DNA from: Nitrosomonas sp.
GTDB taxonomy: Bacteria; Pseudomonadota; Gammaproteobacteria; Burkholderiales; Nitrosomonadaceae
Direction: 5' to 3'
Assembly (NCBI GenBank): GCA_017984435.1
Contig: JAGNZK010000011.1
Location: 1-64,000 of the forward strand
Length of the DNA: 64,000 bases
Both the position numbers and the translations under genes were made by a program. The notes beneath the pieces were generated by a model, which saw only the letters and a list, made by a program, of their open reading frames with translations, did not search any database and was not told the DNA's origin. Below, in pieces: positions 1 to 64,000 of the stretch (positions within the stretch are counted from its first letter, which is position 1; every line of letters starts with the position of its first letter).

Positions 1-42
1 ATCAACCTGAATACATGATGACTATTTCTCTGCAGTTCCATA

Positions 43-107
43 AGCTGGATAGTCTACAATGGCCTATCGCCATTGTAGACTATCCAGCTCGGGGGCAAGC
101 CCCCGAG
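43..107. repeat. Two abutting perfect palindromes
   Basis: The first palindrome has 21-bp perfect arms at 43–63 and 69–89 around a 5-nt loop. The second has 9-bp perfect arms at 88–96 and 99–107 around a 2-nt loop, and shares two bases with the first. Neither is followed by a T run on either strand, so a simple intrinsic terminator is unlikely. The arms are too perfect to be old drift. A REP/MITE-like mobile palindrome or a protein-binding element fits better, but the copy number cannot be seen from this window. Confidence 0.7.
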
Positions 108-176
108 ATTTTCGCGATGCGGTTAAATAGGATACTGCAAACGAAGGAACAACCAGGATAGCCAGCAACCACAGAA

Positions 177-371
177 TCAATGTGTATTGAAGAAAACCGG
201 ATCAAACCAATGCGCGACATCAAGGGAATTGTGGTAAACAACACCTTCATTACCCCGATAAGATGTATAACCCAATCCCACTGCAATACCAATTGGTAAC
301 AAAAACGGTATTAAGAAAATCAGCCAGTTATACCACGTCATTTTTCTTAGATTAGTGCTTTCCAAGTGCAT
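177..371 (-). CDS. Small single-pass membrane protein, unknown
   Basis: About 62–70 residues. A hydrophobic helix (core WLIFLIPFLLPIGIAVG) lies near the N-terminus and is followed by a polar tail with several aromatic residues. The start is uncertain. The ATG at 371 sits directly against a GAGGAG motif, while an in-frame TTG six bases later has ideal spacing to it; a TTG at 389 and an ATG at 341 are also possible. The gene lies directly after the lipase reading frame on the same strand (lipase stop at 377), so the two are probably cotranscribed. No family was recognised. A membrane partner of the lipase is only a guess. Confidence 0.45.
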   Translation of the reverse strand: MHLESTNLRKMTWYNWLIFLIPFLLPIGIAVGLGYTSYRGNEGVVYHNSLDVAHWFDPVFFNTH

Positions 372-376
372 CTCCT

Positions 377-1089
377 CTAAAAAATCCAACTTATTTGGCC
401 ATTAATCGCCTGAGACCAAAATTTAATATGATCGAAAGGCCTGTAGGTACTATTCCTGAATGGAGAATTCCAGCCAATTAACCCAAAATGATCACTGTGC
501 AGCGTGCCTAGAAACTGTTCCCATTTAGCTGAATCAACCGATACCAATCCGTCATTCTCAACAATAATCATACGCCCGAAAGGACGCAACCAGAAAGATT
601 GTTCTGACACAGAGCAACAACCGGCATACGAAGTATAGATTACATCGATACGATCGGGTATCGGTACCGCTCGCCGCCTCTCGGGCGTTAATTCATCCAA
701 TGCAGGACGGCCAACCAAGTGGATCATCACCGGCAACATCCGAGGTGACTCAAGCGCCCATGTCGCAATAGGTGAACCAAGATGCGGTGTGCTCACCGTT
801 AACAACCGCTTGATGCGTTTATCCGAATCCGGGAAACTGATCAAGTAACGTGCATCAAGGCCGCCCATACTATGAGCGAATAGGGAAAATTCCGCGACAT
901 CACTTTGGAAAAGCTGATTTGCCAGTAATGATGCCCTTTCTGCAATTGTTCCAGGGATGGTACTGCGGGTGTAAAACACTGCACCCCTTCATGTTTTAAA
1001 GCCTGCGCGACACCACGAAAATATTGAATAGGGCCAAAATGTGAGAAACCCAGATAACCATGCAATAAAACCGGAACAGAATAGGTCAT
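377..1089 (-). pseudogene. Triacylglycerol lipase-like alpha/beta hydrolase, frameshifted
   Basis: Two reading frames together make one lipase. The N-terminal part (ATG at 1089, or 1122) begins TYSVPVLLHGYLGF, the oxyanion-hole HG strand. It runs in one frame to about 970 and then needs a one-base shift to continue in the second frame (STIPGTIAERASLLANQ...). The second part carries the nucleophile elbow AHSMGG, an acid-site candidate in VENDGLVS, and a histidine in LHSDHFGL. The whole catalytic triad therefore survives and only the shift at about 960–985 separates the parts. This pattern suggests a recent mutation or a sequence error rather than an old decayed gene. The intact protein would be about 235 residues, with no obvious signal peptide. 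Confidence 0.7.
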
Positions 1090-1197
1090 AGGATAATTTC
1101 CGGGAAAGAAACATCCCGACAAAACGTCGAGATGCTTCTCTTAAACTGAAGTTTTTGTTATACCAGCATAAAGACACTCAATACCCTAACAGACTCG

Positions 1198-1542
1198 TTA
1201 ATAAGAAGTTTCTCTGGAAAAATCTTGCCAAATGAAAGGTGGATTAACCGATGGTTTGGTAGGAATAAAAAAAGTGGCTGCGTCAAGTACACCGACCAAA
1301 CTACGGCCTACGGTATGCATAATACCCGTTGCCAGTCCGATTGTGATGCCGTATAGGGCACCCTCATTGCGAGAGGTTAAAACAATATTCTTGGGTAATT
1401 CTACCCATCCGGTCGCCGCATTCGTAATACCAGTTACAAACTTCTCGCTCGAATTACCAAAATAACTGTCAGCAGCAATCACTTGGGACGAAAAAAGAAA
1501 AAATATTGACAACACTAAAGAGAATTTAACAATTCTTCTCAT
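1198..1542 (-). CDS. Exosortase-system-associated protein, TIGR04073-like
   Basis: 114 residues with a clear signal peptide (hydrophobic run LVLSIFFLFSSQ, cleavage near VIAA). The middle contains the glycine-rich segment GALYGITIGLATGIMHTVGR and a run VGVLDAATFFIPT. These match my recollection of the TIGR04073 family, which co-occurs with PEP-CTERM/exosortase systems. The start is supported by AAGGAG about seven bases upstream. A PEP-CTERM substrate occurs later in this window (50,679–51,335), so the genome context is consistent. The molecular role of the family is unknown to me; the exported location follows from the signal peptide. Confidence 0.7.
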   Translation of the reverse strand: MRRIVKFSLVLSIFFLFSSQVIAADSYFGNSSEKFVTGITNAATGWVELPKNIVLTSRNEGALYGITIGLATGIMHTVGRSLVGVLDAATFFIPTKPSVNPPFIWQDFSRETSY

Positions 1543-1988
1543 CAGAAAAACTCCTTATTTGTTTTAAAATTTATTAAATTTCTGTTTCCAGTTAAGAAAT
1601 GAGCAGAAATGTAATCGAAGTTTACCTCTTCACATCGAAACAGACAATTTTTGATTTGAAAGAATTAATTAGGAAATCATTCCTACAGCAAGATCGAACA
1701 AAAAGGCAAGGACGATCAATTTCATACAAATATAATAAAAGTATGACAAATGTATCCATTCAGAATCTTAGTATAAAATAAATCTGGTTTAGTCATATAT
1801 ACACTAGTGATTATTTACCAGTTATCCAATTTGATAAATTTATCTATATTAGAGATATGGACAGCTTCATGCAAAAAGGCAATAACAACCTACAGACGAC
1901 AATTAAGAATACAAAATTGATGCCATCAATTACCTTGAGCCGGATTGATCTATGCTCCTATGATGAAAAAGCGCATATCCATTCTTGC
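1543..1988. other. AT-rich intergenic region before the porin–urease operon
   Basis: 446 bp between two divergent genes, so it should hold promoters for both. It is strongly AT-rich. A 60-codon open frame at 1599–1781 has no ribosome binding site and low-complexity composition, so I do not call it a gene. An open stretch upstream of the porin ATG could extend that protein by 44 residues, but those residues are not signal-peptide-like. A short frame starting with MMKKR ends at the porin ATG (overlap ATGA) and may be a leader. Confidence 0.5.
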
Positions 1989-3236
1989 ATGAAATCTCTC
2001 CTAATCATCATGCTGATGAGTGCTTTTCTCTTATTTATATCTAGCGCTGTTTATGCGATGGATGTATCAGTTAAACCAATTTCTGACAGACTCAAAGTAC
2101 AAACGAGCGAGACGAGATGGATCAGCTTAGGCGCAGGTTATCGCGGTACCGGGTTATGGACAGAAAACTTAAATGGTAATTTGGGTAGCGGTCACTACAG
2201 TAACGATAATGCTCGTATCTACTTGAATGGCCAGATTAATCAATATCTTAAATTCGAAGTCAATACCGAATGCTTTTTCTGTAACAATACCGCTTCGGGC
2301 GAAAACCCCAGGATGTCCTACAACATTCTCGATGCGATTGCAAAATTCGAATACAACCGCTATTTCAACATCTGGGGTGGTCGCATGTTAGCACCTACAG
2401 AGCGGGGCGAATTGAGTGGTCCTTTTTTTCAAGCTACCCATGATGCTTTCAAGACGCCATTCTTCTCTCAAGATTTCAGTACAAATTTTGGTAATGGCGG
2501 TGCCGGACGTTATGGTCGTGACGATGGGGTAACTTTCTGGGGCAATGCAGAACCAGGTATCGTTCCCGGAACGCTAGGTTATGCAATGGGAGTCTTTCGC
2601 GGTTTGGAATCATCGCATACCAGTGGACCTAATCCTAGCGGCACTATACTGACAGCTGCACGTGTTACCTATAATTTTCTGAATCCGGAAAAAAATCCTG
2701 GCTACTACACTTCTAGTACGTATTACGGTAAAGCGGGAGATATTTTAGCGCTGGCATTCGGTATGTCCTATCAAAAGAATGGTGCCGGATCATTAGCACA
2801 TCGTAGTGATTTTCTGGGTTTCACAGGTGATTTGCTGTTTGAAAAAGTATTGCCCAAAAATATGGGTGTAACTACTTTGAATGCTGAGTATAAACAATTT
2901 TATGCCGGCTACTCGACTGCCGCATTTTCCGACCGTGACTGCTTTTGTATGTTTGATGGCAAGTCGTGGACAGTAACAGGTCTGTATTTAATACCGGGTA
3001 AAGTCGGCATCGGACAGTTCCAACCCTATGGCAGATTTACCAGTATTCAGCCGAATCGAAGTAATAACCGGGAAGAAATTGAAGCGGGTGTAAATTATAT
3101 TATTGATGGCTTTAATGCCCGTATTTCAGCCTACTATCAACATGGCGATCTCTTGTCTAAAGGGTTGAATTATGCGCCTGGCGTAACGGGCCCTACACAA
3201 GATGTTTTCAAAATTTCTTTCCAATTGCAGATTTAA
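1989..3236 (+). CDS. Outer-membrane porin upstream of urease
   Basis: 415 residues from the ATG at 1989. I chose this start because the next 25 residues form a signal peptide (LLIIMLMSAFLLFISS, cleavage near VYA). An in-frame start at 1857 would add 44 non-secretory residues. The mature protein is rich in alternating aromatic strands (ISLGAGYRGTGLW, RIYLNGQINQYLKFEV, FNIWGGRMLAP) and ends in a strand terminating FQLQI, as beta-barrel porins do. Two unusual cysteine pairs occur (CFFC near mature residue 75 and CFC near 335). The stop lies 39 bp before ureD on the same strand with no terminator between them, so it is probably the first gene of the urease operon and may admit urea. That substrate is inferred from position only. 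Confidence 0.75.
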   Translation: MKSLLIIMLMSAFLLFISSAVYAMDVSVKPISDRLKVQTSETRWISLGAGYRGTGLWTENLNGNLGSGHYSNDNARIYLNGQINQYLKFEVNTECFFCNNTASGENPRMSYNILDAIAKFEYNRYFNIWGGRMLAPTERGELSGPFFQATHDAFKTPFFSQDFSTNFGNGGAGRYGRDDGVTFWGNAEPGIVPGTLGYAMGVFRGLESSHTSGPNPSGTILTAARVTYNFLNPEKNPGYYTSSTYYGKAGDILALAFGMSYQKNGAGSLAHRSDFLGFTGDLLFEKVLPKNMGVTTLNAEYKQFYAGYSTAAFSDRDCFCMFDGKSWTVTGLYLIPGKVGIGQFQPYGRFTSIQPNRSNNREEIEAGVNYIIDGFNARISAYYQHGDLLSKGLNYAPGVTGPTQDVFKISFQLQI

Positions 3237-3275
3237 TACCCCAGAAATTATTACTCCTGATAAGTCATTATAAAA

Positions 3276-4220
3276 ATGTCGCTATCTGCACACAAAGAAG
3301 AATTGACCGCTCAGCAACAGAGTCCGACTATCTTGACCTATCCCAAACAAGCAATCCAGCATGCCCCTGAAGTATTGATCGATTCAACGTACAAGCCATT
3401 GCAAGCAAGGCTATCACTTAAGTTTGCTGAAATCGACGAAACAACGCGCCTTGTAGAACGAGATCAGTTTGGCCCACTATTAGTACAAAAACCTCTTTAT
3501 CCAGAAGGACGAAAAGTCTGTCATGTGGTCATTATCCATCCGCCTGGTGGAGTCGTAGGGGGTGATCAATTAGAAATTTCGGCTCAAATCGGCGCATCTG
3601 CTAACGCACAAATCACTACACCGGGTGCAACCAAGTGGTACAAAGCCAACGGACATACCTCACAACAGAAGATTAGGATTAATGTCAATAAGGGTGGTTC
3701 GCTCGAATGGGTACCCCAGGAAACCATTTTTTATAATCATGCCAATGTAGAGATTGATCATCAGGTTATGCTTGAGGATGATGCAATTTATGTCGGTTGT
3801 GAAATATTATGTTTTGGCCGAACGGCATCAGGTGAAACATTCAATAGCGGGCAAATCAAACAACGCACCAGCATCCGACGAAATGATAAATTGATTTGGC
3901 TTGAGCAAATACGTCTTCTCGGTGAAAGCTCTGCGATGAATGGCTCTTTAGCATTATCTGGCAAAACAGTCTGCGCTTCACTCATTTTGACGGGAAAAGT
4001 AATGCCTCAGCCATTGATAGATTTGGCACGCGAGGAAGCAGAGAAAATCACTAATGGGGTTGGCCAGGTTGGCATCTCTCAACTTAAATCAATTGTCGTC
4101 GCTCGTTATTTAGGCAATTCAAGCGAAGTAGCGCGGCACGTCATGTTGTGTATTTGGGGGTTGTTTCGTCCGGAAATTCTTGGACGTACCGGAATCGTTC
4201 CACGTATGTGGAGCACTTAA
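3276..4220 (+). CDS. ureD: Urease accessory protein UreD (UreH)
   Basis: 314 residues, slightly longer than usual because of a roughly 40-residue N-terminal extension. The core is diagnostic: QARLSLKFAE, the segment GPLLVQKPLYPEG, and HPPGGVVGGDQL. UreD forms the UreDFG complex that delivers nickel to the urease apoprotein. The order ureD-A-B-C-E-F-G on one strand is a standard urease operon. A 97-bp AT-rich spacer separates it from ureA, and that spacer carries the ureA ribosome binding site. Nothing appears truncated. Confidence 0.96.
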   Translation: MSLSAHKEELTAQQQSPTILTYPKQAIQHAPEVLIDSTYKPLQARLSLKFAEIDETTRLVERDQFGPLLVQKPLYPEGRKVCHVVIIHPPGGVVGGDQLEISAQIGASANAQITTPGATKWYKANGHTSQQKIRINVNKGGSLEWVPQETIFYNHANVEIDHQVMLEDDAIYVGCEILCFGRTASGETFNSGQIKQRTSIRRNDKLIWLEQIRLLGESSAMNGSLALSGKTVCASLILTGKVMPQPLIDLAREEAEKITNGVGQVGISQLKSIVVARYLGNSSEVARHVMLCIWGLFRPEILGRTGIVPRMWST

Positions 4221-4317
4221 TTAATTACTTCTTTGACTTAAAGCTATTTTCTAAAGAGCTGATATTTTGCAGTAACTTAGGAAAATTAAAAATGTTATTT
4301 CACCCAGGAGAAAAACT

Positions 4318-4620
4318 ATGGACTTAACACCTAGAGAGAAAGACAAACTAATGATATTTACTGCCGGATTGGTGGCTGAAAAACGTAAAGCCCGTGGTCT
4401 ACGACTCAATTACCCAGAAGCTGTTGCACTGATTACCTGCGCAGTATTAGAAGGCGCCAGAGATGGCCGAACGGTAGCCGAATTGATGACAGGTGGACAA
4501 AAAATACTGACTCGCGCTGATGTTATGGAAGGTGTCCCCGAAATGATTCCGGATATCCAGATCGAAGCGACGTTCCCAGATGGAACCAAGCTGGTTACTG
4601 TTCATAATCCGATAGTTTAA
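4318..4620 (+). CDS. ureA: Urease subunit gamma
   Basis: 100 residues, the normal length for a separate gamma subunit. It begins [18 protein letters not shown] and contains [20 protein letters not shown] and a [14 protein letters not shown] segment, all hallmark gamma-subunit motifs. AGGAG lies seven bases before the ATG. It assembles with UreB and UreC into the cytoplasmic (alpha-beta-gamma)3 enzyme that hydrolyses urea to ammonia and carbamate. In an ammonia oxidiser the ammonia would feed energy metabolism and the CO2 could feed carbon fixation. Confidence 0.98.
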
Positions 4621-4641
4621 TCATTAATATAGGAGATCGTC

Positions 4642-4962
4642 ATGAGAGTACCAATGATTCCAGGTGAAGTGTTTACTGAATCGGGTGAAATTGAATTAAA
4701 TGTCGGCAGAAAAACCAAAACGCTAACCGTCTCCAATGGCGGGGATCGTCCAATACAAATTGGTTCCCACTTTCATTTTTTTGAAGTGAATTCTGCCATG
4801 AAGTTTGATAGGGAAGCTGCATACGGTATGCGACTGAATATTATGGCCGGAACAGCTATTCGCTTCGAACCTGGACAAGAAAGAACCGTTGAGCTGGTTG
4901 AGCTTGCTGGAGACCGGATCGTTTATGGATTCAATCAAAAAGTGATGGGCAAACTCAAATAG
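4642..4962 (+). CDS. ureB: Urease subunit beta
   Basis: 106 residues, the usual size. It begins [10 protein letters not shown] and contains the signature region [20 protein letters not shown] and [26 protein letters not shown] precedes the ATG by eight bases, and the gene lies 21 bp after ureA. UreB packs against UreC and is needed for the active trimeric enzyme. It is a separate gene, not fused to ureA as in Helicobacter. Confidence 0.98.
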
Positions 4963-4995
4963 TTTGTATCGCAATAATTTTACAGGAGTAAGAAA

Positions 4996-6702
4996 ATGAG
5001 CGTAAAAATTTCCCGTCAAACCTATGCTGAAATGATGGGCCCAACAACAGGCGACCGTGTTCGTCTGGCCGATACAGAGCTTTTTATAGAGATTGAGAAA
5101 GACTTCACCACCTATGGGGAAGAAGTGAAGTTTGGCGGTGGGAAAGTAATTCGGGATGGTATGGGTCAGTCACAACGCAATCATTCGGATGTCATGGATA
5201 CCGTCATTACCAATGCCGTCATTATCGATCATTGGGGAATTGTCAAAGCGGATATCGGCATTAAGAATGGCAAGGTCGCAGCCATTGGCAAAGCTGGAAA
5301 TCCGGATATTCAACCCAATGTCACAATGGCTATTGGTTCTGCTACCGAAATCATTGCCGGTGAAAATCTAATTGTCACAGCCGGAGGCGTTGATACGCAC
5401 ATTCACTTCATTTCTCCGCAACAAGCCGAGGATGCCATGATGAACGGTATCACTACCATGCTCGGTGGTGGTACAGGACCTGCTGTAGGAACTGCAGCAA
5501 CTACGTGTACGCCTGGTCCTTGGCACATTCATTCGATGCTTAGAGCATCCGACGGACTCGTGATGAATACAGGTTTTTTTGGTAAAGGTAATACCAGCTT
5601 GCCAACCCCACTTGAAGAACAAGTTTTTGCTGGTGCTTGTGGTCTAAAACTCCATGAAGACTGGGGAACAACTTATGCGGCCATCGACAACTGTTTGGAT
5701 ATTGCAGATAAATATGATGTTCAAGTCGCTATCCATACCGACACCATTAATGAAGGCGGTTACTTGGAAAACACGATTGCCGCCATGAAGGATCGGACTA
5801 TTCATACTTTCCACACAGAAGGTGCAGGTGGTGGACATGCTCCGGATATCATCGCAGTCGTAGGTCAAGATAATGTTTTGCCGTCATCAACCAATCCAAC
5901 CCGTCCGTATACCGTTAATACACTTGACGAACACTTGGACATGTTGATGGTATGTCATCATTTACATGCCAATATTGCTGAAGATCTCGCTTTTGCAGAA
6001 TCACGTATTCGCAAAGAAACGATCGCAGCCGAAGATATTCTGCATGACATGGGGGCCATCTCCATGATGTCATCAGACTCCCAAGCAATGGGACGTATTG
6101 GTGAAGTCGTATTACGCACATGGCAAACCGCGCATAAAATGAAGATACAACGCGGCACTCTGCAAGAAGATAGCTCAAGAAATGACAATTTCCGTGTAAA
6201 GCGTTACGTTGCCAAGTACACCATTAATCCGGCCATTACGCACGGTATCTCACACGCGATTGGATCTATAGAAGTTGGCAAGTATGCGGATCTTGTATTA
6301 TGGCGGCCTGCTTTCTTCGGTGTGAAACCATCCATGATCTTAAAAGGCGGAATGATCGCTGCATCTCTGATGGGTGATCCTAACGCATCGATTCCAACAC
6401 CTCAACCAGTACATTATCGATATATGTTTGGTGGATATGGTGGGGGAATCAAAACATCGTGTTTCACATTCGCCTCGCAAGCAGCACTTAATGCAGATTT
6501 AATCGATCAATTAAAGCTCGACAAACACATTATTCCAGTCAAAAATACACGGAACCTGCGCAAAAAAGACATGATTCACAATAGCGCAACACCCAAGATG
6601 GAAGTTGATCCGGAAACGTATGAAGTGCGCGCTGATGGACAATTGTTAACCTGTGGGGCGGAAGATGTTCTGCCCATGGCACAGCGATATTTCTTATTCT
6701 AG
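4996..6702 (+). CDS. ureC: Urease subunit alpha (catalytic)
   Basis: 568 residues, full length. All nickel ligands are visible: H135 and H137 in VDTHIHF, the carbamylated lysine K218 in [11 protein letters not shown]247 in AIHTDT, H273 in [11 protein letters not shown], and D361 in SSDSQAMGR. The mobile-flap region [16 protein letters not shown] carries the conserved cysteine and catalytic histidine. A strong ribosome binding site (AGGAG) lies nine bases upstream. The enzyme hydrolyses urea in the cytoplasm. It is followed by a stable hairpin before ureE, which may set the ratio of structural to accessory gene expression. Confidence 0.99.
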
Positions 6703-6719
6703 GAAATATCCATAATAGA

Positions 6720-6748
6720 GTTATCACAGCGCCCGTTGCTGTGATAAC
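6720..6748 (+). promoter_or_regulatory. Perfect hairpin between ureC and ureE
   Basis: 11-bp perfect inverted repeat (6720–6730 and 6738–6748) with a 7-nt loop, starting 17 bp after the ureC stop. It is followed by AATTTCTCAC and not by a T run, so strong intrinsic termination is unlikely. Its place between the abundant structural subunits and the accessory genes suits partial termination or protection of the ureABC mRNA from 3' decay. That role is inference. Confidence 0.6.
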
Positions 6749-6784
6749 AATTTCTCACAATCTTTATTGATTATAAAAAAACAG

Positions 6785-7318
6785 ATGCTTACGTTGAATA
6801 CTAAAATAGATCACGCAGAATCGGTCTTCGCACAGCTCGTTCTACCTTACGAAATGCGCGAGAACAGTCGACTGAGAACAGCGCTTGCATCTGGTGAGGA
6901 AGTTGCTATTTTTACCGCACGAGGCACCATATTACGTAATAATGACCTGCTCAAAAGTGATGATGGTCGTGTCGTACAAATCATTGCGGCTCATGAACCT
7001 ACTTGCCGGATTACCTGCCGTACACCGTATGATTTACTACGTTGTGCTTTCCATTTAGGCAATCGCCATACACAAACACAGGTTGGTGAAGCATTTTTAC
7101 GTATTCATCAAGATAATGTATTAAAACAAATGCTGGAAGGCTTGGGAGCTACTGTCATCGAAGAGGATGCCCAATTTGAACCGGAGTCAGGTGCCTACGG
7201 TGGAGGTGGAGGTAGTGGGCATCATCACCATGGAGACGGTCATTATCACGCGCATGGCCCGCTTGCTCCAATACCAGCACGGCAAAAAATTCATCGGCCT
7301 TCCGACTCACAATCCTAG
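6785..7318 (+). CDS. ureE: Urease accessory protein UreE (nickel metallochaperone)
   Basis: 177 residues from the ATG at 6785. A TTG at 6767 would add six residues, but MLTLNTKIDHAES is the family-like start. The N-terminal domain contains LRTALASGEEVAI and RGTILRNNDLL. The central metal-binding domain contains TYPDLLR-like PYDLLRCAFHLGNRH with the conserved GNRH histidine. The C-terminus is glycine- and histidine-rich (GGGGGSGHHHHGDGHYHAHG), a nickel-storage tail present in many UreE proteins. It hands nickel to UreG. The gene ends 8 bp before ureF. Confidence 0.97.
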   Translation: MLTLNTKIDHAESVFAQLVLPYEMRENSRLRTALASGEEVAIFTARGTILRNNDLLKSDDGRVVQIIAAHEPTCRITCRTPYDLLRCAFHLGNRHTQTQVGEAFLRIHQDNVLKQMLEGLGATVIEEDAQFEPESGAYGGGGGSGHHHHGDGHYHAHGPLAPIPARQKIHRPSDSQS

Positions 7319-7326
7319 GAATAACT

Positions 7327-8004
7327 TTGCAATCCGCTTTATTGCTCCGCTTACTGCAGTTAGCAAGTCCCTCATTGCCCATTGGCGCATACACGTATTC
7401 ACAGGGTCTCGAATCCGCGATTGAGGAGGGTATCGTCAACAATGAAAGTACAGCGCGAGCATGGATTACTGAGTCTTTGAGCATTATTGCAGACTTTGAA
7501 GCACCGCTAGTATGGCGCTTACTCAAAGCTTTTTCCGAACGAGATTCGGTAGCTGTCAGTTATTGGACCGAGTGTTATATTGCAGCACGCGATACAGCAG
7601 AGTTTCGTGCAGAAACTATCCAGATGGGGTATTCCCTAGGAAAACTCATTATGGATTTAAAGATCGCGGACGAATCATTGCTGACGCTATTGGCAAACCA
7701 ATCAGAAATACCCCTACCCACCGCTTTTGCTTGTGCTGCAGAAGCATTTGCCATACCGCATGAGGCTGCGTTGCTTGGAATGCTTTTTTCTTTGGTTGAG
7801 AATCAGGTTCTAGTCTGCGTTAAATCAGTGCCACTTGGCCAAGTTTCCGGACAGAGTCTTCTGCTTTCATTACATTCTATTATTGAAACAGTGTCGCTAC
7901 GCGCACAACAGCTCAATGATGATGAATTATCCAATTGGGCTCCAGGGTTATCATTACTGTCAATACAACATGAAACACAATACAGTAGAATTTATCGATC
8001 ATAA
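7327..8004 (+). CDS. ureF: Urease accessory protein UreF
   Basis: 225 residues, normal length. It starts with TTG, with AGGAA six bases upstream. The N-terminal motif LASPSLPIGAYTYSQGLE is the UreF signature, followed by helices rich in alanine and glutamate (ARDTAEFRAETIQMG). UreF bridges UreD and UreG in the activation complex and is proposed to gate GTP hydrolysis. The gene is tightly packed between ureE and ureG, which implies co-translation. Confidence 0.96.
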   Translation: MQSALLLRLLQLASPSLPIGAYTYSQGLESAIEEGIVNNESTARAWITESLSIIADFEAPLVWRLLKAFSERDSVAVSYWTECYIAARDTAEFRAETIQMGYSLGKLIMDLKIADESLLTLLANQSEIPLPTAFACAAEAFAIPHEAALLGMLFSLVENQVLVCVKSVPLGQVSGQSLLLSLHSIIETVSLRAQQLNDDELSNWAPGLSLLSIQHETQYSRIYRS

Positions 8005-8022
8005 TTTTGGGGATATAAAAAC

Positions 8023-8658
8023 GTGAATAAACAATCAAATCCTCTTCGAGTAGGAATCGGCGGCCCGGTTGGATCCGGAAAAACGGCTTTATGCGAAGCA
8101 TTAAGCAAAAAAATGCGTGATCATTACGAAATGGCTGTGATCACGAACGATATTTATACCAAAGAAGATATGGAGATTTTATTACGCGCCAATGCACTGC
8201 CTCCTGAGCGCCTGATGGGTGTAGAAACCGGCGGATGCCCACATACTGCAATCAGAGAAGATGCATCCATCAATCTCGAGGCCATTGCACGGATGACGGC
8301 CGATTTTCCCAATCTCGATCTCATCCTGGTTGAATCCGGCGGCGATAATCTGGCCTCCACTTTCAGTCCCGAGCTTTCTGATTTGACCATCTATGTGATT
8401 GACGTCGCTGCCGGTGAAAAAATTCCGCGCAAAGGTGGCCCCGGCATCACACGCTCAGCGCTCCTTGTCATTAACAAAATCGATCTTGCTCCTTATGTTG
8501 GCGCAAGCCTGGAAGTGATGGCACGCGATGCGAAAAAAATGCGTGGTGATCGACCATTTGTGTTTACCAATTTACACACTGGCGAAGGCGTTGATCAGAT
8601 AGTCGATTTCATTGTGAAACAAGGATTGTTGGATGAAGTAAAGCAGCAACAAAGCTGA
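8023..8658 (+). CDS. ureG: Urease accessory GTPase UreG
   Basis: 211 residues with a GTG start. The P-loop is [13 protein letters not shown] near residues 11–23. The CPH nickel motif occurs in [13 protein letters not shown], and the G4-type motif [10 protein letters not shown] is present. UreG hydrolyses GTP to drive nickel insertion into urease. It is the last accessory gene before the urea channel; the 106-bp spacer shows no terminator, so the transporter can be in the same transcript. Confidence 0.98.
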
Positions 8659-8764
8659 TTGTCGTTCGTCTAGCAACCTTATAAATAGTAATCCGATACT
8701 GAATAGCACATTGTTTTAGTTATTGTTGTTATATTTTCCACAAGAACTTAAGGAGCTGATCACC

Positions 8765-9748
8765 ATGGATTGGTCTTTATCGATTGACAAAGCATTACCC
8801 AAACCTCTACGCGTCATTCTGCGAGGAGTCGGACAAGTATTTTTCTGTTGCAATGCAGTGACAGGTCTTATTTTTCTGGCCGCTTTATATGTTGGAGGAA
8901 TTACTGCAGGGCTTGCTGCCACCGTGGGCGTGATAAGCAGCACCATTGCCGCTTATTTACTGGGATTCTCAGAGGATGATATCGACGCAGGATTATATGG
9001 ATTCAATGGCACTCTCGTAGGGCCTTGTTTATTTCTATTTCTTGAACATACGCCGCAGCTCTGGTTATATGTGGTACTTGCCTCGATATTATCAACCGTT
9101 GTGTTAGCCGCTTTGATGCGAATCTTACAACCCTATAACATCCCCGCTTCCACTTCACCCTTTGTTTTAACGTGTTGGATGTTTATGGTTGCGGTTTATT
9201 CCTTTGATGGGTTCTCGCGCAGCCCAGTGCTGCCAGTACCGGGAATTCCCGCAGATATTGCTGCCACTTCAGTGATCGCGACAGAGTTTGCAACCCTGAC
9301 TCAAGATGCGGCTGAAGCCTGGTACACAGCCGTCACCAAGGGTATTGGAGAGGTTATGTTCGCTGATAGCGTTATAGTTGGCATTCTATTTCTTATCGGT
9401 ATTGCAATAACTTCATTGCGGGGTGCATCCATGGCGCTAGCAGGCGCAATTGTTGGTGTCGTATTGCCTATCTGTCTGGGCGCCGATAAAACGCTAATCG
9501 AAATGGGATTGTATGCATTTAATCCGGTACTAACGATGATGGCGGTTGGTTGGGTTTTTCTAAAACCTACTACCGGCACTGCAATTCTTGCACTATTGGC
9601 TGGCATGCTGACTGTTATCTGTCAGGCTGGGCTGGCTAATTTCCTCGCGCCGATTGGCTTGCCGACACTGACATTTCCTTTTGTTCTCGTTATGTGGATG
9701 TTTTTATTCGCTGCAAGCAAATCCAAACACTGGGGAAATTCTAACTAA
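8765..9748 (+). CDS. Urea channel/transporter, UT (SLC14) family
   Basis: 327 residues from the ATG at 8765, chosen because AAGGAG lies nine bases upstream; an upstream in-frame TTG has no such site. The protein is strongly hydrophobic with about ten membrane spans and shows the internal duplication typical of UT proteins. The twin selectivity motifs are NIPASTSPFVLTCW in the first half and GLPTLTFPFVLVMW in the second, with repeated GLYGFNGTLVG and GLYAFNPVLTM segments. It should conduct urea across the inner membrane for the adjacent urease. An intrinsic terminator follows at 9773–9797. Confidence 0.93.
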   Translation: MDWSLSIDKALPKPLRVILRGVGQVFFCCNAVTGLIFLAALYVGGITAGLAATVGVISSTIAAYLLGFSEDDIDAGLYGFNGTLVGPCLFLFLEHTPQLWLYVVLASILSTVVLAALMRILQPYNIPASTSPFVLTCWMFMVAVYSFDGFSRSPVLPVPGIPADIAATSVIATEFATLTQDAAEAWYTAVTKGIGEVMFADSVIVGILFLIGIAITSLRGASMALAGAIVGVVLPICLGADKTLIEMGLYAFNPVLTMMAVGWVFLKPTTGTAILALLAGMLTVICQAGLANFLAPIGLPTLTFPFVLVMWMFLFAASKSKHWGNSN

Positions 9749-9772
9749 CCAGAGACTATATATTCTGAAATT

Positions 9773-9797
9773 AAACCCGCCCAGTGGCGGGTTTTTT
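9773..9797. terminator. Bidirectional intrinsic terminator
   Basis: 9-bp perfect stem (9773–9781 and 9786–9794) with a 4-nt loop and a T run at 9792–9797 on the plus strand. The complementary A run at 9773–9775 gives a shorter U stretch on the other strand. It lies between the convergent urea channel and nikR genes and can end both transcripts. Confidence 0.85.
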
Positions 9798-9817
9798 ATT
9801 GATAACCTAAAAAAATA

Positions 9818-10279
9818 TCAAGTGTGCGGGCTGCAATGCGTATGCGGCACGTTAGCGTGTGAATGGCGTTCCTGTGAAAGCTCAATGGGCACAATATGCA
9901 ATTTGCCATGCCGTACTCCATTTGTGGCAATCACCTGATTTGCAAAGCGCCTGACATCTTGAATTGTGCCTCGAAGCATCACGACTTCAAGACAGTTATC
10001 ATGATCCATATGGACATGCATACTCGACAAGGTTAAGTCATGATGATGGTGATGCGCAGCCGTTACTTGACTGGCCAAATCTCTTTCGTGATGATTATAA
10101 ATATAACTCAACGTAGCAATACAGTAACCTTTGTTATCTTTCTCCGACCGGGAAGTTTCAAGATACTCCCGGATAAGATCACGAATCGCCTCTGAACGAT
10201 TATTATAACCACGTGCATGCGCTACCTTATCGAATTGCGCAAAAAGTTGGTCATCCATTGAGATCGTAAAACGTTCCAT
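9818..10279 (-). CDS. nikR: Nickel-responsive transcriptional regulator NikR
   Basis: 153 residues from the ATG at 10279, where the protein begins MERFTISMDDQLFAQFD; a longer in-frame start at 10309 lacks support. The N-terminal ribbon-helix-helix DNA-binding domain includes YNNRSEAIRDLIREYL. The C-terminal ACT-like metal domain has HVHMDHDNC, matching the H87/H89/C95 ligands of the E. coli protein in exact spacing. With nickel bound, NikR usually represses nickel uptake genes. It sits between the urease operon and a metal-import locus, and a NikR-like palindrome lies at 12,511–12,547. The histidine run before the ligands is longer than usual. Confidence 0.95.
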   Translation of the reverse strand: MERFTISMDDQLFAQFDKVAHARGYNNRSEAIRDLIREYLETSRSEKDNKGYCIATLSYIYNHHERDLASQVTAAHHHHHDLTLSSMHVHMDHDNCLEVVMLRGTIQDVRRFANQVIATNGVRHGKLHIVPIELSQERHSHANVPHTHCSPHT

Positions 10280-10377
10280 AAATTGTTTTCCCTGAATACT
10301 TATCTGCAAGAATTAATCAAGATACGAAATCTAATTCTATCTGTAAATTAAAAGAATTGTAAATTCATTATATTGAC

Positions 10378-12444
10378 TTAGAAATTAGCTACCAAATTGA
10401 CACGAAATGAGCGGCTCTCAATTGGATGAAAATGCACGTCACTCACACCGGTGAGAGATTCACCAGGGAGCCTGGAAGTATAGTAATAATCAATCGCGTG
10501 AGCCTTTGTATTCAACAGATTGAACCCCTGCAACATCATGCGTACATTTTTGCCGATCTTGTAACCGATTTGACCATTTAACGTAACTGTGTGATTGGAT
10601 TGCACACTGTTATCTTCGATGAGTGATCGCTTACCAAAATAACGAAGTTGCGCGCTCCCAAAAAGAGGGCCAATGTTATCGATGGAAACTGCCAGTTTGC
10701 CTACCCCTCTAATTGCTCCCGGTATGTAATCACCACTCGGATCAAAATCACTGAAGCGTGCACGTGCCAATGCGTAATCTACATCGACTGTTAACCAATC
10801 AGTAGGCATATAAAATGTTGAGATTTCGAACCCCTCCCGCGTGCTTGGACGACTTGCTTCCGTTGTTCCGGCATCACCAACGAATAACAATTCTGAAGCC
10901 ATATCCAGGCGAAACAATGCAAAGGAAGCTTGTAAACCGGGAACAATCGCCGTACGCAATCCGACTTCGTATCCAGTTGAACGTACCAGAGGATTTACCC
11001 TGTTGATGGGATCACCCGATTTGGGATCCACGGTAGACGTCGTTCCTCGTGCATCATTACTATGAAACCCACTGCCATAATTAAAATAGAATTCCGTTTG
11101 TACCCAAGGCCCGAAAATCAGACTTAGCTTAGGATTAGTCATACTGTCATAGCGATTGCCCGAATTAACATTCTGATGGCTGGTGACATCAAACCAGTAG
11201 TAATCAGAACGCACGCCGGCCACACTGCGGAATTTCTCCAGCCACTGTATGCTGTTCTGATAGTAAATTCCTACACTATTCTGGTTAATATGGTCTCTAC
11301 GGGTAGTCGAGAGTGTTTGGCGCGCTTTTGTACTTAATAATCCGTTGTCAATGACATCATTCTGAAATTGAACGCCCACTGTATTTTCCACCTCAAATCC
11401 GGCAATCTTATTTGTCCAGAGATGACTCAAATTCATAGCGGATTGAAAGCGCTTATCGACCTGGGAAAACTGATCTCCATTCACGGGATCATCCAGGAAA
11501 TAGGTGAAATTTGAAAACAAAGCCAAATTGGTATGGAGAGTATATAAATTCAATTGCGTGATACCGAAACGGCTTATATGCTGGAGTGCGCTTGAAAGGC
11601 TGTAACGGTGAGCCTCGCCACCATCAGTCGGATCAATGGCACCCAATCGAGGAATTAAACCATTCGCCACCGCTCTTTGTGGAATTTGATCCGTTGAATT
11701 CCAGTTTCCACCATAACCCATTGCCGTGATATTAAATTTAGTGGGCCCTACATCCTGGCTATAGCGTAATACTCCATTGAATTTCTTAAAATCCTCATGT
11801 TTAATCCATGGGCCATCTTTAGTGAGTAGTTCTACCGCATATAGAACATCTCCGCTCCCCACTTCATGTGATTTTGCCACTAATCCACGCATGAATCCTT
11901 GCTGTCCCAAACCATAACTGGCAATACCTTGTGGCAACTTATCAACATAACCCATACTGACAGCACCCGCTGAGGAGAAATCTCCTTGGTTCGCGTAATA
12001 AGGCCCCTTGAGATACTGTATATTTCCTGCCAGTTCCGGAATAATAAAATTGGTATCTGCCCAGCCTTGCCCATGACCATGCGAACGTTGATTGACCAGC
12101 ATGCCATCGACGGTAATCCGCAGATCTGTACCGTGATCAAGATTAAATCCACGTAAAAAATACTGATTTGCTTTCCCTTCACCGCTATGTTGAGTGACAA
12201 TCAGGCCTGGCACACTTTCCAGTAACTCTCCCGGTCGGTAAACTGTGCGCGAATCAAGCTGCTGCTTTAAGACGGTACCTTCATTCGCGGAATTTGCAGT
12301 GCCTATCAACTGTTTCGTATTTGCACGTACCGTTACTTCATTCAGTGTCGGTACGCCGGCTGCATTGGCTAATAGTGATATCCCACCCACCCCACAAAAA
12401 ATGCTGCCGATGATTGATTTAATGATTATCATCGTTTTCTTCAT
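10378..12444 (-). CDS. TonB-dependent outer-membrane receptor (probable nickel/metal uptake)
   Basis: 688 residues with an N-terminal signal peptide (hydrophobic SIIGSIFCGVGGISLLANA). A plug domain follows, with LNEVTVRA as the TonB-box-like region, RPGELLESVPGLIV and QYFLRGFNLDHGTDLR, and then a 22-strand-type barrel ending in FRVNLVANF with terminal phenylalanine. The plug contains a histidine-rich loop (QRSHGHGQGW). It is divergent from an ABC metal importer, and both promoters flank a NikR-like palindrome. It probably imports nickel or a nickel chelate, but the substrate is inferred from context and could be cobalt or another metal. Confidence 0.9.
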   Translation of the reverse strand: MKKTMIIIKSIIGSIFCGVGGISLLANAAGVPTLNEVTVRANTKQLIGTANSANEGTVLKQQLDSRTVYRPGELLESVPGLIVTQHSGEGKANQYFLRGFNLDHGTDLRITVDGMLVNQRSHGHGQGWADTNFIIPELAGNIQYLKGPYYANQGDFSSAGAVSMGYVDKLPQGIASYGLGQQGFMRGLVAKSHEVGSGDVLYAVELLTKDGPWIKHEDFKKFNGVLRYSQDVGPTKFNITAMGYGGNWNSTDQIPQRAVANGLIPRLGAIDPTDGGEAHRYSLSSALQHISRFGITQLNLYTLHTNLALFSNFTYFLDDPVNGDQFSQVDKRFQSAMNLSHLWTNKIAGFEVENTVGVQFQNDVIDNGLLSTKARQTLSTTRRDHINQNSVGIYYQNSIQWLEKFRSVAGVRSDYYWFDVTSHQNVNSGNRYDSMTNPKLSLIFGPWVQTEFYFNYGSGFHSNDARGTTSTVDPKSGDPINRVNPLVRSTGYEVGLRTAIVPGLQASFALFRLDMASELLFVGDAGTTEASRPSTREGFEISTFYMPTDWLTVDVDYALARARFSDFDPSGDYIPGAIRGVGKLAVSIDNIGPLFGSAQLRYFGKRSLIEDNSVQSNHTVTLNGQIGYKIGKNVRMMLQGFNLLNTKAHAIDYYYTSRLPGESLTGVSDVHFHPIESRSFRVNLVANF

Positions 12445-12510
12445 GTTCTTTTTTCCGAGACTTATTGTTATTATTTCCTACAAATAACATAGGAAATAAT
12501 ATATTACCCC

Positions 12511-12547
12511 ATAATGTATGATAAATTTACTATTTTTCATACATTAT
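12511..12547. promoter_or_regulatory. Candidate NikR operator
   Basis: Perfect inverted repeat with 11-bp arms (12511–12521 and 12537–12547) and a 15-nt spacer. It contains GTATGA and TCATAC half-sites. The E. coli NikR operator is GTATGA-N16-TCATAC, so this site has the same half-sites with one base less between them. It sits between the divergent receptor and ABC transporter starts, within 70 bp of both, and nikR itself is adjacent. Confidence 0.7.
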
Positions 12548-12612
12548 TTGATTAGAATGAATTATCACAACTCACAATAAATTTTTAATGAATAAGACTC
12601 AGGAAAATCGCT

Positions 12613-13581
12613 ATGAAAATATCCGTTAATCACGCTTTAAATTCTTTACTATTCTTAGTAATCCTCTCCTTTCAAAATATAATTCTTGCGTCAGGTATCC
12701 CTGAGAAACTCAAAATTGTGACAACGGTTTCCCCCATTACCAATATTGTGCAAAATATTGGGGGCATGCATATCAAGGTAATCGGGATCGTTCCGGATGG
12801 AGCCGATTCTCACACGTTCGAACCCATTCCTTCTGATGTAAAAACACTGCAAGCGGCCGACATGATTATCGTGAATGGCCTTGATCTGGAGTTACCCACC
12901 CTAATACTGGCAGAGAAGGTGAAAAAAACCGGGACTCTGATTTTACAACTCGGAAACCGCGCACTGAAGCAAGAAGATTGGCAATATGATTTTAGTTTCC
13001 CGCGCGAGCACGGGCATCCCAATCCTCATTTATGGCTGAATATCGAATTGGTCATGCGTTACGCTGAAATAATCAAGGACAATCTCGTTGCACTTGATCC
13101 AACAAACAAAGCTAGTTATATTTCAAATACAAAAACTTATATCGAGAAACTGCAAAGATTGGATCAAGCAATATTCCAATGTGTTAAAACAATTCCTGAG
13201 AATAATCGTAAGCTTGTGACTTACCACGATTCCTTTGCTTATTTTGCACCCCGTTATGGCATGACAGTGATTGCCGCAGTGCAACCTGCCGATTTTTCTG
13301 AACCAGGCCCGCAAGAAATTATTAGCATTATTAAGCAGATCAAAAAAACCAACGTACCTGCAATATTTGGTTCAGAAGTTTTTCCCAGTAAAGTGATGGA
13401 ACAAATTGCACGCGAAGCAAACGTCAAATTTATTGATCAACTTTCAGATGACGAACTACCTGCCCCACCTAATAACTCTTTTATTGGTATGATGCGCAAC
13501 AACATGACGATCATGACAGAAGCACTCGAGGGTAATTCAATTTGTATGGCCGATATTGATGCAAGCAACATTCCATTCTGA
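12613..13581 (+). CDS. Metal ABC transporter substrate-binding protein (ZnuA/TroA family)
   Basis: 322 residues with a signal peptide (LLFLVILSFQNIILA). Cluster A-I metal ligands are visible as histidines in DGADSHTFEP, HPNPHLWL and TYHDSFAYF, with an acidic candidate in IDQLSDDELP. A short HGHPNPH segment replaces the long His-rich loop of true ZnuA. It captures a divalent metal in the periplasm and passes it to the permease encoded two genes downstream. The family usually carries zinc or manganese; here the NikR-like operator and urease context point to nickel. The gene overlaps the ATPase gene by about 23 bp, so translation is coupled. Confidence 0.9.
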   Translation: MKISVNHALNSLLFLVILSFQNIILASGIPEKLKIVTTVSPITNIVQNIGGMHIKVIGIVPDGADSHTFEPIPSDVKTLQAADMIIVNGLDLELPTLILAEKVKKTGTLILQLGNRALKQEDWQYDFSFPREHGHPNPHLWLNIELVMRYAEIIKDNLVALDPTNKASYISNTKTYIEKLQRLDQAIFQCVKTIPENNRKLVTYHDSFAYFAPRYGMTVIAAVQPADFSEPGPQEIISIIKQIKKTNVPAIFGSEVFPSKVMEQIAREANVKFIDQLSDDELPAPPNNSFIGMMRNNMTIMTEALEGNSICMADIDASNIPF

Positions 13582-14377
13582 TTCGCAATTAAATCCTGCC
13601 GTCGAGTTAAGCAACGTCATTGCCGGTTATGAGCAAAATATCGTATTCACCGATCTGTCATTGGGAATTGCTGCAGGTCAATTTACCGGCATTGTAGGCC
13701 CCACTGCCTGTGGCAAAACCACGCTGCTTAAAATCATTTTAGGCGTTCATCCCGTCATTTCCGGCAATGTTCAATTGCACAATAAACCTGCAGGCAAAAC
13801 CAAACCGGGTACTGTCGGCTATGTGCCGCAATTGGGCAGTGTCGACTGGAATTTTCCGGTTACTGTAGAAGAAGTGATCATGATGGGGCTGTACACCAAT
13901 GGACGTATCTGGCCTTGGCTCAGCAAACAAGAGCGCATCCGTGTTCAAGATCTTGCCTATCGATTAGGTGTTAGTGACTGCTTGAAACAACACATCAGTG
14001 AAATATCAGGCGGCCAACGACAACGTGCATTCCTCGCACGTGCATTGATCAGCAATCCCAAACTTCTGATACTGGATGAGCCTACCTCAGGCGTCGATAT
14101 CAAAACTCAGCATGAGGTACTGCATCTATTGAGCGACATCAACAGTGAAGGCATCACCATTTTATTGACCACGCATGACCTAAACGCGGTTGCCTCCCAT
14201 CTACCATGGGTGATTTGTTTTAACCGAGGTGTTGTGGCGCAAGGCCGACCTTATGATATTTTTACCAATGAAATCCTAACGCAGACTTATGGTGGCGACA
14301 TCGTCATCGTTAAATACGAAGGCCATCTTTTGATCGCCAACAGCACCCCCCTCAATTTCATCAATGCGCACGAATAA
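13559..14377 (+). CDS. Metal ABC transporter ATP-binding protein
   Basis: 272 residues from the ATG at 13559 (a TTG one codon earlier is also in frame). Walker A is GPTACGKTTLL, the Q-loop is YVPQLG, the ABC signature is ISGGQRQRA, Walker B is LLILDEPTSGVD, and the switch histidine is in TTHDLN. It belongs with the ZnuC/MntB-type ATPases. It overlaps the binding-protein gene at its start and the permease gene at its stop, a tight three-gene transport operon. Confidence 0.93.
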   Translation: MQATFHSDSQLNPAVELSNVIAGYEQNIVFTDLSLGIAAGQFTGIVGPTACGKTTLLKIILGVHPVISGNVQLHNKPAGKTKPGTVGYVPQLGSVDWNFPVTVEEVIMMGLYTNGRIWPWLSKQERIRVQDLAYRLGVSDCLKQHISEISGGQRQRAFLARALISNPKLLILDEPTSGVDIKTQHEVLHLLSDINSEGITILLTTHDLNAVASHLPWVICFNRGVVAQGRPYDIFTNEILTQTYGGDIVIVKYEGHLLIANSTPLNFINAHE

Positions 14378-15192
14378 TGGAATTTCTTCTCGAACCGCTC
14401 GAGTATGAATTCTTCCGTCGTGGCTTGCTTGCGGCACTGATGGTGGGTGTGTCAGGTGGTTTAATCGGTGTATACGTGGTGCTACGTGGCATGAGTTATG
14501 TCGGTCACGGATTATCTCACGCAGCCATTGGCGGAGCGATTATAGGCTTTACGCTGAATCTGAATTTTTATGCCGGTGCATGTGGTATGGGTTTAATGGC
14601 CATACTGGTGATCAACAAAATTACCAAAAATAATAAAATAAAACTGGATGCCGCAATCGGTATTGTAACGACCGCTATATTTGCTTTAGGTGTGGCAATC
14701 GTCAGTAAACTACGTAATTTTAAGCAAAACTTCGAGGCGGCCCTGTTTGGAAATATTCTTGGAATCACTGATCAGGACTTGATGATTATCGGACTTGTAG
14801 CCGCTACCACACTTATCACAATGTTTTTTGCGTATCGAGCGCTCCTGTTTTCCACATTTGATAACGAAGCTGCTCGCATCTTTGGAATCCAAACTGAATC
14901 GGTACAATTGTTGTTCTCGCTTCTGCTCACGCTTTCCGTCATTGCTTCGCTAAATGTTATCGGCGTCACCATGGTCGCAGCTACACTCATAGCCCCTGCC
15001 ATGACCGCAAGAATGCTAACCGACAGTTTTAGCAGAATGATCGTTTATTCAACGCTCATCGGTTCTGTCACCGGTTTAGTCGGTATGTATTTAAGTTACA
15101 TTTTTAACGTCGCCTCTGGCGCAACCATCGTACTGTCCAGTGCGTTGTTATTCGGTTTATCATTATTAGCAAAACCACTCCGTAATCCCTAA
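14377..15192 (+). CDS. Metal ABC transporter permease (ZnuB/TroC family)
   Basis: 271 residues; the ATG overlaps the ATPase stop by one base. About eight hydrophobic segments are present. Family motifs include VLRGMSYVGHGLSHAAIGG near residues 32–50 and GVTMVAATLIAPAMTARML in the C-terminal half. It forms the inner-membrane pore for the importer. The gene ends 32 bp before a degenerate IS3-family element, so transcription of anything beyond it may have been interrupted. Confidence 0.93.
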   Translation: MEFLLEPLEYEFFRRGLLAALMVGVSGGLIGVYVVLRGMSYVGHGLSHAAIGGAIIGFTLNLNFYAGACGMGLMAILVINKITKNNKIKLDAAIGIVTTAIFALGVAIVSKLRNFKQNFEAALFGNILGITDQDLMIIGLVAATTLITMFFAYRALLFSTFDNEAARIFGIQTESVQLLFSLLLTLSVIASLNVIGVTMVAATLIAPAMTARMLTDSFSRMIVYSTLIGSVTGLVGMYLSYIFNVASGATIVLSSALLFGLSLLAKPLRNP

Positions 15193-15224
15193 GAAAGTCG
15201 CTACGAAAACGAGCTGTTCGGTTG

Positions 15225-15871
15225 TGAGGTAAGCTGGAAAGAAAGAGTCCGACGTTTCTATAAGATACTGGAAATGGAGGACTGAGATGAAACGGATACC
15301 AAGAGGGATTTACACGCAGGAATTTCGGGCGCAGGCAGTGAGTCTGCATGAAGTGGATGGTTTGACGATATCTGAAGCGGCAAGGCGATTTTCATTGCCG
15401 CCAGGAACGCTGAAGAACTGGATACATGCAGCACGCCTGGACAAATTGGATGATATTGGCAAGAATCAGAAGCCGTTGACCGAGCTGGAAATGGAGTTGG
15501 TCCGGGCCAAGCGCAAACTAGCTGAAGTCAAGATGGAGCGTGATTTGCTAAAAAAAAGCAACGGCCTACTTTGCGAAGGAGTCGCGGTGAAGTACGGTCG
15601 AATGGAATCCCTGCGACAACACTATCCGGTAGCGTTGATGAGCCGCGTTTTCGAAGTTTCTGAGAGTGGCTATTACGCCTGGCGTGATCGCCCTTTATCG
15701 GCGCGAGCACAGGCAATACAGGAGATCACCGAGTACATCGAAATCTCCTACAACCGGCAACGAAAACAGGCCCGCCTCGGCTACCTGTCGCCCGCTGCAT
15801 TCATGCGGCAATATTATGAAAAGCTATTTGCCGCTTAACCTGTTGGATTCCACTATTGCCAACTGACCTCA
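15225..15871 (+). mobile_element. IS3-family element with internal deletion
   Basis: 647-bp element bounded by imperfect terminal inverted repeats: TGAGGTAAGCTGG at 15225–15237 and, at the right end, the complement of TGAGGTCAGTTGG ending at 15871 (11 of 13 match). It holds a complete orfA region and only the two ends of orfB, so the DDE catalytic core is gone. No target-site duplication is visible (TTG on the left, AAT on the right). The element cannot move itself; it might be mobilised by a full copy elsewhere. Confidence 0.85.
15287..15838 (+). pseudogene. IS3-family transposase, OrfA fused to remnants of OrfB
   Basis: 183 residues. The first 95 or so are OrfA: a helix-turn-helix (LTISEAARRFSLPPGTLKNW) and a leucine-zipper-like coil (ELEMELVRAKRKLAEVKMER). 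An eight-A run at 15550–15557 follows. One frame across it reads KKATAYFAKESR and stops, the normal OrfA end; the frame annotated here continues directly into OrfB (VKYGRMESLRQHYPVALMS). OrfB then jumps at about 15715 from its N-terminal region to its last residues (RLGYLSPAAFM...YYEKLFAA), losing roughly 190 residues with the catalytic core. The A run is the usual site of programmed -1 frameshifting in this family. The product is inactive as a transposase but could still bind the element's ends. Confidence 0.85.
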
Positions 15872-15997
15872 AATGCGGATTGGTTGTCCGTGAAGAGACT
15901 TGCCAAAGATATTTGGCAAATTGGTATTACACAAGAGCGGTTCATGCATCTATACGTATCCTTGATACGCTACTACCGTAAAACCGGCAGTACTTAA
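15872..15997 (+). pseudogene. Orphan 3' gene fragment beside the IS element
   Basis: A 41-codon open stretch begins at the right IS boundary without a start codon, reads NADWLSVKRLAKDIWQIG then ITQERFMHLYVSLIRYYRKT, and ends at a TAA (15995–15997). It has protein-like composition and looks like the C-terminus of a gene cut by the insertion. No family was recognised. Its stop overlaps the stop of the convergent gene on the other strand. A chance open frame cannot be excluded. Confidence 0.35.
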
Positions 15998-17067
15998 CTT
16001 ACCGGTATATTCTGTATAAATGATATTTGCGCAGGAGGAATCTGCAATACATCGACGATAGTTTGAGAACTCAGTGCCACTTGGTCTAAAACAGGCAATC
16101 CAGCTGCATCTACCGCTTCAATGATCGCCAAGGGGGAAGCCGTTAAGCGACCGCTGATTGCTGTTACTGGTAAATTCTTACGTCTTAGGCACTCGACACC
16201 CGCTACCGCATCCGTTATATCACTTGCTGCAAGAATTACGCTATCCACAATTTTTGCAAACACCCGAGAATTTAATAAGGCAGCTGTCTCGCTTTGAAAC
16301 AAACCGTCAGCCACTTCAATGATAATTGCATCCACTCTGGCGACACTCAAATGGATAACCAGCATTTCTACAATATTGTCAATCTGTTCCGGTGTGGCAA
16401 GGTATGTCGATGGAAAACCTGCATGGGTAAAATCCAAAGTTAATGTAGCGCCAGCCTCGGCCATCAACTCAGCATTCTTCGCTGAGCCAGTACCCGTCAC
16501 CTTGGCAACGCCTACTGTATATCCAGCGTTGGTCAAGCCACGAATCATGGTTGCCGCCGTAGCTGTTTGATCGGCAGCCATTGTCGTGCCAATCACTGCC
16601 ACTGTATAAGGGTAAGGAAACAAACATACCAGTTTAGGTAAAGCCGTATCTCTCAGGTTGATTCGTTTTCCATTGCTATCCGCTAATAAACCAATTGGTT
16701 GAATGCTGGTAGATGCTAGATTGGTATGATGGCGATTCACGCGTGCTGCGATACCCCCCGCTGCCACCAGATCGCACGCCCCCAAATCTTTGGGAACCTG
16801 AGCTTCGAACTGATCCTGCGCATAGCGATTACCGTAGCACACGATAATTTCGTCCCCTATACACAAAGCGGAATGGCGATTATGCATCAATTCCAGCTCG
16901 TTCTGGTGGCCTACTTTTGTTACTTTCGCCAGTAGCATATCTCCGTTATCCGGAATAACATCGTCTTCCTGCCACAAGACCGCTACCGATTCCAGTCTTA
17001 GATTACGCGGAGTGTAAGCTATTTTGGCATTCAATAAGCGCTCTTGGCTAATGTGTGAGATGTTCAT
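15994..17067 (-). CDS. P-loop-type protein (DUF1611-like) with decayed Walker A
   Basis: 357 residues. An N-terminal beta-rich domain of about 140 residues precedes a P-loop NTPase-like domain that starts YTVAVIGTTMAADQTATAA. Related proteins, as I recall them, carry GTSMNSGKTTT here, so the GK of Walker A has become DQ and nucleotide binding is doubtful. Later segments VGVAKVTGTGSAKNAE, TLDFTHAGFPSTYLA, IIIEVADGLFQSETA and PVTAISGRLTASPLAI keep the family pattern and suggest a maintained fold. The gene follows an RTX-like gene on the same strand, separated by a weak hairpin. Function is unknown. Confidence 0.6.
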   Translation of the reverse strand: MNISHISQERLLNAKIAYTPRNLRLESVAVLWQEDDVIPDNGDMLLAKVTKVGHQNELELMHNRHSALCIGDEIIVCYGNRYAQDQFEAQVPKDLGACDLVAAGGIAARVNRHHTNLASTSIQPIGLLADSNGKRINLRDTALPKLVCLFPYPYTVAVIGTTMAADQTATAATMIRGLTNAGYTVGVAKVTGTGSAKNAELMAEAGATLTLDFTHAGFPSTYLATPEQIDNIVEMLVIHLSVARVDAIIIEVADGLFQSETAALLNSRVFAKIVDSVILAASDITDAVAGVECLRRKNLPVTAISGRLTASPLAIIEAVDAAGLPVLDQVALSSQTIVDVLQIPPAQISFIQNIPVS

Positions 17068-17122
17068 TTTTAATACCTTTTCTATGTGCTTTAGAAAATG
17101 GTGATAACCCTTCTAAAAACCA

Positions 17123-17150
17123 TAAGGGAACAATTCAAATGTCCCCTTTG
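17123..17150 (-). terminator. Weak hairpin after the RTX-like gene
   Basis: Stem of about 8 bp with one mismatch (AAGGGAAC at 17123–17134 region against GTCCCCTT at about 17142–17150). On the minus strand it follows the stop of the RTX-like gene and is succeeded by ATGGTTTTT. It may partially end transcription before the downstream P-loop gene. Exact boundaries are approximate. Confidence 0.35.
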
Positions 17151-17157
17151 TTTTATG

Positions 17158-17829
17158 CTAGCTCAGCACACTCACATCATCCCAACTAATTTGATCAGAT
17201 GCTACCCCGACCAACGTGATGGATGCAACCGAACCAAAATCTACTATAAAATCCAAGTCATCATCACTACGACGAATACCGGTGACAAAACTCGCCAGAT
17301 GATCCACTGAGGTTAAACCAAGGCCTGTATCAAATATAATCAAACCATCTTCATTTGAATTGAAGTCTGCAATACGCAAATGTACCGCTTCACGGATGAC
17401 AAAATCATCGGCTCCTTGCCCACCGTGGCAATCTTCACCACCGCGTACGGCAATATTGTCATCGCCATCAGAAGAGGAATAGCTGAGATCATCTTCAAAC
17501 TTAAAGTGTCCAGCTCCGGGCGCATCGGGAGCGCTTTGCCATAGTTCGGAAATACGGTTGTAATTACCATCTCCATCGATATCAGCATAGCGGGTGATTT
17601 CCGTGCCGAAAGGTTTTACTTCAGTACGGGTCACGACACCATCGCTACTCACCGCATAGGTTTCGGTGCCATCATCATCAATTGATTTAGGTTCCGGTAC
17701 GCCGTCTTTAATTTCAAATACCTCGGTCACCTCACCATTGTCAATAGTAAATCTGAAGGCTTTATGTTCACCACTATCAGGTGAGTGTCCATTATCATCG
17801 TGATTGTTATCATCATTTTCTGAGCTCAT
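17158..17829 (-). CDS. RTX/serralysin-C-type secreted calcium-binding protein
   Basis: 223 residues, very acidic, with no N-terminal signal peptide. A serine/aspartate/histidine-rich N-terminus leads to the central segment SSSDGDDNIAVRGGEDCHGGQGADDFV, a degenerate calcium-binding nonapeptide region. The C-terminus (IADFNSNEDGLIIFDTG ... VASITLVGVASDQISWDDV) resembles the serralysin C-terminal domain, which serves as a type I secretion signal. A strong AGGAG site lies seven bases before the ATG. No type I exporter genes are visible in this window, so they would be elsewhere. Only one repeat-like stretch is present, so it is a minimal member. Confidence 0.65.
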   Translation of the reverse strand: MSSENDDNNHDDNGHSPDSGEHKAFRFTIDNGEVTEVFEIKDGVPEPKSIDDDGTETYAVSSDGVVTRTEVKPFGTEITRYADIDGDGNYNRISELWQSAPDAPGAGHFKFEDDLSYSSSDGDDNIAVRGGEDCHGGQGADDFVIREAVHLRIADFNSNEDGLIIFDTGLGLTSVDHLASFVTGIRRSDDDLDFIVDFGSVASITLVGVASDQISWDDVSVLS

Positions 17830-18072
17830 TTTTTTCTCCTAATAAAGTTAATAAGTTGAAGTAACAAATAAAGAACGCTTTATTATATTCATAGACCTTA
17901 TCGAACACTGTTAATATACATCATATATAGAGTTCAGAACTTGCTTCGCATCAATTAGAAATACGAATTGATGCGAATGATGTGCTGGTAAAACAGCCTG
18001 AGCACACTGAAGGATTATTAAATACTTCATGATATTTACTTGAACTTAATGGGCTCAAGTAGCTTAAGCTTT

Positions 18073-18462
18073 CTATTTTGTACGACAGGTTCTGGTTGCC
18101 TGAGCAACAGTAAATCCTTGCTCGTTGATGAGTTGTCCGGTTACTTGTCCTTGAATGAAGGTACGGCTGATGCGTATGGCACCAGCTGCGATATTAGCTG
18201 GATCACTATCAAAATCAAATCCTATTTCATCACCCGTGGTTGCTTTAAGACCGGATTTCTTTGTATGACTACCGGATATGATTTTGGCAACGTAGTTACC
18301 TGGAACCAGATTATTGCCGTCTACCGAAACTGAGGATCGGTTTGCTCTTGTTTCACATTTCACGCGAATATCTGCAGCGTTAACATCAGGCAAGGTTGTC
18401 ACGAATACTGCCAGTACTGTGGCTAGCGCTGTCGAGGTTTTTACCATCATTGATTTCATCAT
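18073..18462 (-). CDS. Small exported protein with one probable disulfide
   Basis: 129 residues from the ATG at 18462, chosen because AAGGAG lies eight bases upstream; a GTG at 18468 is too close to that site. It has a signal peptide (STALATVLAVFVTTL, cleavage near VNAA). The mature part has exactly two cysteines, near its two ends (VKCETRAN and TRTCRTK), likely joined in the periplasm. The rest is beta-rich (SSVSVDGNNLVPGNYVAKI). No family was recognised. It is preceded by a good ribosome binding site and flanked by other exported-protein genes. Confidence 0.65.
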   Translation of the reverse strand: MMKSMMVKTSTALATVLAVFVTTLPDVNAADIRVKCETRANRSSVSVDGNNLVPGNYVAKIISGSHTKKSGLKATTGDEIGFDFDSDPANIAAGAIRISRTFIQGQVTGQLINEQGFTVAQATRTCRTK

Positions 18463-18744
18463 TCTCACTCTCCTTTGAATAATTCTAATTTTGTGTACAT
18501 ATTCTTTCGTAAGAAGCTAAGATTTTTCTTCTTACATGCCGTCTATTCTGCGGGAACAAGAAAAGGTTCAAAATGTAGTAAAAAAATTCTCAATAATTTC
18601 TACTTGAATTGCTTTAATGAATATCGTTATAAAGGATTAGATTTTAGATATCTACTCACTTTGATAATTACCCAACAACCCTAACAAGCAAGTGGCTTAT
18701 AATTTAATCTTTTAATGATTTTTGACAATTTACGTCTGTAAAAA

Positions 18745-19488
18745 ATGAAAATACGCTTAAATTGCCTGAATCATATATTTTTATGGCTTTTGCTCAATCT
18801 TGCCAATTCTGTTAATTGCTATGCCGAATTAAGTGGCAACCTGACTGGTACTACTGATTATATTTGGCGCGGCTATTTTAAGAGTGACGGGAAACCAGTT
18901 GCACAAGCCAATATCGATTACGAATTTAAGTCGGGAATATACCTCGGTTCTTTTGCTTCAACGGTTAATTTTGCTGATCATGGGTTCGAGAATCGTTCTA
19001 CTGCAGAATTCAGGCCATACCTGGGTTTTGCTTATAAGCTATCCGATGATTGGCGATTTAATACCGCATGGACCCGCTATCTCTATGATGGCAAAATATT
19101 TGGTCAAGTAGCCGACTACAATGAATTCTATTTCTATAGTCATTTTCGTGACTTACTGACAATCAACCTCAACTTTTCTGAAAATAGTTATCAACAGAAT
19201 CACATGTCGCTCAACACCGAGATTACAGGACGTTATCCCATCACCGACTCAATCGAAATATCCAGCACGCTTGGTTACAATAAGCAAAAAAAGGTTTTGG
19301 GCTATGATTATCTTTATTGGACATCGGGATTAACCGTATACTTTTCACGTAATATCGGCATTGATGCTCGCTATTATGGTGGTATCCATGCATCTTCTAG
19401 AAAAGAAGATATTCTTTACCCACATTGGGAATTCCATCCTCATGTTGTCGATAATCGTATTGTGTTTTCCATTTCGGTCGGATTCTAG
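18745..19488 (+). CDS. TorF-type putative outer-membrane porin (TIGR02001-like)
   Basis: 247 residues. A signal peptide (HIFLWLLLNLANSVNCYA) is followed by the family's characteristic opening NLTGTTDYIWRGYFKSDGKP and VAQANIDYEFKSGIYLGSF. The remaining sequence alternates aromatic beta strands and ends in SISVGF, typical of a barrel closing strand. The substrate is unknown. Its stop codon lies inside the left terminal repeat of a MITE-like element, so the last codons may have been contributed or altered by that insertion. Confidence 0.75.
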   Translation: MKIRLNCLNHIFLWLLLNLANSVNCYAELSGNLTGTTDYIWRGYFKSDGKPVAQANIDYEFKSGIYLGSFASTVNFADHGFENRSTAEFRPYLGFAYKLSDDWRFNTAWTRYLYDGKIFGQVADYNEFYFYSHFRDLLTINLNFSENSYQQNHMSLNTEITGRYPITDSIEISSTLGYNKQKKVLGYDYLYWTSGLTVYFSRNIGIDARYYGGIHASSRKEDILYPHWEFHPHVVDNRIVFSISVGF

Positions 19489-19652
19489 GCGTCTGTCGGA
19501 CTTAAGCAATCATAGCGAACCGAGTGGAAGAGCGAGTGCGGATTTTCTCGATTTTGAGGCGCATAGTGGATCTATGCAACGAGAAATTGAGGAAATATGA
19601 ACCGTTATCCCGCTGGCGCAGTAGACTGACCTTAAATCCGACAGGCTCCTAG
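19485..19652. mobile_element. MITE-like element, 168 bp
   Basis: Terminal inverted repeats of 21 bp (19485–19505 and 19632–19652) match at 18 positions; the inner conserved part is CTGTCGGA. Each end includes CTAG, which could be a four-base target duplication of the YTAR type used by IS5-like elements. The interior is non-coding and contains smaller palindromes (for example GCATAGTGGATCTATGC). It carries no transposase, so it would depend on an autonomous relative. Confidence 0.7.
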
Positions 19653-19757
19653 TTTTCTCAATTGTTTTTTCTGAGCAATGAACTTTTTGTTCGTTGTGAA
19701 GAATAAACAGGGCAACAGCACTAAAATATTAAAAATTAGCATAATCCAATCAGATTG

Positions 19758-20354
19758 ATGAGCCATGAATCGCCAAAATTAAGAATGAGAGAATCCTTCA
19801 GCTCGCAGGAGCAACAAGTTAAGGAGCGGAATTTAATTGCAGAAACTGCGGCAGGTAATGGCAAAGCTTTTGAGCAGCTTTATCAGCTCTATTTTAACCG
19901 GTTGTATCAGTTTATATTTCATGTCATAAGACGTCAGGATTGTATTGAAGAAATTATTAATGATGTCATGTATGTCGTCTGGGAAAAGGCATCCACCTAT
20001 AATCAGGTATGCCGCCCTTCTACGTGGATCTTAGGTATCGCTTATTTAAAAGCATTAAAGAGTATCGAACAAAGTTTGATAAGAGAAAATCGGTCGGCTG
20101 AGTTTAATGACGAACTGGATTACTTCCCTGATAGCGGAGCTCAATGGGTTTCAGAGTTCGAAGTCAGTAATTGGCTCGAAGTTGCATTTGAAAAATTGTC
20201 TCCAGAACAACGTGCAGTGGTAGAAATGACTTATTATCAAGGTTTGCATTACAATGAGATCGCAGAAATTATGCAATGCCCTGAAAATACAGTAAAAACA
20301 AGAATGTTCCATGCACGAAAGATTTTAACAAAATTGTTTCTAGCGCTTAACTGA
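19758..20354 (+). CDS. RNA polymerase sigma-70 factor, ECF type
   Basis: 198 residues from the ATG at 19758. Region 2 is visible as GKAFEQLYQLYFNRLYQFIF and EEIINDVMYVVWEKA, and region 4 as LSPEQRAVVEMTYYQGLHYN followed by EIAEIMQCPENTVKTRM, a helix-turn-helix. It would direct polymerase to a dedicated promoter set. The next gene is a zinc-type anti-sigma factor 13 bp downstream, and a subtilase follows, so the three form an operon. No clear ribosome binding site is present before the start. Confidence 0.9.
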   Translation: MSHESPKLRMRESFSSQEQQVKERNLIAETAAGNGKAFEQLYQLYFNRLYQFIFHVIRRQDCIEEIINDVMYVVWEKASTYNQVCRPSTWILGIAYLKALKSIEQSLIRENRSAEFNDELDYFPDSGAQWVSEFEVSNWLEVAFEKLSPEQRAVVEMTYYQGLHYNEIAEIMQCPENTVKTRMFHARKILTKLFLALN

Positions 20355-20367
20355 CCGGAGTTAAAAT

Positions 20368-21069
20368 ATGTTGTCTTCAAATATCAAAATACTCAGTAAC
20401 AGTGAACATCAGAAAGTATGGGACTTGTTGCCTTGGTATGTTAATTATTCTTTAGACCCTGCTGAACAGGATATTGTAAAAAAACATATTAAGACTTGTG
20501 TTACATGCAGAATTGAATTGAATCAACAACAACAAGTGTTTGAAAAGATGCAACAGACTGACCTTTTGCAACAGGTGTCGCAGGTTTCTTTTGCTCAGTT
20601 GAAAAAAAGAATTGAAGAACAGCCCGGACCCTATGTGCTTGCTAAACATAGCGAGCCTAAAAGACAATTAAAATTTTTCTCGCATCAGTTTCTCAGTTTT
20701 GTAAAATACACCGCTTTGGCAGCAAGCTTATTATTACTGGCGCTACCATTTATGATGGATTCACTGATTGATAAACCCGAATTAACAGGGGATTACAGAA
20801 CATTAGCCAACTCGATAGAAAGTGAGCAGAGAAATAACTTTATACGTATAATCTTTGCAGACCAATCAAATCCGGAACAAATCGAGGCTATTTTAAATAG
20901 TGTCTCTGGACATATCGTTAAGGGCCCATCCCAGAATGGTGTTTATGAGGTTCAAATTGGTAATCAGCAAACAGATTCCCAGGAAGTCAAAGATGCGATT
21001 TCACACTTACGCAAAAATACGTCGGTCATCTTCGCTGAATTGGCTTATGGATTACCCGCTTCTGATTAG
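20368..21069 (+). CDS. Membrane anti-sigma factor with zinc-finger (ZAS) domain
   Basis: 233 residues. The cytoplasmic N-terminal domain contains HIKTCVTC, the HxxxCxxC zinc anti-sigma motif that clamps the sigma factor. One membrane helix (YTALAASLLLLALPFMM) lies near residues 115–132. The periplasmic C-terminal domain of about 90 residues reads RIIFADQSNPEQIEAIL, GHIVKGPSQNGVYEVQIG and VKDAISHLRKNTSVIFAELA. Its order of strands and helices resembles the inhibitor-I9/subtilase propeptide fold. The gene lies between the sigma factor and the subtilase. A direct interaction between this domain and the protease is an inference. Confidence 0.85.
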   Translation: MLSSNIKILSNSEHQKVWDLLPWYVNYSLDPAEQDIVKKHIKTCVTCRIELNQQQQVFEKMQQTDLLQQVSQVSFAQLKKRIEEQPGPYVLAKHSEPKRQLKFFSHQFLSFVKYTALAASLLLLALPFMMDSLIDKPELTGDYRTLANSIESEQRNNFIRIIFADQSNPEQIEAILNSVSGHIVKGPSQNGVYEVQIGNQQTDSQEVKDAISHLRKNTSVIFAELAYGLPASD

Positions 21070-21078
21070 AATCATACT

Positions 21079-22434
21079 ATGATGGTGCATAACTCAATGA
21101 AAATTAAATTATTTTTTATTATGCTGCTATGGATGATGCTTGCTGCTTTACCAATCAAGGCTGAGCAGAAACTATTTGTTGATCCTCAGGTTTTTGATAG
21201 CAAACAAGCAGAGCGCATCATTTTGGTGACCTACGCAGATAAACACATAGACCGTATTCCGATTGGAGTGGCTAATCAGTTATATCGTCGCAGAGGTGAC
21301 TATAACAGTTCAACTTGGAGTAGAAGAGTAGCATCCAGCATAGAGGCAGACTACAAATTAAAAATCCTTTCACAATGGCCAATCAAAGAAATCGGTGAGC
21401 ATTGCGTTGTCTATCTGGTGCATGAAGATCAACCAATGGCTGATGTTATCAGTGCATTAGCAAAGGACGATCGTATCGATAACGTTCAAACGATGAATAC
21501 CTTTCGAGTAATGGCGGACAAATATAGCGACCCTTATTACCGTCTACAGACAAATATTCATTCGATGAATTTAGCGGATATACACAATCAGGCTACCGGT
21601 AAAAATGTAAGGATTGCGATTATTGACACCGGTGTTGATACAAAGCATCCTGATTTAGAGGGACAAATTCAGCAGAGCAAAGATTTTGTCACACAGAAAT
21701 CATCGAATTTTCTGGGCGACAGTCATGGCACAGCAATAGCCGGTGTGATAGCAGCCAAGCCAAATAATGGACAAGGCATTGTCGGTATCGCGCCCGATAG
21801 TTATGTGATCGCGCTGAAAGCCTGTTGGGGAGTAAAACCGGGCAGTTTGGAGGCTGTTTGTAATAGCTTTACATTGGCTTTAGCAATCAATACAGCGATT
21901 GAGATGAATGTTGATGTTCTTAACTTAAGTTTAACCGGTCCTCATGATCCACTTCTGGCCAGGTTAATTGAAAAAGCCATTCAACAGAACATTATTATCA
22001 TCGCTTCCCAAGCTGACAAAGATGATGATAAATCCGGGTTTCCAGCACAGCAAAGGGGTGTCATCGGGGTTCAAAGTATAAATAGTAAGATGACACAATC
22101 ATCACACGGAAATCTTATCGTTTCTGCACCCGGAGAAGACATATTAACTACGTTACCCGATGGTGCGTATGACTTTGTTTCAGGCAACTCCCTGGCTACA
22201 GCACATATTTCCGGCCTCACCGCCCTATTGTTACAATTAAAACGAAGTACAACCAGCCAAGAGCTTTTCAAACTGCTGGCAAATGCCAACGAGCCAACCT
22301 TCTATCGGTTATTTAGAAAAGGCCAGATAGTCAATGCAAAGGACACGCCGTCAGCAGTGGATAAGCTGCATGTACAGGCAAATCAACAGCAAACTGCCTT
22401 ACACACTATAAACCGATTGGAAACAACACCGTAA
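21079..22434 (+). CDS. Subtilisin-like serine peptidase (S8), exported
   Basis: 451 residues with a signal peptide (LFFIMLLWMMLAALPIKA). A propeptide of about 130 residues follows, then the catalytic domain. Catalytic Asp lies in IAIIDTGVDTKHPD, His in DSHGTAIAGVIAA and Ser in SGNSLATAHISG; the oxyanion Asn region is less clear (IIASQADKD), where most subtilases have AAGN. The gene starts 9 bp after the anti-sigma gene and is in the same operon. An ATG at 21100 is an alternative start with a better signal peptide beginning. It probably acts in the periplasm or outside the cell. Confidence 0.88.
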   Translation: MMVHNSMKIKLFFIMLLWMMLAALPIKAEQKLFVDPQVFDSKQAERIILVTYADKHIDRIPIGVANQLYRRRGDYNSSTWSRRVASSIEADYKLKILSQWPIKEIGEHCVVYLVHEDQPMADVISALAKDDRIDNVQTMNTFRVMADKYSDPYYRLQTNIHSMNLADIHNQATGKNVRIAIIDTGVDTKHPDLEGQIQQSKDFVTQKSSNFLGDSHGTAIAGVIAAKPNNGQGIVGIAPDSYVIALKACWGVKPGSLEAVCNSFTLALAINTAIEMNVDVLNLSLTGPHDPLLARLIEKAIQQNIIIIASQADKDDDKSGFPAQQRGVIGVQSINSKMTQSSHGNLIVSAPGEDILTTLPDGAYDFVSGNSLATAHISGLTALLLQLKRSTTSQELFKLLANANEPTFYRLFRKGQIVNAKDTPSAVDKLHVQANQQQTALHTINRLETTP

Positions 22435-22567
22435 TTTGACGGTATTCACCGACAGCATCATTGATGTCGCTCTTGTGGCAGGCAGACAAGCTCATATCAA
22501 ATCTACAACTTGGTTGTTGAGAGAGATGGATTCCCCAGGGAGGATGTAGGAATAAAATGGAGTGCAT

Positions 22568-23023
22568 ATGCGTTACTGGCTCATAAAATCAGAGCCTTAT
22601 GAATTCAGCATTGATGACTTCGCAGCACTGCCAAACCAAACTATCGCCTGGGAAGGTGTACGTAATTATCAATCGCGCAATTTTATGCGTCATCAAATGA
22701 CTATTGATGATCAGGTTTTTTTCTATCATTCCTGCTGTAAAGATCCGGGTATCATGGGGATTGCCGCCGTCAGTAAAATAGCTTACCCGGATGCCACGCA
22801 ATTTAATCCTGAAAGCAAGTATTTTGATTCCAAGGCATCGGAAAATAATCCACGTTGGTTTAATGTCGACATCACCTTGGTTAACAGAACCCGTTTGATT
22901 CCGATCAAGGAATTGAGACAATATGCGGAATTGCGCAGAATGCGAGTGTTACAAACAGGTAACCGCTTATCAATCACCCCGGTTGATCCGACGGAATGGC
23001 AATTTATCATGAATATTCTGTAA
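22568..23023 (+). CDS. EVE domain protein
   Basis: 151 residues from the ATG at 22568, with GGAG six bases upstream; a GTG two codons earlier is less likely. It opens with MRYWLIKSEPYEFSIDDF and contains WEGVRNYQSRNFMR, DQVFFYHS and GIMGIAAVSKIAYPD, which are EVE-domain hallmarks (PUA-like fold). EVE proteins are thought to bind modified bases in nucleic acids; in many proteobacteria they are single-copy housekeeping proteins. The gene is followed by a TSUP transporter 50 bp later. Confidence 0.92.
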   Translation: MRYWLIKSEPYEFSIDDFAALPNQTIAWEGVRNYQSRNFMRHQMTIDDQVFFYHSCCKDPGIMGIAAVSKIAYPDATQFNPESKYFDSKASENNPRWFNVDITLVNRTRLIPIKELRQYAELRRMRVLQTGNRLSITPVDPTEWQFIMNIL

Positions 23024-23073
23024 TATATTCGGATGCTTTTGTTTTCCCCTTCAATCTTATAGGGTCTGATTAC

Positions 23074-23871
23074 ATGGAATGGTGGTTAATTTACCTGCTG
23101 ACCGGTGCGTTCGTGGGCTTTTTTGCCGGTTTACTGGGCATCGGCGGCGGACTCATCATTGTCCCCGTACTGATTTCCATATTCACAGCGCAAAACTTCC
23201 CTGCTGACCGCATCATCCATCTAGCACTGGGCACCACGATGGCCACCATCATATTCACTTCAGCCGTCAGTTTGCGCACACATCATCAGCACCGCGCTGT
23301 GGATTGGCAGGTTGTGAAAAATATTACACCCGGTATTTTTCTCGGCACTTTCGGCGGCGCAGCTTTGGCAAGCTCAATGACGGGACAGCTACTGAGCATC
23401 ATTTTCGTCATTTTCATCTTTTATGCCGCGACACAAATGCTATTACAATTCCGCCCCAATCCCATTTTCCAGCTTCCCGGAAAAACCGGATTGTTTTTCG
23501 CTGGTGGCTTTATCGGCGCACTCTCCAGCCTGGTTGCGATAGGTGGCGGATTATTGTCAGTACCTTTTCTGACGCTTTGCAATGTTAAACTTCAGCATGC
23601 CATTGGCACCGCGGCAGCCATCGGTTTCCCTATTGCACTAGCTGGTACTGCTGGTTACATCGCTAATGGATACATACAACCAGAAAAATTACCAGACTAT
23701 AGTCTGGGTTATGTGTACTTACCGGCACTCGCCTGGTTGGTTCTGGCCAGCATGCTGACAGCGCCGCTCGGTGCAAGGCTCACGCACTCCACAAAAACTG
23801 CCATTTTAAGAACAGTCTTTGTTGTGCTGCTGTATAGCTTGGCCATAAGAATGTTAGTCAGCTTACTTTAG
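23074..23871 (+). CDS. TSUP (TauE/SafE) family anion exporter
   Basis: 265 residues from the ATG at 23074, with AGGG about nine bases upstream; an earlier in-frame ATG inside the EVE gene adds a non-membrane leader. About eight hydrophobic spans are present with two homologous halves: GFFAGLLGIGGGLIIVPVL in the first and GALSSLVAIGGGLLSVPFL in the second, the family's paired glycine motifs. Members export sulfite, sulfonates or related anions; the substrate here is not indicated by context. Confidence 0.9.
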   Translation: MEWWLIYLLTGAFVGFFAGLLGIGGGLIIVPVLISIFTAQNFPADRIIHLALGTTMATIIFTSAVSLRTHHQHRAVDWQVVKNITPGIFLGTFGGAALASSMTGQLLSIIFVIFIFYAATQMLLQFRPNPIFQLPGKTGLFFAGGFIGALSSLVAIGGGLLSVPFLTLCNVKLQHAIGTAAAIGFPIALAGTAGYIANGYIQPEKLPDYSLGYVYLPALAWLVLASMLTAPLGARLTHSTKTAILRTVFVVLLYSLAIRMLVSLL

Positions 23872-23907
23872 CAGGCTCGTAACCGTTTCTCTGGAAATAC
23901 CTGTAAG

Positions 23908-24240
23908 TTAAAGTAACGTGAAACCAACCGCACTGTTAACGCCATCCTTCACAACATTGAGTGCCGAGCTGATCGCAGCTTCCGCGGCGAGAATCCCCAG
24001 CCCCTCAATTGTCATGAGAACCATACGGGTAGCGTTCTTTTGCATTTCAAGATGCAAAGCAGCCTGCTCTTTGTTAATCTTTCCCGAGACTTTCAACGTC
24101 TCAATCATCACCAAAGTTTGCGCAAGTTTCTTTGCTTCAGCCTCACCATATTCCTTTATATCAGGCCATTTGTCCGCAAGCGTGCCATTAAATGCTGCGA
24201 GTATGTCTTTTCCAAGTTTAATTGCATCAAGACTCATCAT
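23908..24240 (-). CDS. Small helical protein, unknown
   Basis: 110 residues, almost entirely helical in composition. The first 80 are amphipathic (EYGEAEAKKLAQTLVMIETL, INKEQAALHLEMQKNATRM) and the end is hydrophobic (IEGLGILAAEAAISSAL). No signal peptide is present. A good ribosome binding site (AGGAG) lies six bases before the ATG. It lies 38 bp downstream of a lipoprotein gene on the same strand, so both are probably expressed together. No family was recognised. Confidence 0.6.
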   Translation of the reverse strand: MMSLDAIKLGKDILAAFNGTLADKWPDIKEYGEAEAKKLAQTLVMIETLKVSGKINKEQAALHLEMQKNATRMVLMTIEGLGILAAEAAISSALNVVKDGVNSAVGFTLL

Positions 24241-24278
24241 TTTCTCCTCAGATGTAAATATCCATTTTCGACTACAAG

Positions 24279-24737
24279 CTAATCACCACGGCGTTTTGCA
24301 AGTTCCAGCTTAAGGATTGCAGTAAAACTGGAATTGAAATGCGAACGTAGGAGCGCAATTTGATCCTTGGATAGGCACGCAATTTTATGCAATTTCTCGA
24401 AGTTCTCTAAGTTATTGGAAAGTAAAATTGTTTCCTTTGTTGTGATTTCATTTTTAGGAATAGCTGCCGCGCGGATAGTAATCGCACTGATATCAACCTT
24501 GGCCTCATCATAAAATGGCTTATGGTTATCGTACGTACATTCCGGCAAACCTTCTACAGCCTCAAGTGTAACCAGATGGGCCTCTGTCTTTCTCTGTAAT
24601 GCAGTGACTGTTCTGTCGGTTGTTTCGTCATAACTGCTGATCAGCTTCACCGTACAACCGGATAAGCCCAGCGTTGCTACCAAACAAACTACAACCAAGA
24701 ACACACTGAATCCCGATATTCGATTAATTTTCATCAT
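24279..24737 (-). CDS. Putative lipoprotein, unknown family
   Basis: 152 residues. The N-terminus has a lipoprotein signal (VFLVVVCLVATLGLSGC) with lipobox LSGC at about residue 28, so the mature protein begins CTVKLISSYDE and should be anchored to a membrane. The rest is mainly helical with two further cysteines (PECTYDN and KIACLSKD). CAGGAG lies eight bases before the ATG. It is followed on the same strand by a small helical protein. The acidic residue SYDE after the lipid-modified Cys does not show an inner-membrane Asp+2 signal. Confidence 0.7.
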   Translation of the reverse strand: MMKINRISGFSVFLVVVCLVATLGLSGCTVKLISSYDETTDRTVTALQRKTEAHLVTLEAVEGLPECTYDNHKPFYDEAKVDISAITIRAAAIPKNEITTKETILLSNNLENFEKLHKIACLSKDQIALLRSHFNSSFTAILKLELAKRRGD

Positions 24738-24976
24738 CTGTCGTCTCCTGATAGTACTATCCGATTAATAGGCAAACTGCTCACATCATTATCTGTCCGT
24801 CATCCATCCTATTTCAAGTTACTGAAGAGATGTTCGGTGGGAGAATTACTCAGTGTTTCTTTTCTATGTATTGAACACACCACACCATGATGTCTAAACC
24901 ATTGCTGATTGGCAAGCCTCGGTTGATTGAGGCTTCAAATTGGATTGAGGATTTGATGGTTGATTTTTGTTATTAA

Positions 24977-26716
24977 TCAAGAACAATGCTTTCGAATGAC
25001 GCTATCCACCGCACGGATGATTAGTGCCATTGAAATAGCGCCGGGATCCGGTGTACCGATGCTTTTCTCCGCATGTGGGCGGGCGCGACCAATTCGTGGG
25101 ACAAGATTTTTGGTGGCTTGAGCAGCTTCATCGGCGCTCTCCGCAGCAGCTGACCAAGCATCGGGAATCGAAACGCCACGTAATGCTCCCGCAGCAAGTG
25201 CCGCCGAAAATGGATGGAGCACATCGACCAAAGTCTTATCACCGAGATGGGCTTTACCCAGATTTGTCACACCATCCAGTGCGGAAGCAACGCCGGCAGC
25301 AATGATGGAAACATCCGGCATTGCTTCATTACCCAATGCATTGCCTAAATTGTGCAGAATAACGCCCCACAAGGCACCCGATGTTCCGCCTGCCCGATCG
25401 GACCAAGTATCACCGGCAACCGTCAGCAATGTACCAGCGCCGGCTTGTGCAATCAGCGCTTCCTTTGTAACGTCGACCGCTGCCTTAAGTCCACGTTGCA
25501 TACCGAAACCATGATCACCGTCTCCCGCAATAGCATCCAGGTAGCCAAGCTCTTCTTGCTTTTCTTCGATCACTCTCAGAGCAGCTTCAAGTGCTGCAAA
25601 CACTACCTTTGCAGCCGCTTGCGAATCCGCAGAACCGGTTTCTAATCGATGTTTGCTTTTATGCAGGATCGTTTCGACATTATCGTTGTAGGATTGGATG
25701 ATATGTCCGCTGTTTCCTCGATGAAATGCCGGCGTATCTGCCGCAACCACCCAGGTACGCTCAAGTTCATCGTTCATCCAGAATAACGTAAGTGAGATAC
25801 CCGCCATGTCAAAACTTGTTATCAATTCATCCACCACCGGTTCGACAATGGTCAATCCACGCGCCGACAATAATTGATCGATCTTGCGATAAACGACAAA
25901 CAACTCTTCGTATTTCACCGCACCAAGACCGTTCAGTATCACACCGACACGCGCACCACTCACATTGCCAACAATGGGTGGAATTTCGGCGAGTAGTTTA
26001 TCGACCAGCATTTCCGCCAACCCATCGGCAGTGGGCGCATCCATGCGATACAGGCCGGGTTCGCCGTGTATGCCCATGCCGACTTCCATCTTGCCGTTAG
26101 CAACTTCGAACAGCGACTTATTGGCACCCGGCAGTGTGCAACCAGAGAATGCCACACCCAGCGACCGCACACGATCGTTGGCTTCAGTTGCAATGCGGAA
26201 AACATCGTCGAGCGATTTTCCCGCATCGGCGGCAACAGCAGCGGCCTTAAAAACCGGTAAAGTACCAGCAATGCCACGGCGTTTATGTTTCTCAAACAGT
26301 GAAGCAGAAGCGATGTCATCGGTCACAACCACCGTGCGCACGTCCATGCCGATAGCACGAAGACGCTCTTGCGCCTGATTGAAATTGAGCACGTCACCGG
26401 CGTAATTGCCGTAGCAAAACAGGATGCCGCCCCCTGCATTCACGGCCTGTGCCACATGACAGATTTGCTGAGCTGATGGCGCTGCGAAGACGTTTCCCAT
26501 GGCAACGCCGTGCGCCAGTCCTGGACCAACAAAGCCACCAAAGGCTGGATAATGACCCGAGCCGCCGCCAATCACCAGCACGACCTGACCAGGCTGAGCC
26601 TTTTGCCGGCGGATCACACCGCCATCAACTTGCTGTATTTGGCCTCGGTGTACTGCGACAAACCCTTCAATCAGTTCATCTGCAAACTTTTCCGGGTTAT
26701 TGAATAGATAGGTCAT
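24977..26716 (-). CDS. Dihydroxyacetone/erythrulose kinase, fused DhaK-DhaL type
   Basis: 579 residues. The N-terminal DhaK-type substrate domain includes VIGGGSGHYPAFGGFVG, GILFCYGNYAGDVLNF and MGIHGEPGLYR; the histidine of HGEPG is the one that binds the ketone covalently in this family. A linker of about 30 residues leads to the C-terminal DhaL-type ATP-binding domain with LDAIAGDGDHGFGMQRG, whose aspartates bind magnesium. The fusion means ATP and not a PTS phosphodonor is used. Related proteins phosphorylate dihydroxyacetone or D-erythrulose; the substrate is not resolved here. It stands alone, without neighbours for glycerol or polyol breakdown. Confidence 0.85.
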   Translation of the reverse strand: MTYLFNNPEKFADELIEGFVAVHRGQIQQVDGGVIRRQKAQPGQVVLVIGGGSGHYPAFGGFVGPGLAHGVAMGNVFAAPSAQQICHVAQAVNAGGGILFCYGNYAGDVLNFNQAQERLRAIGMDVRTVVVTDDIASASLFEKHKRRGIAGTLPVFKAAAVAADAGKSLDDVFRIATEANDRVRSLGVAFSGCTLPGANKSLFEVANGKMEVGMGIHGEPGLYRMDAPTADGLAEMLVDKLLAEIPPIVGNVSGARVGVILNGLGAVKYEELFVVYRKIDQLLSARGLTIVEPVVDELITSFDMAGISLTLFWMNDELERTWVVAADTPAFHRGNSGHIIQSYNDNVETILHKSKHRLETGSADSQAAAKVVFAALEAALRVIEEKQEELGYLDAIAGDGDHGFGMQRGLKAAVDVTKEALIAQAGAGTLLTVAGDTWSDRAGGTSGALWGVILHNLGNALGNEAMPDVSIIAAGVASALDGVTNLGKAHLGDKTLVDVLHPFSAALAAGALRGVSIPDAWSAAAESADEAAQATKNLVPRIGRARPHAEKSIGTPDPGAISMALIIRAVDSVIRKHCS

Positions 26717-26955
26717 CGTCAGTACATCATCCCAAAATTCTTATTTATTCTGTGCAATAAAAATGCGCTTGCGGCATATTATCTTGCACACAAGCACACA
26801 CCAATATGGTGGGAAATTATGTCTTACAGCCATTCAAAATACAAACACAGTCTGTAATGTAGTTACTGAAAGCGTAGATGGTTGACAGATTGGATAATGC
26901 TTATCACGAAACAGAGAGATGATCTGCCATATGGGATTTATTCAGGAAACTTCAG

Positions 26956-26990
26956 GGAGTGTTTCGCATATTCGCTATTCGAAACGCTCC
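26956..26990 (-). terminator. Hairpin after the haem peroxidase gene
   Basis: Arms at 26956–26966 and 26980–26990 pair at 10 of 11 positions around a 13-nt loop. On the minus strand it begins 15 bp after the peroxidase stop and is followed by CTGAAGTTT, so it has no strong U tract. It is a probable transcript end or mRNA-stabilising hairpin. Confidence 0.5.
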
Positions 26991-27005
26991 TTTGTCTGAC
27001 TGGCG

Positions 27006-28520
27006 TTATAGTGGCGCAACAACTCCCGCAAACCGCAGTAAATCGGTCATCTTGAAAGTATCCGCTACTGCGCTAGACAGCGTTGGTGTCCATTCCGGAT
27101 CCTGTTTCAGATACGACATGGAATCGCCTTGCAACAAGCCAATAAATACTTCGGCAACGATACGGCCGCCAACCGGTCCCAGTCGCTCTCCGTTCTCCTT
27201 TACTTCAGCTTCGCGCAAAATATAAAACCACAGCGGAGTGCGCAGGTGCAGTTTGAGATCCTTGAGATCAGCCAGATCAGTCGCATCCAGTACCGGCAGA
27301 TTCATCGCTTTGGCTACGCTCTGACCGGAAGGCAAGCTGAAGGTAAGACCACGGAGTAAATTAAGCTGCGCCAATGACTGAAACTCACCCCGTATACCTG
27401 GCAAATCAAACAGCACCGTCGATAACTTGGTGTCGATTTTCTTATTGGGCCTCACGTTACCATCACCAAAGTCAAAAAATGTTTGCCAGTCGATAAAGCG
27501 TGACGGTGCACGTTTTCCACCGCGCAGATCATCGGGATCATCTCCATCCGATAAATGATCATTAAAAATCAGCTTGAATACCTGTGAGTCGATATCGGAT
27601 GGTGTAGGTCCAAAATTGGAACGATACGATGGACGTACCTGCGAATGACCAAAACGATAGGCTGCCGCTGCAAATTCAACAGGAATATAGGGTTGGTTAC
27701 GCCATTTATAAAACTTGCGTCCATTCGTCAAAATATCATCAACCAGTGATTTACCTACTGTCTTCTCCAGAAACTCATGCACGATGATCCATTGATAATG
27801 CCACCTCACCAAGCGCTGTGCCTCGGCAAATACTTCGTCCGGATTGGTAAGCTCAAATTCCACATTCACATAATCCACCACGGCATTATGGAACCTAAGC
27901 ATCGCTAAGTGTAGCTGCGAAACAATCAAATTTTCGTCATTGCGTGGATCGCCAAGGAGTGCTGTCCCTTGCCTGTTACGCGGCAAATCAAAACGTGCAA
28001 ATCCACCGGCAGAAACCGTTGTCGCACCTGCGATTTCTTCGATATAAAACTTAATGCCTTGCCCGCTTGTGCTTTGATCATAGAGCTGCGGAGAAGCGCC
28101 AGGTCCTGCTCCGTACAGGCTATCCAGTTCAAACAACGGTGTACGAAAGTTTTCAATAGACTCCGGATCGGATTGTCTTTCCAGACTGGAGGTAGGATCA
28201 AAAGTAATATCATGATCAAGAAATTGACCCAAAAAAGTCATTCCAGCCGAGAGATTGGGATTATTCTGATTATTGGCATTGAGTGCAGGATTAGTGATCA
28301 AGTCACGTGCAAGTGTCGGATTGGCAACAACATCCATACTCTCACCGGCATCCATGATGCCGCCTTTCTTGCCCAGTTCTTTAAGCGCATCTCTAATTTG
28401 TTTGTTATCGGTTGCAAATGGCGGTAATGCCGGAAACATACGCCCAAATTTACCTTGCTCGTAATAAGTTGATTTAGGAGGATTCTCACCACCTAATCTA
28501 TAAGCGCCATGACGTGCCAT
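27006..28520 (-). CDS. Animal-type haem peroxidase (peroxidase-cyclooxygenase superfamily)
   Basis: 504 residues. The distal histidine region is FLGQFLDHDITFDPT; the proximal histidine region is AAAYRFGHSQVRPSY. LPRNRQGTALLGDPRNDEN, with R-x-x-x-N-E-N-like spacing, and IVSQLHLAMLRFHN are further hallmarks. No signal peptide is present at the N-terminus (MARHGAYRLGGENPP), so it is cytoplasmic or leaves by a leaderless route. GGAGA lies nine bases before the ATG. Bacterial members oxidise halides or organic substrates with H2O2, but the substrate is not predictable from this sequence. Confidence 0.88.
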   Translation of the reverse strand: MARHGAYRLGGENPPKSTYYEQGKFGRMFPALPPFATDNKQIRDALKELGKKGGIMDAGESMDVVANPTLARDLITNPALNANNQNNPNLSAGMTFLGQFLDHDITFDPTSSLERQSDPESIENFRTPLFELDSLYGAGPGASPQLYDQSTSGQGIKFYIEEIAGATTVSAGGFARFDLPRNRQGTALLGDPRNDENLIVSQLHLAMLRFHNAVVDYVNVEFELTNPDEVFAEAQRLVRWHYQWIIVHEFLEKTVGKSLVDDILTNGRKFYKWRNQPYIPVEFAAAAYRFGHSQVRPSYRSNFGPTPSDIDSQVFKLIFNDHLSDGDDPDDLRGGKRAPSRFIDWQTFFDFGDGNVRPNKKIDTKLSTVLFDLPGIRGEFQSLAQLNLLRGLTFSLPSGQSVAKAMNLPVLDATDLADLKDLKLHLRTPLWFYILREAEVKENGERLGPVGGRIVAEVFIGLLQGDSMSYLKQDPEWTPTLSSAVADTFKMTDLLRFAGVVAPL

Positions 28521-29044
28521 TTTTTATTTTCTCCAGATAAGTTACATCAACAATCAATACATAGCTTGTTTTTCTTGCATCCGTTAGCCTTCATAGAAAA
28601 CCTGCTTCATGCTCATCGGTCATGCCGCTTCTCAAATAGAAGGCATTGATTCAAATGCAAAAATAAAAATATACCTGCATTGGTGCCGAAACTCTGTGAT
28701 AAATCTCACAACACCTCACTTCCTGATTTACACCATCATCCACTTCAATACAGCGAATATAGTGTCCACGCAATGTTTGTTGCTATTCACTTGAAATCCT
28801 GTAATCTGCCGGATATGGCAAAACGTAGCGTAGCATTGGTAATCACACCTAAAATTAGGTACCACCCGTCATACATACGCTCGATATTTTCCCAGCATCG
28901 CTGCTTCGAACGCGCTACCATGAATTACACAAACACAGATTAATCCGCAGTCTTTTGCTCGGACACCATCAACCAAAACCATTATGTGGAAAGTTGACCG
29001 TGCTAACTCTTTGCTGAAGACACTACACTGGCGAAGTTGACATC
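28521..29044. other. Intergenic region without a recognised gene
   Basis: 524 bp between divergent genes. Short open frames exist (for example 28609–28794) but have no ribosome binding site or recognisable composition. A small palindrome (CCTAAAATTAGG) lies near 28849. The region should contain promoters for the peroxidase and the permease. I see no tRNA or repeat. Confidence 0.5.
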
Positions 29045-30268
29045 ATGAATCTATTTGCAATTATCGGTGAGGCATTACGCGCCCTGCGTCAGAATCGTCT
29101 GCGTGCAGGATTAACCATGCTGGGTATGATTATTGGCGTCGCTGCTGTTGTTTTAATGTTATCGATTGGTCAGGGTGCACAAACCAAAATCAATCAAACC
29201 ATCGCCGCGATGGGCAGCAATCTTTTTATCGTCGTGCCAGGCGCTACATCTTCCGGTGGATTCAGTTTTGGAAGCGGCAGCGTCAGAACGTTAACCATCA
29301 ATGATGCGTATGCAATTGCAGAACTGCAATCCGTCAGTGCCACCGCACCTGTCATTACGGGTATGGCACAACTCAATTACGCTGCCAAGAATTGGAGCAC
29401 CATCATTACCGGCACCACACCGGATTATTTTGAAGTAGGTAGCTGGAAAGTCGAATCCGGCACAGTCTTTACAGAATCCGATCTGCGCTCAGCGGCCCGC
29501 GTTGTTGTGCTAGGGTCCGCGACAGCACTGAATCTATTCGCTGATGAGGATCCGGTTGGCAAAACCATCCGCATTACGAACCGTCCCTTCCTGGTGGTAG
29601 GCGTACTGATGGCTAAAGGGCAAAGCTTGACCGGGCGCGACCAGGACGACAACGTCTTTATACCCATCAGCACCAGTGAAAGGCAAATTACCGGCAATCA
29701 ATTTCCCGGCTCTATCCGCCATATGCTGGTGCAGGGAAAATCAGCGGATGACATGGATATCGCTGAAATAGAGATTACCCAGTTGCTACGCCAGCGCCAT
29801 CGCATTGCGAAAGGCAAGGAAAATGATTTCACAGTACGTAATTTAACTGCCATTGCGGATGTTGCCGCAGATGCCGCCAAAGTGATGTCGCTTGTATTGG
29901 GCGCTATTGCCTCGGTTTCCTTACTAGTCGGCGGGATCGGCATTATGAATATCATGCTGGTATCAGTGACTGAACGCACGCGTGAAATCGGCATCCGCAT
30001 GGCCATCGGTGCCAATCAACGTGCAATTCTCACGCAATTTTTGTTAGAGGCGATGATGATCTGTATTATGGGCGGACTGATTGGTTTGTTATTGGGTATT
30101 GGCGGCGCCTGGCTAGTCAGTCAATTTGCGGATATGCTGATTGTGATTACGCTGGGTATGGTCGGTTTGGCTTTTTTGTTTGCTTCGGCGGTGGGTATAT
30201 TCTTTGGTTTTTATCCTGCCAAAAAAGCCGCTTCGCTTAAGCCTGTCGATGCGCTTCGTTACGAATAG
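29045..30268 (+). CDS. MacB/FtsX-type ABC transporter permease, orphan
   Basis: 407 residues with the MacB-type permease architecture. An N-terminal membrane helix sits within NRLRAGLTMLGMIIGVAAVV, a large periplasmic domain spans residues ~50–280, and three C-terminal helices follow, including LLVGGIGIMNIMLVSVTERT and REIGIRMAIGA. The C-terminus ends in FYPAKKAASLKPVDALRYE, as in many members. Usually an ATPase and a membrane fusion protein are adjacent, but neither is present here, so the partners must be encoded elsewhere. The export substrate is unknown. Confidence 0.9.
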   Translation: MNLFAIIGEALRALRQNRLRAGLTMLGMIIGVAAVVLMLSIGQGAQTKINQTIAAMGSNLFIVVPGATSSGGFSFGSGSVRTLTINDAYAIAELQSVSATAPVITGMAQLNYAAKNWSTIITGTTPDYFEVGSWKVESGTVFTESDLRSAARVVVLGSATALNLFADEDPVGKTIRITNRPFLVVGVLMAKGQSLTGRDQDDNVFIPISTSERQITGNQFPGSIRHMLVQGKSADDMDIAEIEITQLLRQRHRIAKGKENDFTVRNLTAIADVAADAAKVMSLVLGAIASVSLLVGGIGIMNIMLVSVTERTREIGIRMAIGANQRAILTQFLLEAMMICIMGGLIGLLLGIGGAWLVSQFADMLIVITLGMVGLAFLFASAVGIFFGFYPAKKAASLKPVDALRYE

Positions 30269-30315
30269 TTTGCTTAAGTTTTGTTGATTGAATCTAATGT
30301 AAAAAGGATTGACGC

Positions 30316-30927
30316 GTGACGATCAAAGAGCGCCCTACTTCCGATTTTCTGGCGATTGTCATCGTAGACCACAAGAAAGAGGCGATGACGGTAGGTGAAA
30401 TCAAGAACGCGCTGCACGAGCGTGGTTTCGGTATCTTGATGGCCATTGCCACGTTGCCGATTTGTCTTCCAATACCGGCTCCTCCGGGTTATACAACGCT
30501 CTTTTCGATTCCGTTATTTATTTTCTCAATACAAATGATTCTAGGCATGCAAGCGCCTTGGTTACCTGTCTGGGCTGAGAAAAAAAGCATTCAACGTGCC
30601 AGCCTTGAGAAAATAGTGGCGAAAGCAAATCCCTGGCTCAAGAAAATTGAGCACCGCATGCAGCCACGTATGACATATATCAATGTGCATACCTGGGAAA
30701 GAATTATCGGTATTTTTTCATTTGTTTTCGCCATGGCAATAGCACTTCCGATACCTTTGGTCAATTTTACGCCAGGCTGTGGAATCCTGATCATGTCGCT
30801 GGGTCTTCTTAGCAGAGATGGCATCACCATATTGATCGGTATGATTATTGGAACCATTGGGATAGGTATCACGATGATTGTCCTGGTGATGCTGTGGATG
30901 GGAATGTCGATGCCATCGTTCTATTAA
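30316..30927 (+). CDS. Exopolysaccharide synthesis protein ExoD-like
   Basis: 203 residues, GTG start with AAAGGA nearby. Four or more hydrophobic segments are present, with family motifs GILMAIATLPICLPIPAPPG and MILGMQAPWLPVW near the N-terminal half and ALPIPLVNFTPGCGILIMSL later. ExoD proteins are integral membrane proteins linked to exopolysaccharide production and stress tolerance in rhizobia; the biochemical role is not defined. The next gene, 21 bp downstream, encodes a DCC-family protein and may be cotranscribed. Confidence 0.85.
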   Translation: MTIKERPTSDFLAIVIVDHKKEAMTVGEIKNALHERGFGILMAIATLPICLPIPAPPGYTTLFSIPLFIFSIQMILGMQAPWLPVWAEKKSIQRASLEKIVAKANPWLKKIEHRMQPRMTYINVHTWERIIGIFSFVFAMAIALPIPLVNFTPGCGILIMSLGLLSRDGITILIGMIIGTIGIGITMIVLVMLWMGMSMPSFY

Positions 30928-30948
30928 AGCCCGGATAGAAACTAAACA

Positions 30949-31317
30949 ATGCCCACTAAAGTCTATTACAACAGTGCTTGCCCGGTTTGCAACGCGGGTA
31001 TCAAAGATCAGCGCCAACGCATGGAGAAATGCGGTGTGAACGATATCGAATGGGTGGATGTGCATAACAACCCGGATACGGTATCCGAAGTGAACAATTC
31101 ACTGGAACAAGTCCGCGAACGACTGCACGTCAAAGATGACCATGGCGAGCTTGCTGTCGGTATTGATGCATTCATCTGTCTGTGGCAGCAAACGCCCGGT
31201 CAACGCTGGTTAGCAACATTATTTCAATGGTCCGTCATCAGACCCATCGCGCGTCTGGCTTATAATGGTTTTGCAAAACTACTGTATCGCTGGAACCGGA
31301 TACTTAAGCACTGGTAA
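30949..31317 (+). CDS. DCC family thiol-disulfide oxidoreductase-like protein (DUF393)
   Basis: 122 residues. The N-terminal YYNSACPVCNAGI carries the CxxC pair in a thioredoxin-like setting; the more usual family motif begins D-x-x-C and here it is N-S-A-C. The segments IEWVDVHNN and GIDAFICLWQQTPGQRWLA follow, with a membrane-proximal C-terminal tail. The physiological partner is unknown. It ends 40 bp before the convergent pyrC gene. Confidence 0.82.
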   Translation: MPTKVYYNSACPVCNAGIKDQRQRMEKCGVNDIEWVDVHNNPDTVSEVNNSLEQVRERLHVKDDHGELAVGIDAFICLWQQTPGQRWLATLFQWSVIRPIARLAYNGFAKLLYRWNRILKHW

Positions 31318-31357
31318 GTTCTTTTGCCGCCGCTTGTTCCAGCATATATTCCTGGTA

Positions 31358-32395
31358 TCACGCCATTTTCCAAGCCAACTCGGTATTCGCATACAGCGGT
31401 ACCAGTTTTTCTCCCGCAAATTTGAAGTATTCCGGAACAATCCAATTTTCTTTTTTCAGCGTGATATAGCCACTGTTGCGCGGTAATTGATAGAAATCCG
31501 CACCATAAAAACTGGCGAAAGCCTCCAGTTTATCGAGTGCACCGGCCTGTTCAAATGCGGTTGCATATAATTCAATGGCCGCATGCGCCGTAAAAATTCC
31601 CGCGCAGCCACAAGCATTTTCTTTATTGGCTTGCGAATGCGGTGCACTGTCAGTACCCAGAAAAAATTTGGGATTACCGCTGATCGCTGCTTCCAGCAAA
31701 GCCTGCCGATGAACCTCGCGCTTCAATACCGGCAGACAAAAGTAGTGTGGACGAATGCCACCTTGAAAAATCGCATTACGATTCAGCAGCAAGTGATGCG
31801 CCGTAATCGTGGCCGCAACCTGTTTGGATGCTTGTTTAACAAACGCCACGGCATCACGGGTAGTGACATGTTCAAACACGATGCGTAAATTTGGGAAGCG
31901 TTGCGTCAGCGGAGCCAGTATGCGATCGATAAAAATCTTCTCTTTATCAAACACATCCACAGCAGGATCGGTCACTTCGCCGTGCACCAGCAATGGCAAA
32001 TTATTCTGTTCCATGGCTTCCAGCGCAGCATAGCATTTGGCAATATCGGTTACACCGGCATCGGAATTCGTTGTCGCACCTGCCGGATATAGTTTCACAC
32101 CGTGTACCACCCCGCTCGCTTTCGCCCGGATGATTTCTGTCGGCAACGTATTATCCGTCAGATAAAGCGTCATCAATGGTTCAAAACCGGATTTTAGCGA
32201 TACCGGTAAAGCCGCCAGTATACGTGCCCGATACGCCAACGCCCGATCAGTCGTTACCACCGGCGGTTTAAGATTGGGCATGATGATGGCACGCGCAAAT
32301 TGCCTTGCTGTATGCGGCAATACGGCATGTAACTGCTCACCGTCGCGCAAATGCAGGTGCCAGTCATCGGGGCGAATAATGGTTATGCTGTTCAC
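31358..32395 (-). CDS. pyrC: Dihydroorotase
   Basis: 345 residues, the normal length for class II dihydroorotase. It starts [20 protein letters not shown] with the metal-binding HLHLR motif. Further metal and catalytic positions occur in [10 protein letters not shown] (carbamylated lysine), [20 protein letters not shown] and [15 protein letters not shown]. It catalyses ring closure of carbamoyl-aspartate in pyrimidine synthesis. It stands without other pyr genes. Confidence 0.97.
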
Positions 32396-32445
32396 GATTG
32401 ATTAGGTTGATGTTGAGTGGCCGCATTATAGCGCAAGCATCCATG

Positions 32446-33303
32446 CTAGTCGGGATATCCTGCTGCCTTGAGATCTAGCGCCAGTTGATACAGCATATTC
32501 TTATTTTCACCGGTGATCGCTGTAGCCAGTTTAACGGCTTGCTTTAATGGCAATTCGGCCAGTAAACAGGTTAATGTATGCCGAGCCTGCTCACTGATCT
32601 CGGATTTATCCAGGATTTCCGCACCAGCTAGCAATAAAACAAACTCGCCTTTTTGTTGATTGACATCTGCCTGTAGCCAAACCAACGTTTCTGCCAGTGT
32701 TCCCACATGGATCGTTTCAAATAGTTTGGTGAGTTCCCGGGCAATGGTAAGCTCGCGTTGCGGGCCGAAAATATCCATCATATCAGCCACACATTCCACA
32801 ATACGATGCGGCGCTTCGTAAAATATTAACGTGCACTGCTGCGATTGTAATGCGGTCAATTCACGTTTGCGCAAACCGCTTTTAGTGGGTAGAAAACCAT
32901 GAAACAGGAAATGAGGATTTGTGATACCGGCGGCCGACATGGCGCAGATAGCCGCATTAGCACCGGGAACCGGAATAATCGGTAAACCTTGTTCCCGTAT
33001 GCGTTTAACCAGAATTGCACCAGGATCGGAGATGCCAGGAGTGCCTGCGTCTGTAATGACTGCAACACTTTTCCCGGAATTCAATAATGCTAATATTTTA
33101 TCCGCAACGGCCGTTTCATTGTGCTGGTGCAAGCTGATCAGCTTTGCTGTAATCGCATGCGCCGCTAATAAATGCTTGGAGTTTTGTATATGTTCAGCCG
33201 CAACCACATCCACTTTTGCCAATATGTCTAATGCACGTAAACTGATATCGCTTAAATTTCCTATTGGCGTAGCAACCACATATAATGCGTTTTTTTTCAG
33301 CAT
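32446..33303 (-). CDS. rsmI: 16S rRNA (cytidine-1402-2'-O)-methyltransferase
   Basis: 285 residues from the ATG at 33303, which has GAGGA just upstream. A longer open frame reaches 33594 but the added residues are not family-like. The start LYVVATPIGNLSDISLRAL and the SAM-binding AVITDAGTPGISDPGAILV are diagnostic, as are PGANAAICAMSAAG and FYEAPHRIVECV. It methylates the ribose of C1402 in the ribosomal P site. Its start codon lies only 10 bp from the start of the divergent lpoA-like gene, so each promoter must lie within the other gene. Confidence 0.96.
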   Translation of the reverse strand: MLKKNALYVVATPIGNLSDISLRALDILAKVDVVAAEHIQNSKHLLAAHAITAKLISLHQHNETAVADKILALLNSGKSVAVITDAGTPGISDPGAILVKRIREQGLPIIPVPGANAAICAMSAAGITNPHFLFHGFLPTKSGLRKRELTALQSQQCTLIFYEAPHRIVECVADMMDIFGPQRELTIARELTKLFETIHVGTLAETLVWLQADVNQQKGEFVLLLAGAEILDKSEISEQARHTLTCLLAELPLKQAVKLATAITGENKNMLYQLALDLKAAGYPD

Positions 33304-33313
33304 AATCCTCACT

Positions 33314-34438
33314 ATGCAACGTTTTCTCACAATTGTTCTGGTAGCAATCCTTGTACTATACGATAGTCCGCTGGCAACGGCTAATCCTCCGGAAGAGGAT
33401 TTTGAGGCGGAGGACGCATTTGAATCCACATACGTGCCACATATTGCACTGTTATTGCCTTTGGAGTCGCCTTCTTTTGGAGAAGCTGCGAATATCGTCA
33501 AAGAAGGTTTTGTGGCTGCTACGATGCGTGAACAACGATTACCATTTATCATCCGGATATATGCCACTACAGATGATCCGCTCGATATTTTCATGACTTA
33601 CCACCAGGCACTAGCTGCCGGTGCCGTATTTGCCGTCGGACCACTCACTCGGGATGGTGTTTCGGCCATAGCCTCCAGCAACACGCTGAAAATACCTACG
33701 CTAGCGTTGAATACAGTCGATAATCTAATGACTTTGCCATCCAAACTGTATTTATTCGGTCTGCAGATGGAAACCGAAGCCGGTCAAATCGCCAAATTGG
33801 CCTTAATCAGCGGAAAAAATCATGCCATCATCATTGGCGATGATAGTTCTTTATCCAAACGCTTACAAACTGCATTTGCAGCACGATGGCAAGACGAGAG
33901 CGGCAAAACTGCTGAGTCACTGCGCTATGCCGAAGATCCGGTCAAACTGCAACAGTTCCGCAGCCTGACAACAGGCACTGATCATTTAATTTTCCTTGCG
34001 CTGGATGCCGCCAAATCACGCATACTGCGTTCATACCTTGACCCTGATGTTCCGGTATATGCCACTTCGCAGGTTTTTATTGGCACTGATAACTTTTTGT
34101 TTAACAATGACCTGAATGATATTCAGTTTGTGGATATGCCTTGGTTATTACAACCCGATCACCCCGCTGTGATGGCTTATCGCCACACGGATAAGGCCAG
34201 AAATACCGACATGGATCGCCTCTATGCCTTGGGTATCGATGCTTTCCGCTTGATGACCTATCTGTTGCAGCCGCAGTCACAGACAATCCACGAAATTTCC
34301 TTTGATGGGATAACCGGTTATATCCGCTTCGCACCACCCAATCTATTTGTCAGAGAGCCTATCGCTGCTCAATTTACACATGGCAAAATCCAGCTTCTGG
34401 ATGTACCGAAAAATAGCGTTGAAGATGAAAGGCAGTGA
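33314..34438 (+). CDS. Penicillin-binding-protein activator, LpoA-like
   Basis: 374 residues from the ATG at 33314, where a signal peptide begins (MQRFLTIVLVAILVLYDSPL). No lipobox cysteine is present, unlike the E. coli lipoprotein. The domain is of the periplasmic-binding-protein type: HIALLLPLESPSFGEAANIV, GAVFAVGPLTRDGVSAIAS, PTLALNTVDN, AIIIGDDSSLSKRLQTAF and IFLALDAAKSR. The gene pair rsmI/lpoA and the overlap with yraN are conserved in proteobacteria. It probably regulates cell-wall synthesis. The N-terminal TPR domain of full-length LpoA is absent, so it is a short version. Confidence 0.85.
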   Translation: MQRFLTIVLVAILVLYDSPLATANPPEEDFEAEDAFESTYVPHIALLLPLESPSFGEAANIVKEGFVAATMREQRLPFIIRIYATTDDPLDIFMTYHQALAAGAVFAVGPLTRDGVSAIASSNTLKIPTLALNTVDNLMTLPSKLYLFGLQMETEAGQIAKLALISGKNHAIIIGDDSSLSKRLQTAFAARWQDESGKTAESLRYAEDPVKLQQFRSLTTGTDHLIFLALDAAKSRILRSYLDPDVPVYATSQVFIGTDNFLFNNDLNDIQFVDMPWLLQPDHPAVMAYRHTDKARNTDMDRLYALGIDAFRLMTYLLQPQSQTIHEISFDGITGYIRFAPPNLFVREPIAAQFTHGKIQLLDVPKNSVEDERQ

Positions 34439-34763
34439 TGCTGAGCAGATCGCCGTATCGTACCTGCAACGCCGGCATTTGGTTTTAGTAACACAGAATT
34501 ATCGCTGCCGTTTTGGCGAAATTGACCTGATCATGCGTGATGGAAGCACGCTGGTTTTCATCGAGGTCCGCATGCGCAGCCATGAAAAATTCGGCGGCGC
34601 CGCAGCCAGCATTACTTCGTCTAAGCAAACCAAAATTCTACGTACTGCACGTCATTATTTAGCTGAATTAAATCACGAACCACCCTGCCGTTTTGATGCA
34701 TTACTACTTTCAGGCATAAATGGCCAGGAAATTGAATGGATCAGGGATGCATTTGGTGAATAA
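34425..34763 (+). CDS. YraN family (UPF0102) protein
   Basis: 112 residues from the ATG at 34425, which overlaps the lpoA-like stop by 14 bp; a longer in-frame start lies inside that gene. Motifs GSDAEQIAVSYLQRRH, NYRCRFGEIDLIMRDG and LVFIEVRMRS fit the family, which has an endonuclease-like fold (E-I-D and E-V-R in place of E-x-K). Function is unproven. The neighbour order rsmI–lpoA–yraN matches many proteobacteria. Confidence 0.92.
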   Translation: MKGSDAEQIAVSYLQRRHLVLVTQNYRCRFGEIDLIMRDGSTLVFIEVRMRSHEKFGGAAASITSSKQTKILRTARHYLAELNHEPPCRFDALLLSGINGQEIEWIRDAFGE

Positions 34764-34785
34764 TCGATCAAGATATACTAATCAA

Positions 34786-35526
34786 TCATAAATGAATGCT
34801 GCGCCCACCATCCACCGCAATAATCTGTCCGGTAATATAAGGCGCATCAGCTATCAGAAACTGTACCGTTTTGGCGATATCATCCGGCTCGCCACAGCGT
34901 TTCAGTAATGTGCTTGCAATAATATGTTGGCGTGCCGCCTCATCAGCCCATTCGCCATCTTCCGGCCATAAAATCGGCCCCGGTGAAACACCATTGACAC
35001 GCACTTCCGGTGCCATTTCTACCGCCAGCGATTTGGTCAGCGATAATAATCCACCTTTGGCGGCATTGTAGATCACATAATTCTTTAATGGTCGTTCGGT
35101 ATGAATATCCACAATATTGATCACACAACCCTGCCGCTCTTTCAGATAAGGCGCTGCTGCCTGGGATAGAAATAGCGGTGCTTGAAGATTACTGCCTACC
35201 AGGTCATTCCAATCTTGCAATGTACATTGTTGAAGCAGCGTCGGAAAAAAGCTGGAGGCATTGTTAATCAATACATCCAGTCGCCCAAACCGATTGATTG
35301 CTTTTTCAATCAGACCGGACAATAATTCTATATCCAGCAAATCTGCTTGCACCAAAGCCACTGAATCAGGACGTTTCTGAGTTAATTCATCGTACAATAC
35401 CTTAGCTTCATCGCGTGAAGAACGATAATGCACGATCAGTCTGGCGCCTTGCGCGTGCAACCTGCGGCAAATAGCGGCCCCTACCCGTTTTGCCCCGCCA
35501 GTAATTAATATCACTTTTTCTTGCAC
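34786..35526 (-). CDS. Pteridine reductase-like short-chain dehydrogenase
   Basis: 246 residues from a GTG at 35526 with GGAGG five bases upstream; a TTG at 35541 is possible but lacks such a site. The Rossmann motif is ITGGAKRVGAAICRRLH, where the arginine after GGAK is typical of pteridine reductases (FolM/PTR1-like). Other elements are DVLINNASSFFPT and the active-site pair in YNAAKGGLLS. It probably reduces dihydrobiopterin or dihydrofolate-type pterins using NADPH. It is divergent from the methyltransferase gene at 35611. Confidence 0.87.
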   Translation of the reverse strand: MQEKVILITGGAKRVGAAICRRLHAQGARLIVHYRSSRDEAKVLYDELTQKRPDSVALVQADLLDIELLSGLIEKAINRFGRLDVLINNASSFFPTLLQQCTLQDWNDLVGSNLQAPLFLSQAAAPYLKERQGCVINIVDIHTERPLKNYVIYNAAKGGLLSLTKSLAVEMAPEVRVNGVSPGPILWPEDGEWADEAARQHIIASTLLKRCGEPDDIAKTVQFLIADAPYITGQIIAVDGGRSIHL

Positions 35527-35610
35527 ATACACCTCCGTCAAAGTACTGCTAAACTACGGCCCGGCTCATTTACAATTTTTGCAATTTACCACAAAGAAAT
35601 TTTCTTGCTT

Positions 35611-36798
35611 ATGTCTTTACATGCAACTTTACCGCCCGCCAGTGAAATTGCGCTGGCACATAGCCACTCTGTACAAATGATGATCCGGGATAAAATCCGT
35701 GCCGCAGGTGGCTGGATGTCATTCCAACAATTCATGGATTTGGCACTGTACGCACCGGGAATGGGCTACTACAATAGTGGCGCAACGAAATTAGGCAGCG
35801 CGGGCGATTTTGTCACGGCACCGGAAATATCTTCATTATTTGGTCACACAGTAGCGCAACAAATCATCCAAATTTCCCGGCAAGCTAATCAAGCCGATAT
35901 CCTTGAATTTGGCGCCGGATCCGGCAAATTGGCGCTGGATTTATTGCTTGAGCTGAAAAATGCAGATGCATTACCGGAAAAATATTTTATTCTTGAAATC
36001 AGCGCGGAGTTACGTCAGCGGCAGCAACAGCTACTCACCAACAAAATCCCTCACCTCATTCATTTAGTCGAGTGGCTGGAACAATTGCCCGCTCAATTTA
36101 GTGGCACCATTCTTGCCAATGAAGTGCTGGATGCCATGCCAGTGAATATCGTGTCATGGCATGACCATGCCATATTTGAGCGCGGCATCGTATGGCAAAA
36201 CGATCAATTTGCGTGGCAAGATCGTCCCATCCAAAATGTAGAATTGCATGATGCTGCGAGTCAATTAACGCTGCAGATAAATCCAGACAATCACTCGATT
36301 GATGCCTATGTCAGTGAAATCAACCTTGCTGCCGGTCATTTTATGCACAGCCTGGCAGACATCTTGCAACAAGGCGTTATTCTATTGATTGACTACGGTT
36401 TCGGTCGCAGCGAGTATTATCATCCTCAGCGCAATCAAGGTACACTGATGTGCCATTATCGTCATCATGCACACGATGATCCGTTTTATTTGCCCGGTCT
36501 GCAAGATATCACCAGTCACGTTGATTTCAGTGCGGTTACCACGGCGGCAGAAGATGCTGAATTAATGTTATTGGGTTACACCACCCAAGCTTATTTTCTT
36601 ATTAATTGCGGCATCACCGAAATTCTGGCGCGGACATCCATTGACGATACGAACAATTACTTACCACAAGCCAATCGACTGCAGAAACTGGTCAGTCCGG
36701 CTGAAATGGGCGAACTATTTAAGGTGATCGCGTTTGGAAAGAATTTTTCGGAGCCATTGGCCGGGTTCAAGTGCGGAGACATGAGTCGTTTGCTATAA
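35611..36798 (+). CDS. SAM-dependent methyltransferase, NDUFAF7/COG1565 family
   Basis: 395 residues from the ATG at 35611; an earlier start would lie over the divergent gene. Family features are GWMSFQQFMDLALYAPGMGY, the SAM-binding segment ILEFGAGSGKLALDLL, ILANEVLDAMPV, LLIDYGFGRSEYYHP and RNQGTLMCHYRHHAHDDPF. Mitochondrial NDUFAF7 methylates an arginine of complex I; the bacterial role is less clear. It lies 65 bp upstream of hisC on the same strand. Confidence 0.93.
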   Translation: MSLHATLPPASEIALAHSHSVQMMIRDKIRAAGGWMSFQQFMDLALYAPGMGYYNSGATKLGSAGDFVTAPEISSLFGHTVAQQIIQISRQANQADILEFGAGSGKLALDLLLELKNADALPEKYFILEISAELRQRQQQLLTNKIPHLIHLVEWLEQLPAQFSGTILANEVLDAMPVNIVSWHDHAIFERGIVWQNDQFAWQDRPIQNVELHDAASQLTLQINPDNHSIDAYVSEINLAAGHFMHSLADILQQGVILLIDYGFGRSEYYHPQRNQGTLMCHYRHHAHDDPFYLPGLQDITSHVDFSAVTTAAEDAELMLLGYTTQAYFLINCGITEILARTSIDDTNNYLPQANRLQKLVSPAEMGELFKVIAFGKNFSEPLAGFKCGDMSRLL

Positions 36799-36863
36799 AT
36801 AATTCAATAAAATTGAATTCTCAGTCTCAACTTTAAAGCCATGTTGAGTTAAAATAAGCCGGT

Positions 36864-37949
36864 ATGCCTAATTCTTATAATCCAGATCAAATTATCCGCC
36901 CGGAAATTCTCGCGCTCTCAGCTTATCATGTACCGCCTGCAACAGGTATGATCAAGCTGGATGCGATGGAAAATCCATACGCATTGCCATCTGCATTGCG
37001 TGAAGAAATTGCACAATTAACCGCAAACGCACCGATCAATCGTTACCCTGACGCCAGTGCCGCTTCATTGAAAGCAGCATTACGCCAAGCATTGGCTATT
37101 TCTGCGGATATGGATATTCTGCTGGGGAATGGATCGGATGAAATTATCCAAATTATCGCTATGGCTGTCGCCAAACCCGGTGCGGTGTTAATGAGTGTTG
37201 AACCTGCATTTGTCATGTTCCGGATGATCGCCACATTCGCAAACATCCAGTATGTCGGGGTACCCTTAAAAAAAGACTTTTCACTGGATCTGGAAGCCAT
37301 GCTGGCTGCAATAGCAAAATACAAGCCAGCTGTCATTTTCCTGGCTTACCCTAACAATCCAACGGGAAATTTATTTAATGCCGATGCAGTCCTTAGCATC
37401 ATTCAAGCAACTCCTGGTATAGTTGTTATTGATGAAGCCTACCATGCTTTCGCTGATGCCAGCTTAATCGATCAATTAACGCAGTACCCCAACCTATTAT
37501 TAATGCGTACACTATCCAAACTGGGATTGGCAGGTTTAAGGTTGGGTTTATTAGTTGGCCGATCAGAGTGGCTGACGCAACTGGAAAAGGTGCGCTTACC
37601 TTACAATGTTGGCATAATAACGCAATTAATCGCGGAGAAAGTATTGCATCATACGGATGTATTACTGGAACAGGCAGAAGTTATCAAGTCAGAACGTACA
37701 AAAATGATCGCATATCTTGGTACAATAAACGGGATAGAGGTATTTCCTTCGAATGCCAATTTTATTTTGTTCCGCATTCACGCGGCAAGCGAAGTCTTTC
37801 AGGCACTCAAGCAACGAAAAATACTCATCAAAAATCTTGATGGCGCATATCCATTATTAGAAAATTGTTTGCGTGTAACTGTCGGCACACCGGATGAAAA
37901 CTCACAATTTTGCGCGACACTGCACGCCATACTCAATAAAACAATTTAA
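36864..37949 (+). CDS. hisC: Histidinol-phosphate aminotransferase
   Basis: 361 residues. The class II aminotransferase pattern is present: [75 protein letters not shown] and the PLP-lysine region [15 protein letters not shown]. It converts imidazole-acetol phosphate to histidinol phosphate. First of a seven-gene his cluster (hisCBHAFIE); hisG, hisD and hisZ are not in the window. Confidence 0.97.
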
Positions 37950-37991
37950 AACTCACTCAAAATCTCTGTATTTATCAAACGTCACTATTCT

Positions 37992-38579
37992 ATGCGCCAA
38001 GCACAGGTAACAAGAAATACGCTGGAAACTCAGATCAGCATCAATCTGAATCTGGATGGAACAGGTCAATCCATTCTGAGTACGGGAGTACCTTTTCTGG
38101 ATCACATGCTCGACCAGATTGTCCGTCATGGCATGATCGATCTTGAGATCACTGCCAAAGGCGATTTACACATTGACGCACACCACACCGTTGAGGATAT
38201 CGGCATTGCTTTTGGTCAGGCCATTACTAAAGCAGTAGGCGACAAAAAAGGATTACGCCGCTACGGTCATGCGTATGTCCCTTTGGATGAGGCGTTATCA
38301 CGTGTCGTTATAGACCTGTCAGGACGCCCAGGCTTAGTATTCAATGTTGATTTTGTCCGGGCACGGATTGGTGATTTTGATGCCGATCTTATCCATGAAT
38401 TCTTCCAAGGATTCGTCAATCATGCCCTGATAACCTTGCATATTGACAATCTATCGGGAAAAAATGCACATCATCAAGCCGAAACCATGTTTAAAGCATT
38501 TGGACGAGCACTCCGCATGGCTATTGAACATGACTCTCGTGCAGCCGGTATTATTCCATCCACCAAAGGCACTCTATAA
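37992..38579 (+). CDS. hisB: Imidazoleglycerol-phosphate dehydratase
   Basis: 195 residues, the monofunctional size, without the histidinol-phosphatase domain of enteric HisB. The metal-binding histidine motifs are [28 protein letters not shown] and [19 protein letters not shown], arranged as twin halves. It dehydrates imidazoleglycerol phosphate. A gene for a separate histidinol phosphatase is not visible here. It follows hisC by 42 bp. Confidence 0.98.
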
Positions 38580-38605
38580 GTAACCTTGTTGATAGACATC
38601 ATCGT

Positions 38606-39250
38606 ATGATTGATATTGCAATTGTTGACTATGGAATGGGAAATTTACGTTCCGTACATAAAGCGCTTGAACATGTTGCACCGACCGCCTCGATTGTGGT
38701 CACCAGTGATCCGGACATTGTGCAGAAAGCAAAGCGTATCGTAGTACCCGGGCAAGGCGCCATGCGTAACTGTATGCATGAGCTTGAAACCCGTGGACTG
38801 CGTGAAGTCGTCATGGAAGCAGCTGCTCATAAACCGTTTCTGGGCATTTGTCTCGGCCTGCAAATGTTATTCGAAGAAAGTGAAGAAGGGCATATTAAAA
38901 GTTTAAATATCCTGCCTGGAAAGGTCGTGCATTTCTCTGCACCGGCCATGATAACAGCGGATGGACAAAAACTTAAAGTACCGCATATGGGTTGGAATCA
39001 AGTTCATCAAGCAATGAAACATCCTCTATGGGAAGGTATCGCGGAAGATGCTCGTTTTTATTTCGTACATAGCTATTATGTTGAAACAGAAGATGCCGCA
39101 TTCATTGCTGCACGTAGTAGTTATCCTGCGCCATTTACTTGTGCCGTTGCAAAGGATAATATTTTCGCTGTACAGTTTCATCCGGAAAAAAGCCAGTTAG
39201 CAGGATTAACGCTGTTAAGTAATTTTGCCAAATGGACACCACACTTCTAA
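38606..39250 (+). CDS. hisH: Imidazole glycerol phosphate synthase, glutaminase subunit
   Basis: 214 residues. The class I glutamine amidotransferase triad is visible: the nucleophile Cys in FLGICLGLQMLFEESEEG, and His and Glu in AVQFHPEKSQ. The opening IAIVDYGMGNLRSVHKAL is typical of HisH. It supplies ammonia through a channel to HisF. The order hisB-hisH-hisA-hisF is standard. Confidence 0.98.
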   Translation: MIDIAIVDYGMGNLRSVHKALEHVAPTASIVVTSDPDIVQKAKRIVVPGQGAMRNCMHELETRGLREVVMEAAAHKPFLGICLGLQMLFEESEEGHIKSLNILPGKVVHFSAPAMITADGQKLKVPHMGWNQVHQAMKHPLWEGIAEDARFYFVHSYYVETEDAAFIAARSSYPAPFTCAVAKDNIFAVQFHPEKSQLAGLTLLSNFAKWTPHF

Positions 39251-39306
39251 AATCAAAAAGTAGCAAAATAACCCTCTATTAATCAATTACTAACTCTGAT
39301 TAAGCC

Positions 39307-40062
39307 ATGCTGATTATTCCTGCAATAGATCTCAAAGATGGACACTGTGTTCGACTCAGACAAGGCGTCATGGAAGATGCCACTGTATTTTCCAAAGAAC
39401 CGAGTGAAATGGCAATACATTGGTTAAATCAAGGTGCGCGAAGGCTTCATCTTGTTGATTTAAACGGTGCATTTGCTGGAAAACCAAAAAATGAAGTGGC
39501 TATTCGTGAAATCGTACAAGCCATTGATGACCAGATTCCAATTCAACTGGGCGGCGGTATTCGTGATCTCGATACCATCGAACGTTATCTGGATAATGGC
39601 ATTACCTACATCATTATTGGTACTGCCGCCATTAAAATACCTGGTTTCTTGCAGGATGCCTGCAATGCTTTTCCAGGTCAGATTATGGCCGGACTGGATG
39701 CAAGAGATGGCAAGGTAGCTGTTGATGGTTGGTCTAAAATAACCGGGCATGATGTCATCGACCTGGCCAAAAAATTTGAAGATTATGGTGTAGAAGCCAT
39801 TATTTATACCGACATCGGCAGAGATGGCATGCTCAGTGGTGTCAACGCCAAAGCGACGGTCGAATTGGCCAGGCAATTAACCATTCCGATCATTGCCAGT
39901 GGTGGCATCACCAATATTGATGATGTGCATACACTGTGCGAAATTGAATCAGAAGGCATTATGGGCGCTATCACAGGGAGAGCAATCTATGAAGGCTCAC
40001 TGGATTTTAAGGAAGCCCAGATACTGGCTGACAAACTCAGCGCGAATACCGGTGCTTCATAA
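39307..40062 (+). CDS. hisA: Phosphoribosylformimino-AICAR-phosphate isomerase
   Basis: 251 residues, a (beta/alpha)8 barrel. It begins [19 protein letters not shown] with the catalytic aspartate in AIDLKDG. Other barrel motifs are [40 protein letters not shown] and [13 protein letters not shown]. It opens the ribose ring of ProFAR. It is followed by hisF, a homologous barrel. Confidence 0.98.
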
Positions 40063-40132
40063 AATAGTCCTCGCAATCGAGAATCATCACATTCATTATC
40101 TTTCCCTTATTTTTATCATCGGCTTTTAAATC

Positions 40133-40906
40133 ATGGGCCTCGCTAAACGTATTATTCCATGCTTGGATGTAACCAATGGACGTGTTGTTAAAGGCGTTAA
40201 CTTTGTAGCGCTGCGTGATGCAGGTGATCCAGTAGAAATTTCACGCCGTTACGATGAACAGGGTGCAGATGAGCTTACTTTTCTGGACATCACCGCCAGC
40301 TCTGATAATCGCGATCTGATTTTACATATCATCGAAGACGTTGCTGCACAGGTATTTATTCCTTTGACTGTGGGTGGCGGTGTGCGTCAGGTTGAAGATA
40401 TTCGCCGGTTACTCAATGCCGGTGCGGATAAAGTGAGTATCAACACATCAGCAATCCTGAATCCGCAATTGGTTGCCGATGCATCCGATCATTACGGTTC
40501 CCAGTGCATTGTTGTAGCGATTGATGCCAAACAGGTTGCTTCATCCGATGGTTCACCGCGTTGGGAAGTTTTTACACATGGTGGGCGTAAAGCAACCGGC
40601 ATTGATGCCATTGAATGGGCAAAAAAAATGCAATCCCTGGGAGCCGGTGAAATTCTACTCACCAGTATGGATAGAGATGGCACACGTAACGGTTTTGATA
40701 TCGCCTTGACACGTGCTGTTTCAGATGCGATTGATATACCGGTTATTGCCAGCGGCGGTGTCGGCAATCTGGATCACTTGGTCGATGGCATTCTGCAAGG
40801 ACATGCGGATGCCGTATTAGCAGCCAGTATCTTTCACTATGGCGAATTTACCGTGCAGCAAGCCAAGCAGTATATGGCACAACATGGCATAGAAGTACGA
40901 TTGTAG
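40133..40906 (+). CDS. hisF: Imidazole glycerol phosphate synthase, cyclase subunit
   Basis: 257 residues. It starts [20 protein letters not shown] with the catalytic aspartate in CLDV, and the second catalytic aspartate is in [14 protein letters not shown]. Phosphate-binding segments are [14 protein letters not shown] and [13 protein letters not shown]. With HisH it forms imidazole glycerol phosphate and AICAR, linking histidine and purine synthesis. Confidence 0.98.
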
Positions 40907-40948
40907 TGATAGAATGCCATTTTAACCTTAACAAGTGTTGATTTATTT

Positions 40949-41338
40949 ATGCTTGATACCTGGCTCAGTAAAATCAACTGGTCTGAAGATGGTCTGATAC
41001 CTGTCATCGCTCAAGAAGCTGATAGTGGCGAAATCTTAATGGTCGCTTGGATGAACCAGGAAGCGCTGAAGCTGACTGTGGAAAAACGTGAAGCAATATA
41101 CTGGTCGCGTTCGCGTAAAAAGTTGTGGCATAAAGGTGAGGAATCCGGTCATATCCAGAAAATAAAAGATATTTATCTGGATTGCGATGAAGATGTATTA
41201 CTCCTTGTCGTGGAACAAGTAGGTGGTATCGCCTGCCATACCGGCAGACACAATTGTTTCTTTCAAAGATTGGAAGATAATCAATGGGTCGTTGCAGCTC
41301 CCGTAATCAAAAATCCGGAAGAAATTTATAACAAATGA
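40949..41338 (+). CDS. hisI: Phosphoribosyl-AMP cyclohydrolase
   Basis: 129 residues, monofunctional. Motifs are [40 protein letters not shown] (given here up to its conserved core), [20 protein letters not shown] and [11 protein letters not shown], with the zinc-binding cysteines. Its last codons overlap the hisE start (stop TGA within ATGA), so the two are translationally coupled. Confidence 0.98.
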
Positions 41339-41661
41339 CCGATCTAACCATTCTCCGCCGTTTAGCGGCAACCATTGAAACACGTAAACTGGCCGATGCC
41401 AATAGCTCGTACGTCGCCAAGCTATTTCATGGCGGACAAGACAAAATACTCAAAAAAATTGCTGAAGAATCTGCTGAAACATTGATGGCATCTAAAGATG
41501 GCAATGCAGATCAAGTGATCTATGAAACCGCGGATCTATGGTTTCATTGTCTGATATTACTTGCCTATCACGGATTGACGCCCGATGATGTGTTAAAAGA
41601 ACTGGAAAGACGTGAAGGTGTCTCCGGAATTGAAGAAAAAGCATCGCGAACAACAGATTAA
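41335..41661 (+). CDS. hisE: Phosphoribosyl-ATP pyrophosphatase
   Basis: 108 residues. The MazG-like fold pattern is [51 protein letters not shown] and [20 protein letters not shown]. The paired acidic residues EESAE and ETADLWFH bind magnesium. It overlaps hisI by 4 bp. It ends the his block, and the HIT gene follows 15 bp later. Confidence 0.97.
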
Positions 41662-41676
41662 AGAATGGGTTAACGT

Positions 41677-42027
41677 ATGAATAACTGTATATTTTGCAAA
41701 ATAATCAGAAAAGAGATTCCTTGCAATAAAATCTATGAAGATGCAGATATCCTTGCTTTTAACGACATCAACCCTGCTGCGCCTGTTCATTTCTTGCTGA
41801 TTCCTAAGTTGCATATTGATTCACTCGTTGAGATTCAAGATAATCATCAGAGTATATTAGGTAAGATGCTACTATTAGCACCTAAGCTGGCAAAAGAACA
41901 AGGTTGCGAAGATGGTTTTCGCACAATTATCAATACTGGGCGTGTAGGTGGACAAGAAGTATTTCATTTGCATTTCCACATAATCGGTGGCAGGGAGCGT
42001 CTGCCTGTAATGATTCATCAAGGCTAA
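41677..42027 (+). CDS. HIT family nucleotide hydrolase (HinT-like)
   Basis: 116 residues. The family opening NNCIFCKIIRKEIPCNKIYE has the zinc-type cysteines (CIFC), and the active-site triad is in GGQEVFHLHFHIIGG (HxHxH). Such proteins cleave adenosine phosphoramidates and aminoacyl-adenylates. Its place between hisE and tatA is conserved in betaproteobacteria. Confidence 0.95.
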   Translation: MNNCIFCKIIRKEIPCNKIYEDADILAFNDINPAAPVHFLLIPKLHIDSLVEIQDNHQSILGKMLLLAPKLAKEQGCEDGFRTIINTGRVGGQEVFHLHFHIIGGRERLPVMIHQG

Positions 42028-42061
42028 GCGCTAGCACTGCTCCATTTAACAGGAGAAAGTC

Positions 42062-42451
42062 ATGGGTACATTCAGCATTTGGCATTGGATAATTGTACTA
42101 GTCATTGTTGTTTTGGTATTTGGCACCAAAAAATTACGTAATTTGGGCAGCGATTTGGGTGGTGCCTTAAAAGGCTTCAAAGACGGCATGAAAGAATCTG
42201 ACACTGAAAACACATTGTCTGAATCAGCCCATGCCAAAGATCCGATTATAGAAGTCGAAGCGAAAAAGGAAGCTTCTGTAAACACCTTCAAGGACAGCGC
42301 CCAAGAAGAGCAACGTGCGCCGATCAATAACCCTATTTCACCCATGCAAGGAAATAAAACCACGACAGAAAATAACGTATCTCAGCCAACAAATGTGAAC
42401 AGTCAAATAACCGATGCTGAAGCCAAGGAAAAAACGCACGCCAAAGCTTAA
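42062..42451 (+). CDS. tatA: Sec-independent protein translocase TatA
   Basis: 129 residues. A single membrane helix ([19 protein letters not shown]) is followed by an amphipathic helix ([20 protein letters not shown]) and a long, polar, poorly conserved tail of about 75 residues rich in lysine and glutamate. The tail is longer than in most TatA proteins. AGGAG lies six bases before the ATG. It forms the pore of the twin-arginine pathway. Confidence 0.95.
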
Positions 42452-42525
42452 ATATTTTGGAAGAGCCCAGCATCCCCAAACTTAATCAATAATTTCATTA
42501 ATACAGCTGCAATCAATGGAATAGC

Positions 42526-42918
42526 ATGTTTGATATCAGTTTCATGGAAATACTGGTTATCTCGATCGTCGCATTGATTGTGATCGGACCTGAGCGTTTG
42601 CCCACAGTAGCACGTACACTGGGACATCTATATGGCCGCTGTCGAAACTTTGTTTATAGTGTCAGAACTGACATTCACAATGAAATGCGTATGGAAGAAC
42701 TGAAAAAAATGCAGTCTTCCGTCCAGGAAACGGCTCAATCGGTTGAGGATTCCGTACAACAAGGTGTTGATCAGTTGAAAACGGCGCTGACCGATGCCAA
42801 GACTGAAGAAAATCAGCCAATGGACTTATCTGCATCACGATCCCATGCAGAATCACAACTACCTGCTCCACCTATCAATGAATCTTCACACAGCACACCT
42901 GATAAAAAAGGAAAATAA
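42526..42918 (+). CDS. tatB: Sec-independent protein translocase TatB
   Basis: 130 residues. It has the TatB features FDISFMEILVISIVALIVIG and the conserved GPERLPTVARTLGHLYGR, followed by a longer amphipathic region and an acidic/serine tail. It binds the twin-arginine signal together with TatC. The gene lies 74 bp after tatA and 60 bp before tatC. Confidence 0.96.
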   Translation: MFDISFMEILVISIVALIVIGPERLPTVARTLGHLYGRCRNFVYSVRTDIHNEMRMEELKKMQSSVQETAQSVEDSVQQGVDQLKTALTDAKTEENQPMDLSASRSHAESQLPAPPINESSHSTPDKKGK

Positions 42919-42978
42919 GGTTGTCCATATCATGTCGATCGATGTCTATGCAACATAATCACAGCTATAACCATTGCG

Positions 42979-43773
42979 ATGCTTGAAGGCTCATTCCTAT
43001 CACACTTGGTGGAATTACGCACCAGACTAATACGCGTGCTCGGTGGAATCATGCTCGGCTTTCTTCCTTGTGCCTTTTATGCACGTGAACTTTACACCCT
43101 ATTGGCACAACCACTTCTGGAAAAACTGCCGCAAGGCGGTCAAATGATTGCTACCGATGTCGCAACACCTTTTTTTGTACCGATGAAAGTCGCCATGATG
43201 ATGGCTTTTGTCATCACATTACCGCACACTTTTTATCAAATATGGGCGTTTATCGCACCCGGACTCTATTCCCATGAGAAACGCCTGGCTCTGCCGCTAG
43301 TCTTTGGCAGCAGTTTTTTATTCTTTTTTGGCATGGCATTCGCCTATTTGGCTGCACTGCCGGTAGTCTTTGAGTTTATTACCTATTTTGCACCAGAAGG
43401 TGTTGCCGTGATGACCGATATCGACAAATACTTAAGCTTTGTCTTATCGATGTTCATCGCTTTTGGCGTGACTTTTGAAGTACCGGTATTTGTCATCATT
43501 CTGGTTAGAACAGGTGTCATCACCATAGAAAAATTAAAGGAAATTCGTCCTTACGTCATCGTCGGCGCATTTGTTATTGCAGCTATTTTCACCCCCCCCG
43601 ATGTCATTTCACAATTCATGCTGGCAGTACCTTTGTGTCTTCTTTACGAACTGGGCATATTCATTGCCACTTTTATGATCCAAAAACATAATCAAGAAGC
43701 GCAATCTGATCCATTAATGCACCTCAAAAAAGACTCTTCCGAACAAAAAGATACCTCGACAAAAGTGGACTGA
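42979..43773 (+). CDS. tatC: Sec-independent protein translocase TatC
   Basis: 264 residues with six hydrophobic spans. The start region SFLSHLVELRTRLIRVLGG carries the L-E-L-R signal-recognition segment. FVPMKVAMMMAFVITLPHTF and FGVTFEVPVFVIILVRTGV with the conserved glutamate are also present, as is AIFTPPDVISQFMLAVPLC. It recognises folded precursors for export. The usual C-terminal tail is short and charged. Confidence 0.97.
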   Translation: MLEGSFLSHLVELRTRLIRVLGGIMLGFLPCAFYARELYTLLAQPLLEKLPQGGQMIATDVATPFFVPMKVAMMMAFVITLPHTFYQIWAFIAPGLYSHEKRLALPLVFGSSFLFFFGMAFAYLAALPVVFEFITYFAPEGVAVMTDIDKYLSFVLSMFIAFGVTFEVPVFVIILVRTGVITIEKLKEIRPYVIVGAFVIAAIFTPPDVISQFMLAVPLCLLYELGIFIATFMIQKHNQEAQSDPLMHLKKDSSEQKDTSTKVD

Positions 43774-43896
43774 TCACGATTCTGCCGGTGACCAACAAGA
43801 ATAAGCAGAAATCGTTATAATGAAACCAACCTGATCCTTCCAAATCTAAACTCAGGCAAAACTCATTTACGGATACCAATCTGCAAGGAACCAGCG

Positions 43897-44526
43897 ATGT
43901 CCAACAGCCATTCTGCTGCTCATTTAACGAAGTCGGTTATTTTCATGACCTTTATTTCCGGGCTATTTACCGCCAATAGCATATTGGCACAATCGTCAGG
44001 TACCCAGCAAAGTTATCAGCAACCTACAAGGCCACAAAGCCCGACAACCCAATCTTCATCGGAAAATCCAACTGATCAGAATAAGCCGCCAAGAAAAGTT
44101 CATCGTATCGGCACAGCTATTCCAGCTCCTCAAAACAGTATCAGTATAAAAAGCACGGATGCTGGCGCTATACGTAGACCGCCGCCTGGATCAGGATGCC
44201 CCAACTGCGGTATTGTCGATTTCGTTAATAAAATCGCACAAGGCCCCGGCTTGAATGCCATCGCAAGCGGTGTTGTCGCCGGAACGATTGCAAGAGAAGT
44301 GATTCGCCAAACACCCTATCCGCATGACATCAATCATCCCAATGCGATGAACGGCATCCCTGGCGGTTACGGCGGGAATGTTGCGCATCAGGGCAATCCG
44401 TATCAGATTGGCATCACCATGAGTGACGGCAGCCAAGCGATCATTGCACTTCCCGATGCATCACATCTCCAGCAAGGCGATAGAGTTCAGTTAATTGATG
44501 GCGTGGTAGTGCTGGATCGTCAGTAA
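43897..44526 (+). CDS. Exported glycine-zipper-type protein, unknown
   Basis: 209 residues with a signal peptide (SVIFMTFISGLFTANSILA). The mature N-terminal 70 residues are low-complexity (Gln, Ser, Pro). Then follows a GSGCPNCGIVDFV motif with a CxxC pair. A small-residue hydrophobic helix (LNAIASGVVAGTIAREV) follows, like the glycine zippers of SlyB-type proteins. The C-terminal domain (YQIGITMSDGSQAIIALPD ... LQQGDRVQLIDGVVVLD) resembles the SlyB-type outer-membrane domain. It is probably periplasmic or outer-membrane associated. Confidence 0.7.
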   Translation: MSNSHSAAHLTKSVIFMTFISGLFTANSILAQSSGTQQSYQQPTRPQSPTTQSSSENPTDQNKPPRKVHRIGTAIPAPQNSISIKSTDAGAIRRPPPGSGCPNCGIVDFVNKIAQGPGLNAIASGVVAGTIAREVIRQTPYPHDINHPNAMNGIPGGYGGNVAHQGNPYQIGITMSDGSQAIIALPDASHLQQGDRVQLIDGVVVLDRQ

Positions 44527-44589
44527 GCACTTGAAATTCACAACTACGGCAGAACATTTTCAGATATCTCGCTGATTGAGAAATATCTT

Positions 44590-46983
44590 ATGAATACATC
44601 ATCGCTCAAACACATTGAATTACCGATCGAAGGCATGACATGCGCTGCCTGTGCGGCACGCATAGAAAAGAATCTGAACAAGCTTTCCGGTGTCCAGGCG
44701 GTTGTTAATTTCGCCAATGAAAAAGCCCATGTCAATTATGATGCAAGCCAAGTCAAAACGGACACGTTGATCGGTACCATCGAAAAAGCCGGTTTTCATA
44801 TTGCGCCGCGCTCTGTGCAACTGCAATTGCACAAAATGACGTGTGCGGCTTGTGCCGGGCATATCGAAAAAGCGCTGAATAAATTGCCCGGTGTCACAGC
44901 CAGTGTCAATGTTGCAACTGAAACGGCTAAGGTCAACTTCATACCGGGCTTGGTCACAACCGGCAACTTGATTGATGCCGTAATCAACGCGGGCTATGAC
45001 GCCAGTGAAATCAGCGAATCCAACCATGCGGAAGAAAAGGCGCGGCGTCTGGCGGCTTATCAAGCTGAGTTACGTTTATTCTGGATTTCATCCGCCCTCA
45101 CCTTGCCACTGGTGCTGCAAATGGGCGCTATGTTTTCCGGTCATGATATGGATATGCTGCCCCGCTGGTTGCAATGGTTATTGGCAACTCCGGTACAATT
45201 CTGGATTGGACGGCGTTTTTATATCGGGGGCTGGCATGCCCTGCGCAGCGGCGGCGCCAATATGGATGTACTGGTGGCATTAGGCACCAGCATGGCTTAT
45301 GGCTTCAGCGCCGTGGTTACCGCATTCGCACTGGATCAGCATGTTTATTTCGAGGCCAGTGCAGCCATCATCACACTTGTTCTGTTGGGCAAGTTGATGG
45401 AAGCGCGCGCCAAAGGAAAAACTTCTGAAGCCATCGAAGCGCTGATCAGATTGCAACCCAAAACCGCCCGCATTGAGCGCAATGGAGAAATCGTCGAAGT
45501 ACCGGCGAGTAGTTTACAAGTCGACGATATTTTCATCGTGCGTCCAGGTGAGAATCTACCGGTCGATGGCGTCGTTATTGAAGGCACGTCCAGTGTCAAT
45601 GAATCGATGTTGACCGGTGAAAGCTTGCCCGTTAGCAAACAAACTGGTGCAAAAGTCTTTGCCGCCACGCTGAACCAGCAAGGCTTGCTCAAATGCCGCG
45701 CAACCGGCGTGGGTGAACATACCCAACTCGCTGCCATTATTCACCTCGTTGAAGAGGCACAAGGCTCCAAAGCACCGATTCAACGCATGGCAGACACTAT
45801 TTCAGGGATATTCGTCCCCATCGTTGTAGCGATCAGTATCTTAACCTTTGGAATTACCGGGTGGCTCACGGGTGACTTTGTTGCTGCGCTCATCAATGCC
45901 GTCGCGGTATTGGTCATCGCCTGCCCTTGCGCATTGGGATTGGCCACACCGACCGCCATCATGGTCGGTACCGGGCGCGGTGCGCAAGTCGGTGTGCTGG
46001 TCAAAAATGCAGCGGCGTTGGAACACGCCGAGAAAATTCAAACTGTCATTGTCGACAAAACCGGTACGCTCACCGAAGGCAAGCCGGAAGTCACCGACAT
46101 TGTTCCCATTGAGTCCAGGAGTACACAGGATTTACTACAAATTGCAGCTTCCCTGGAACAAGGATCCGAACACCCGCTGGCCCGGGCGGTTCTAGATAGT
46201 GCACAGAAAATGCAATTGTCACTTCAACCCATACATGATTTTTCCGCCATCGTCGGCAGCGGCATCACAGCCCGCATGAATGGCACGCAATATCTGCTGG
46301 GTTCACCCAAATTTTTAACCCAACAAGGTATTATTGTGGATGAACAGCAAATTGCCGCTTTGCAAAGAGAAGGAAAAACCGTCATCGGCGTTGCGTCCAT
46401 TGCGAATGACACTTCCAAAGTGCTCGGCTACCTGGCCATTGCAGATCGCCTACGGGACACTTCCCGCAAAGCAATTGAACGCCTGCAAGCGATGGGTATC
46501 GAAGTGGTCATGCTAACCGGTGACAATACCGTAACTGCCGCAGCGATTGCCAAGCAGACGGGCATAACGCAATATCGCGCCGAAGTCTTGCCGCAGGATA
46601 AAGCTGCTGAAGTCATGAAGCTGAAAGCCAGTGGCAAATTTACCGCCATGATTGGCGACGGCATCAACGATGCGCCGGCCCTGGCAGCCGCGGATGTCAG
46701 TTTTGCCATCGGCGCCGGTTCGGATGTGGCCATTGAAGCGGCTGATATCACCTTGATACGTAATGATCTGATGAGTGTGGCCGATGCTATTTCCCTGTCA
46801 CGTGCCACACTCAGGAAAATCCGTCAGAATCTGTTCTTTGCCTTTGTCTATAATACCCTGGGTATTCCATTGGCAGCCATGGGCATGCTCAATCCGGTGA
46901 TTGCCGGTGCCGCCATGGCGATGAGCTCAGTTTCCGTGGTCAGCAATTCATTACTATTGAAACGCTGGCAGGCAAATCACTAA
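44590..46983 (+). CDS. copA: Copper-translocating P-type ATPase (CopA-like)
   Basis: 797 residues. Two N-terminal heavy-metal domains carry [13 protein letters not shown] (C18, C21) and [13 protein letters not shown]. Eight membrane spans follow the P1B pattern, with the CPC ion site at residues 445–447 in [15 protein letters not shown]. The phosphorylated aspartate is D489 in [13 protein letters not shown], the ATP-binding histidine is in GSEHPLARA, and [17 protein letters not shown] closes the hinge. CAAC plus CPC points to Cu(I) export. It is followed 20 bp later by a separate heavy-metal-domain protein. Copper control matters in ammonia oxidisers, which use copper enzymes. Confidence 0.96.
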
Positions 46984-47003
46984 ACAATCATATTAAGGAA
47001 ACA

Positions 47004-47225
47004 ATGACAGCAATGCTAACAACCACCATTAAAATCAAAGGCATGACCTGCATGGGCTGCGTCAACAGCGTCAAAATCGTACTCAAGAACGTGACCGGCG
47101 TAACCCAAGTCGATGCTTCTCTCGATCCTCCACAAGCGACTGTGCAGTACGATCAAGCGAGTACGAGCATTGATCTACTCAGAGAAGCGATTATCGACGC
47201 AGGTTTTGAGGTGGTTGATGCGTAG
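47004..47225 (+). CDS. Copper chaperone-like heavy-metal-associated domain protein
   Basis: 73 residues, one HMA domain. The metal site is IKGMTCMGCVNSVKI (CxxC), followed by the typical VTGVTQVDASLDPPQATVQY and IDLLREAIIDAGFEV. AAGGA lies seven bases before the ATG. It is placed directly after copA and probably delivers Cu(I) to it. It is convergent with the manC-type gene at 47241. Confidence 0.93.
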   Translation: MTAMLTTTIKIKGMTCMGCVNSVKIVLKNVTGVTQVDASLDPPQATVQYDQASTSIDLLREAIIDAGFEVVDA

Positions 47226-47240
47226 AAATACTCTGCCTCG

Positions 47241-48680
47241 TCATAGAGTGCGTCCATAAGAATCTTCGAACCTCACAATATCGTCTTCACCAAGATACGC
47301 CCCTGATTGCACTTCTATTAAATGCAGAGGAATTTTTCCAGGATTTTCGAGACGGTGTGGCTTACCCAATGGAATGTAAGTCGATTGATTTTCTGCAAAC
47401 AAAGTTTCTTTATCTTCTACAATCACCTTGGCAGTACCGCTGACGACCACCCAATGCTCCGCCCTATGGTGATGCATCTGCAATGACAGCTTTTCTCCCG
47501 GTTTCACCATGATACGTTTGACCTGAAAACGCTCGCCTTTGTCGATGCCTTCATACCAACCCCAAGGACGATGGATGCGCAGATGTTCGAGATGCTCCTT
47601 GCGACCGTTGGATCCAAGATGCTGTATCGCGGTCTTCAACTGTTGCGTTTTACTCTTGTGCATTACCAATACAGCATCGGCTGTTTCCACCACAATGACA
47701 TCATCGAGACCGATCACGGCAACCAGACGATTTTCCGCGCGAATGTAACTTCGCTGCGTATCCATGATTAGCGTATCTCCGCTGGTAAAGTTGCCGTTCG
47801 CATCCTTGGGAGAAATCTGCCAAAGAGAATCCCAGGAGCCTACGTCGCTCCACCCAAACTGTGCTGGCACAACTACCGCACACTCAGTCGTCTGCATAAT
47901 GGCATAATCAATGGAATCTGATGGACAAGCCATAAATGCATCTTTATCGGGACGAACAAAACCCAAGTCTACGATTCTTTTTAACCAAGCTTCCTGCACA
48001 GCAACGAAAATATTCGGCTTATGTCGTTGTAGTTCTTGCAAAAAACGTTTGGCTGTAAAAACAAACATACCGCTATTCCAGATATAACCGCCTTCCTGTA
48101 GATAAGCCGTGGCGGTTTCCAAGTTAGGTTTCTCATAAAAAGATTGTATTTGATAAGCAGTCAGAGAAGTTTCTGTTGAGAATGCAATAGTTTTACCCAC
48201 TTTAATATAGCCATAGCCAGTTTCCGGTGCATGAGGCACTACACCGAAAGTAACCAGATAGCCCTCGTCGGCGCCTATTATTGCTGTTTCTACAGCTTGC
48301 GCAAAAGCAGTCTGATCATCAATGACATGATCGGCAGGCAACACCAGCATGATGGCATTTTCATCGGTCTGGGCAAGATGAAATGCAGCCAGCGCAATCG
48401 CCGGCGCGGTGTTACGGCCGACTGATTCCAGGTAAATCGCTTCAGGTTTAATGTCGATCGCCTCACATTGTTCTTGAATCAAAAAGCGATGCTCAGAATT
48501 ACACACCAGAATAGGCGCTTGCGCCTTCAATAAAGTAGTTGCCCGCATCAGCGTAGCTTGCAACATGGTTTTTTTACTCACGAGCGGCAGCAGCTGCTTG
48601 GGGTAATTAGCACGCGACAGCGGCCATAACCGGGTGCCGCTGCCACCGGAAAGGATAACGGGATGAATGTTCGAATGCAT
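47241..48680 (-). CDS. Mannose-1-phosphate guanylyltransferase / mannose-6-phosphate isomerase
   Basis: 479 residues, the bifunctional ManC/AlgA type. The N-terminal nucleotidyltransferase has HPVILSGGSGTRLWPLSRA, NYPKQLLPLVSKKTMLQATL and LVLPADHVIDD. The C-terminal cupin isomerase domain has RPWGWYEGIDKGERFQVKRI, LSLQMHHHRAEHWVVVSGT and HRLENPGKIPLHLIEVQSG. It makes GDP-mannose for exopolysaccharide or lipopolysaccharide. It stands alone, with no glycosyltransferases beside it. Confidence 0.96.
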   Translation of the reverse strand: MHSNIHPVILSGGSGTRLWPLSRANYPKQLLPLVSKKTMLQATLMRATTLLKAQAPILVCNSEHRFLIQEQCEAIDIKPEAIYLESVGRNTAPAIALAAFHLAQTDENAIMLVLPADHVIDDQTAFAQAVETAIIGADEGYLVTFGVVPHAPETGYGYIKVGKTIAFSTETSLTAYQIQSFYEKPNLETATAYLQEGGYIWNSGMFVFTAKRFLQELQRHKPNIFVAVQEAWLKRIVDLGFVRPDKDAFMACPSDSIDYAIMQTTECAVVVPAQFGWSDVGSWDSLWQISPKDANGNFTSGDTLIMDTQRSYIRAENRLVAVIGLDDVIVVETADAVLVMHKSKTQQLKTAIQHLGSNGRKEHLEHLRIHRPWGWYEGIDKGERFQVKRIMVKPGEKLSLQMHHHRAEHWVVVSGTAKVIVEDKETLFAENQSTYIPLGKPHRLENPGKIPLHLIEVQSGAYLGEDDIVRFEDSYGRTL

Positions 48681-48814
48681 TTTCTAAGAATACCTTTATT
48701 TAAACCGATCGCGTTAAAAACCACACAATTTCTTCTGCAAACGGATGGTAAACCGATTCCGCATCGCTTGCCAACTTGAAACCATTCATTCCGAATAGCA
48801 AACGAGAAAGCACC

Positions 48815-49663
48815 TTACCTACACTCAACCCACACCGGCTGATGATCTGAAGCATCCGTCACGGAATCACTGCCGTGCGCTTTAAGACAATTCACCAATC
48901 CTTCAGTAATAAAAACGAAATCGAAGCATTCCGGTGCATCGACGAAATCTACCGGATGAATACCAACGGTCGGTGTATGCAGTACGCCAGGATTCAGCAC
49001 AGACCAAGCATCACAAAAATCCGCCGCACCCTCATTAAATGGCGCAAGCATTCGTGCGCGCTCAGATGCCGTGGCAGAAAAATTAAAATCTCCGCAAAGC
49101 AACGCTTGTGCAGGCCGGGGAAAAACTTCAAAGGTTCCACCTTGTTCCGCTTTCAGGAATTTTCGCTGTGACATCGCATAGGCTTCACGATGTAAACGGC
49201 GGATGGCGTCAATCTGAATTTCACGCTGACGTTGTGAATAGTACTCGAGATGTGTAGTCATCACGCGCAGGGGGCCGATAGCCGTTGTCACCACCGCTTC
49301 CACCAATACCCGCTGCATGCTGGGTGTGTCCGGTTCAGCCGACCAGGGCAACAGATGCCGCCACACCTGACCGACGGGTAACCTGGAAAAAATGGCATTA
49401 CCAAAAAGACTGCGACCGCCCTGCCCATCCGGCACATCCGTTGCGATACCGTAAATCGCGGTGTAACCGGGCAATCCAGCGGATAGTTGAGCCACCTGAT
49501 CTTCACCTTGGCTACCAGGTAAACCCGAAAAATTAACCGCAACTTCCTGCAAGCAGATAACATCGAAATCACCCAATTGATGGATAGTTCGGAGAATGCG
49601 TGCAATATCGACTCGCCCGTCCATGCCTCGTCCCCATTGAACATTCCAGCTCAGTAGTTTCAT
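48815..49663 (-). CDS. Endonuclease/exonuclease/phosphatase (EEP) family protein
   Basis: 282 residues from the ATG at 49663, with AAGGAG eight bases upstream. EEP motifs are KLLSWNVQWGRGMDGRVD, DFDVICLQEVAVN, MTTHLEYYSQRQREIQIDAI, ALLCGDFNFSATASE and DASDHQPVWVE, covering the metal-binding Asn, Glu, Asp and His residues. No signal peptide is present. The substrate could be DNA, RNA or a phospho-compound. The gene is divergent from the DUF547 gene. Confidence 0.9.
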   Translation of the reverse strand: MKLLSWNVQWGRGMDGRVDIARILRTIHQLGDFDVICLQEVAVNFSGLPGSQGEDQVAQLSAGLPGYTAIYGIATDVPDGQGGRSLFGNAIFSRLPVGQVWRHLLPWSAEPDTPSMQRVLVEAVVTTAIGPLRVMTTHLEYYSQRQREIQIDAIRRLHREAYAMSQRKFLKAEQGGTFEVFPRPAQALLCGDFNFSATASERARMLAPFNEGAADFCDAWSVLNPGVLHTPTVGIHPVDFVDAPECFDFVFITEGLVNCLKAHGSDSVTDASDHQPVWVECR

Positions 49664-49777
49664 CACCTCCGCTCCTTATGTCCTTTTCATATGATAAGAA
49701 ATCAGCAGTTACTGTATTCTGAACAACGATGAATTCATTATGCAAATAATTCAAGCTGTGAGCAAAGGATTACCCTA

Positions 49778-50617
49778 ATGGCGTTTAAGCGATTATTCCT
49801 GGTATTACTGTTATGCATCACTTCGCATACCGCTTTGGCAACCCGGTTTGATCATGTTATCTGGGATGGGTTGCTACGGGAACATGTTTACATGATTAAC
49901 GAAGGACGAGCCAGTCAAGTGAATTACCATGGATTTGCCATGAATCATGGTCAGCTAATAAAATATTTAGCTCAGCTCTCACAAGTCAAAAAAAGTGATT
50001 TCTCAGATTGGGATAAATCAGAACAACTGGCGTTTTTGATCAATGCATACAACGCATCGACCATCGAAATGATTCTTAGGAGTTATTCATCGATTGCCAA
50101 CTTAAGAGCATTTGCACCCGTCAATTTTCAATGGAAAATCCGGCTAATCTCCATGCTGAAGAATCAACGGGATTTAAACTTCATCTCCCTATTTGGAGAA
50201 ATCCTTTCCTTGAACGATATTGAAAATGACATGATCCGTAAACGAGGAAATTATGACGAACCACGCATCCATTTTGCACTTAATCGGGGATCCATTGGCT
50301 ACCCGGCACTACGCAATCATGCATATACCGGTATGGAACTGGAACAACGATTGGAAACAGCGACACGCGCTTTTTTATCCGATCGATCACGCAACCGATA
50401 TAACGAAGCAGCAGAGAAACTCGAAGTTTCAGAAATTTTTGACTGGTATACCAAAGATTTTGAACGTGGCTGGCAAGGGTGGCTCGGCTTGGCGCAATTC
50501 TTTACCCACTATCGCGATAGCCTTGCCGATACCGCTCGCACACACGAATTATTGACTGCTGAAAATATAGAGATTCAATTTCTTGAATTTAACTGGATGC
50601 TCAACGAGAAACGGTAG
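49778..50617 (+). CDS. DUF547 domain exported protein
   Basis: 279 residues with a signal peptide (LFLVLLLCITSHTALA). The DUF547 core is visible as FLINAYNASTIEMILRSY, FISLFGEILSLNDIENDMIR, PRIHFALNRGSIGYPALRN and VSEIFDWYTKDFERGW. The usual family motif is HFALVCAS; here the cysteine-type position reads ALNRGS, so a catalytic-type Cys is absent. Family function is unknown; the location is periplasmic. Confidence 0.88.
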   Translation: MAFKRLFLVLLLCITSHTALATRFDHVIWDGLLREHVYMINEGRASQVNYHGFAMNHGQLIKYLAQLSQVKKSDFSDWDKSEQLAFLINAYNASTIEMILRSYSSIANLRAFAPVNFQWKIRLISMLKNQRDLNFISLFGEILSLNDIENDMIRKRGNYDEPRIHFALNRGSIGYPALRNHAYTGMELEQRLETATRAFLSDRSRNRYNEAAEKLEVSEIFDWYTKDFERGWQGWLGLAQFFTHYRDSLADTARTHELLTAENIEIQFLEFNWMLNEKR

Positions 50618-50678
50618 CTCAGCGGATCGCCAAAGGGCTACATCTCATCAGACTGTTACGGGATGTCGATCGTCTGAA

Positions 50679-51335
50679 CTACACAATGGTTTCTTTTCTA
50701 CCGCGCACCATGAATCCCAGCAAGCCTAACCCAACTAATAACATTACATAGGTTTCAGGTTCCGGAACAGGAATGATATTGATGTTATCAACATGGAATA
50801 TCCCCGTATTCGAATTCGGATCTGTGTTCACGATCCTGGCAGATGCCAGATTAATCCAGTCGGCGCCCAGAGAGAAAGTCTCGAAATCGATACGGCCATC
50901 GCTGCCGTCAACCACGCCATCCAGCGTGAAAGTGGTAGAAATTGTCGAGGAATCTGCAAAAGTACCAATAACCTGGATCGTTCCTTCTCTGCTCGTAGGA
51001 AATCCGGCCAAGTCAAGCGACGATAACGAGAATAAGCTCGAATCGATTCTGGCAAATATCACATCATAGTGCGCACCCAACACAGTACTACCGTTATATG
51101 CCCAGAATTGTTCACTGCCAATGTGCAGGTGATCCACTTCTTCACTCACAAACCTGAAGCCGCCGCTCGTAACCGATGCAGAGACCTTTTGCGTGTTGAG
51201 CGGAATACCCTTTTCTTCAAAATCGACTCCCGCAGCCGAAGCTGGCTGACTTGCGACGAGTGGCGATACAAAAATTAAACTGCCTAATATAACTTTGTTC
51301 ATTCGGTGAATGAAGCCCCATTTGTTTTTATTCAT
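50679..51335 (-). CDS. PEP-CTERM sorting domain protein
   Basis: 218 residues from the ATG at 51335, which has GGAG eight bases upstream; an earlier ATG at 51362 would add nine residues. It has a signal peptide (VILGSLIFVSPLVASQPASA). The C-terminus holds the complete sorting signal IIPVPEPETYVMLLVGLGLL followed by GFMVRGRK: PEP, hydrophobic span, basic tail. Exosortase should cleave it and anchor or release the protein, usually with exopolysaccharide. The mature body is beta-rich with LDLAGFPTSREGTIQVIGTF. No exosortase gene is in the window. Confidence 0.93.
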   Translation of the reverse strand: MNKNKWGFIHRMNKVILGSLIFVSPLVASQPASAAGVDFEEKGIPLNTQKVSASVTSGGFRFVSEEVDHLHIGSEQFWAYNGSTVLGAHYDVIFARIDSSLFSLSSLDLAGFPTSREGTIQVIGTFADSSTISTTFTLDGVVDGSDGRIDFETFSLGADWINLASARIVNTDPNSNTGIFHVDNINIIPVPEPETYVMLLVGLGLLGFMVRGRKETIV

Positions 51336-51362
51336 TGTTTTTACTCCAAAAATAGCAGTCAT

Positions 51363-51697
51363 TATTGATCCTGCTAACTATCATAAAATTTGTTGATAAA
51401 ACTATAACAACACACTGCATAAATATCGCCAATCTACTTTAACTGTTGCAACAATATAATCCAATAGATCATTACTCCTGATTAATTGGAATTTTTACCT
51501 TGGTCATGAAAGCTTCAGAGGTATTACCACTTTGTTTACCTATCGATCTCAATATATCTTACGTAATTTTTGTGTGATAATCATTTTACCTTCTGGAATT
51601 ACTGGAAAAATTTCAATAACAGAATCAATATATTAATTTTTCTCGCTGATCTCGAAGCAGATTTTCTGAAATTCAACTCAACTTTAAGGTGATAACG
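51363..51697. other. AT-rich intergenic region
   Basis: About 335 bp, strongly AT-rich, between the divergent PEP-CTERM and aquaporin genes. It should hold both promoters and the ribosome binding site (AAGGTG) for the aquaporin. I see no RNA gene, palindrome or coding frame in it. Confidence 0.5.
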
Positions 51698-52402
51698 ATG
51701 ACTCCTTTTCTTGGCGAATTGATTGGTACTTTTATTTTAGTTTTACTGGGTAATGGTGTAGTTGCCAACGTGGTGCTCAACAAATCCAAAGGCAATAATG
51801 CAGGATGGTTAACGATAGCGGCTGGCTGGGGCATTGCCCTTTTCGTCGCGGTTTATGCCGTAGCGGCTGCCAGTGGCGCGCATTTAAACCCTGCGGTCAG
51901 TGTCGGCCTCGCTGCTGCGGGCAAATTTGCGTGGAATGATGTGCCGATTTATGCGCTCGGGCAAATGGCAGGCGCGATGCTGGGTGCATTCATGGTATGG
52001 ATCACTTATCGCCAGCATTTTAATGCAACGACAGATCCCAATATGCAGTTAGCGGCATTCTGTTCAGGACCAGCCATCCGCAGCCCCTTCAACAATATGA
52101 TCACTGAAGCAGTAGGCACCTTCATGCTGGTGTTCGGCATCATGATGATCGTTTCGCCGCACGCAAGCTTGGGCGCGCTGGATGCATTACCGGTCGCTTT
52201 GTTATTGTTTGGTATTGGTTTGTCATTAGGCGGCCCCACCGGTTTTGCGGTTAATCCTGCACGTGATCTGGGCCCGCGCATCATGCATGCCATCCTGCCG
52301 ATGGCCAACAAACGCGATAGCGATTGGGGCTACGCATGGGTTCCCGTAGTCGGTGGCTTCATCGGCGGATTGATTGCCGCTGTGGTTTATTCGGCGTTAT
52401 AA
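51698..52402 (+). CDS. MIP family channel, aquaglyceroporin type
   Basis: 234 residues from the ATG at 51698, which has AAGGTG seven bases upstream; a GTG at 51689 is in frame. Six membrane spans and two NPA loops: GAHLNPAVSVG and GFAVNPARDLGPR. The aspartate directly after the second NPAR is the marker of glycerol-conducting channels (GlpF type), whereas strict water channels usually have serine there. It may pass glycerol, urea or other small solutes. No glycerol kinase is adjacent. Confidence 0.88.
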   Translation: MTPFLGELIGTFILVLLGNGVVANVVLNKSKGNNAGWLTIAAGWGIALFVAVYAVAAASGAHLNPAVSVGLAAAGKFAWNDVPIYALGQMAGAMLGAFMVWITYRQHFNATTDPNMQLAAFCSGPAIRSPFNNMITEAVGTFMLVFGIMMIVSPHASLGALDALPVALLLFGIGLSLGGPTGFAVNPARDLGPRIMHAILPMANKRDSDWGYAWVPVVGGFIGGLIAAVVYSAL

Positions 52403-52412
52403 GATTTTGCCG

Positions 52413-52439
52413 GATTGGGTTAGTCAGACTAACCCAATC
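52413..52439 (+). terminator. Strong hairpin after the aquaglyceroporin gene
   Basis: 12-bp perfect inverted repeat (52413–52424 and 52428–52439) around a 3-nt loop, beginning 10 bp after the channel stop. It is not followed by a T run, so its termination strength is uncertain. It could be an mRNA-stabilising end or an operator. Confidence 0.6.
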
Positions 52440-52530
52440 ATCAGCTATTCGGTTACGAGATTTTTATGATAAGCGTGATTGCGTTTGAGATATGATTTCG
52501 TATTCCGGTCAAACCAAAGGAGATCAGACA

Positions 52531-52743
52531 GTGGCTTATAAGGAATATAAAGTTTTGCATGTTGTTGAAGGAGGATTGGGGACACTTTTTCTGGGTGCAT
52601 CGGGTATTCCGATCAAGCAACTGGAAATCACCCTCAACAAAGAAGCCGCAGCGGGTTGGACGTTAGTATTTCAATTTGTCGAGCAGAAACGTTTTTTGCT
52701 GTTCTGGAAGCGTGAAGCGGTCATTATCACCCTGGCCCGCTGA
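52531..52743 (+). CDS. DUF4177 domain small protein
   Basis: 70 residues from a GTG at 52531, chosen because AAAGGAG lies nine bases upstream. The sequence YKEYKVLHVVEG and LEITLNKEAAAGWTLVFQFV shows the DUF4177 pattern (KVV...E..LN..A..GW.LV). The function is unknown. It is 35 bp upstream of a TM2-domain gene on the same strand. Confidence 0.75.
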   Translation: MAYKEYKVLHVVEGGLGTLFLGASGIPIKQLEITLNKEAAAGWTLVFQFVEQKRFLLFWKREAVIITLAR

Positions 52744-52778
52744 CATTCCATACTTCGTGATCATTTGGACAGAAAAAA

Positions 52779-53162
52779 TTGAAATCCAAGGAAGTTATTC
52801 AGCAAGATGAAGAACGCATCAGGCAGTTGGTGCGTGAATTGCCCGATGACAAAAAGTCATTATTTTTCCAGCAAACAGAAAAAAACCTGAAAGACCCGGA
52901 TACCTACGCAACACTGAATTTCCTGTTTATTGCGGGTCTCCATCATTTTTACCTCGGTAACTGGATTCGCGGCCTGATCAATATCAGCATATTCTTTACC
53001 GGCGTGATTTTTTTATTCACCGGTCTTGCGGCACTTGGCATACTGATACTCATCGCCATCAGCACTATTGAACTGAAAGCCTTATTCAAGGCCCAACTCA
53101 TCGTCCAGGATTACAACAATAACATCATGGAAACGATCTATCGTGAAATAAGCCAGCCATAG
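52779..53162 (+). CDS. TM2-domain membrane protein
   Basis: 127 residues, TTG start. The cytoplasmic N-terminal helix is charged (VIQQDEERIRQLVRELPDDK). The TM2 domain has two membrane helices around GLHHFYLGNWIRGLINISIF and FTGLAALGILILIAISTIEL, with the usual H-x-F-Y-L-G motif. The C-terminal tail is short and polar. The role is unknown. It follows the DUF4177 gene and may be in the same transcript. Confidence 0.78.
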   Translation: MKSKEVIQQDEERIRQLVRELPDDKKSLFFQQTEKNLKDPDTYATLNFLFIAGLHHFYLGNWIRGLINISIFFTGVIFLFTGLAALGILILIAISTIELKALFKAQLIVQDYNNNIMETIYREISQP

Positions 53163-53244
53163 CGATATCCATAAATTGTGGTTTTCAGAATTTACGTGCT
53201 ATTGATAAGGTATCGTTTATAAACATGATATGGTCAAGAGAAAG

Positions 53245-53379
53245 CTACCGATTCCAAATCGGTAGGAGTATTCATATATATTCGTCTATATTCCTTTAAT
53301 CTCTTCGGGTTCAATTCCCCGCCCCTTGGGGTGAAACCTGGTTGAAAACCAGCAGATTGAAGAGCGCGGTTAATACCGC
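53245..53379. repeat. Cluster of short palindromes
   Basis: Four perfect stems in 135 bp: 9 bp at 53245–53253/53257–53265, 4 bp at 53322–53331 (CCCCTTGGGG), 6 bp at 53338–53343/53347–53352 and 5 bp at 53366–53370/53375–53379. Spacing is regular and the region is GC-richer than its surroundings. It could be a folded RNA, a REP-type relic or a repeat boundary; the sequence alone cannot decide. Confidence 0.5.
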
Positions 53380-53445
53380 CGCTACTTGCGACGGGGTGCT
53401 TTATTACAAAAAAGTTTAGTATTAATTTGCAACAAAGTTAAGAAA

Positions 53446-53527
53446 CGATCGAATAACTGTCATTTCGAGCACAGCGAGAAATCTGTATTGTTAATACCAA
53501 AGGTTCCTCACGACGATCGAATGACAA
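53446..53527. repeat. Imperfect inverted repeat, dispersed-repeat-like
   Basis: TGTCATTTCGA at 53458–53468 faces TCGAATGACA at 53517–53526, matching except for one base of length. The interior AGCGAGAAATCTG and GGTTCCTCACGACGATCGA resembles a short repeat that I recall as common in Nitrosomonas-like genomes; that recollection is not checked here. CGATCGAAT also occurs as a direct repeat at both ends. Confidence 0.5.
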
Positions 53528-53618
53528 ATGTAGGTTATTCAGAGGTTTAAAGCAGCCCGCCATAGATCGACCGGATTCCATCCAATCTTCCTGGTCTTGC
53601 TCTGAGTCACACATTGGG

Positions 53619-56600
53619 TCATGCCCGCACACTCTCCCACAGTTTCTGTAAGCGTTTAACCGATACCGGCTGCGGCGTCTTTAACTCCTGCGCAAATAAT
53701 GAAACGCGCAATTCCTCGATCTGCCAGCGGAATTCATCCAAATTCTCATCCATCAGCCCGATTTTCCGGTGCTTTTCCAAACGTTGCAAATAGTGTTGCC
53801 AGAGCGCATTGACCTCCAGGCTATTGCTTTCATCGCGTCCAGGATTGTTCGAGAATTTTTCCAGGCGTAGCGACATGCCTTTCACATAACGCGGAATTTG
53901 CTGTAGCCTTTGCCAAGCGATTTGACTGAGAAAGCTGGGATAAATGAGGTTCTCAAGTTGATTGCTGACTTCATGCTTTACCCTGTCGACACGAAATGTT
54001 GCTAATCGCCCCATCAGGATTTGATATTCGCTGCCTATCTGCTGCAGCAAACCGGCCAACGCTGTGGCGACTTCCGGCAGGCGACTTTTAGCCCGCTGAC
54101 TCTGCGCAACAAACTCGGACTCGCTGCGTGGTAAAGGATCATTCGCCAACAATGCACGATCGATAATAGCATTCAGCATATCTTGTTTCAGATCGCCCGG
54201 ATTGATTCGGGTTGTCAGTTGCATGGTCGCTTGTTTGAGTCCCGGCAAATTCTTTTCCAATTGCTTGAGTTGTTCTTTCAACATCAAACACAATAATCGT
54301 CTGACACCCAGACGCATCGCATTATCAGCCCCTGCGGGCGTATCGAATAAGCGAATTGCGACATTGTCGGTTTGGTCAATCAATGCGGGATAGCCCGTCA
54401 GTTGTTGATCGTTGCGCTTGAAAGTCACTGCAACGGGCAAATCACCAAAGTCCCATTGGGTGATTTGATCTCGTTCAATGCCGATTCTCTCACTCGCGGC
54501 ATCGCGTTTTACAAAGGTCATTTGCGCAGCCTTACCCAGTTGAATCTGCAATTCAGACAAATCACGGCTCATCGCCAGTTCCTGCCCGGCATCATCGACG
54601 ATTTGAATGTTCATGCGCAGATGAATCGGCATGTCTTGGATGTTCCAAGTTTCCGGTGCAACCGACAACGTGGTTTTTCGTAAAATGAATTGCGCCAGAG
54701 CATCTTGTAATGACACTGGCTGCAAAGTGCTCGCTTGCTGTTCCAGAAACGCTGTGACCGATTCCGGCAATGGCACCAGCATGCGACGAATCTGCTTGGG
54801 AAGCGCCTTCAAATACCAGGTAACTTTGTCGCGAATCAGGCCGGGCACCAGATAATCCAACTGCCTGGTATCCAGCCGATTGAGTAATGGCAATGGCACG
54901 CACACGGTCACGCCGTCCAACGCGTGGCCGGGATCAAAGCGGTAAGTCAACGGCAATACGCTGCCATCCGGCAATGTCATGGTTTCCGGAAACTGCACTT
55001 CATTAATATGACCGGCCGCATGACGCATCAGCAATTCACGATTCAGATACAGCAATCGTGCATCTTGTTGCTCGGCCTGTTTGCGCCATTTTTCAAATCC
55101 CGCGCCGTTGGTTATATTTGCCGGAATGATGGCATCGTAGAAAGCGAAAATTTCCTGCTCGTCAACCAATACATCCTGCCGCCGCGCTTTATGCTCCAAT
55201 TCTTCGATTTCATGAATCAACGCCTGGTTATGCGCAAAAAAAGGCGCTTGCGTCACATACTCGCCCGCCACCAGCGCCGAACGGATGAAAATCTCACGGG
55301 ATTCCTTGGGATTGATCGAACCGTAGTGAACTGGCCGTTTCGCAACAATGGCAAGGCCATACAACGTCACGCGCTCGTAAACCATCACTTGCGCCTGCTT
55401 CTTCTCCCAATGCGGATCGAAATAGTGTTTCTTGCACAAATTACCGGCGATCCGCTCCAGCCATTGCGGTTCAATTTTGGCGGCACAGCGCGCATACAGC
55501 TTGCTGGTTTCGACCAATTCGGCGGCCACAACCCATTTCACTTTGCCTTTCTTCAATACCGAACCGGGAAAAATGGCGAACTTGATACCGCGGGCGCCCA
55601 GATATTCCCCTTCCTTCTCGGTCTTGAACCCGATATTACCGAGCAATCCGGGTAACAAAGCACGATGGATTTCATCGTAACTCGCCGGTGTTTCATTCGG
55701 TTTGAAACCCAGCTCAGTCATCAGCACATGTAACTGTCCGTGAATCTCACGCCATTCGCGCAAGCGGCGGTACGACAGAAAATGCTCGCGGCACTGCGCC
55801 ATCAGTTTTTTGCCGGATTTTTTGTGTTTCAGCAGATCGTCAAAGAAATCCCATAATTTCAAATACGCCAGGAAATCCGAGCGTTCATCCTGGAAACGCC
55901 GGTGCGCATTATCGGCAGCCGCTTGCTGATCAAATGGGCGATCACGTGGATCTTGCAAACTCAACGCGGAAGCGATAATTAATATCTCATGTAAGCAATT
56001 TTCTTGTTTTGCCGCCAGAATCATGCGGGCAATCTTGGGGTCAATGGGAAATTTAGCTAGGCGCCAGCCAATATCAGTCAAATTGCGACTATCGTCGACC
56101 GCGCCAAGCTCCGCCAGCAACTGATAACCATCGGCGATCATGCGCGGCGATGGCGGCTCCAGAAACGAAAAGCTTTCCACATCGCCGATTTTCAGCGACT
56201 TCATGCGCAAAATCACCGCCGCCAGCGAAGAACGCAGAATCTCCGGATCGGTAAATTCCGCGCGCCCTTGATAATCCTGCTCTGAATACAAACGGATACA
56301 CACGCCATCGGCCACCCGGCCACAACGCCCGGCACGCTGATTGGCCGACGCCTGCGAGATTTTCTCCACCAGCAATTGTTCGACCTTATTGCGGTAACTA
56401 TAGCGATTGATGCGCGCCAGTCCGGTATCGATCACATAATGAATCCCCGGCACGGTCAGCGATGTTTCCGCCACGTTGGTCGCCAACACGATGCGGCGCG
56501 CGCCGTCCGGTTGAAAAACCCGCTCCTGTTCGGCCACCGACAAGCGGGCGAACAACGGCAAGATTTCGATATTCGAATGAAAACGGTGAAACGAATGCTT

Positions 56601-57380
56601 GCGCAGCGTTTCGGCGGTCTCGCGGATTTCGCGCTCACCCGGCAGAAACACCAGAATATCGCCCGAACCCAGCGCCATCAACTCATCGACCGCATGGATA
56701 ATGGCGCGCTGCAAATCGCCGTCGCTGTCGTCGTCCTCATCGGCCAACGGCGAACGGTAATGGATCTCGACCGGATACAATCGCCCGCTGACCTCGATCA
56801 CCGGGGCATCGTTAAAATGCCGGGAAAAACGCTGCGCGTCGATGGTCGCCGACGTCACGATCACTTTCAAATCCGGCCGTTTTGGCAGCAATTGCTTGAG
56901 GTAACCGAGCAGAAAATCGATATTCAAACTGCGCTCGTGCGCTTCGTCGATGATCAGCGTATCGTACGCCTGCAACAGCGGATCGCCCTGCGTCTCGGCC
57001 AGTAAAATACCATCAGTCATCAGCTTGATGTAACTATCCGCACTGACCTTATCGGTGAATCGCACCTTATAACCGACCGCCTGCCCCAACGGACTGTTCA
57101 ATTCCACTGCAATCCGCCCCGCCACCGTCCGCGCCGCAATCCGCCGCGGCTGCGTATGGCCGATCAGCCCGTGCACACCGCGCTTCAGCTCCAGACAGAT
57201 TTTTGGGATTTGCGTGGTTTTACCGGAACCGGTCTCCCCGCAAATGATCACCACCTGATGATTCTCAATCGCTTGCTTGATTTCTTCACGGCGCAGATTG
57301 ACCGGCAGGTCTTCCGCATATGTTGGGCGGGGAAGATGGGCAAGCCGTCTTGTAATGATGTCGGGAGATAATTTTTTCAT
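53619..57380 (-). CDS. hrpA: ATP-dependent RNA helicase HrpA
   Basis: 1253 residues, the usual size for HrpA. The DEAH-box helicase motifs run in order: GETGSGKTTQIPKICLEL (Walker A near residue 46), IGHTQPRRIAARTV, IIDEAHERSLNIDFLLGYL, VTSATIDAQRF and ANQRAGRCGRVADGVCIRLY. The long C-terminal half holds the HrpA-specific region (NGAGFEKWRKQAEQ, FDPGHALDGVTVCVPLPLLN). It unwinds structured mRNA and helps rescue stalled ribosomes in E. coli. No ribosome binding site is obvious before the ATG. Confidence 0.96.
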   Translation of the reverse strand: MKKLSPDIITRRLAHLPRPTYAEDLPVNLRREEIKQAIENHQVVIICGETGSGKTTQIPKICLELKRGVHGLIGHTQPRRIAARTVAGRIAVELNSPLGQAVGYKVRFTDKVSADSYIKLMTDGILLAETQGDPLLQAYDTLIIDEAHERSLNIDFLLGYLKQLLPKRPDLKVIVTSATIDAQRFSRHFNDAPVIEVSGRLYPVEIHYRSPLADEDDDSDGDLQRAIIHAVDELMALGSGDILVFLPGEREIRETAETLRKHSFHRFHSNIEILPLFARLSVAEQERVFQPDGARRIVLATNVAETSLTVPGIHYVIDTGLARINRYSYRNKVEQLLVEKISQASANQRAGRCGRVADGVCIRLYSEQDYQGRAEFTDPEILRSSLAAVILRMKSLKIGDVESFSFLEPPSPRMIADGYQLLAELGAVDDSRNLTDIGWRLAKFPIDPKIARMILAAKQENCLHEILIIASALSLQDPRDRPFDQQAAADNAHRRFQDERSDFLAYLKLWDFFDDLLKHKKSGKKLMAQCREHFLSYRRLREWREIHGQLHVLMTELGFKPNETPASYDEIHRALLPGLLGNIGFKTEKEGEYLGARGIKFAIFPGSVLKKGKVKWVVAAELVETSKLYARCAAKIEPQWLERIAGNLCKKHYFDPHWEKKQAQVMVYERVTLYGLAIVAKRPVHYGSINPKESREIFIRSALVAGEYVTQAPFFAHNQALIHEIEELEHKARRQDVLVDEQEIFAFYDAIIPANITNGAGFEKWRKQAEQQDARLLYLNRELLMRHAAGHINEVQFPETMTLPDGSVLPLTYRFDPGHALDGVTVCVPLPLLNRLDTRQLDYLVPGLIRDKVTWYLKALPKQIRRMLVPLPESVTAFLEQQASTLQPVSLQDALAQFILRKTTLSVAPETWNIQDMPIHLRMNIQIVDDAGQELAMSRDLSELQIQLGKAAQMTFVKRDAASERIGIERDQITQWDFGDLPVAVTFKRNDQQLTGYPALIDQTDNVAIRLFDTPAGADNAMRLGVRRLLCLMLKEQLKQLEKNLPGLKQATMQLTTRINPGDLKQDMLNAIIDRALLANDPLPRSESEFVAQSQRAKSRLPEVATALAGLLQQIGSEYQILMGRLATFRVDRVKHEVSNQLENLIYPSFLSQIAWQRLQQIPRYVKGMSLRLEKFSNNPGRDESNSLEVNALWQHYLQRLEKHRKIGLMDENLDEFRWQIEELRVSLFAQELKTPQPVSVKRLQKLWESVRA

Positions 57381-57446
57381 AGAAATATTAGTTGTATGCC
57401 GATGCCGGATCGTAAGCGATTTATACTTCTTTGGCTTGCCCGATCG

Positions 57447-58217
57447 CTACAAGGTCTTGAAAAAATAGTTGGTGCTGCGCCCGCCACTGGCATCTTTCAC
57501 CAGCACACCCCGTTCAACAAGATCAAGAATATCCCGTAGCGCCGTGTCCTGCGAGCATTGGGTGATCTTTGCCCATTTTGACGAGGTCAGCTTGCCTTCA
57601 AACCCATCCAATACTTTATTCAGCATCAGGCGCTGACGGTCATTGAACGGCACATCCTTATGCATCTGCCAGAACTGTGCTTTATGGAGCACGTCACTTA
57701 GCGTTTCTGCTGTGCTGCTGATTGCGCGATCCAGGCAATTTAAGAACCATTCCAGCCACGACGTAATATCGAGGCCACCTTTTTGGGTCTTCTCCAGCAT
57801 ATCGTAATACATTCTTCGTTCCTGCCGGATTTGTGCCGAGAAGCTGTAAAAGCGTTGTGGGCTTTGCTCAGACTTTGCCAACGCCATATCGGCAATTGCA
57901 CGCGCAATGCGCCCGTTGCCATCCTCAAACGGATGCAGTGTGACAAACCACAGATGACCAATACCAGCTTTGAGAACAGCATCGATATCGTTCTTGCCAT
58001 TGAACCACTGCAAAAACAGATCGATTTCATTGCTGAGATGTTTGGCGGCAGGCGCCTCAAAATGCACCCGTTCTCTTCCAATCGCGCCAGACACCACCTG
58101 CATCGGTCCGTTTGCATCATCACGCCAATGCGAACATGAGATCAGGTCGCGAATTGAGAATATAGCCAATAAACCTGACACCTTTTTGCCTATGATGCAG
58201 GTGAACGATAAACACAT
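57447..58217 (-). CDS. N-terminally truncated Fic protein, second copy
   Basis: 256 residues. From HWRDDANGPMQVVSGAIG onward it is nearly identical to the full Fic gene at 60494, base for base without gaps over 57471–58131. The Fic motif HPFEDGNGRIAR and the C-terminal winged-helix-like region (LTSSKWAKITQCSQDTALRD) are kept. The N-terminal DUF4172-type part and the inhibitory SSEIEG motif are absent; 28 unrelated residues replace them. Its ATG lies three bases after the stop of the diguanylate cyclase gene, so translation could be coupled. No ribosome binding site is visible. It may be an active, less restrained AMP transferase or a dead relic. Confidence 0.7.
   Translation of the reverse strand: MCLSFTCIIGKKVSGLLAIFSIRDLISCSHWRDDANGPMQVVSGAIGRERVHFEAPAAKHLSNEIDLFLQWFNGKNDIDAVLKAGIGHLWFVTLHPFEDGNGRIARAIADMALAKSEQSPQRFYSFSAQIRQERRMYYDMLEKTQKGGLDITSWLEWFLNCLDRAISSTAETLSDVLHKAQFWQMHKDVPFNDRQRLMLNKVLDGFEGKLTSSKWAKITQCSQDTALRDILDLVERGVLVKDASGGRSTNYFFKTL
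57471..58131 (-). repeat. 661-bp direct repeat, copy 1 (Fic 3' part)
   Basis: This segment is collinear, without insertions or deletions, with 60536–61196. The two copies flank the diguanylate cyclase gene in the same orientation. The similarity ends sharply at CAATGC/GAAC, where the full copy continues with CCAACC. The sharp edge marks a duplication or recombination boundary. Confidence 0.9.
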
Positions 58218-58220
58218 AGC

Positions 58221-60032
58221 CTAAATTACCGGTGATTCCAAGGCTTCAATGACGGCGACCTGATTCTTGCCCTGTTTTCTTGCCAGAAATACAGCGTAAT
58301 CCGCGCGATCCAGAGCCTGCTCGCGACTTTCATTGGTCAAGTATTGCGTGACACCTGCGCTAAAGGTGATCAGCAGGCGATTGTTGTTGTTCATGAAGAA
58401 ACGTTTCGTCAGTTCGCGCTGCAATCGCCGCATCATATCGGCAGCGGTATTGAGCAGGGTGTCGGGCAGCAGAATAAGAAATTCTTCTGAGCCGTACCGG
58501 ATCACGCTGTCACCCTGTCTGATCACGGTTTTGATGATCTGCACCAAATGCGTCAGCGTGTCATCGCTGGCCTGGCTGCCGAGTTGGGAGCTGAGCTCGC
58601 TCAAATTATCCACATCGAGCAATACCAGACACAATGGTTTGCCACTTTGCATCATTTGCTCTTGTTCTTCACTGAAAGTCTCGACCAGCGCACGATGGCT
58701 CAGAGCTCCGGTCAGCCGGTCGTCACGCGTTTGTTCGCTGACTTGCCGCAAGTGGTGCCGCAATTCATCCACGCGCTGTTGCGTTGCATCCGCCTGTTGC
58801 CTTGTTTTGATCAATTCATCGCGGGTGCGCAGCATGTCGAGCTGCATGTGCCGGGTGTCTTCCATCAGTTTTTCCAATATCAACTTGAGATCAATGGCCT
58901 GGTTGGTCTGCTTGACGCGCTCGGTGTAATGATCAATTTTTTGCTGAAACTCGCCGGTGGCTTCCGTCACGATTCCCAAACGCTCGAGAAACAGCGAAAT
59001 CATGTCCTTCAGCGTTTGCTGTGCTTCGGCAAGCGTATGCTGCAATAAATCCTGTTGGTAAACGAGTTCTTTCAGAATCGATTCCGCGTCGTAAATACGG
59101 TGCAGTACCGGGGGATTCTTGAGATTTTCCCGAATCAGTTCGAGTTGATGCGATACCCAGGGATCCAGATCCGGTGGCAGTGACGCATATTCGATAAACA
59201 GATTGAGCATATTCAGCAGCCCATCGATCAATCGTTGTTCCTGATCGACCCGCAAGGCCATGTGAATCCAGCATTGCCGAATTCGTTTTTCCAGCCAGTC
59301 GATGTTTTCTGGCTGATCTACGGCTTCGATTCCTTGGATGATGAATTCGATTTCCGTGATCCAGTGCTGATGCGTGGCAAGACGGGGAACCAATCCGTCG
59401 CGCAAGGTGGAAATGAGGAGTACTTTCCATTGTCGCCAGAATGCTATTGCTAGCGAGTGGTCTTCAATGACCTCCAGTTCGGTGCCGGCTGCATCAGCAT
59501 GACCATTTACAGTTACAGGCACCAGGCTGACAGGGGTTTCATCCTGCCAACGCTTAACCAAGGCATGAATTTCGTTATTCAATCGTTCGGGATGGTTTGC
59601 TAACGACTTGACGGCATCTGTCAGTTGTTCGCGCCGGATCGAGTCGCTACCGGATTGTGTTCGCGTATCCCACAGCATCAGCAGCAATTCACCCCACGGC
59701 TGCTCCAAACGACGATCAAGCGTGCCTTGCGACAGGATTAACTGACCCAGCGATTGCGCAACCGCCGTCCAGTTCTGATCGCTTGCCGCCAAATTGATAT
59801 CGACGACATGGCGACTTGCTTCCTGGGGCAAATCGAGGTTGTGTAACGTGGTTACTAACTTATTCGCCAGCGCGAGCGAAGCGTGATGCTCTGGTGGCTT
59901 GGCGCCGGCAATCTGATAATAAATCGATTCATACTGATCCGGTGTGGGGGCAATTCGCTGGGTAGCCAAACGTTTTAATGTTTCCCTGGCAATCCATATC
60001 GGGTTTTTGGTTTCAGGTCGATTGGCATCCAT
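58221..60032 (-). CDS. Diguanylate cyclase (GGDEF domain)
   Basis: 603 residues from the ATG at 60032 (a TTG at 60047 is also in frame). The N-terminal ~430 residues are helical, without a recognised sensor domain or membrane span; a coiled coil occurs before the catalytic part (KTRQQADATQQRVDELRHHL). The C-terminal GGDEF domain begins DDRLTGALSHRALVETF and has the active-site loop RYGSEEFLILLPD; the inhibitory I-site RQGD lies five residues before GSEEF. Serine replaces the second glycine, a variant found in some cyclases. It probably makes cyclic di-GMP in the cytoplasm. The Fic-like gene follows within four bases. Confidence 0.9.
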   Translation of the reverse strand: MDANRPETKNPIWIARETLKRLATQRIAPTPDQYESIYYQIAGAKPPEHHASLALANKLVTTLHNLDLPQEASRHVVDINLAASDQNWTAVAQSLGQLILSQGTLDRRLEQPWGELLLMLWDTRTQSGSDSIRREQLTDAVKSLANHPERLNNEIHALVKRWQDETPVSLVPVTVNGHADAAGTELEVIEDHSLAIAFWRQWKVLLISTLRDGLVPRLATHQHWITEIEFIIQGIEAVDQPENIDWLEKRIRQCWIHMALRVDQEQRLIDGLLNMLNLFIEYASLPPDLDPWVSHQLELIRENLKNPPVLHRIYDAESILKELVYQQDLLQHTLAEAQQTLKDMISLFLERLGIVTEATGEFQQKIDHYTERVKQTNQAIDLKLILEKLMEDTRHMQLDMLRTRDELIKTRQQADATQQRVDELRHHLRQVSEQTRDDRLTGALSHRALVETFSEEQEQMMQSGKPLCLVLLDVDNLSELSSQLGSQASDDTLTHLVQIIKTVIRQGDSVIRYGSEEFLILLPDTLLNTAADMMRRLQRELTKRFFMNNNNRLLITFSAGVTQYLTNESREQALDRADYAVFLARKQGKNQVAVIEALESPVI

Positions 60033-60047
60033 ATCGCGTCTTATCAA

Positions 60048-60493
60048 ATTTCATGATGGTATCAAGCGACCATTCTGGACCATGAATCGAATTGCAAAAA
60101 TCCGCAGCTTGCACCCATGCGGAAGGTGAGCGCAGACTGTATGCTATCAATACACCACAAGGAATCATAGTGTTATAGCACAGGAAATGGAATCAGGTTG
60201 CGAATCAAGAGAATGAGTGTATACATGTAGATCATGTCAAGACCACTCCGTTTAGAATCTCGGGATGCGCTTTATCGCATCTCATCACGTGAGGATCACC
60301 GTAAAGCCATTTTTGAAGATGGTGACAACCGATTAAGGCTTTTAGAAAAGAGCAGTTGCGTTGATTATAACTGGCTGGCGTCATGACTACCTACTGTTTT
60401 TGTGAATGGGAATTTAGCGATAACATAATTATCCGAATGATATTGGTTCATCAATTACGGTATGTCCGTTTGATTTACTCATCGACGCTAACT
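60048..60493. other. Intergenic region with a RAYT relic
   Basis: 446 bp between the intact fic gene and the diguanylate cyclase gene, both on the minus strand. It contains a plus-strand RAYT fragment at 60234–60386 and otherwise no coding frame with support. The promoter of the cyclase should lie in its left part. Confidence 0.5.
60234..60386 (+). pseudogene. RAYT (REP-associated tyrosine transposase) N-terminal remnant
   Basis: A 50-codon frame reads MSRPLRLESRDALYRIS then SREDHRKAIFEDGDNRLRLL and ...DYNWLAS before a stop. RAYT/Y1-type transposases typically open MSRPLRIEFPGALYHVTSRG and then have R-x-x-IFED-D-x-R-x-x-FL, so the match is clear. A shifted frame continues WRHDYLLFL, like WRCHAYCLM, then stops. 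The HUH (HxH) motif and catalytic tyrosine are missing. It is a decayed copy of a domesticated single-strand transposase family. Confidence 0.7.
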
Positions 60494-61618
60494 TTACTGG
60501 CTCCCAACTTCCAGTAAGGTTTTGAGAGAATAGCCGGTGCTGCGCCCGCCACTGGCATCTTTCACCAGCACACCCCGTTCGACAAGATCGTGAATATCCC
60601 GCAGCGCTGTGTCCTGCGAACATTGGGCGAGCTTTGCCCATTTTGACGAGGTCAGCTTGCCTTCAAACCCATCCAGTGCTTTGTTCAACATCAAGCGCTG
60701 ACGATCATTGAACGGCACATCCTTATGCACCTGCCAAAACTGCGCTTTATGGAGCACGCCACTCAGCGTTTCTTCCGTGCTGCTGATTGCGCGATCCAGA
60801 CAATTTAAGAACCACTCCAGCCACGACGTAATATCGAGGCCACCTTTTTGGGTCTTTTCCAGCATATCGTAATACATTTTTCGTTCCTGCCGGATTTGTG
60901 CCGAGAAGCTGTAGAAACGTTGCGAGCTTTGCTCGGATCGCGCTAATGCCATATCGGCAATCGCACGCGCAATGCGCCCGTTGCCATCCTCAAACGGATG
61001 CAGCGTGACAAACCACAGATGAGCAATACCCGCCTTGAGAACAGCATCGGTATCGTTCTTGCCATTGAACCACTGCAAAAACAGATCGATTTCATTGTGG
61101 AGGCGTTTGGCGGCAGGCGCATCAAAATGCACCCGCTCTTTCCCAATCGCGCCGGACACCACCTGCATCGGTCCGTTTGCATCATCACGCCAATGCCCAA
61201 CCGTGATCTTATGCATACCGCTATAACCGGTTGGAAACAAGGCCGCCTGCCACCCAAACAGGCGATCCGCGCTCAATGGTTGCGCATAATTTTGCGTGGC
61301 ATCCAGCATCATATCGACAATGCCCTCAACATGGCGGTCTGCGGATACTAACGCACCAATGTCCAATCCCAGCCGTCGAGCAATCGAGGAACGAACCTGA
61401 TCACGATCCAGAATTTCCCCTTCAATCTCGGAAGATTTCAACACATCAAGCGTCAGGTTTTGCAACGTGGCTTCCGCCGTTAAGGGAAATCCCAAAGCCT
61501 CCATCCGGCCAATCAACCGCCCCTGCCGGTGACGCACAGACGCCAGTAGCCCGGACAATTTCTCATGATCCCAACTGAAATCAGGCCAGTCAGGTAGTTC
61601 ATGGATATAACGCTTCAT
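60494..61618 (-). CDS. Fic family AMP-transferase-like protein, class II type
   Basis: 374 residues from the ATG at 61618, with GAGG nearby; a GTG three codons earlier is also in frame. An N-terminal DUF4172-like domain (YIHELPDWPDFSWDHEKLSG) is followed by the inhibitory motif SSEIEG in LKSSEIEGEILDRDQVRS, which fits the [ST]xxxE[GN] rule. The flap region HWRDDANGPMQVVSG comes next, then the catalytic HPFEDGNGRIAR. The C-terminus looks like a winged helix (LTSSKWAKLAQCSQDTALRD ... VERGVLVKD). Fic enzymes of this type transfer AMP to target proteins. Three ATGCGGA motifs lie upstream. Confidence 0.93.
   Translation of the reverse strand: MKRYIHELPDWPDFSWDHEKLSGLLASVRHRQGRLIGRMEALGFPLTAEATLQNLTLDVLKSSEIEGEILDRDQVRSSIARRLGLDIGALVSADRHVEGIVDMMLDATQNYAQPLSADRLFGWQAALFPTGYSGMHKITVGHWRDDANGPMQVVSGAIGKERVHFDAPAAKRLHNEIDLFLQWFNGKNDTDAVLKAGIAHLWFVTLHPFEDGNGRIARAIADMALARSEQSSQRFYSFSAQIRQERKMYYDMLEKTQKGGLDITSWLEWFLNCLDRAISSTEETLSGVLHKAQFWQVHKDVPFNDRQRLMLNKALDGFEGKLTSSKWAKLAQCSQDTALRDIHDLVERGVLVKDASGGRSTGYSLKTLLEVGSQ
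60536..61196 (-). repeat. 661-bp direct repeat, copy 2 (inside the intact fic gene)
   Basis: Copy of the segment at 57471–58131, ungapped. It spans the flap, catalytic motif and C-terminal domain of the intact fic gene. The region between the copies holds the diguanylate cyclase gene and the RAYT relic. Confidence 0.9.
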
Positions 61619-61947
61619 TCTACGCACCTCATGCGGAGATTATGCGCTTTTTTCTCCGCATTCAGCAAGGGCAATCACCGCAGATCATGCGGACTTTATG
61701 ATGACTGTGGTGCTTTAGTTGGATTTGCTACCGAAGGGGAAAGAACCCGTTAATTCCGATTCTTTCTAATAAACTGATGTGGTCCAATAGACCCGTTACT
61801 TGACCAGGTCATATCCGTCACTCAAATAACCTACTACGATATATAGTCAATTTTCTAATAATCTGAATTCAGCTTGGGTCGTCATTAAAGCTAGTAGCAT
61901 TAATGTGACAAGTATTAGCAGATTACTATGAAATACAGTGTAGTCAC
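61619..61947. other. Intergenic region upstream of fic
   Basis: 329 bp between the fic start and the end of the DUF2130 gene, both on the minus strand. The right part (from 61631) holds the ATGCGGA motifs. The rest (61,700–61,947) is AT-rich with no gene, palindrome or RNA feature that I can support. Confidence 0.45.
61631..61693. promoter_or_regulatory. Candidate fic operator (three ATGCGGA motifs)
   Basis: ATGCGGA occurs at 61631–61637 (plus), 61655–61661 (minus) and 61687–61693 (plus). The first two form an 8-bp perfect inverted repeat (61632–61639 and 61653–61660) with a 13-nt gap. The set starts 13 bp upstream of the fic start codon, overlapping where its promoter should be. Autoregulation by the winged-helix-like Fic C-terminus is a possible reading. 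Confidence 0.5.
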
Positions 61948-63228
61948 TTATCTCTCAGAATCAAATTCCAAACTACGCAACTCCAATCCCTCAATCTCCT
62001 GCAACGATTTCCCCGCAATTCCCTGCAAATCGCCGTACATGCCAACGGTCGCCCCCATCACACGCTCAATTTGCTCTTCCCGTTTGGCCCATTGTTTCAT
62101 AATGGCTTTTCTTTCTTTATCGAGATCTTCCTGCATGGTGGAGAACGCTTCCACAATGGCTTCCACGCGTTGACGGAAACGCGGACCGGTAAGGTATTGA
62201 TAGACCATTTCCGTCTTGGTTTGCTGACCTTCGGAGGACTGACGTGCCAGAGCGACTTCCAGCAGGGATTGGCGCAGAATCATGGCCACCGGCAAGGCGG
62301 CACGGGGATGGGTAACCCAGACGCCTTCGACCAGCTCGAAGGTTTCAACGCCTTTCGGCAGCACTTGACTGACGATTACGGCGATTTCCGCTTTCGCGGT
62401 GCGCTGATCATCGCGCAATTTTACCAGCCAGGGATCGCTCCAGTTCTTGGTGCGTTTGAATTCCCACAAAATAGTGCCTCCGATCTGACCACCGGCGCCG
62501 ATCACCCGATGCAGTACATCCCCGCCATATTCACCTTTGGGCACCGGCTCGATCGCATCATAAGGGAATTTCATGCGCAACAGATTCTCCAGCTCAAGTT
62601 CCTGCACCTCCCCTTGTAGTTGCTGCGATCCCTGCTCAGCCCTGCGTTTGAGGTCTTCGATCTGTTTCTGCATCGCGGCAATGGTTTGTTCCTTTTCCAT
62701 CACTTTGAGTTTTTGCTCGTCCTCGGCTTCTTTCTTAGCCAGTGTGCGCACTTCGGTCAATCCGTCCTGCACCCGTTTTTCTACTGTGAGTTCCAATTCG
62801 CGCTTGGCATCGTCGAGTTCACGTTGTTTCTTGATCAGTTCGGCTTGCGCCTTTTGTGCTTCAGCCAATTTTTCGTCGCGGGATTTAAGCACTTCCTGCA
62901 ATTCAGTCAGTTCACGCGCTTTGTTTTCCAGCTCGGCAGCACTGGCCAATTTGGCTTTGCGGGATTCTTCTGCAATTACGCGGGCACGCTCCGCTTTCAA
63001 CTGCTCCGCTACTTGGCTGGCCACTTGATCGTCGAGCTTGCGCTTGTCTTCCGCCAGTTGCTTTTCCTTATCACGCATCGCTTGTTCGCGCTGGATGATC
63101 TCGCTGTCTTTCTGCGCCAACCGTTGTTCAAACTGCTGACGCGTGGATTCAATCAGCGGTGCTGCCAATGATTCGGTCAGTTTGATTTCCGTTTTACAGT
63201 TCGGGCAGGTAATCGTTGGTTCCGTCAT
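61948..63228 (-). CDS. DUF2130 domain protein with coiled coil
   Basis: 426 residues from the ATG at 63228, with GGGGA eight bases upstream; the ATG at 63243 overlaps that site. A short zinc-ribbon-like start (ITCPNCKTEIKLTES) is followed by a coiled coil of about 190 residues, rich in Lys, Glu and Gln (ELTELQEVLKSRDEKLAEAQ). The C-terminal DUF2130 domain holds IGGTILWEFKRTKNWSDPW, with an E-x-K pair as in PD-(D/E)xK nucleases, and AEIAVIVSQVLPKGVETFEL. A DNA-associated role is possible but unproven. No restriction or defence partner is adjacent. Confidence 0.85.
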   Translation of the reverse strand: MTEPTITCPNCKTEIKLTESLAAPLIESTRQQFEQRLAQKDSEIIQREQAMRDKEKQLAEDKRKLDDQVASQVAEQLKAERARVIAEESRKAKLASAAELENKARELTELQEVLKSRDEKLAEAQKAQAELIKKQRELDDAKRELELTVEKRVQDGLTEVRTLAKKEAEDEQKLKVMEKEQTIAAMQKQIEDLKRRAEQGSQQLQGEVQELELENLLRMKFPYDAIEPVPKGEYGGDVLHRVIGAGGQIGGTILWEFKRTKNWSDPWLVKLRDDQRTAKAEIAVIVSQVLPKGVETFELVEGVWVTHPRAALPVAMILRQSLLEVALARQSSEGQQTKTEMVYQYLTGPRFRQRVEAIVEAFSTMQEDLDKERKAIMKQWAKREEQIERVMGATVGMYGDLQGIAGKSLQEIEGLELRSLEFDSER

Positions 63229-63417
63229 CACAATTTTCCCCATTCAATTAATGCGGCAATATTTACCGCTATAGCCGCGCTTCTCCGCGATAAAAATCAA
63301 GTAAAGAAAGCGCCAAAGCAGTCAGCATAGGCCTTGCCATAGACTGGCATGATCATTGCTATCAACATGTACAGATGCCCATTATAAATCCGCAACGCTA
63401 AACATTCAGGAATCCCT

Positions 63418-64000
63418 ATGCAAAATAAATTCGAGAGTTTGGAACTCGGTCAATTCATTCCGCTGCATTATCATCACAACATGTTGAATGACAGTATTCG
63501 CATGAAAGGCTTTAAAGAGGCGATTAATTGGGTGGTTAAACCCGGCGCTAAGGTTCTGGAACTGGGTGGCGGCACCGGCGTGCAATCCTTTTTTGCCGCC
63601 CAAAAAGCACACAAAGTCTATTGCGTAGAACGTAACCCAGAGCTGGTCAATGCTGCACGCAGTCTTCTCGCGCAAAACACCAATGGAGATAAAGTTGAAG
63701 TAATTCAATCTGATGCACTGCATTACCTGCCACCGGAACCCGTCGATGTGGTGATCTGCGAAATGCTTCACACCGGTTTGCTACGTGAAAAGCAGATGCC
63801 TGTTATCGATTCCTTTAAAAAACGCTACTTGGAAAAGTTTGGCGGCCCACTACCAGTCTTTGTGCCGGAAGCAAGCATTCAGGCGATTCAGCCGATACAA
63901 CAGGACTTCCATTTTGAAGGGTTTTACGCGCCGACGATTTTATTTCAAGATCCCTGCGCCATTCAGGAAAGAAGTAAAAGCCTCGGCGATCCCGAGGTAT
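63418..64000 (+). CDS. Class I SAM-dependent methyltransferase, partial (3' cut by window)
   Basis: ATG at 63418; 194 codons are visible and the frame is open at the window end. The SAM-binding motif I is VLELGGGTGVQSFFAAQ, motif II has KVYCVERNPELVNAAR, and the next acidic turn is VIQSDALHYL. The segment VICEMLHTGLLREKQ resembles the double-E-like loop of protein arginine methyltransferases, but the rest is not decisive. A protein or small-molecule target cannot be named. Confidence 0.8.
   Translation, partial: MQNKFESLELGQFIPLHYHHNMLNDSIRMKGFKEAINWVVKPGAKVLELGGGTGVQSFFAAQKAHKVYCVERNPELVNAARSLLAQNTNGDKVEVIQSDALHYLPPEPVDVVICEMLHTGLLREKQMPVIDSFKKRYLEKFGGPLPVFVPEASIQAIQPIQQDFHFEGFYAPTILFQDPCAIQERSKSLGDPEV

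Follow-up and report, generated by a model that had tools for sequence, protein, structure and literature searches.

Does the second of two neighbouring Fic genes in a Nitrosomonas genome encode an enzyme released from its inhibitory motif, or is it a leftover of duplication? The two genes lie in the window, by which we mean the whole stretch of 64,000 nucleotides analysed here (contig JAGNZK010000011.1). A preliminary description had read them as a duplicated Fic gene, one copy of which had lost its inhibitor and was expected to be toxic or strongly regulated. We find that the duplication and the loss of the inhibitory motif are real and that they do not demonstrate selection for an unbraked enzyme. 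Probably, the short copy is what remains of a second fic gene that was truncated at its 5' end in the recent past.

An intact class II Fic protein and a short second copy

The intact fic gene (60494..61618, minus strand) encodes 374 residues. It starts with an ATG at 61618 (a GTG is found 9 bases further upstream), and its stop codon ends at 60494. Pfam recognizes a DUF4172 domain (residues 4–85) and a Fic domain (residues 114–225, whole model); a C-terminal winged-helix-like part was assigned by comparison with the solved relative 8cil. Both motifs expected from the preliminary description were located: the inhibitory motif SSEIEG (61418..61435, minus strand; residues 62–67) and the catalytic motif HPFEDGNGRIAR (60965..61000, minus strand; residues 207–218). 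The former has the class II form (S/T)xxxE(G/N) and precedes the Fic core, and the latter, within the Fic domain, agrees with HPFx(D/E)GNGRxxR. In all 95 aligned relatives, the inhibitory motif starts with Ser or Thr and keeps its I, E and G. CbFic2 (PDB 8cil), a DUF4172 class II Fic protein whose chain 8cil_A aligns over residues 2–366 (362 bits), has the same domain order, the inhibitory motif ahead of the Fic motif and a wHTH-like C-terminus. The PADLOC model for SoFic also matches (residues 7–371, E = 1.8e-41), but the NCBIfam equivalog for SoFic (NF046030) gave 43.8 bits, far under its cut-off of 550.

The short open reading frame (57447..58217, minus strand; 256 residues) starts with an ATG at 58217 and has its stop codon ending at 57447. 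Its residues 30–256 are homologous to residues 142–368 of the intact protein. The homology forms an ungapped block of 681 bases (57451..58131, minus strand), 92% identical to the intact copy (BLASTN, 625 of 681 bases, E = 0.0), slightly longer than the 661 bp first given. It comprises the last 227 codons from the flap (HWRDDANGPMQVVSG) onward and includes the catalytic motif HPFEDGNGRIAR (57900..57935, minus strand; residues 95–106). The first 29 residues, MCLSFTCIIGKKVSGLLAIFSIRDLISCS, are not Fic-like and contain no inhibitory motif, which leaves this copy outside class II. The short copy therefore begins at the flap, keeps the catalytic motif and lacks the inhibitor, just as had been described; its open frame and few amino acid changes (19 of 227 residues differ) are likewise as stated. 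That description mentioned neither the foreign N-terminal residues nor the 608-residue GGDEF protein encoded between the copies. The Pfam Fic match of the short copy begins only at model position 24 of 93 and helices are missing, so that the complete Fic fold of a class I Fic toxin was not found. Unlike CbFic2, the short copy has no DUF4172 domain, no inhibitory motif and none of the first Fic-domain helices. Plasmids and phages offered no closer source: the best plasmid match to the short protein was 69.9% identical, and for the intact protein none of the 11 phage matches reached 60%.

AlphaFold models of both proteins, computed with the same 34 homologues, had a mean pLDDT of 90.2 for the intact and 78.1 for the short protein. 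Values for the short protein were 65–72 in the flap block (intact, 82–90) and 68–75 in the active-site block (intact, 95–97). The new N-terminus reached 42–62 and the last 16 residues 65–66, and the C-terminal helices kept 82–94. The predicted helices 95–109 and 117–127 of the intact protein have no counterpart in the short one. According to the models, the truncation would have removed two core Fic helices along with the inhibitory motif, and this loss would explain the lower confidence in flap and active site; the drop is indicative only, as a homologue-based model proves no stability. The short protein as modelled can still be superposed on 8cil_A, with a TM of 0.81 by query length.

Mobile-element debris at the junctions

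On the minus strand, the order is intact fic (61618→60494), the GGDEF (diguanylate cyclase) gene (60047→58221; feature 58221..60047) and the short reading frame (58217→57447). At its 5' edge (58131), the Fic homology of the short copy abuts the end of a dispersed repeat (58135–58173) with a gap of 3 bases. Fic homology is broken at this recombination edge, and the start region and upstream DNA are lost. Matches to the repeat recur in several relatives within the genus (G022, G016, G020, G008 and others), and several of them share flanking sequence and a GACCTG-CCCC-like end; for the own genome, no strong second copy was among the matches that this search listed. After the repeat in one locus (L159) comes the C-terminal part of a transposase-like protein, which shares 77% identity over 65 amino acids with an element reading frame on contig C61 of the own genome. 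Part of the C61 element resembles REP-associated tyrosine transposases (E = 1.5e-8; 34.6 bits against a cut-off of 80). A fragment of this kind of element is present between the GGDEF gene and intact fic (60180..60390, plus strand). It was identified by DNA similarity to the C61 element (75% over 217 bases), its 50-residue translation having no match in Pfam and NCBIfam. The whole gap between the two genes (60048–60493) is rich in debris and low in G+C (0.42). On contig C61 itself, two overlapping small reading frames of VapBC-like type adjoin the transposase element (L220, 2376–2959); the second opens with a PIN-like sequence, MAVLVDTSVWIDYF, recognized by eye.

Two fragments of a djlA-like gene mark the downstream ends of the copies. 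Fragment A (60429..60507, minus strand) directly follows intact fic, and fragment B (57409..57450, minus strand) directly follows the short copy and covers its stop codon. In the intact djlA-like gene of a relative, G106, the corresponding positions are 37 bases apart. The djlA similarity of fragment A may begin slightly later than aligned, because the end of intact fic resembles djlA and, by eye, the end of fic in G106. An hrpA-like helicase gene (53619..57380, minus strand) is located downstream of the short copy. In G106, a stretch of 5.3 kb contains, in this order, the djlA-like gene, fic and the beginning of hrpA, which starts 3.3 kb after fic; four other genomes (G013, G006, G019, G010) have a djlA-like gene upstream of hrpA and in the same orientation. 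The names are based on TerB and DnaJ domains (djlA) and on helicase and DUF3418 domains (hrpA). The own genome has an intact djlA-like gene on contig C28. Genome G016 carries two hrpA-like helicase genes, on contigs C74 and C19, which are 93% and 87% identical to that of the window (400-residue query). The three nearest orthologues of the GGDEF gene (G025, G013, G009) have other neighbours, with no fic in the stretches fetched (about 1.5 kb per side; the contig of G025 ends within the gene).

Upstream DNA and translation start

The 83 bases upstream of intact fic (61620..61702, minus strand) contain a strong Shine–Dalgarno-like site and are conserved, with 84% identity to G077 and related sequence in G081 and G106. 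This region is absent from the short copy. Shine–Dalgarno-like scores were –9.2 for intact fic and –3.1 for the short ATG against a background median of –1.7, although such scoring is not diagnostic, as the GGDEF, hrpA and DUF2130 genes also score weakly. An in-frame TTG at 58169 scores –6.4, which is fair and near the best 5% of the background. Since the short ATG begins 3 bases past the GGDEF stop codon, coupled translation with the GGDEF gene is possible.

Substitutions in the two copies

Between the copies, dN is 0.042 and dS 0.284 (dN/dS 0.146). Changes were assigned to branches using four relatives as outgroups (G077, G081, G106, G133); three of these (G077, G081, G106) were found as orthologues with 84–85% protein identity in a search of 126 family genomes. 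The short branch carries 33 changes (20 synonymous, 13 non-synonymous) and the intact branch 16 (10 and 6), eight (5 and 3) being unpolarized. The split between the two kinds of change does not differ between the branches (Fisher P = 1). Neutrality would give about two non-synonymous changes per synonymous one for this sequence, and a fully neutral short branch is rejected (P = 0.0009). With the ratio of the intact branch as background, neutral evolution over as much as about 0.5 of the short branch is compatible with the data (P = 0.09 at 0.5 and 0.047 at 0.6). When the same 57 changes were placed at random, the frame stayed free of stop codons in 9.6% of 2000 trials. In the tree, the two window copies are sisters with 100/100 support. 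Gene conversion between them was set aside, as the differences are spread across the whole block. Three of the 19 amino acid changes fall in the last seven codons, one of them at a residue that is Leu in 87 of 95 relatives. The short branch has roughly double the length of the intact one (33 versus 16 changes, P = 0.02), also for synonymous changes (20 versus 10), which could reflect relaxed constraint or different ancestry.

As the short branch is not fully neutral and resembles the intact branch, most of the divergence appears to have arisen while both copies were constrained and presumably full-length; the truncation of the short copy may be recent. The comparison of synonymous and non-synonymous counts that had been proposed as a check thus confirms that changes are few and the ratio low. 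It does not demonstrate that the truncated form is kept, because a recent truncation gives the same pattern. The earlier argument that an open frame with few changes speaks against neglect is not upheld: the short branch shows the pattern of the intact branch. As we read the counts, they fit recent truncation and selective retention alike, without separating them.

Truncated and duplicate Fic copies in other genomes

At E ≤ 1e-80, matches occur in 20 of 126 family genomes (the own genome counted), and none of these matches besides the window is a comparable truncated second copy; that in G073 starts at residue 25, but inside a frame of 424 residues. All 101 homologue loci matched fic, and none of them had a second near-copy, an absence which is incomplete, as both flanks reach at least 3 kb in 53 loci and 1.4 kb in 77. 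More than one Fic piece occurs in two of the 101 loci. One of these (L111) is a single gene in three pieces, and the other (L042, 4613–5701) has a distant second Fic gene of 25% identity near an intact DUF4172 fic. A comparable distant gene lies 3.5 kb away from fic in G077 (27% identity). The distant genes of L042 and G077 each have their own inhibitory and catalytic motifs; for the distant second Fic genes at L042 4613–5701 and L242 10331–11560, both of them close to an intact DUF4172 fic, the inhibitory motifs read STRIEG and SSQIEG. Locus L018 (G021, contig C8) contains a broken fic of the DUF4172 family in two pieces with stop codons.

At E ≤ 1e-30, a wider sample of the class gave matches in 66 of its 369 genomes, the own one counted. 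At least four truncated or decayed Fic copies lie within contigs, as counted from six short-looking places that were fetched, a subset of the rows. G466 stops in the front half; homology begins at residue 170 in G459, at 202 in G479 and at 238 in G470, which consequently has no catalytic motif. Two further candidates were discarded, G199 because it starts at a contig end and G438 because it is a divergent, gapped gene. Judged by these sequences, open 3' Fic frames that lack the front half are not rare, although identity is just about 40% for G466 and G459.

Origin of the short copy

Duplicate genes truncated at the 5' end by mobile elements are a general kind. Like them, the short copy has homology that is partial and stops at a repeat, N-terminal codons of foreign origin and debris around it. 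It differs from typical cases in its open frame and its change pattern of a constrained gene, and the truncation is therefore probably recent. We infer the following order of events. A lineage-specific second fic copy would have arisen, in tandem or acquired from a close relative, at the djlA–hrpA locus beside a decaying djlA; fic is also present at this locus in at least one relative (G106). In a later step, a segment with the GGDEF gene and transposon debris at its borders would have taken the place of the front half of one copy. The start of the short frame would be accidental, in repeat DNA and the 3' DNA of the GGDEF gene. The product most likely has neither dedicated expression nor a stable Fic fold, and loss of the inhibitory motif would for this reason be a by-product rather than a selected release of the brake. 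Against a remnant speak the stop-free frame, the dN/dS ratio and rejected neutrality, and the intact catalytic motif and flap; further points against it are the possible coupled translation, the TTG at 58169 and the persisting match to 8cil_A.

Several other explanations have to be weighed. A short protein which is made but non-catalytic, its C-terminal winged-helix part competing with the intact copy for DNA or partners, is unlikely, although model confidence in the C-terminal helices is close to that of the intact protein and the DNA upstream of intact fic is conserved. The closest relative of known structure is a DNA-binding protein with a C-terminal wHTH, and its activity is switched by DNA-induced dimerization (PMC10628234). 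As reported there, however, dimerization also uses a DUF4172 helix, which the short copy has lost, and the three changes in the last seven codons, including that at the conserved Leu, fit poorly with this role. Still less probable is the view closest to the preliminary description, that the short copy lacks a brake but works as a class I-like Fic enzyme, which the intact copy holds in check in trans. The low dN/dS ratio of the short copy would agree with this, as would its catalytic motif and flap, both of which are needed for Fic activity; changing the inhibitory glutamate relieves inhibition (PMC3667792). There is a precedent in Campylobacter fetus, where neighbouring Fic proteins differ in the same way: Fic1, bearing an inhibitory motif, binds and thereby neutralizes Fic2, which lacks one; Fic2, whose core motif is degenerate, is toxic in E. 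coli (PMC5651007). From what that report gives, Fic1 and Fic2 are apparently whole proteins (32 and 36 kDa), whereas the second copy in the window is a 5'-truncated near-copy behind a GGDEF gene, known from sequence, without DUF4172 and two core helices. Among the literature matches listed, no title or beginning of an abstract described a truncated near-copy of a class II Fic gene beside its parent. The reduced confidence of the active-site model and the loss of the conserved upstream region also argue against an unbraked enzyme, as does the lack of a second near-copy in the 101 loci (both flanks at least 3 kb in 53). The extra Fic genes near fic in relatives (L042, G077) bear their own inhibitory motif, and recent truncation accounts for the substitution pattern. 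A Fic–Fic toxin–antitoxin pair is thus a reading with a precedent, but an unlikely one. In such a pair, the inhibitory helix would come in trans from a separate antitoxin, for which the intact Fic was the candidate considered.

That assembly or binning joined two strains at a repeat to give this arrangement is very improbable. The edge of the short copy is indeed a dispersed repeat and the genome is in 85 contigs, but the listed contamination is 0.01, and djlA fragments A and B, which are neighbours in an intact gene, follow intact and short fic, respectively, so that both ends belong to one locus. Equally remote is the idea that the rearrangement placed an unbraked or DNA-binding Fic half behind the GGDEF gene and so created a new partner linked to c-di-GMP which intact Fic must restrain. 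The short copy is mostly ordinary: a leftover of duplication cut by a mobile element fits better than a deliberately unbraked enzyme.

If the short copy does work, the locus would exemplify a one-step route from a self-inhibited AMPylase to a two-gene toxin–antitoxin pair. More likely it is a caution, in that a low dN/dS ratio together with an open frame is not proof of function after a recent truncation.
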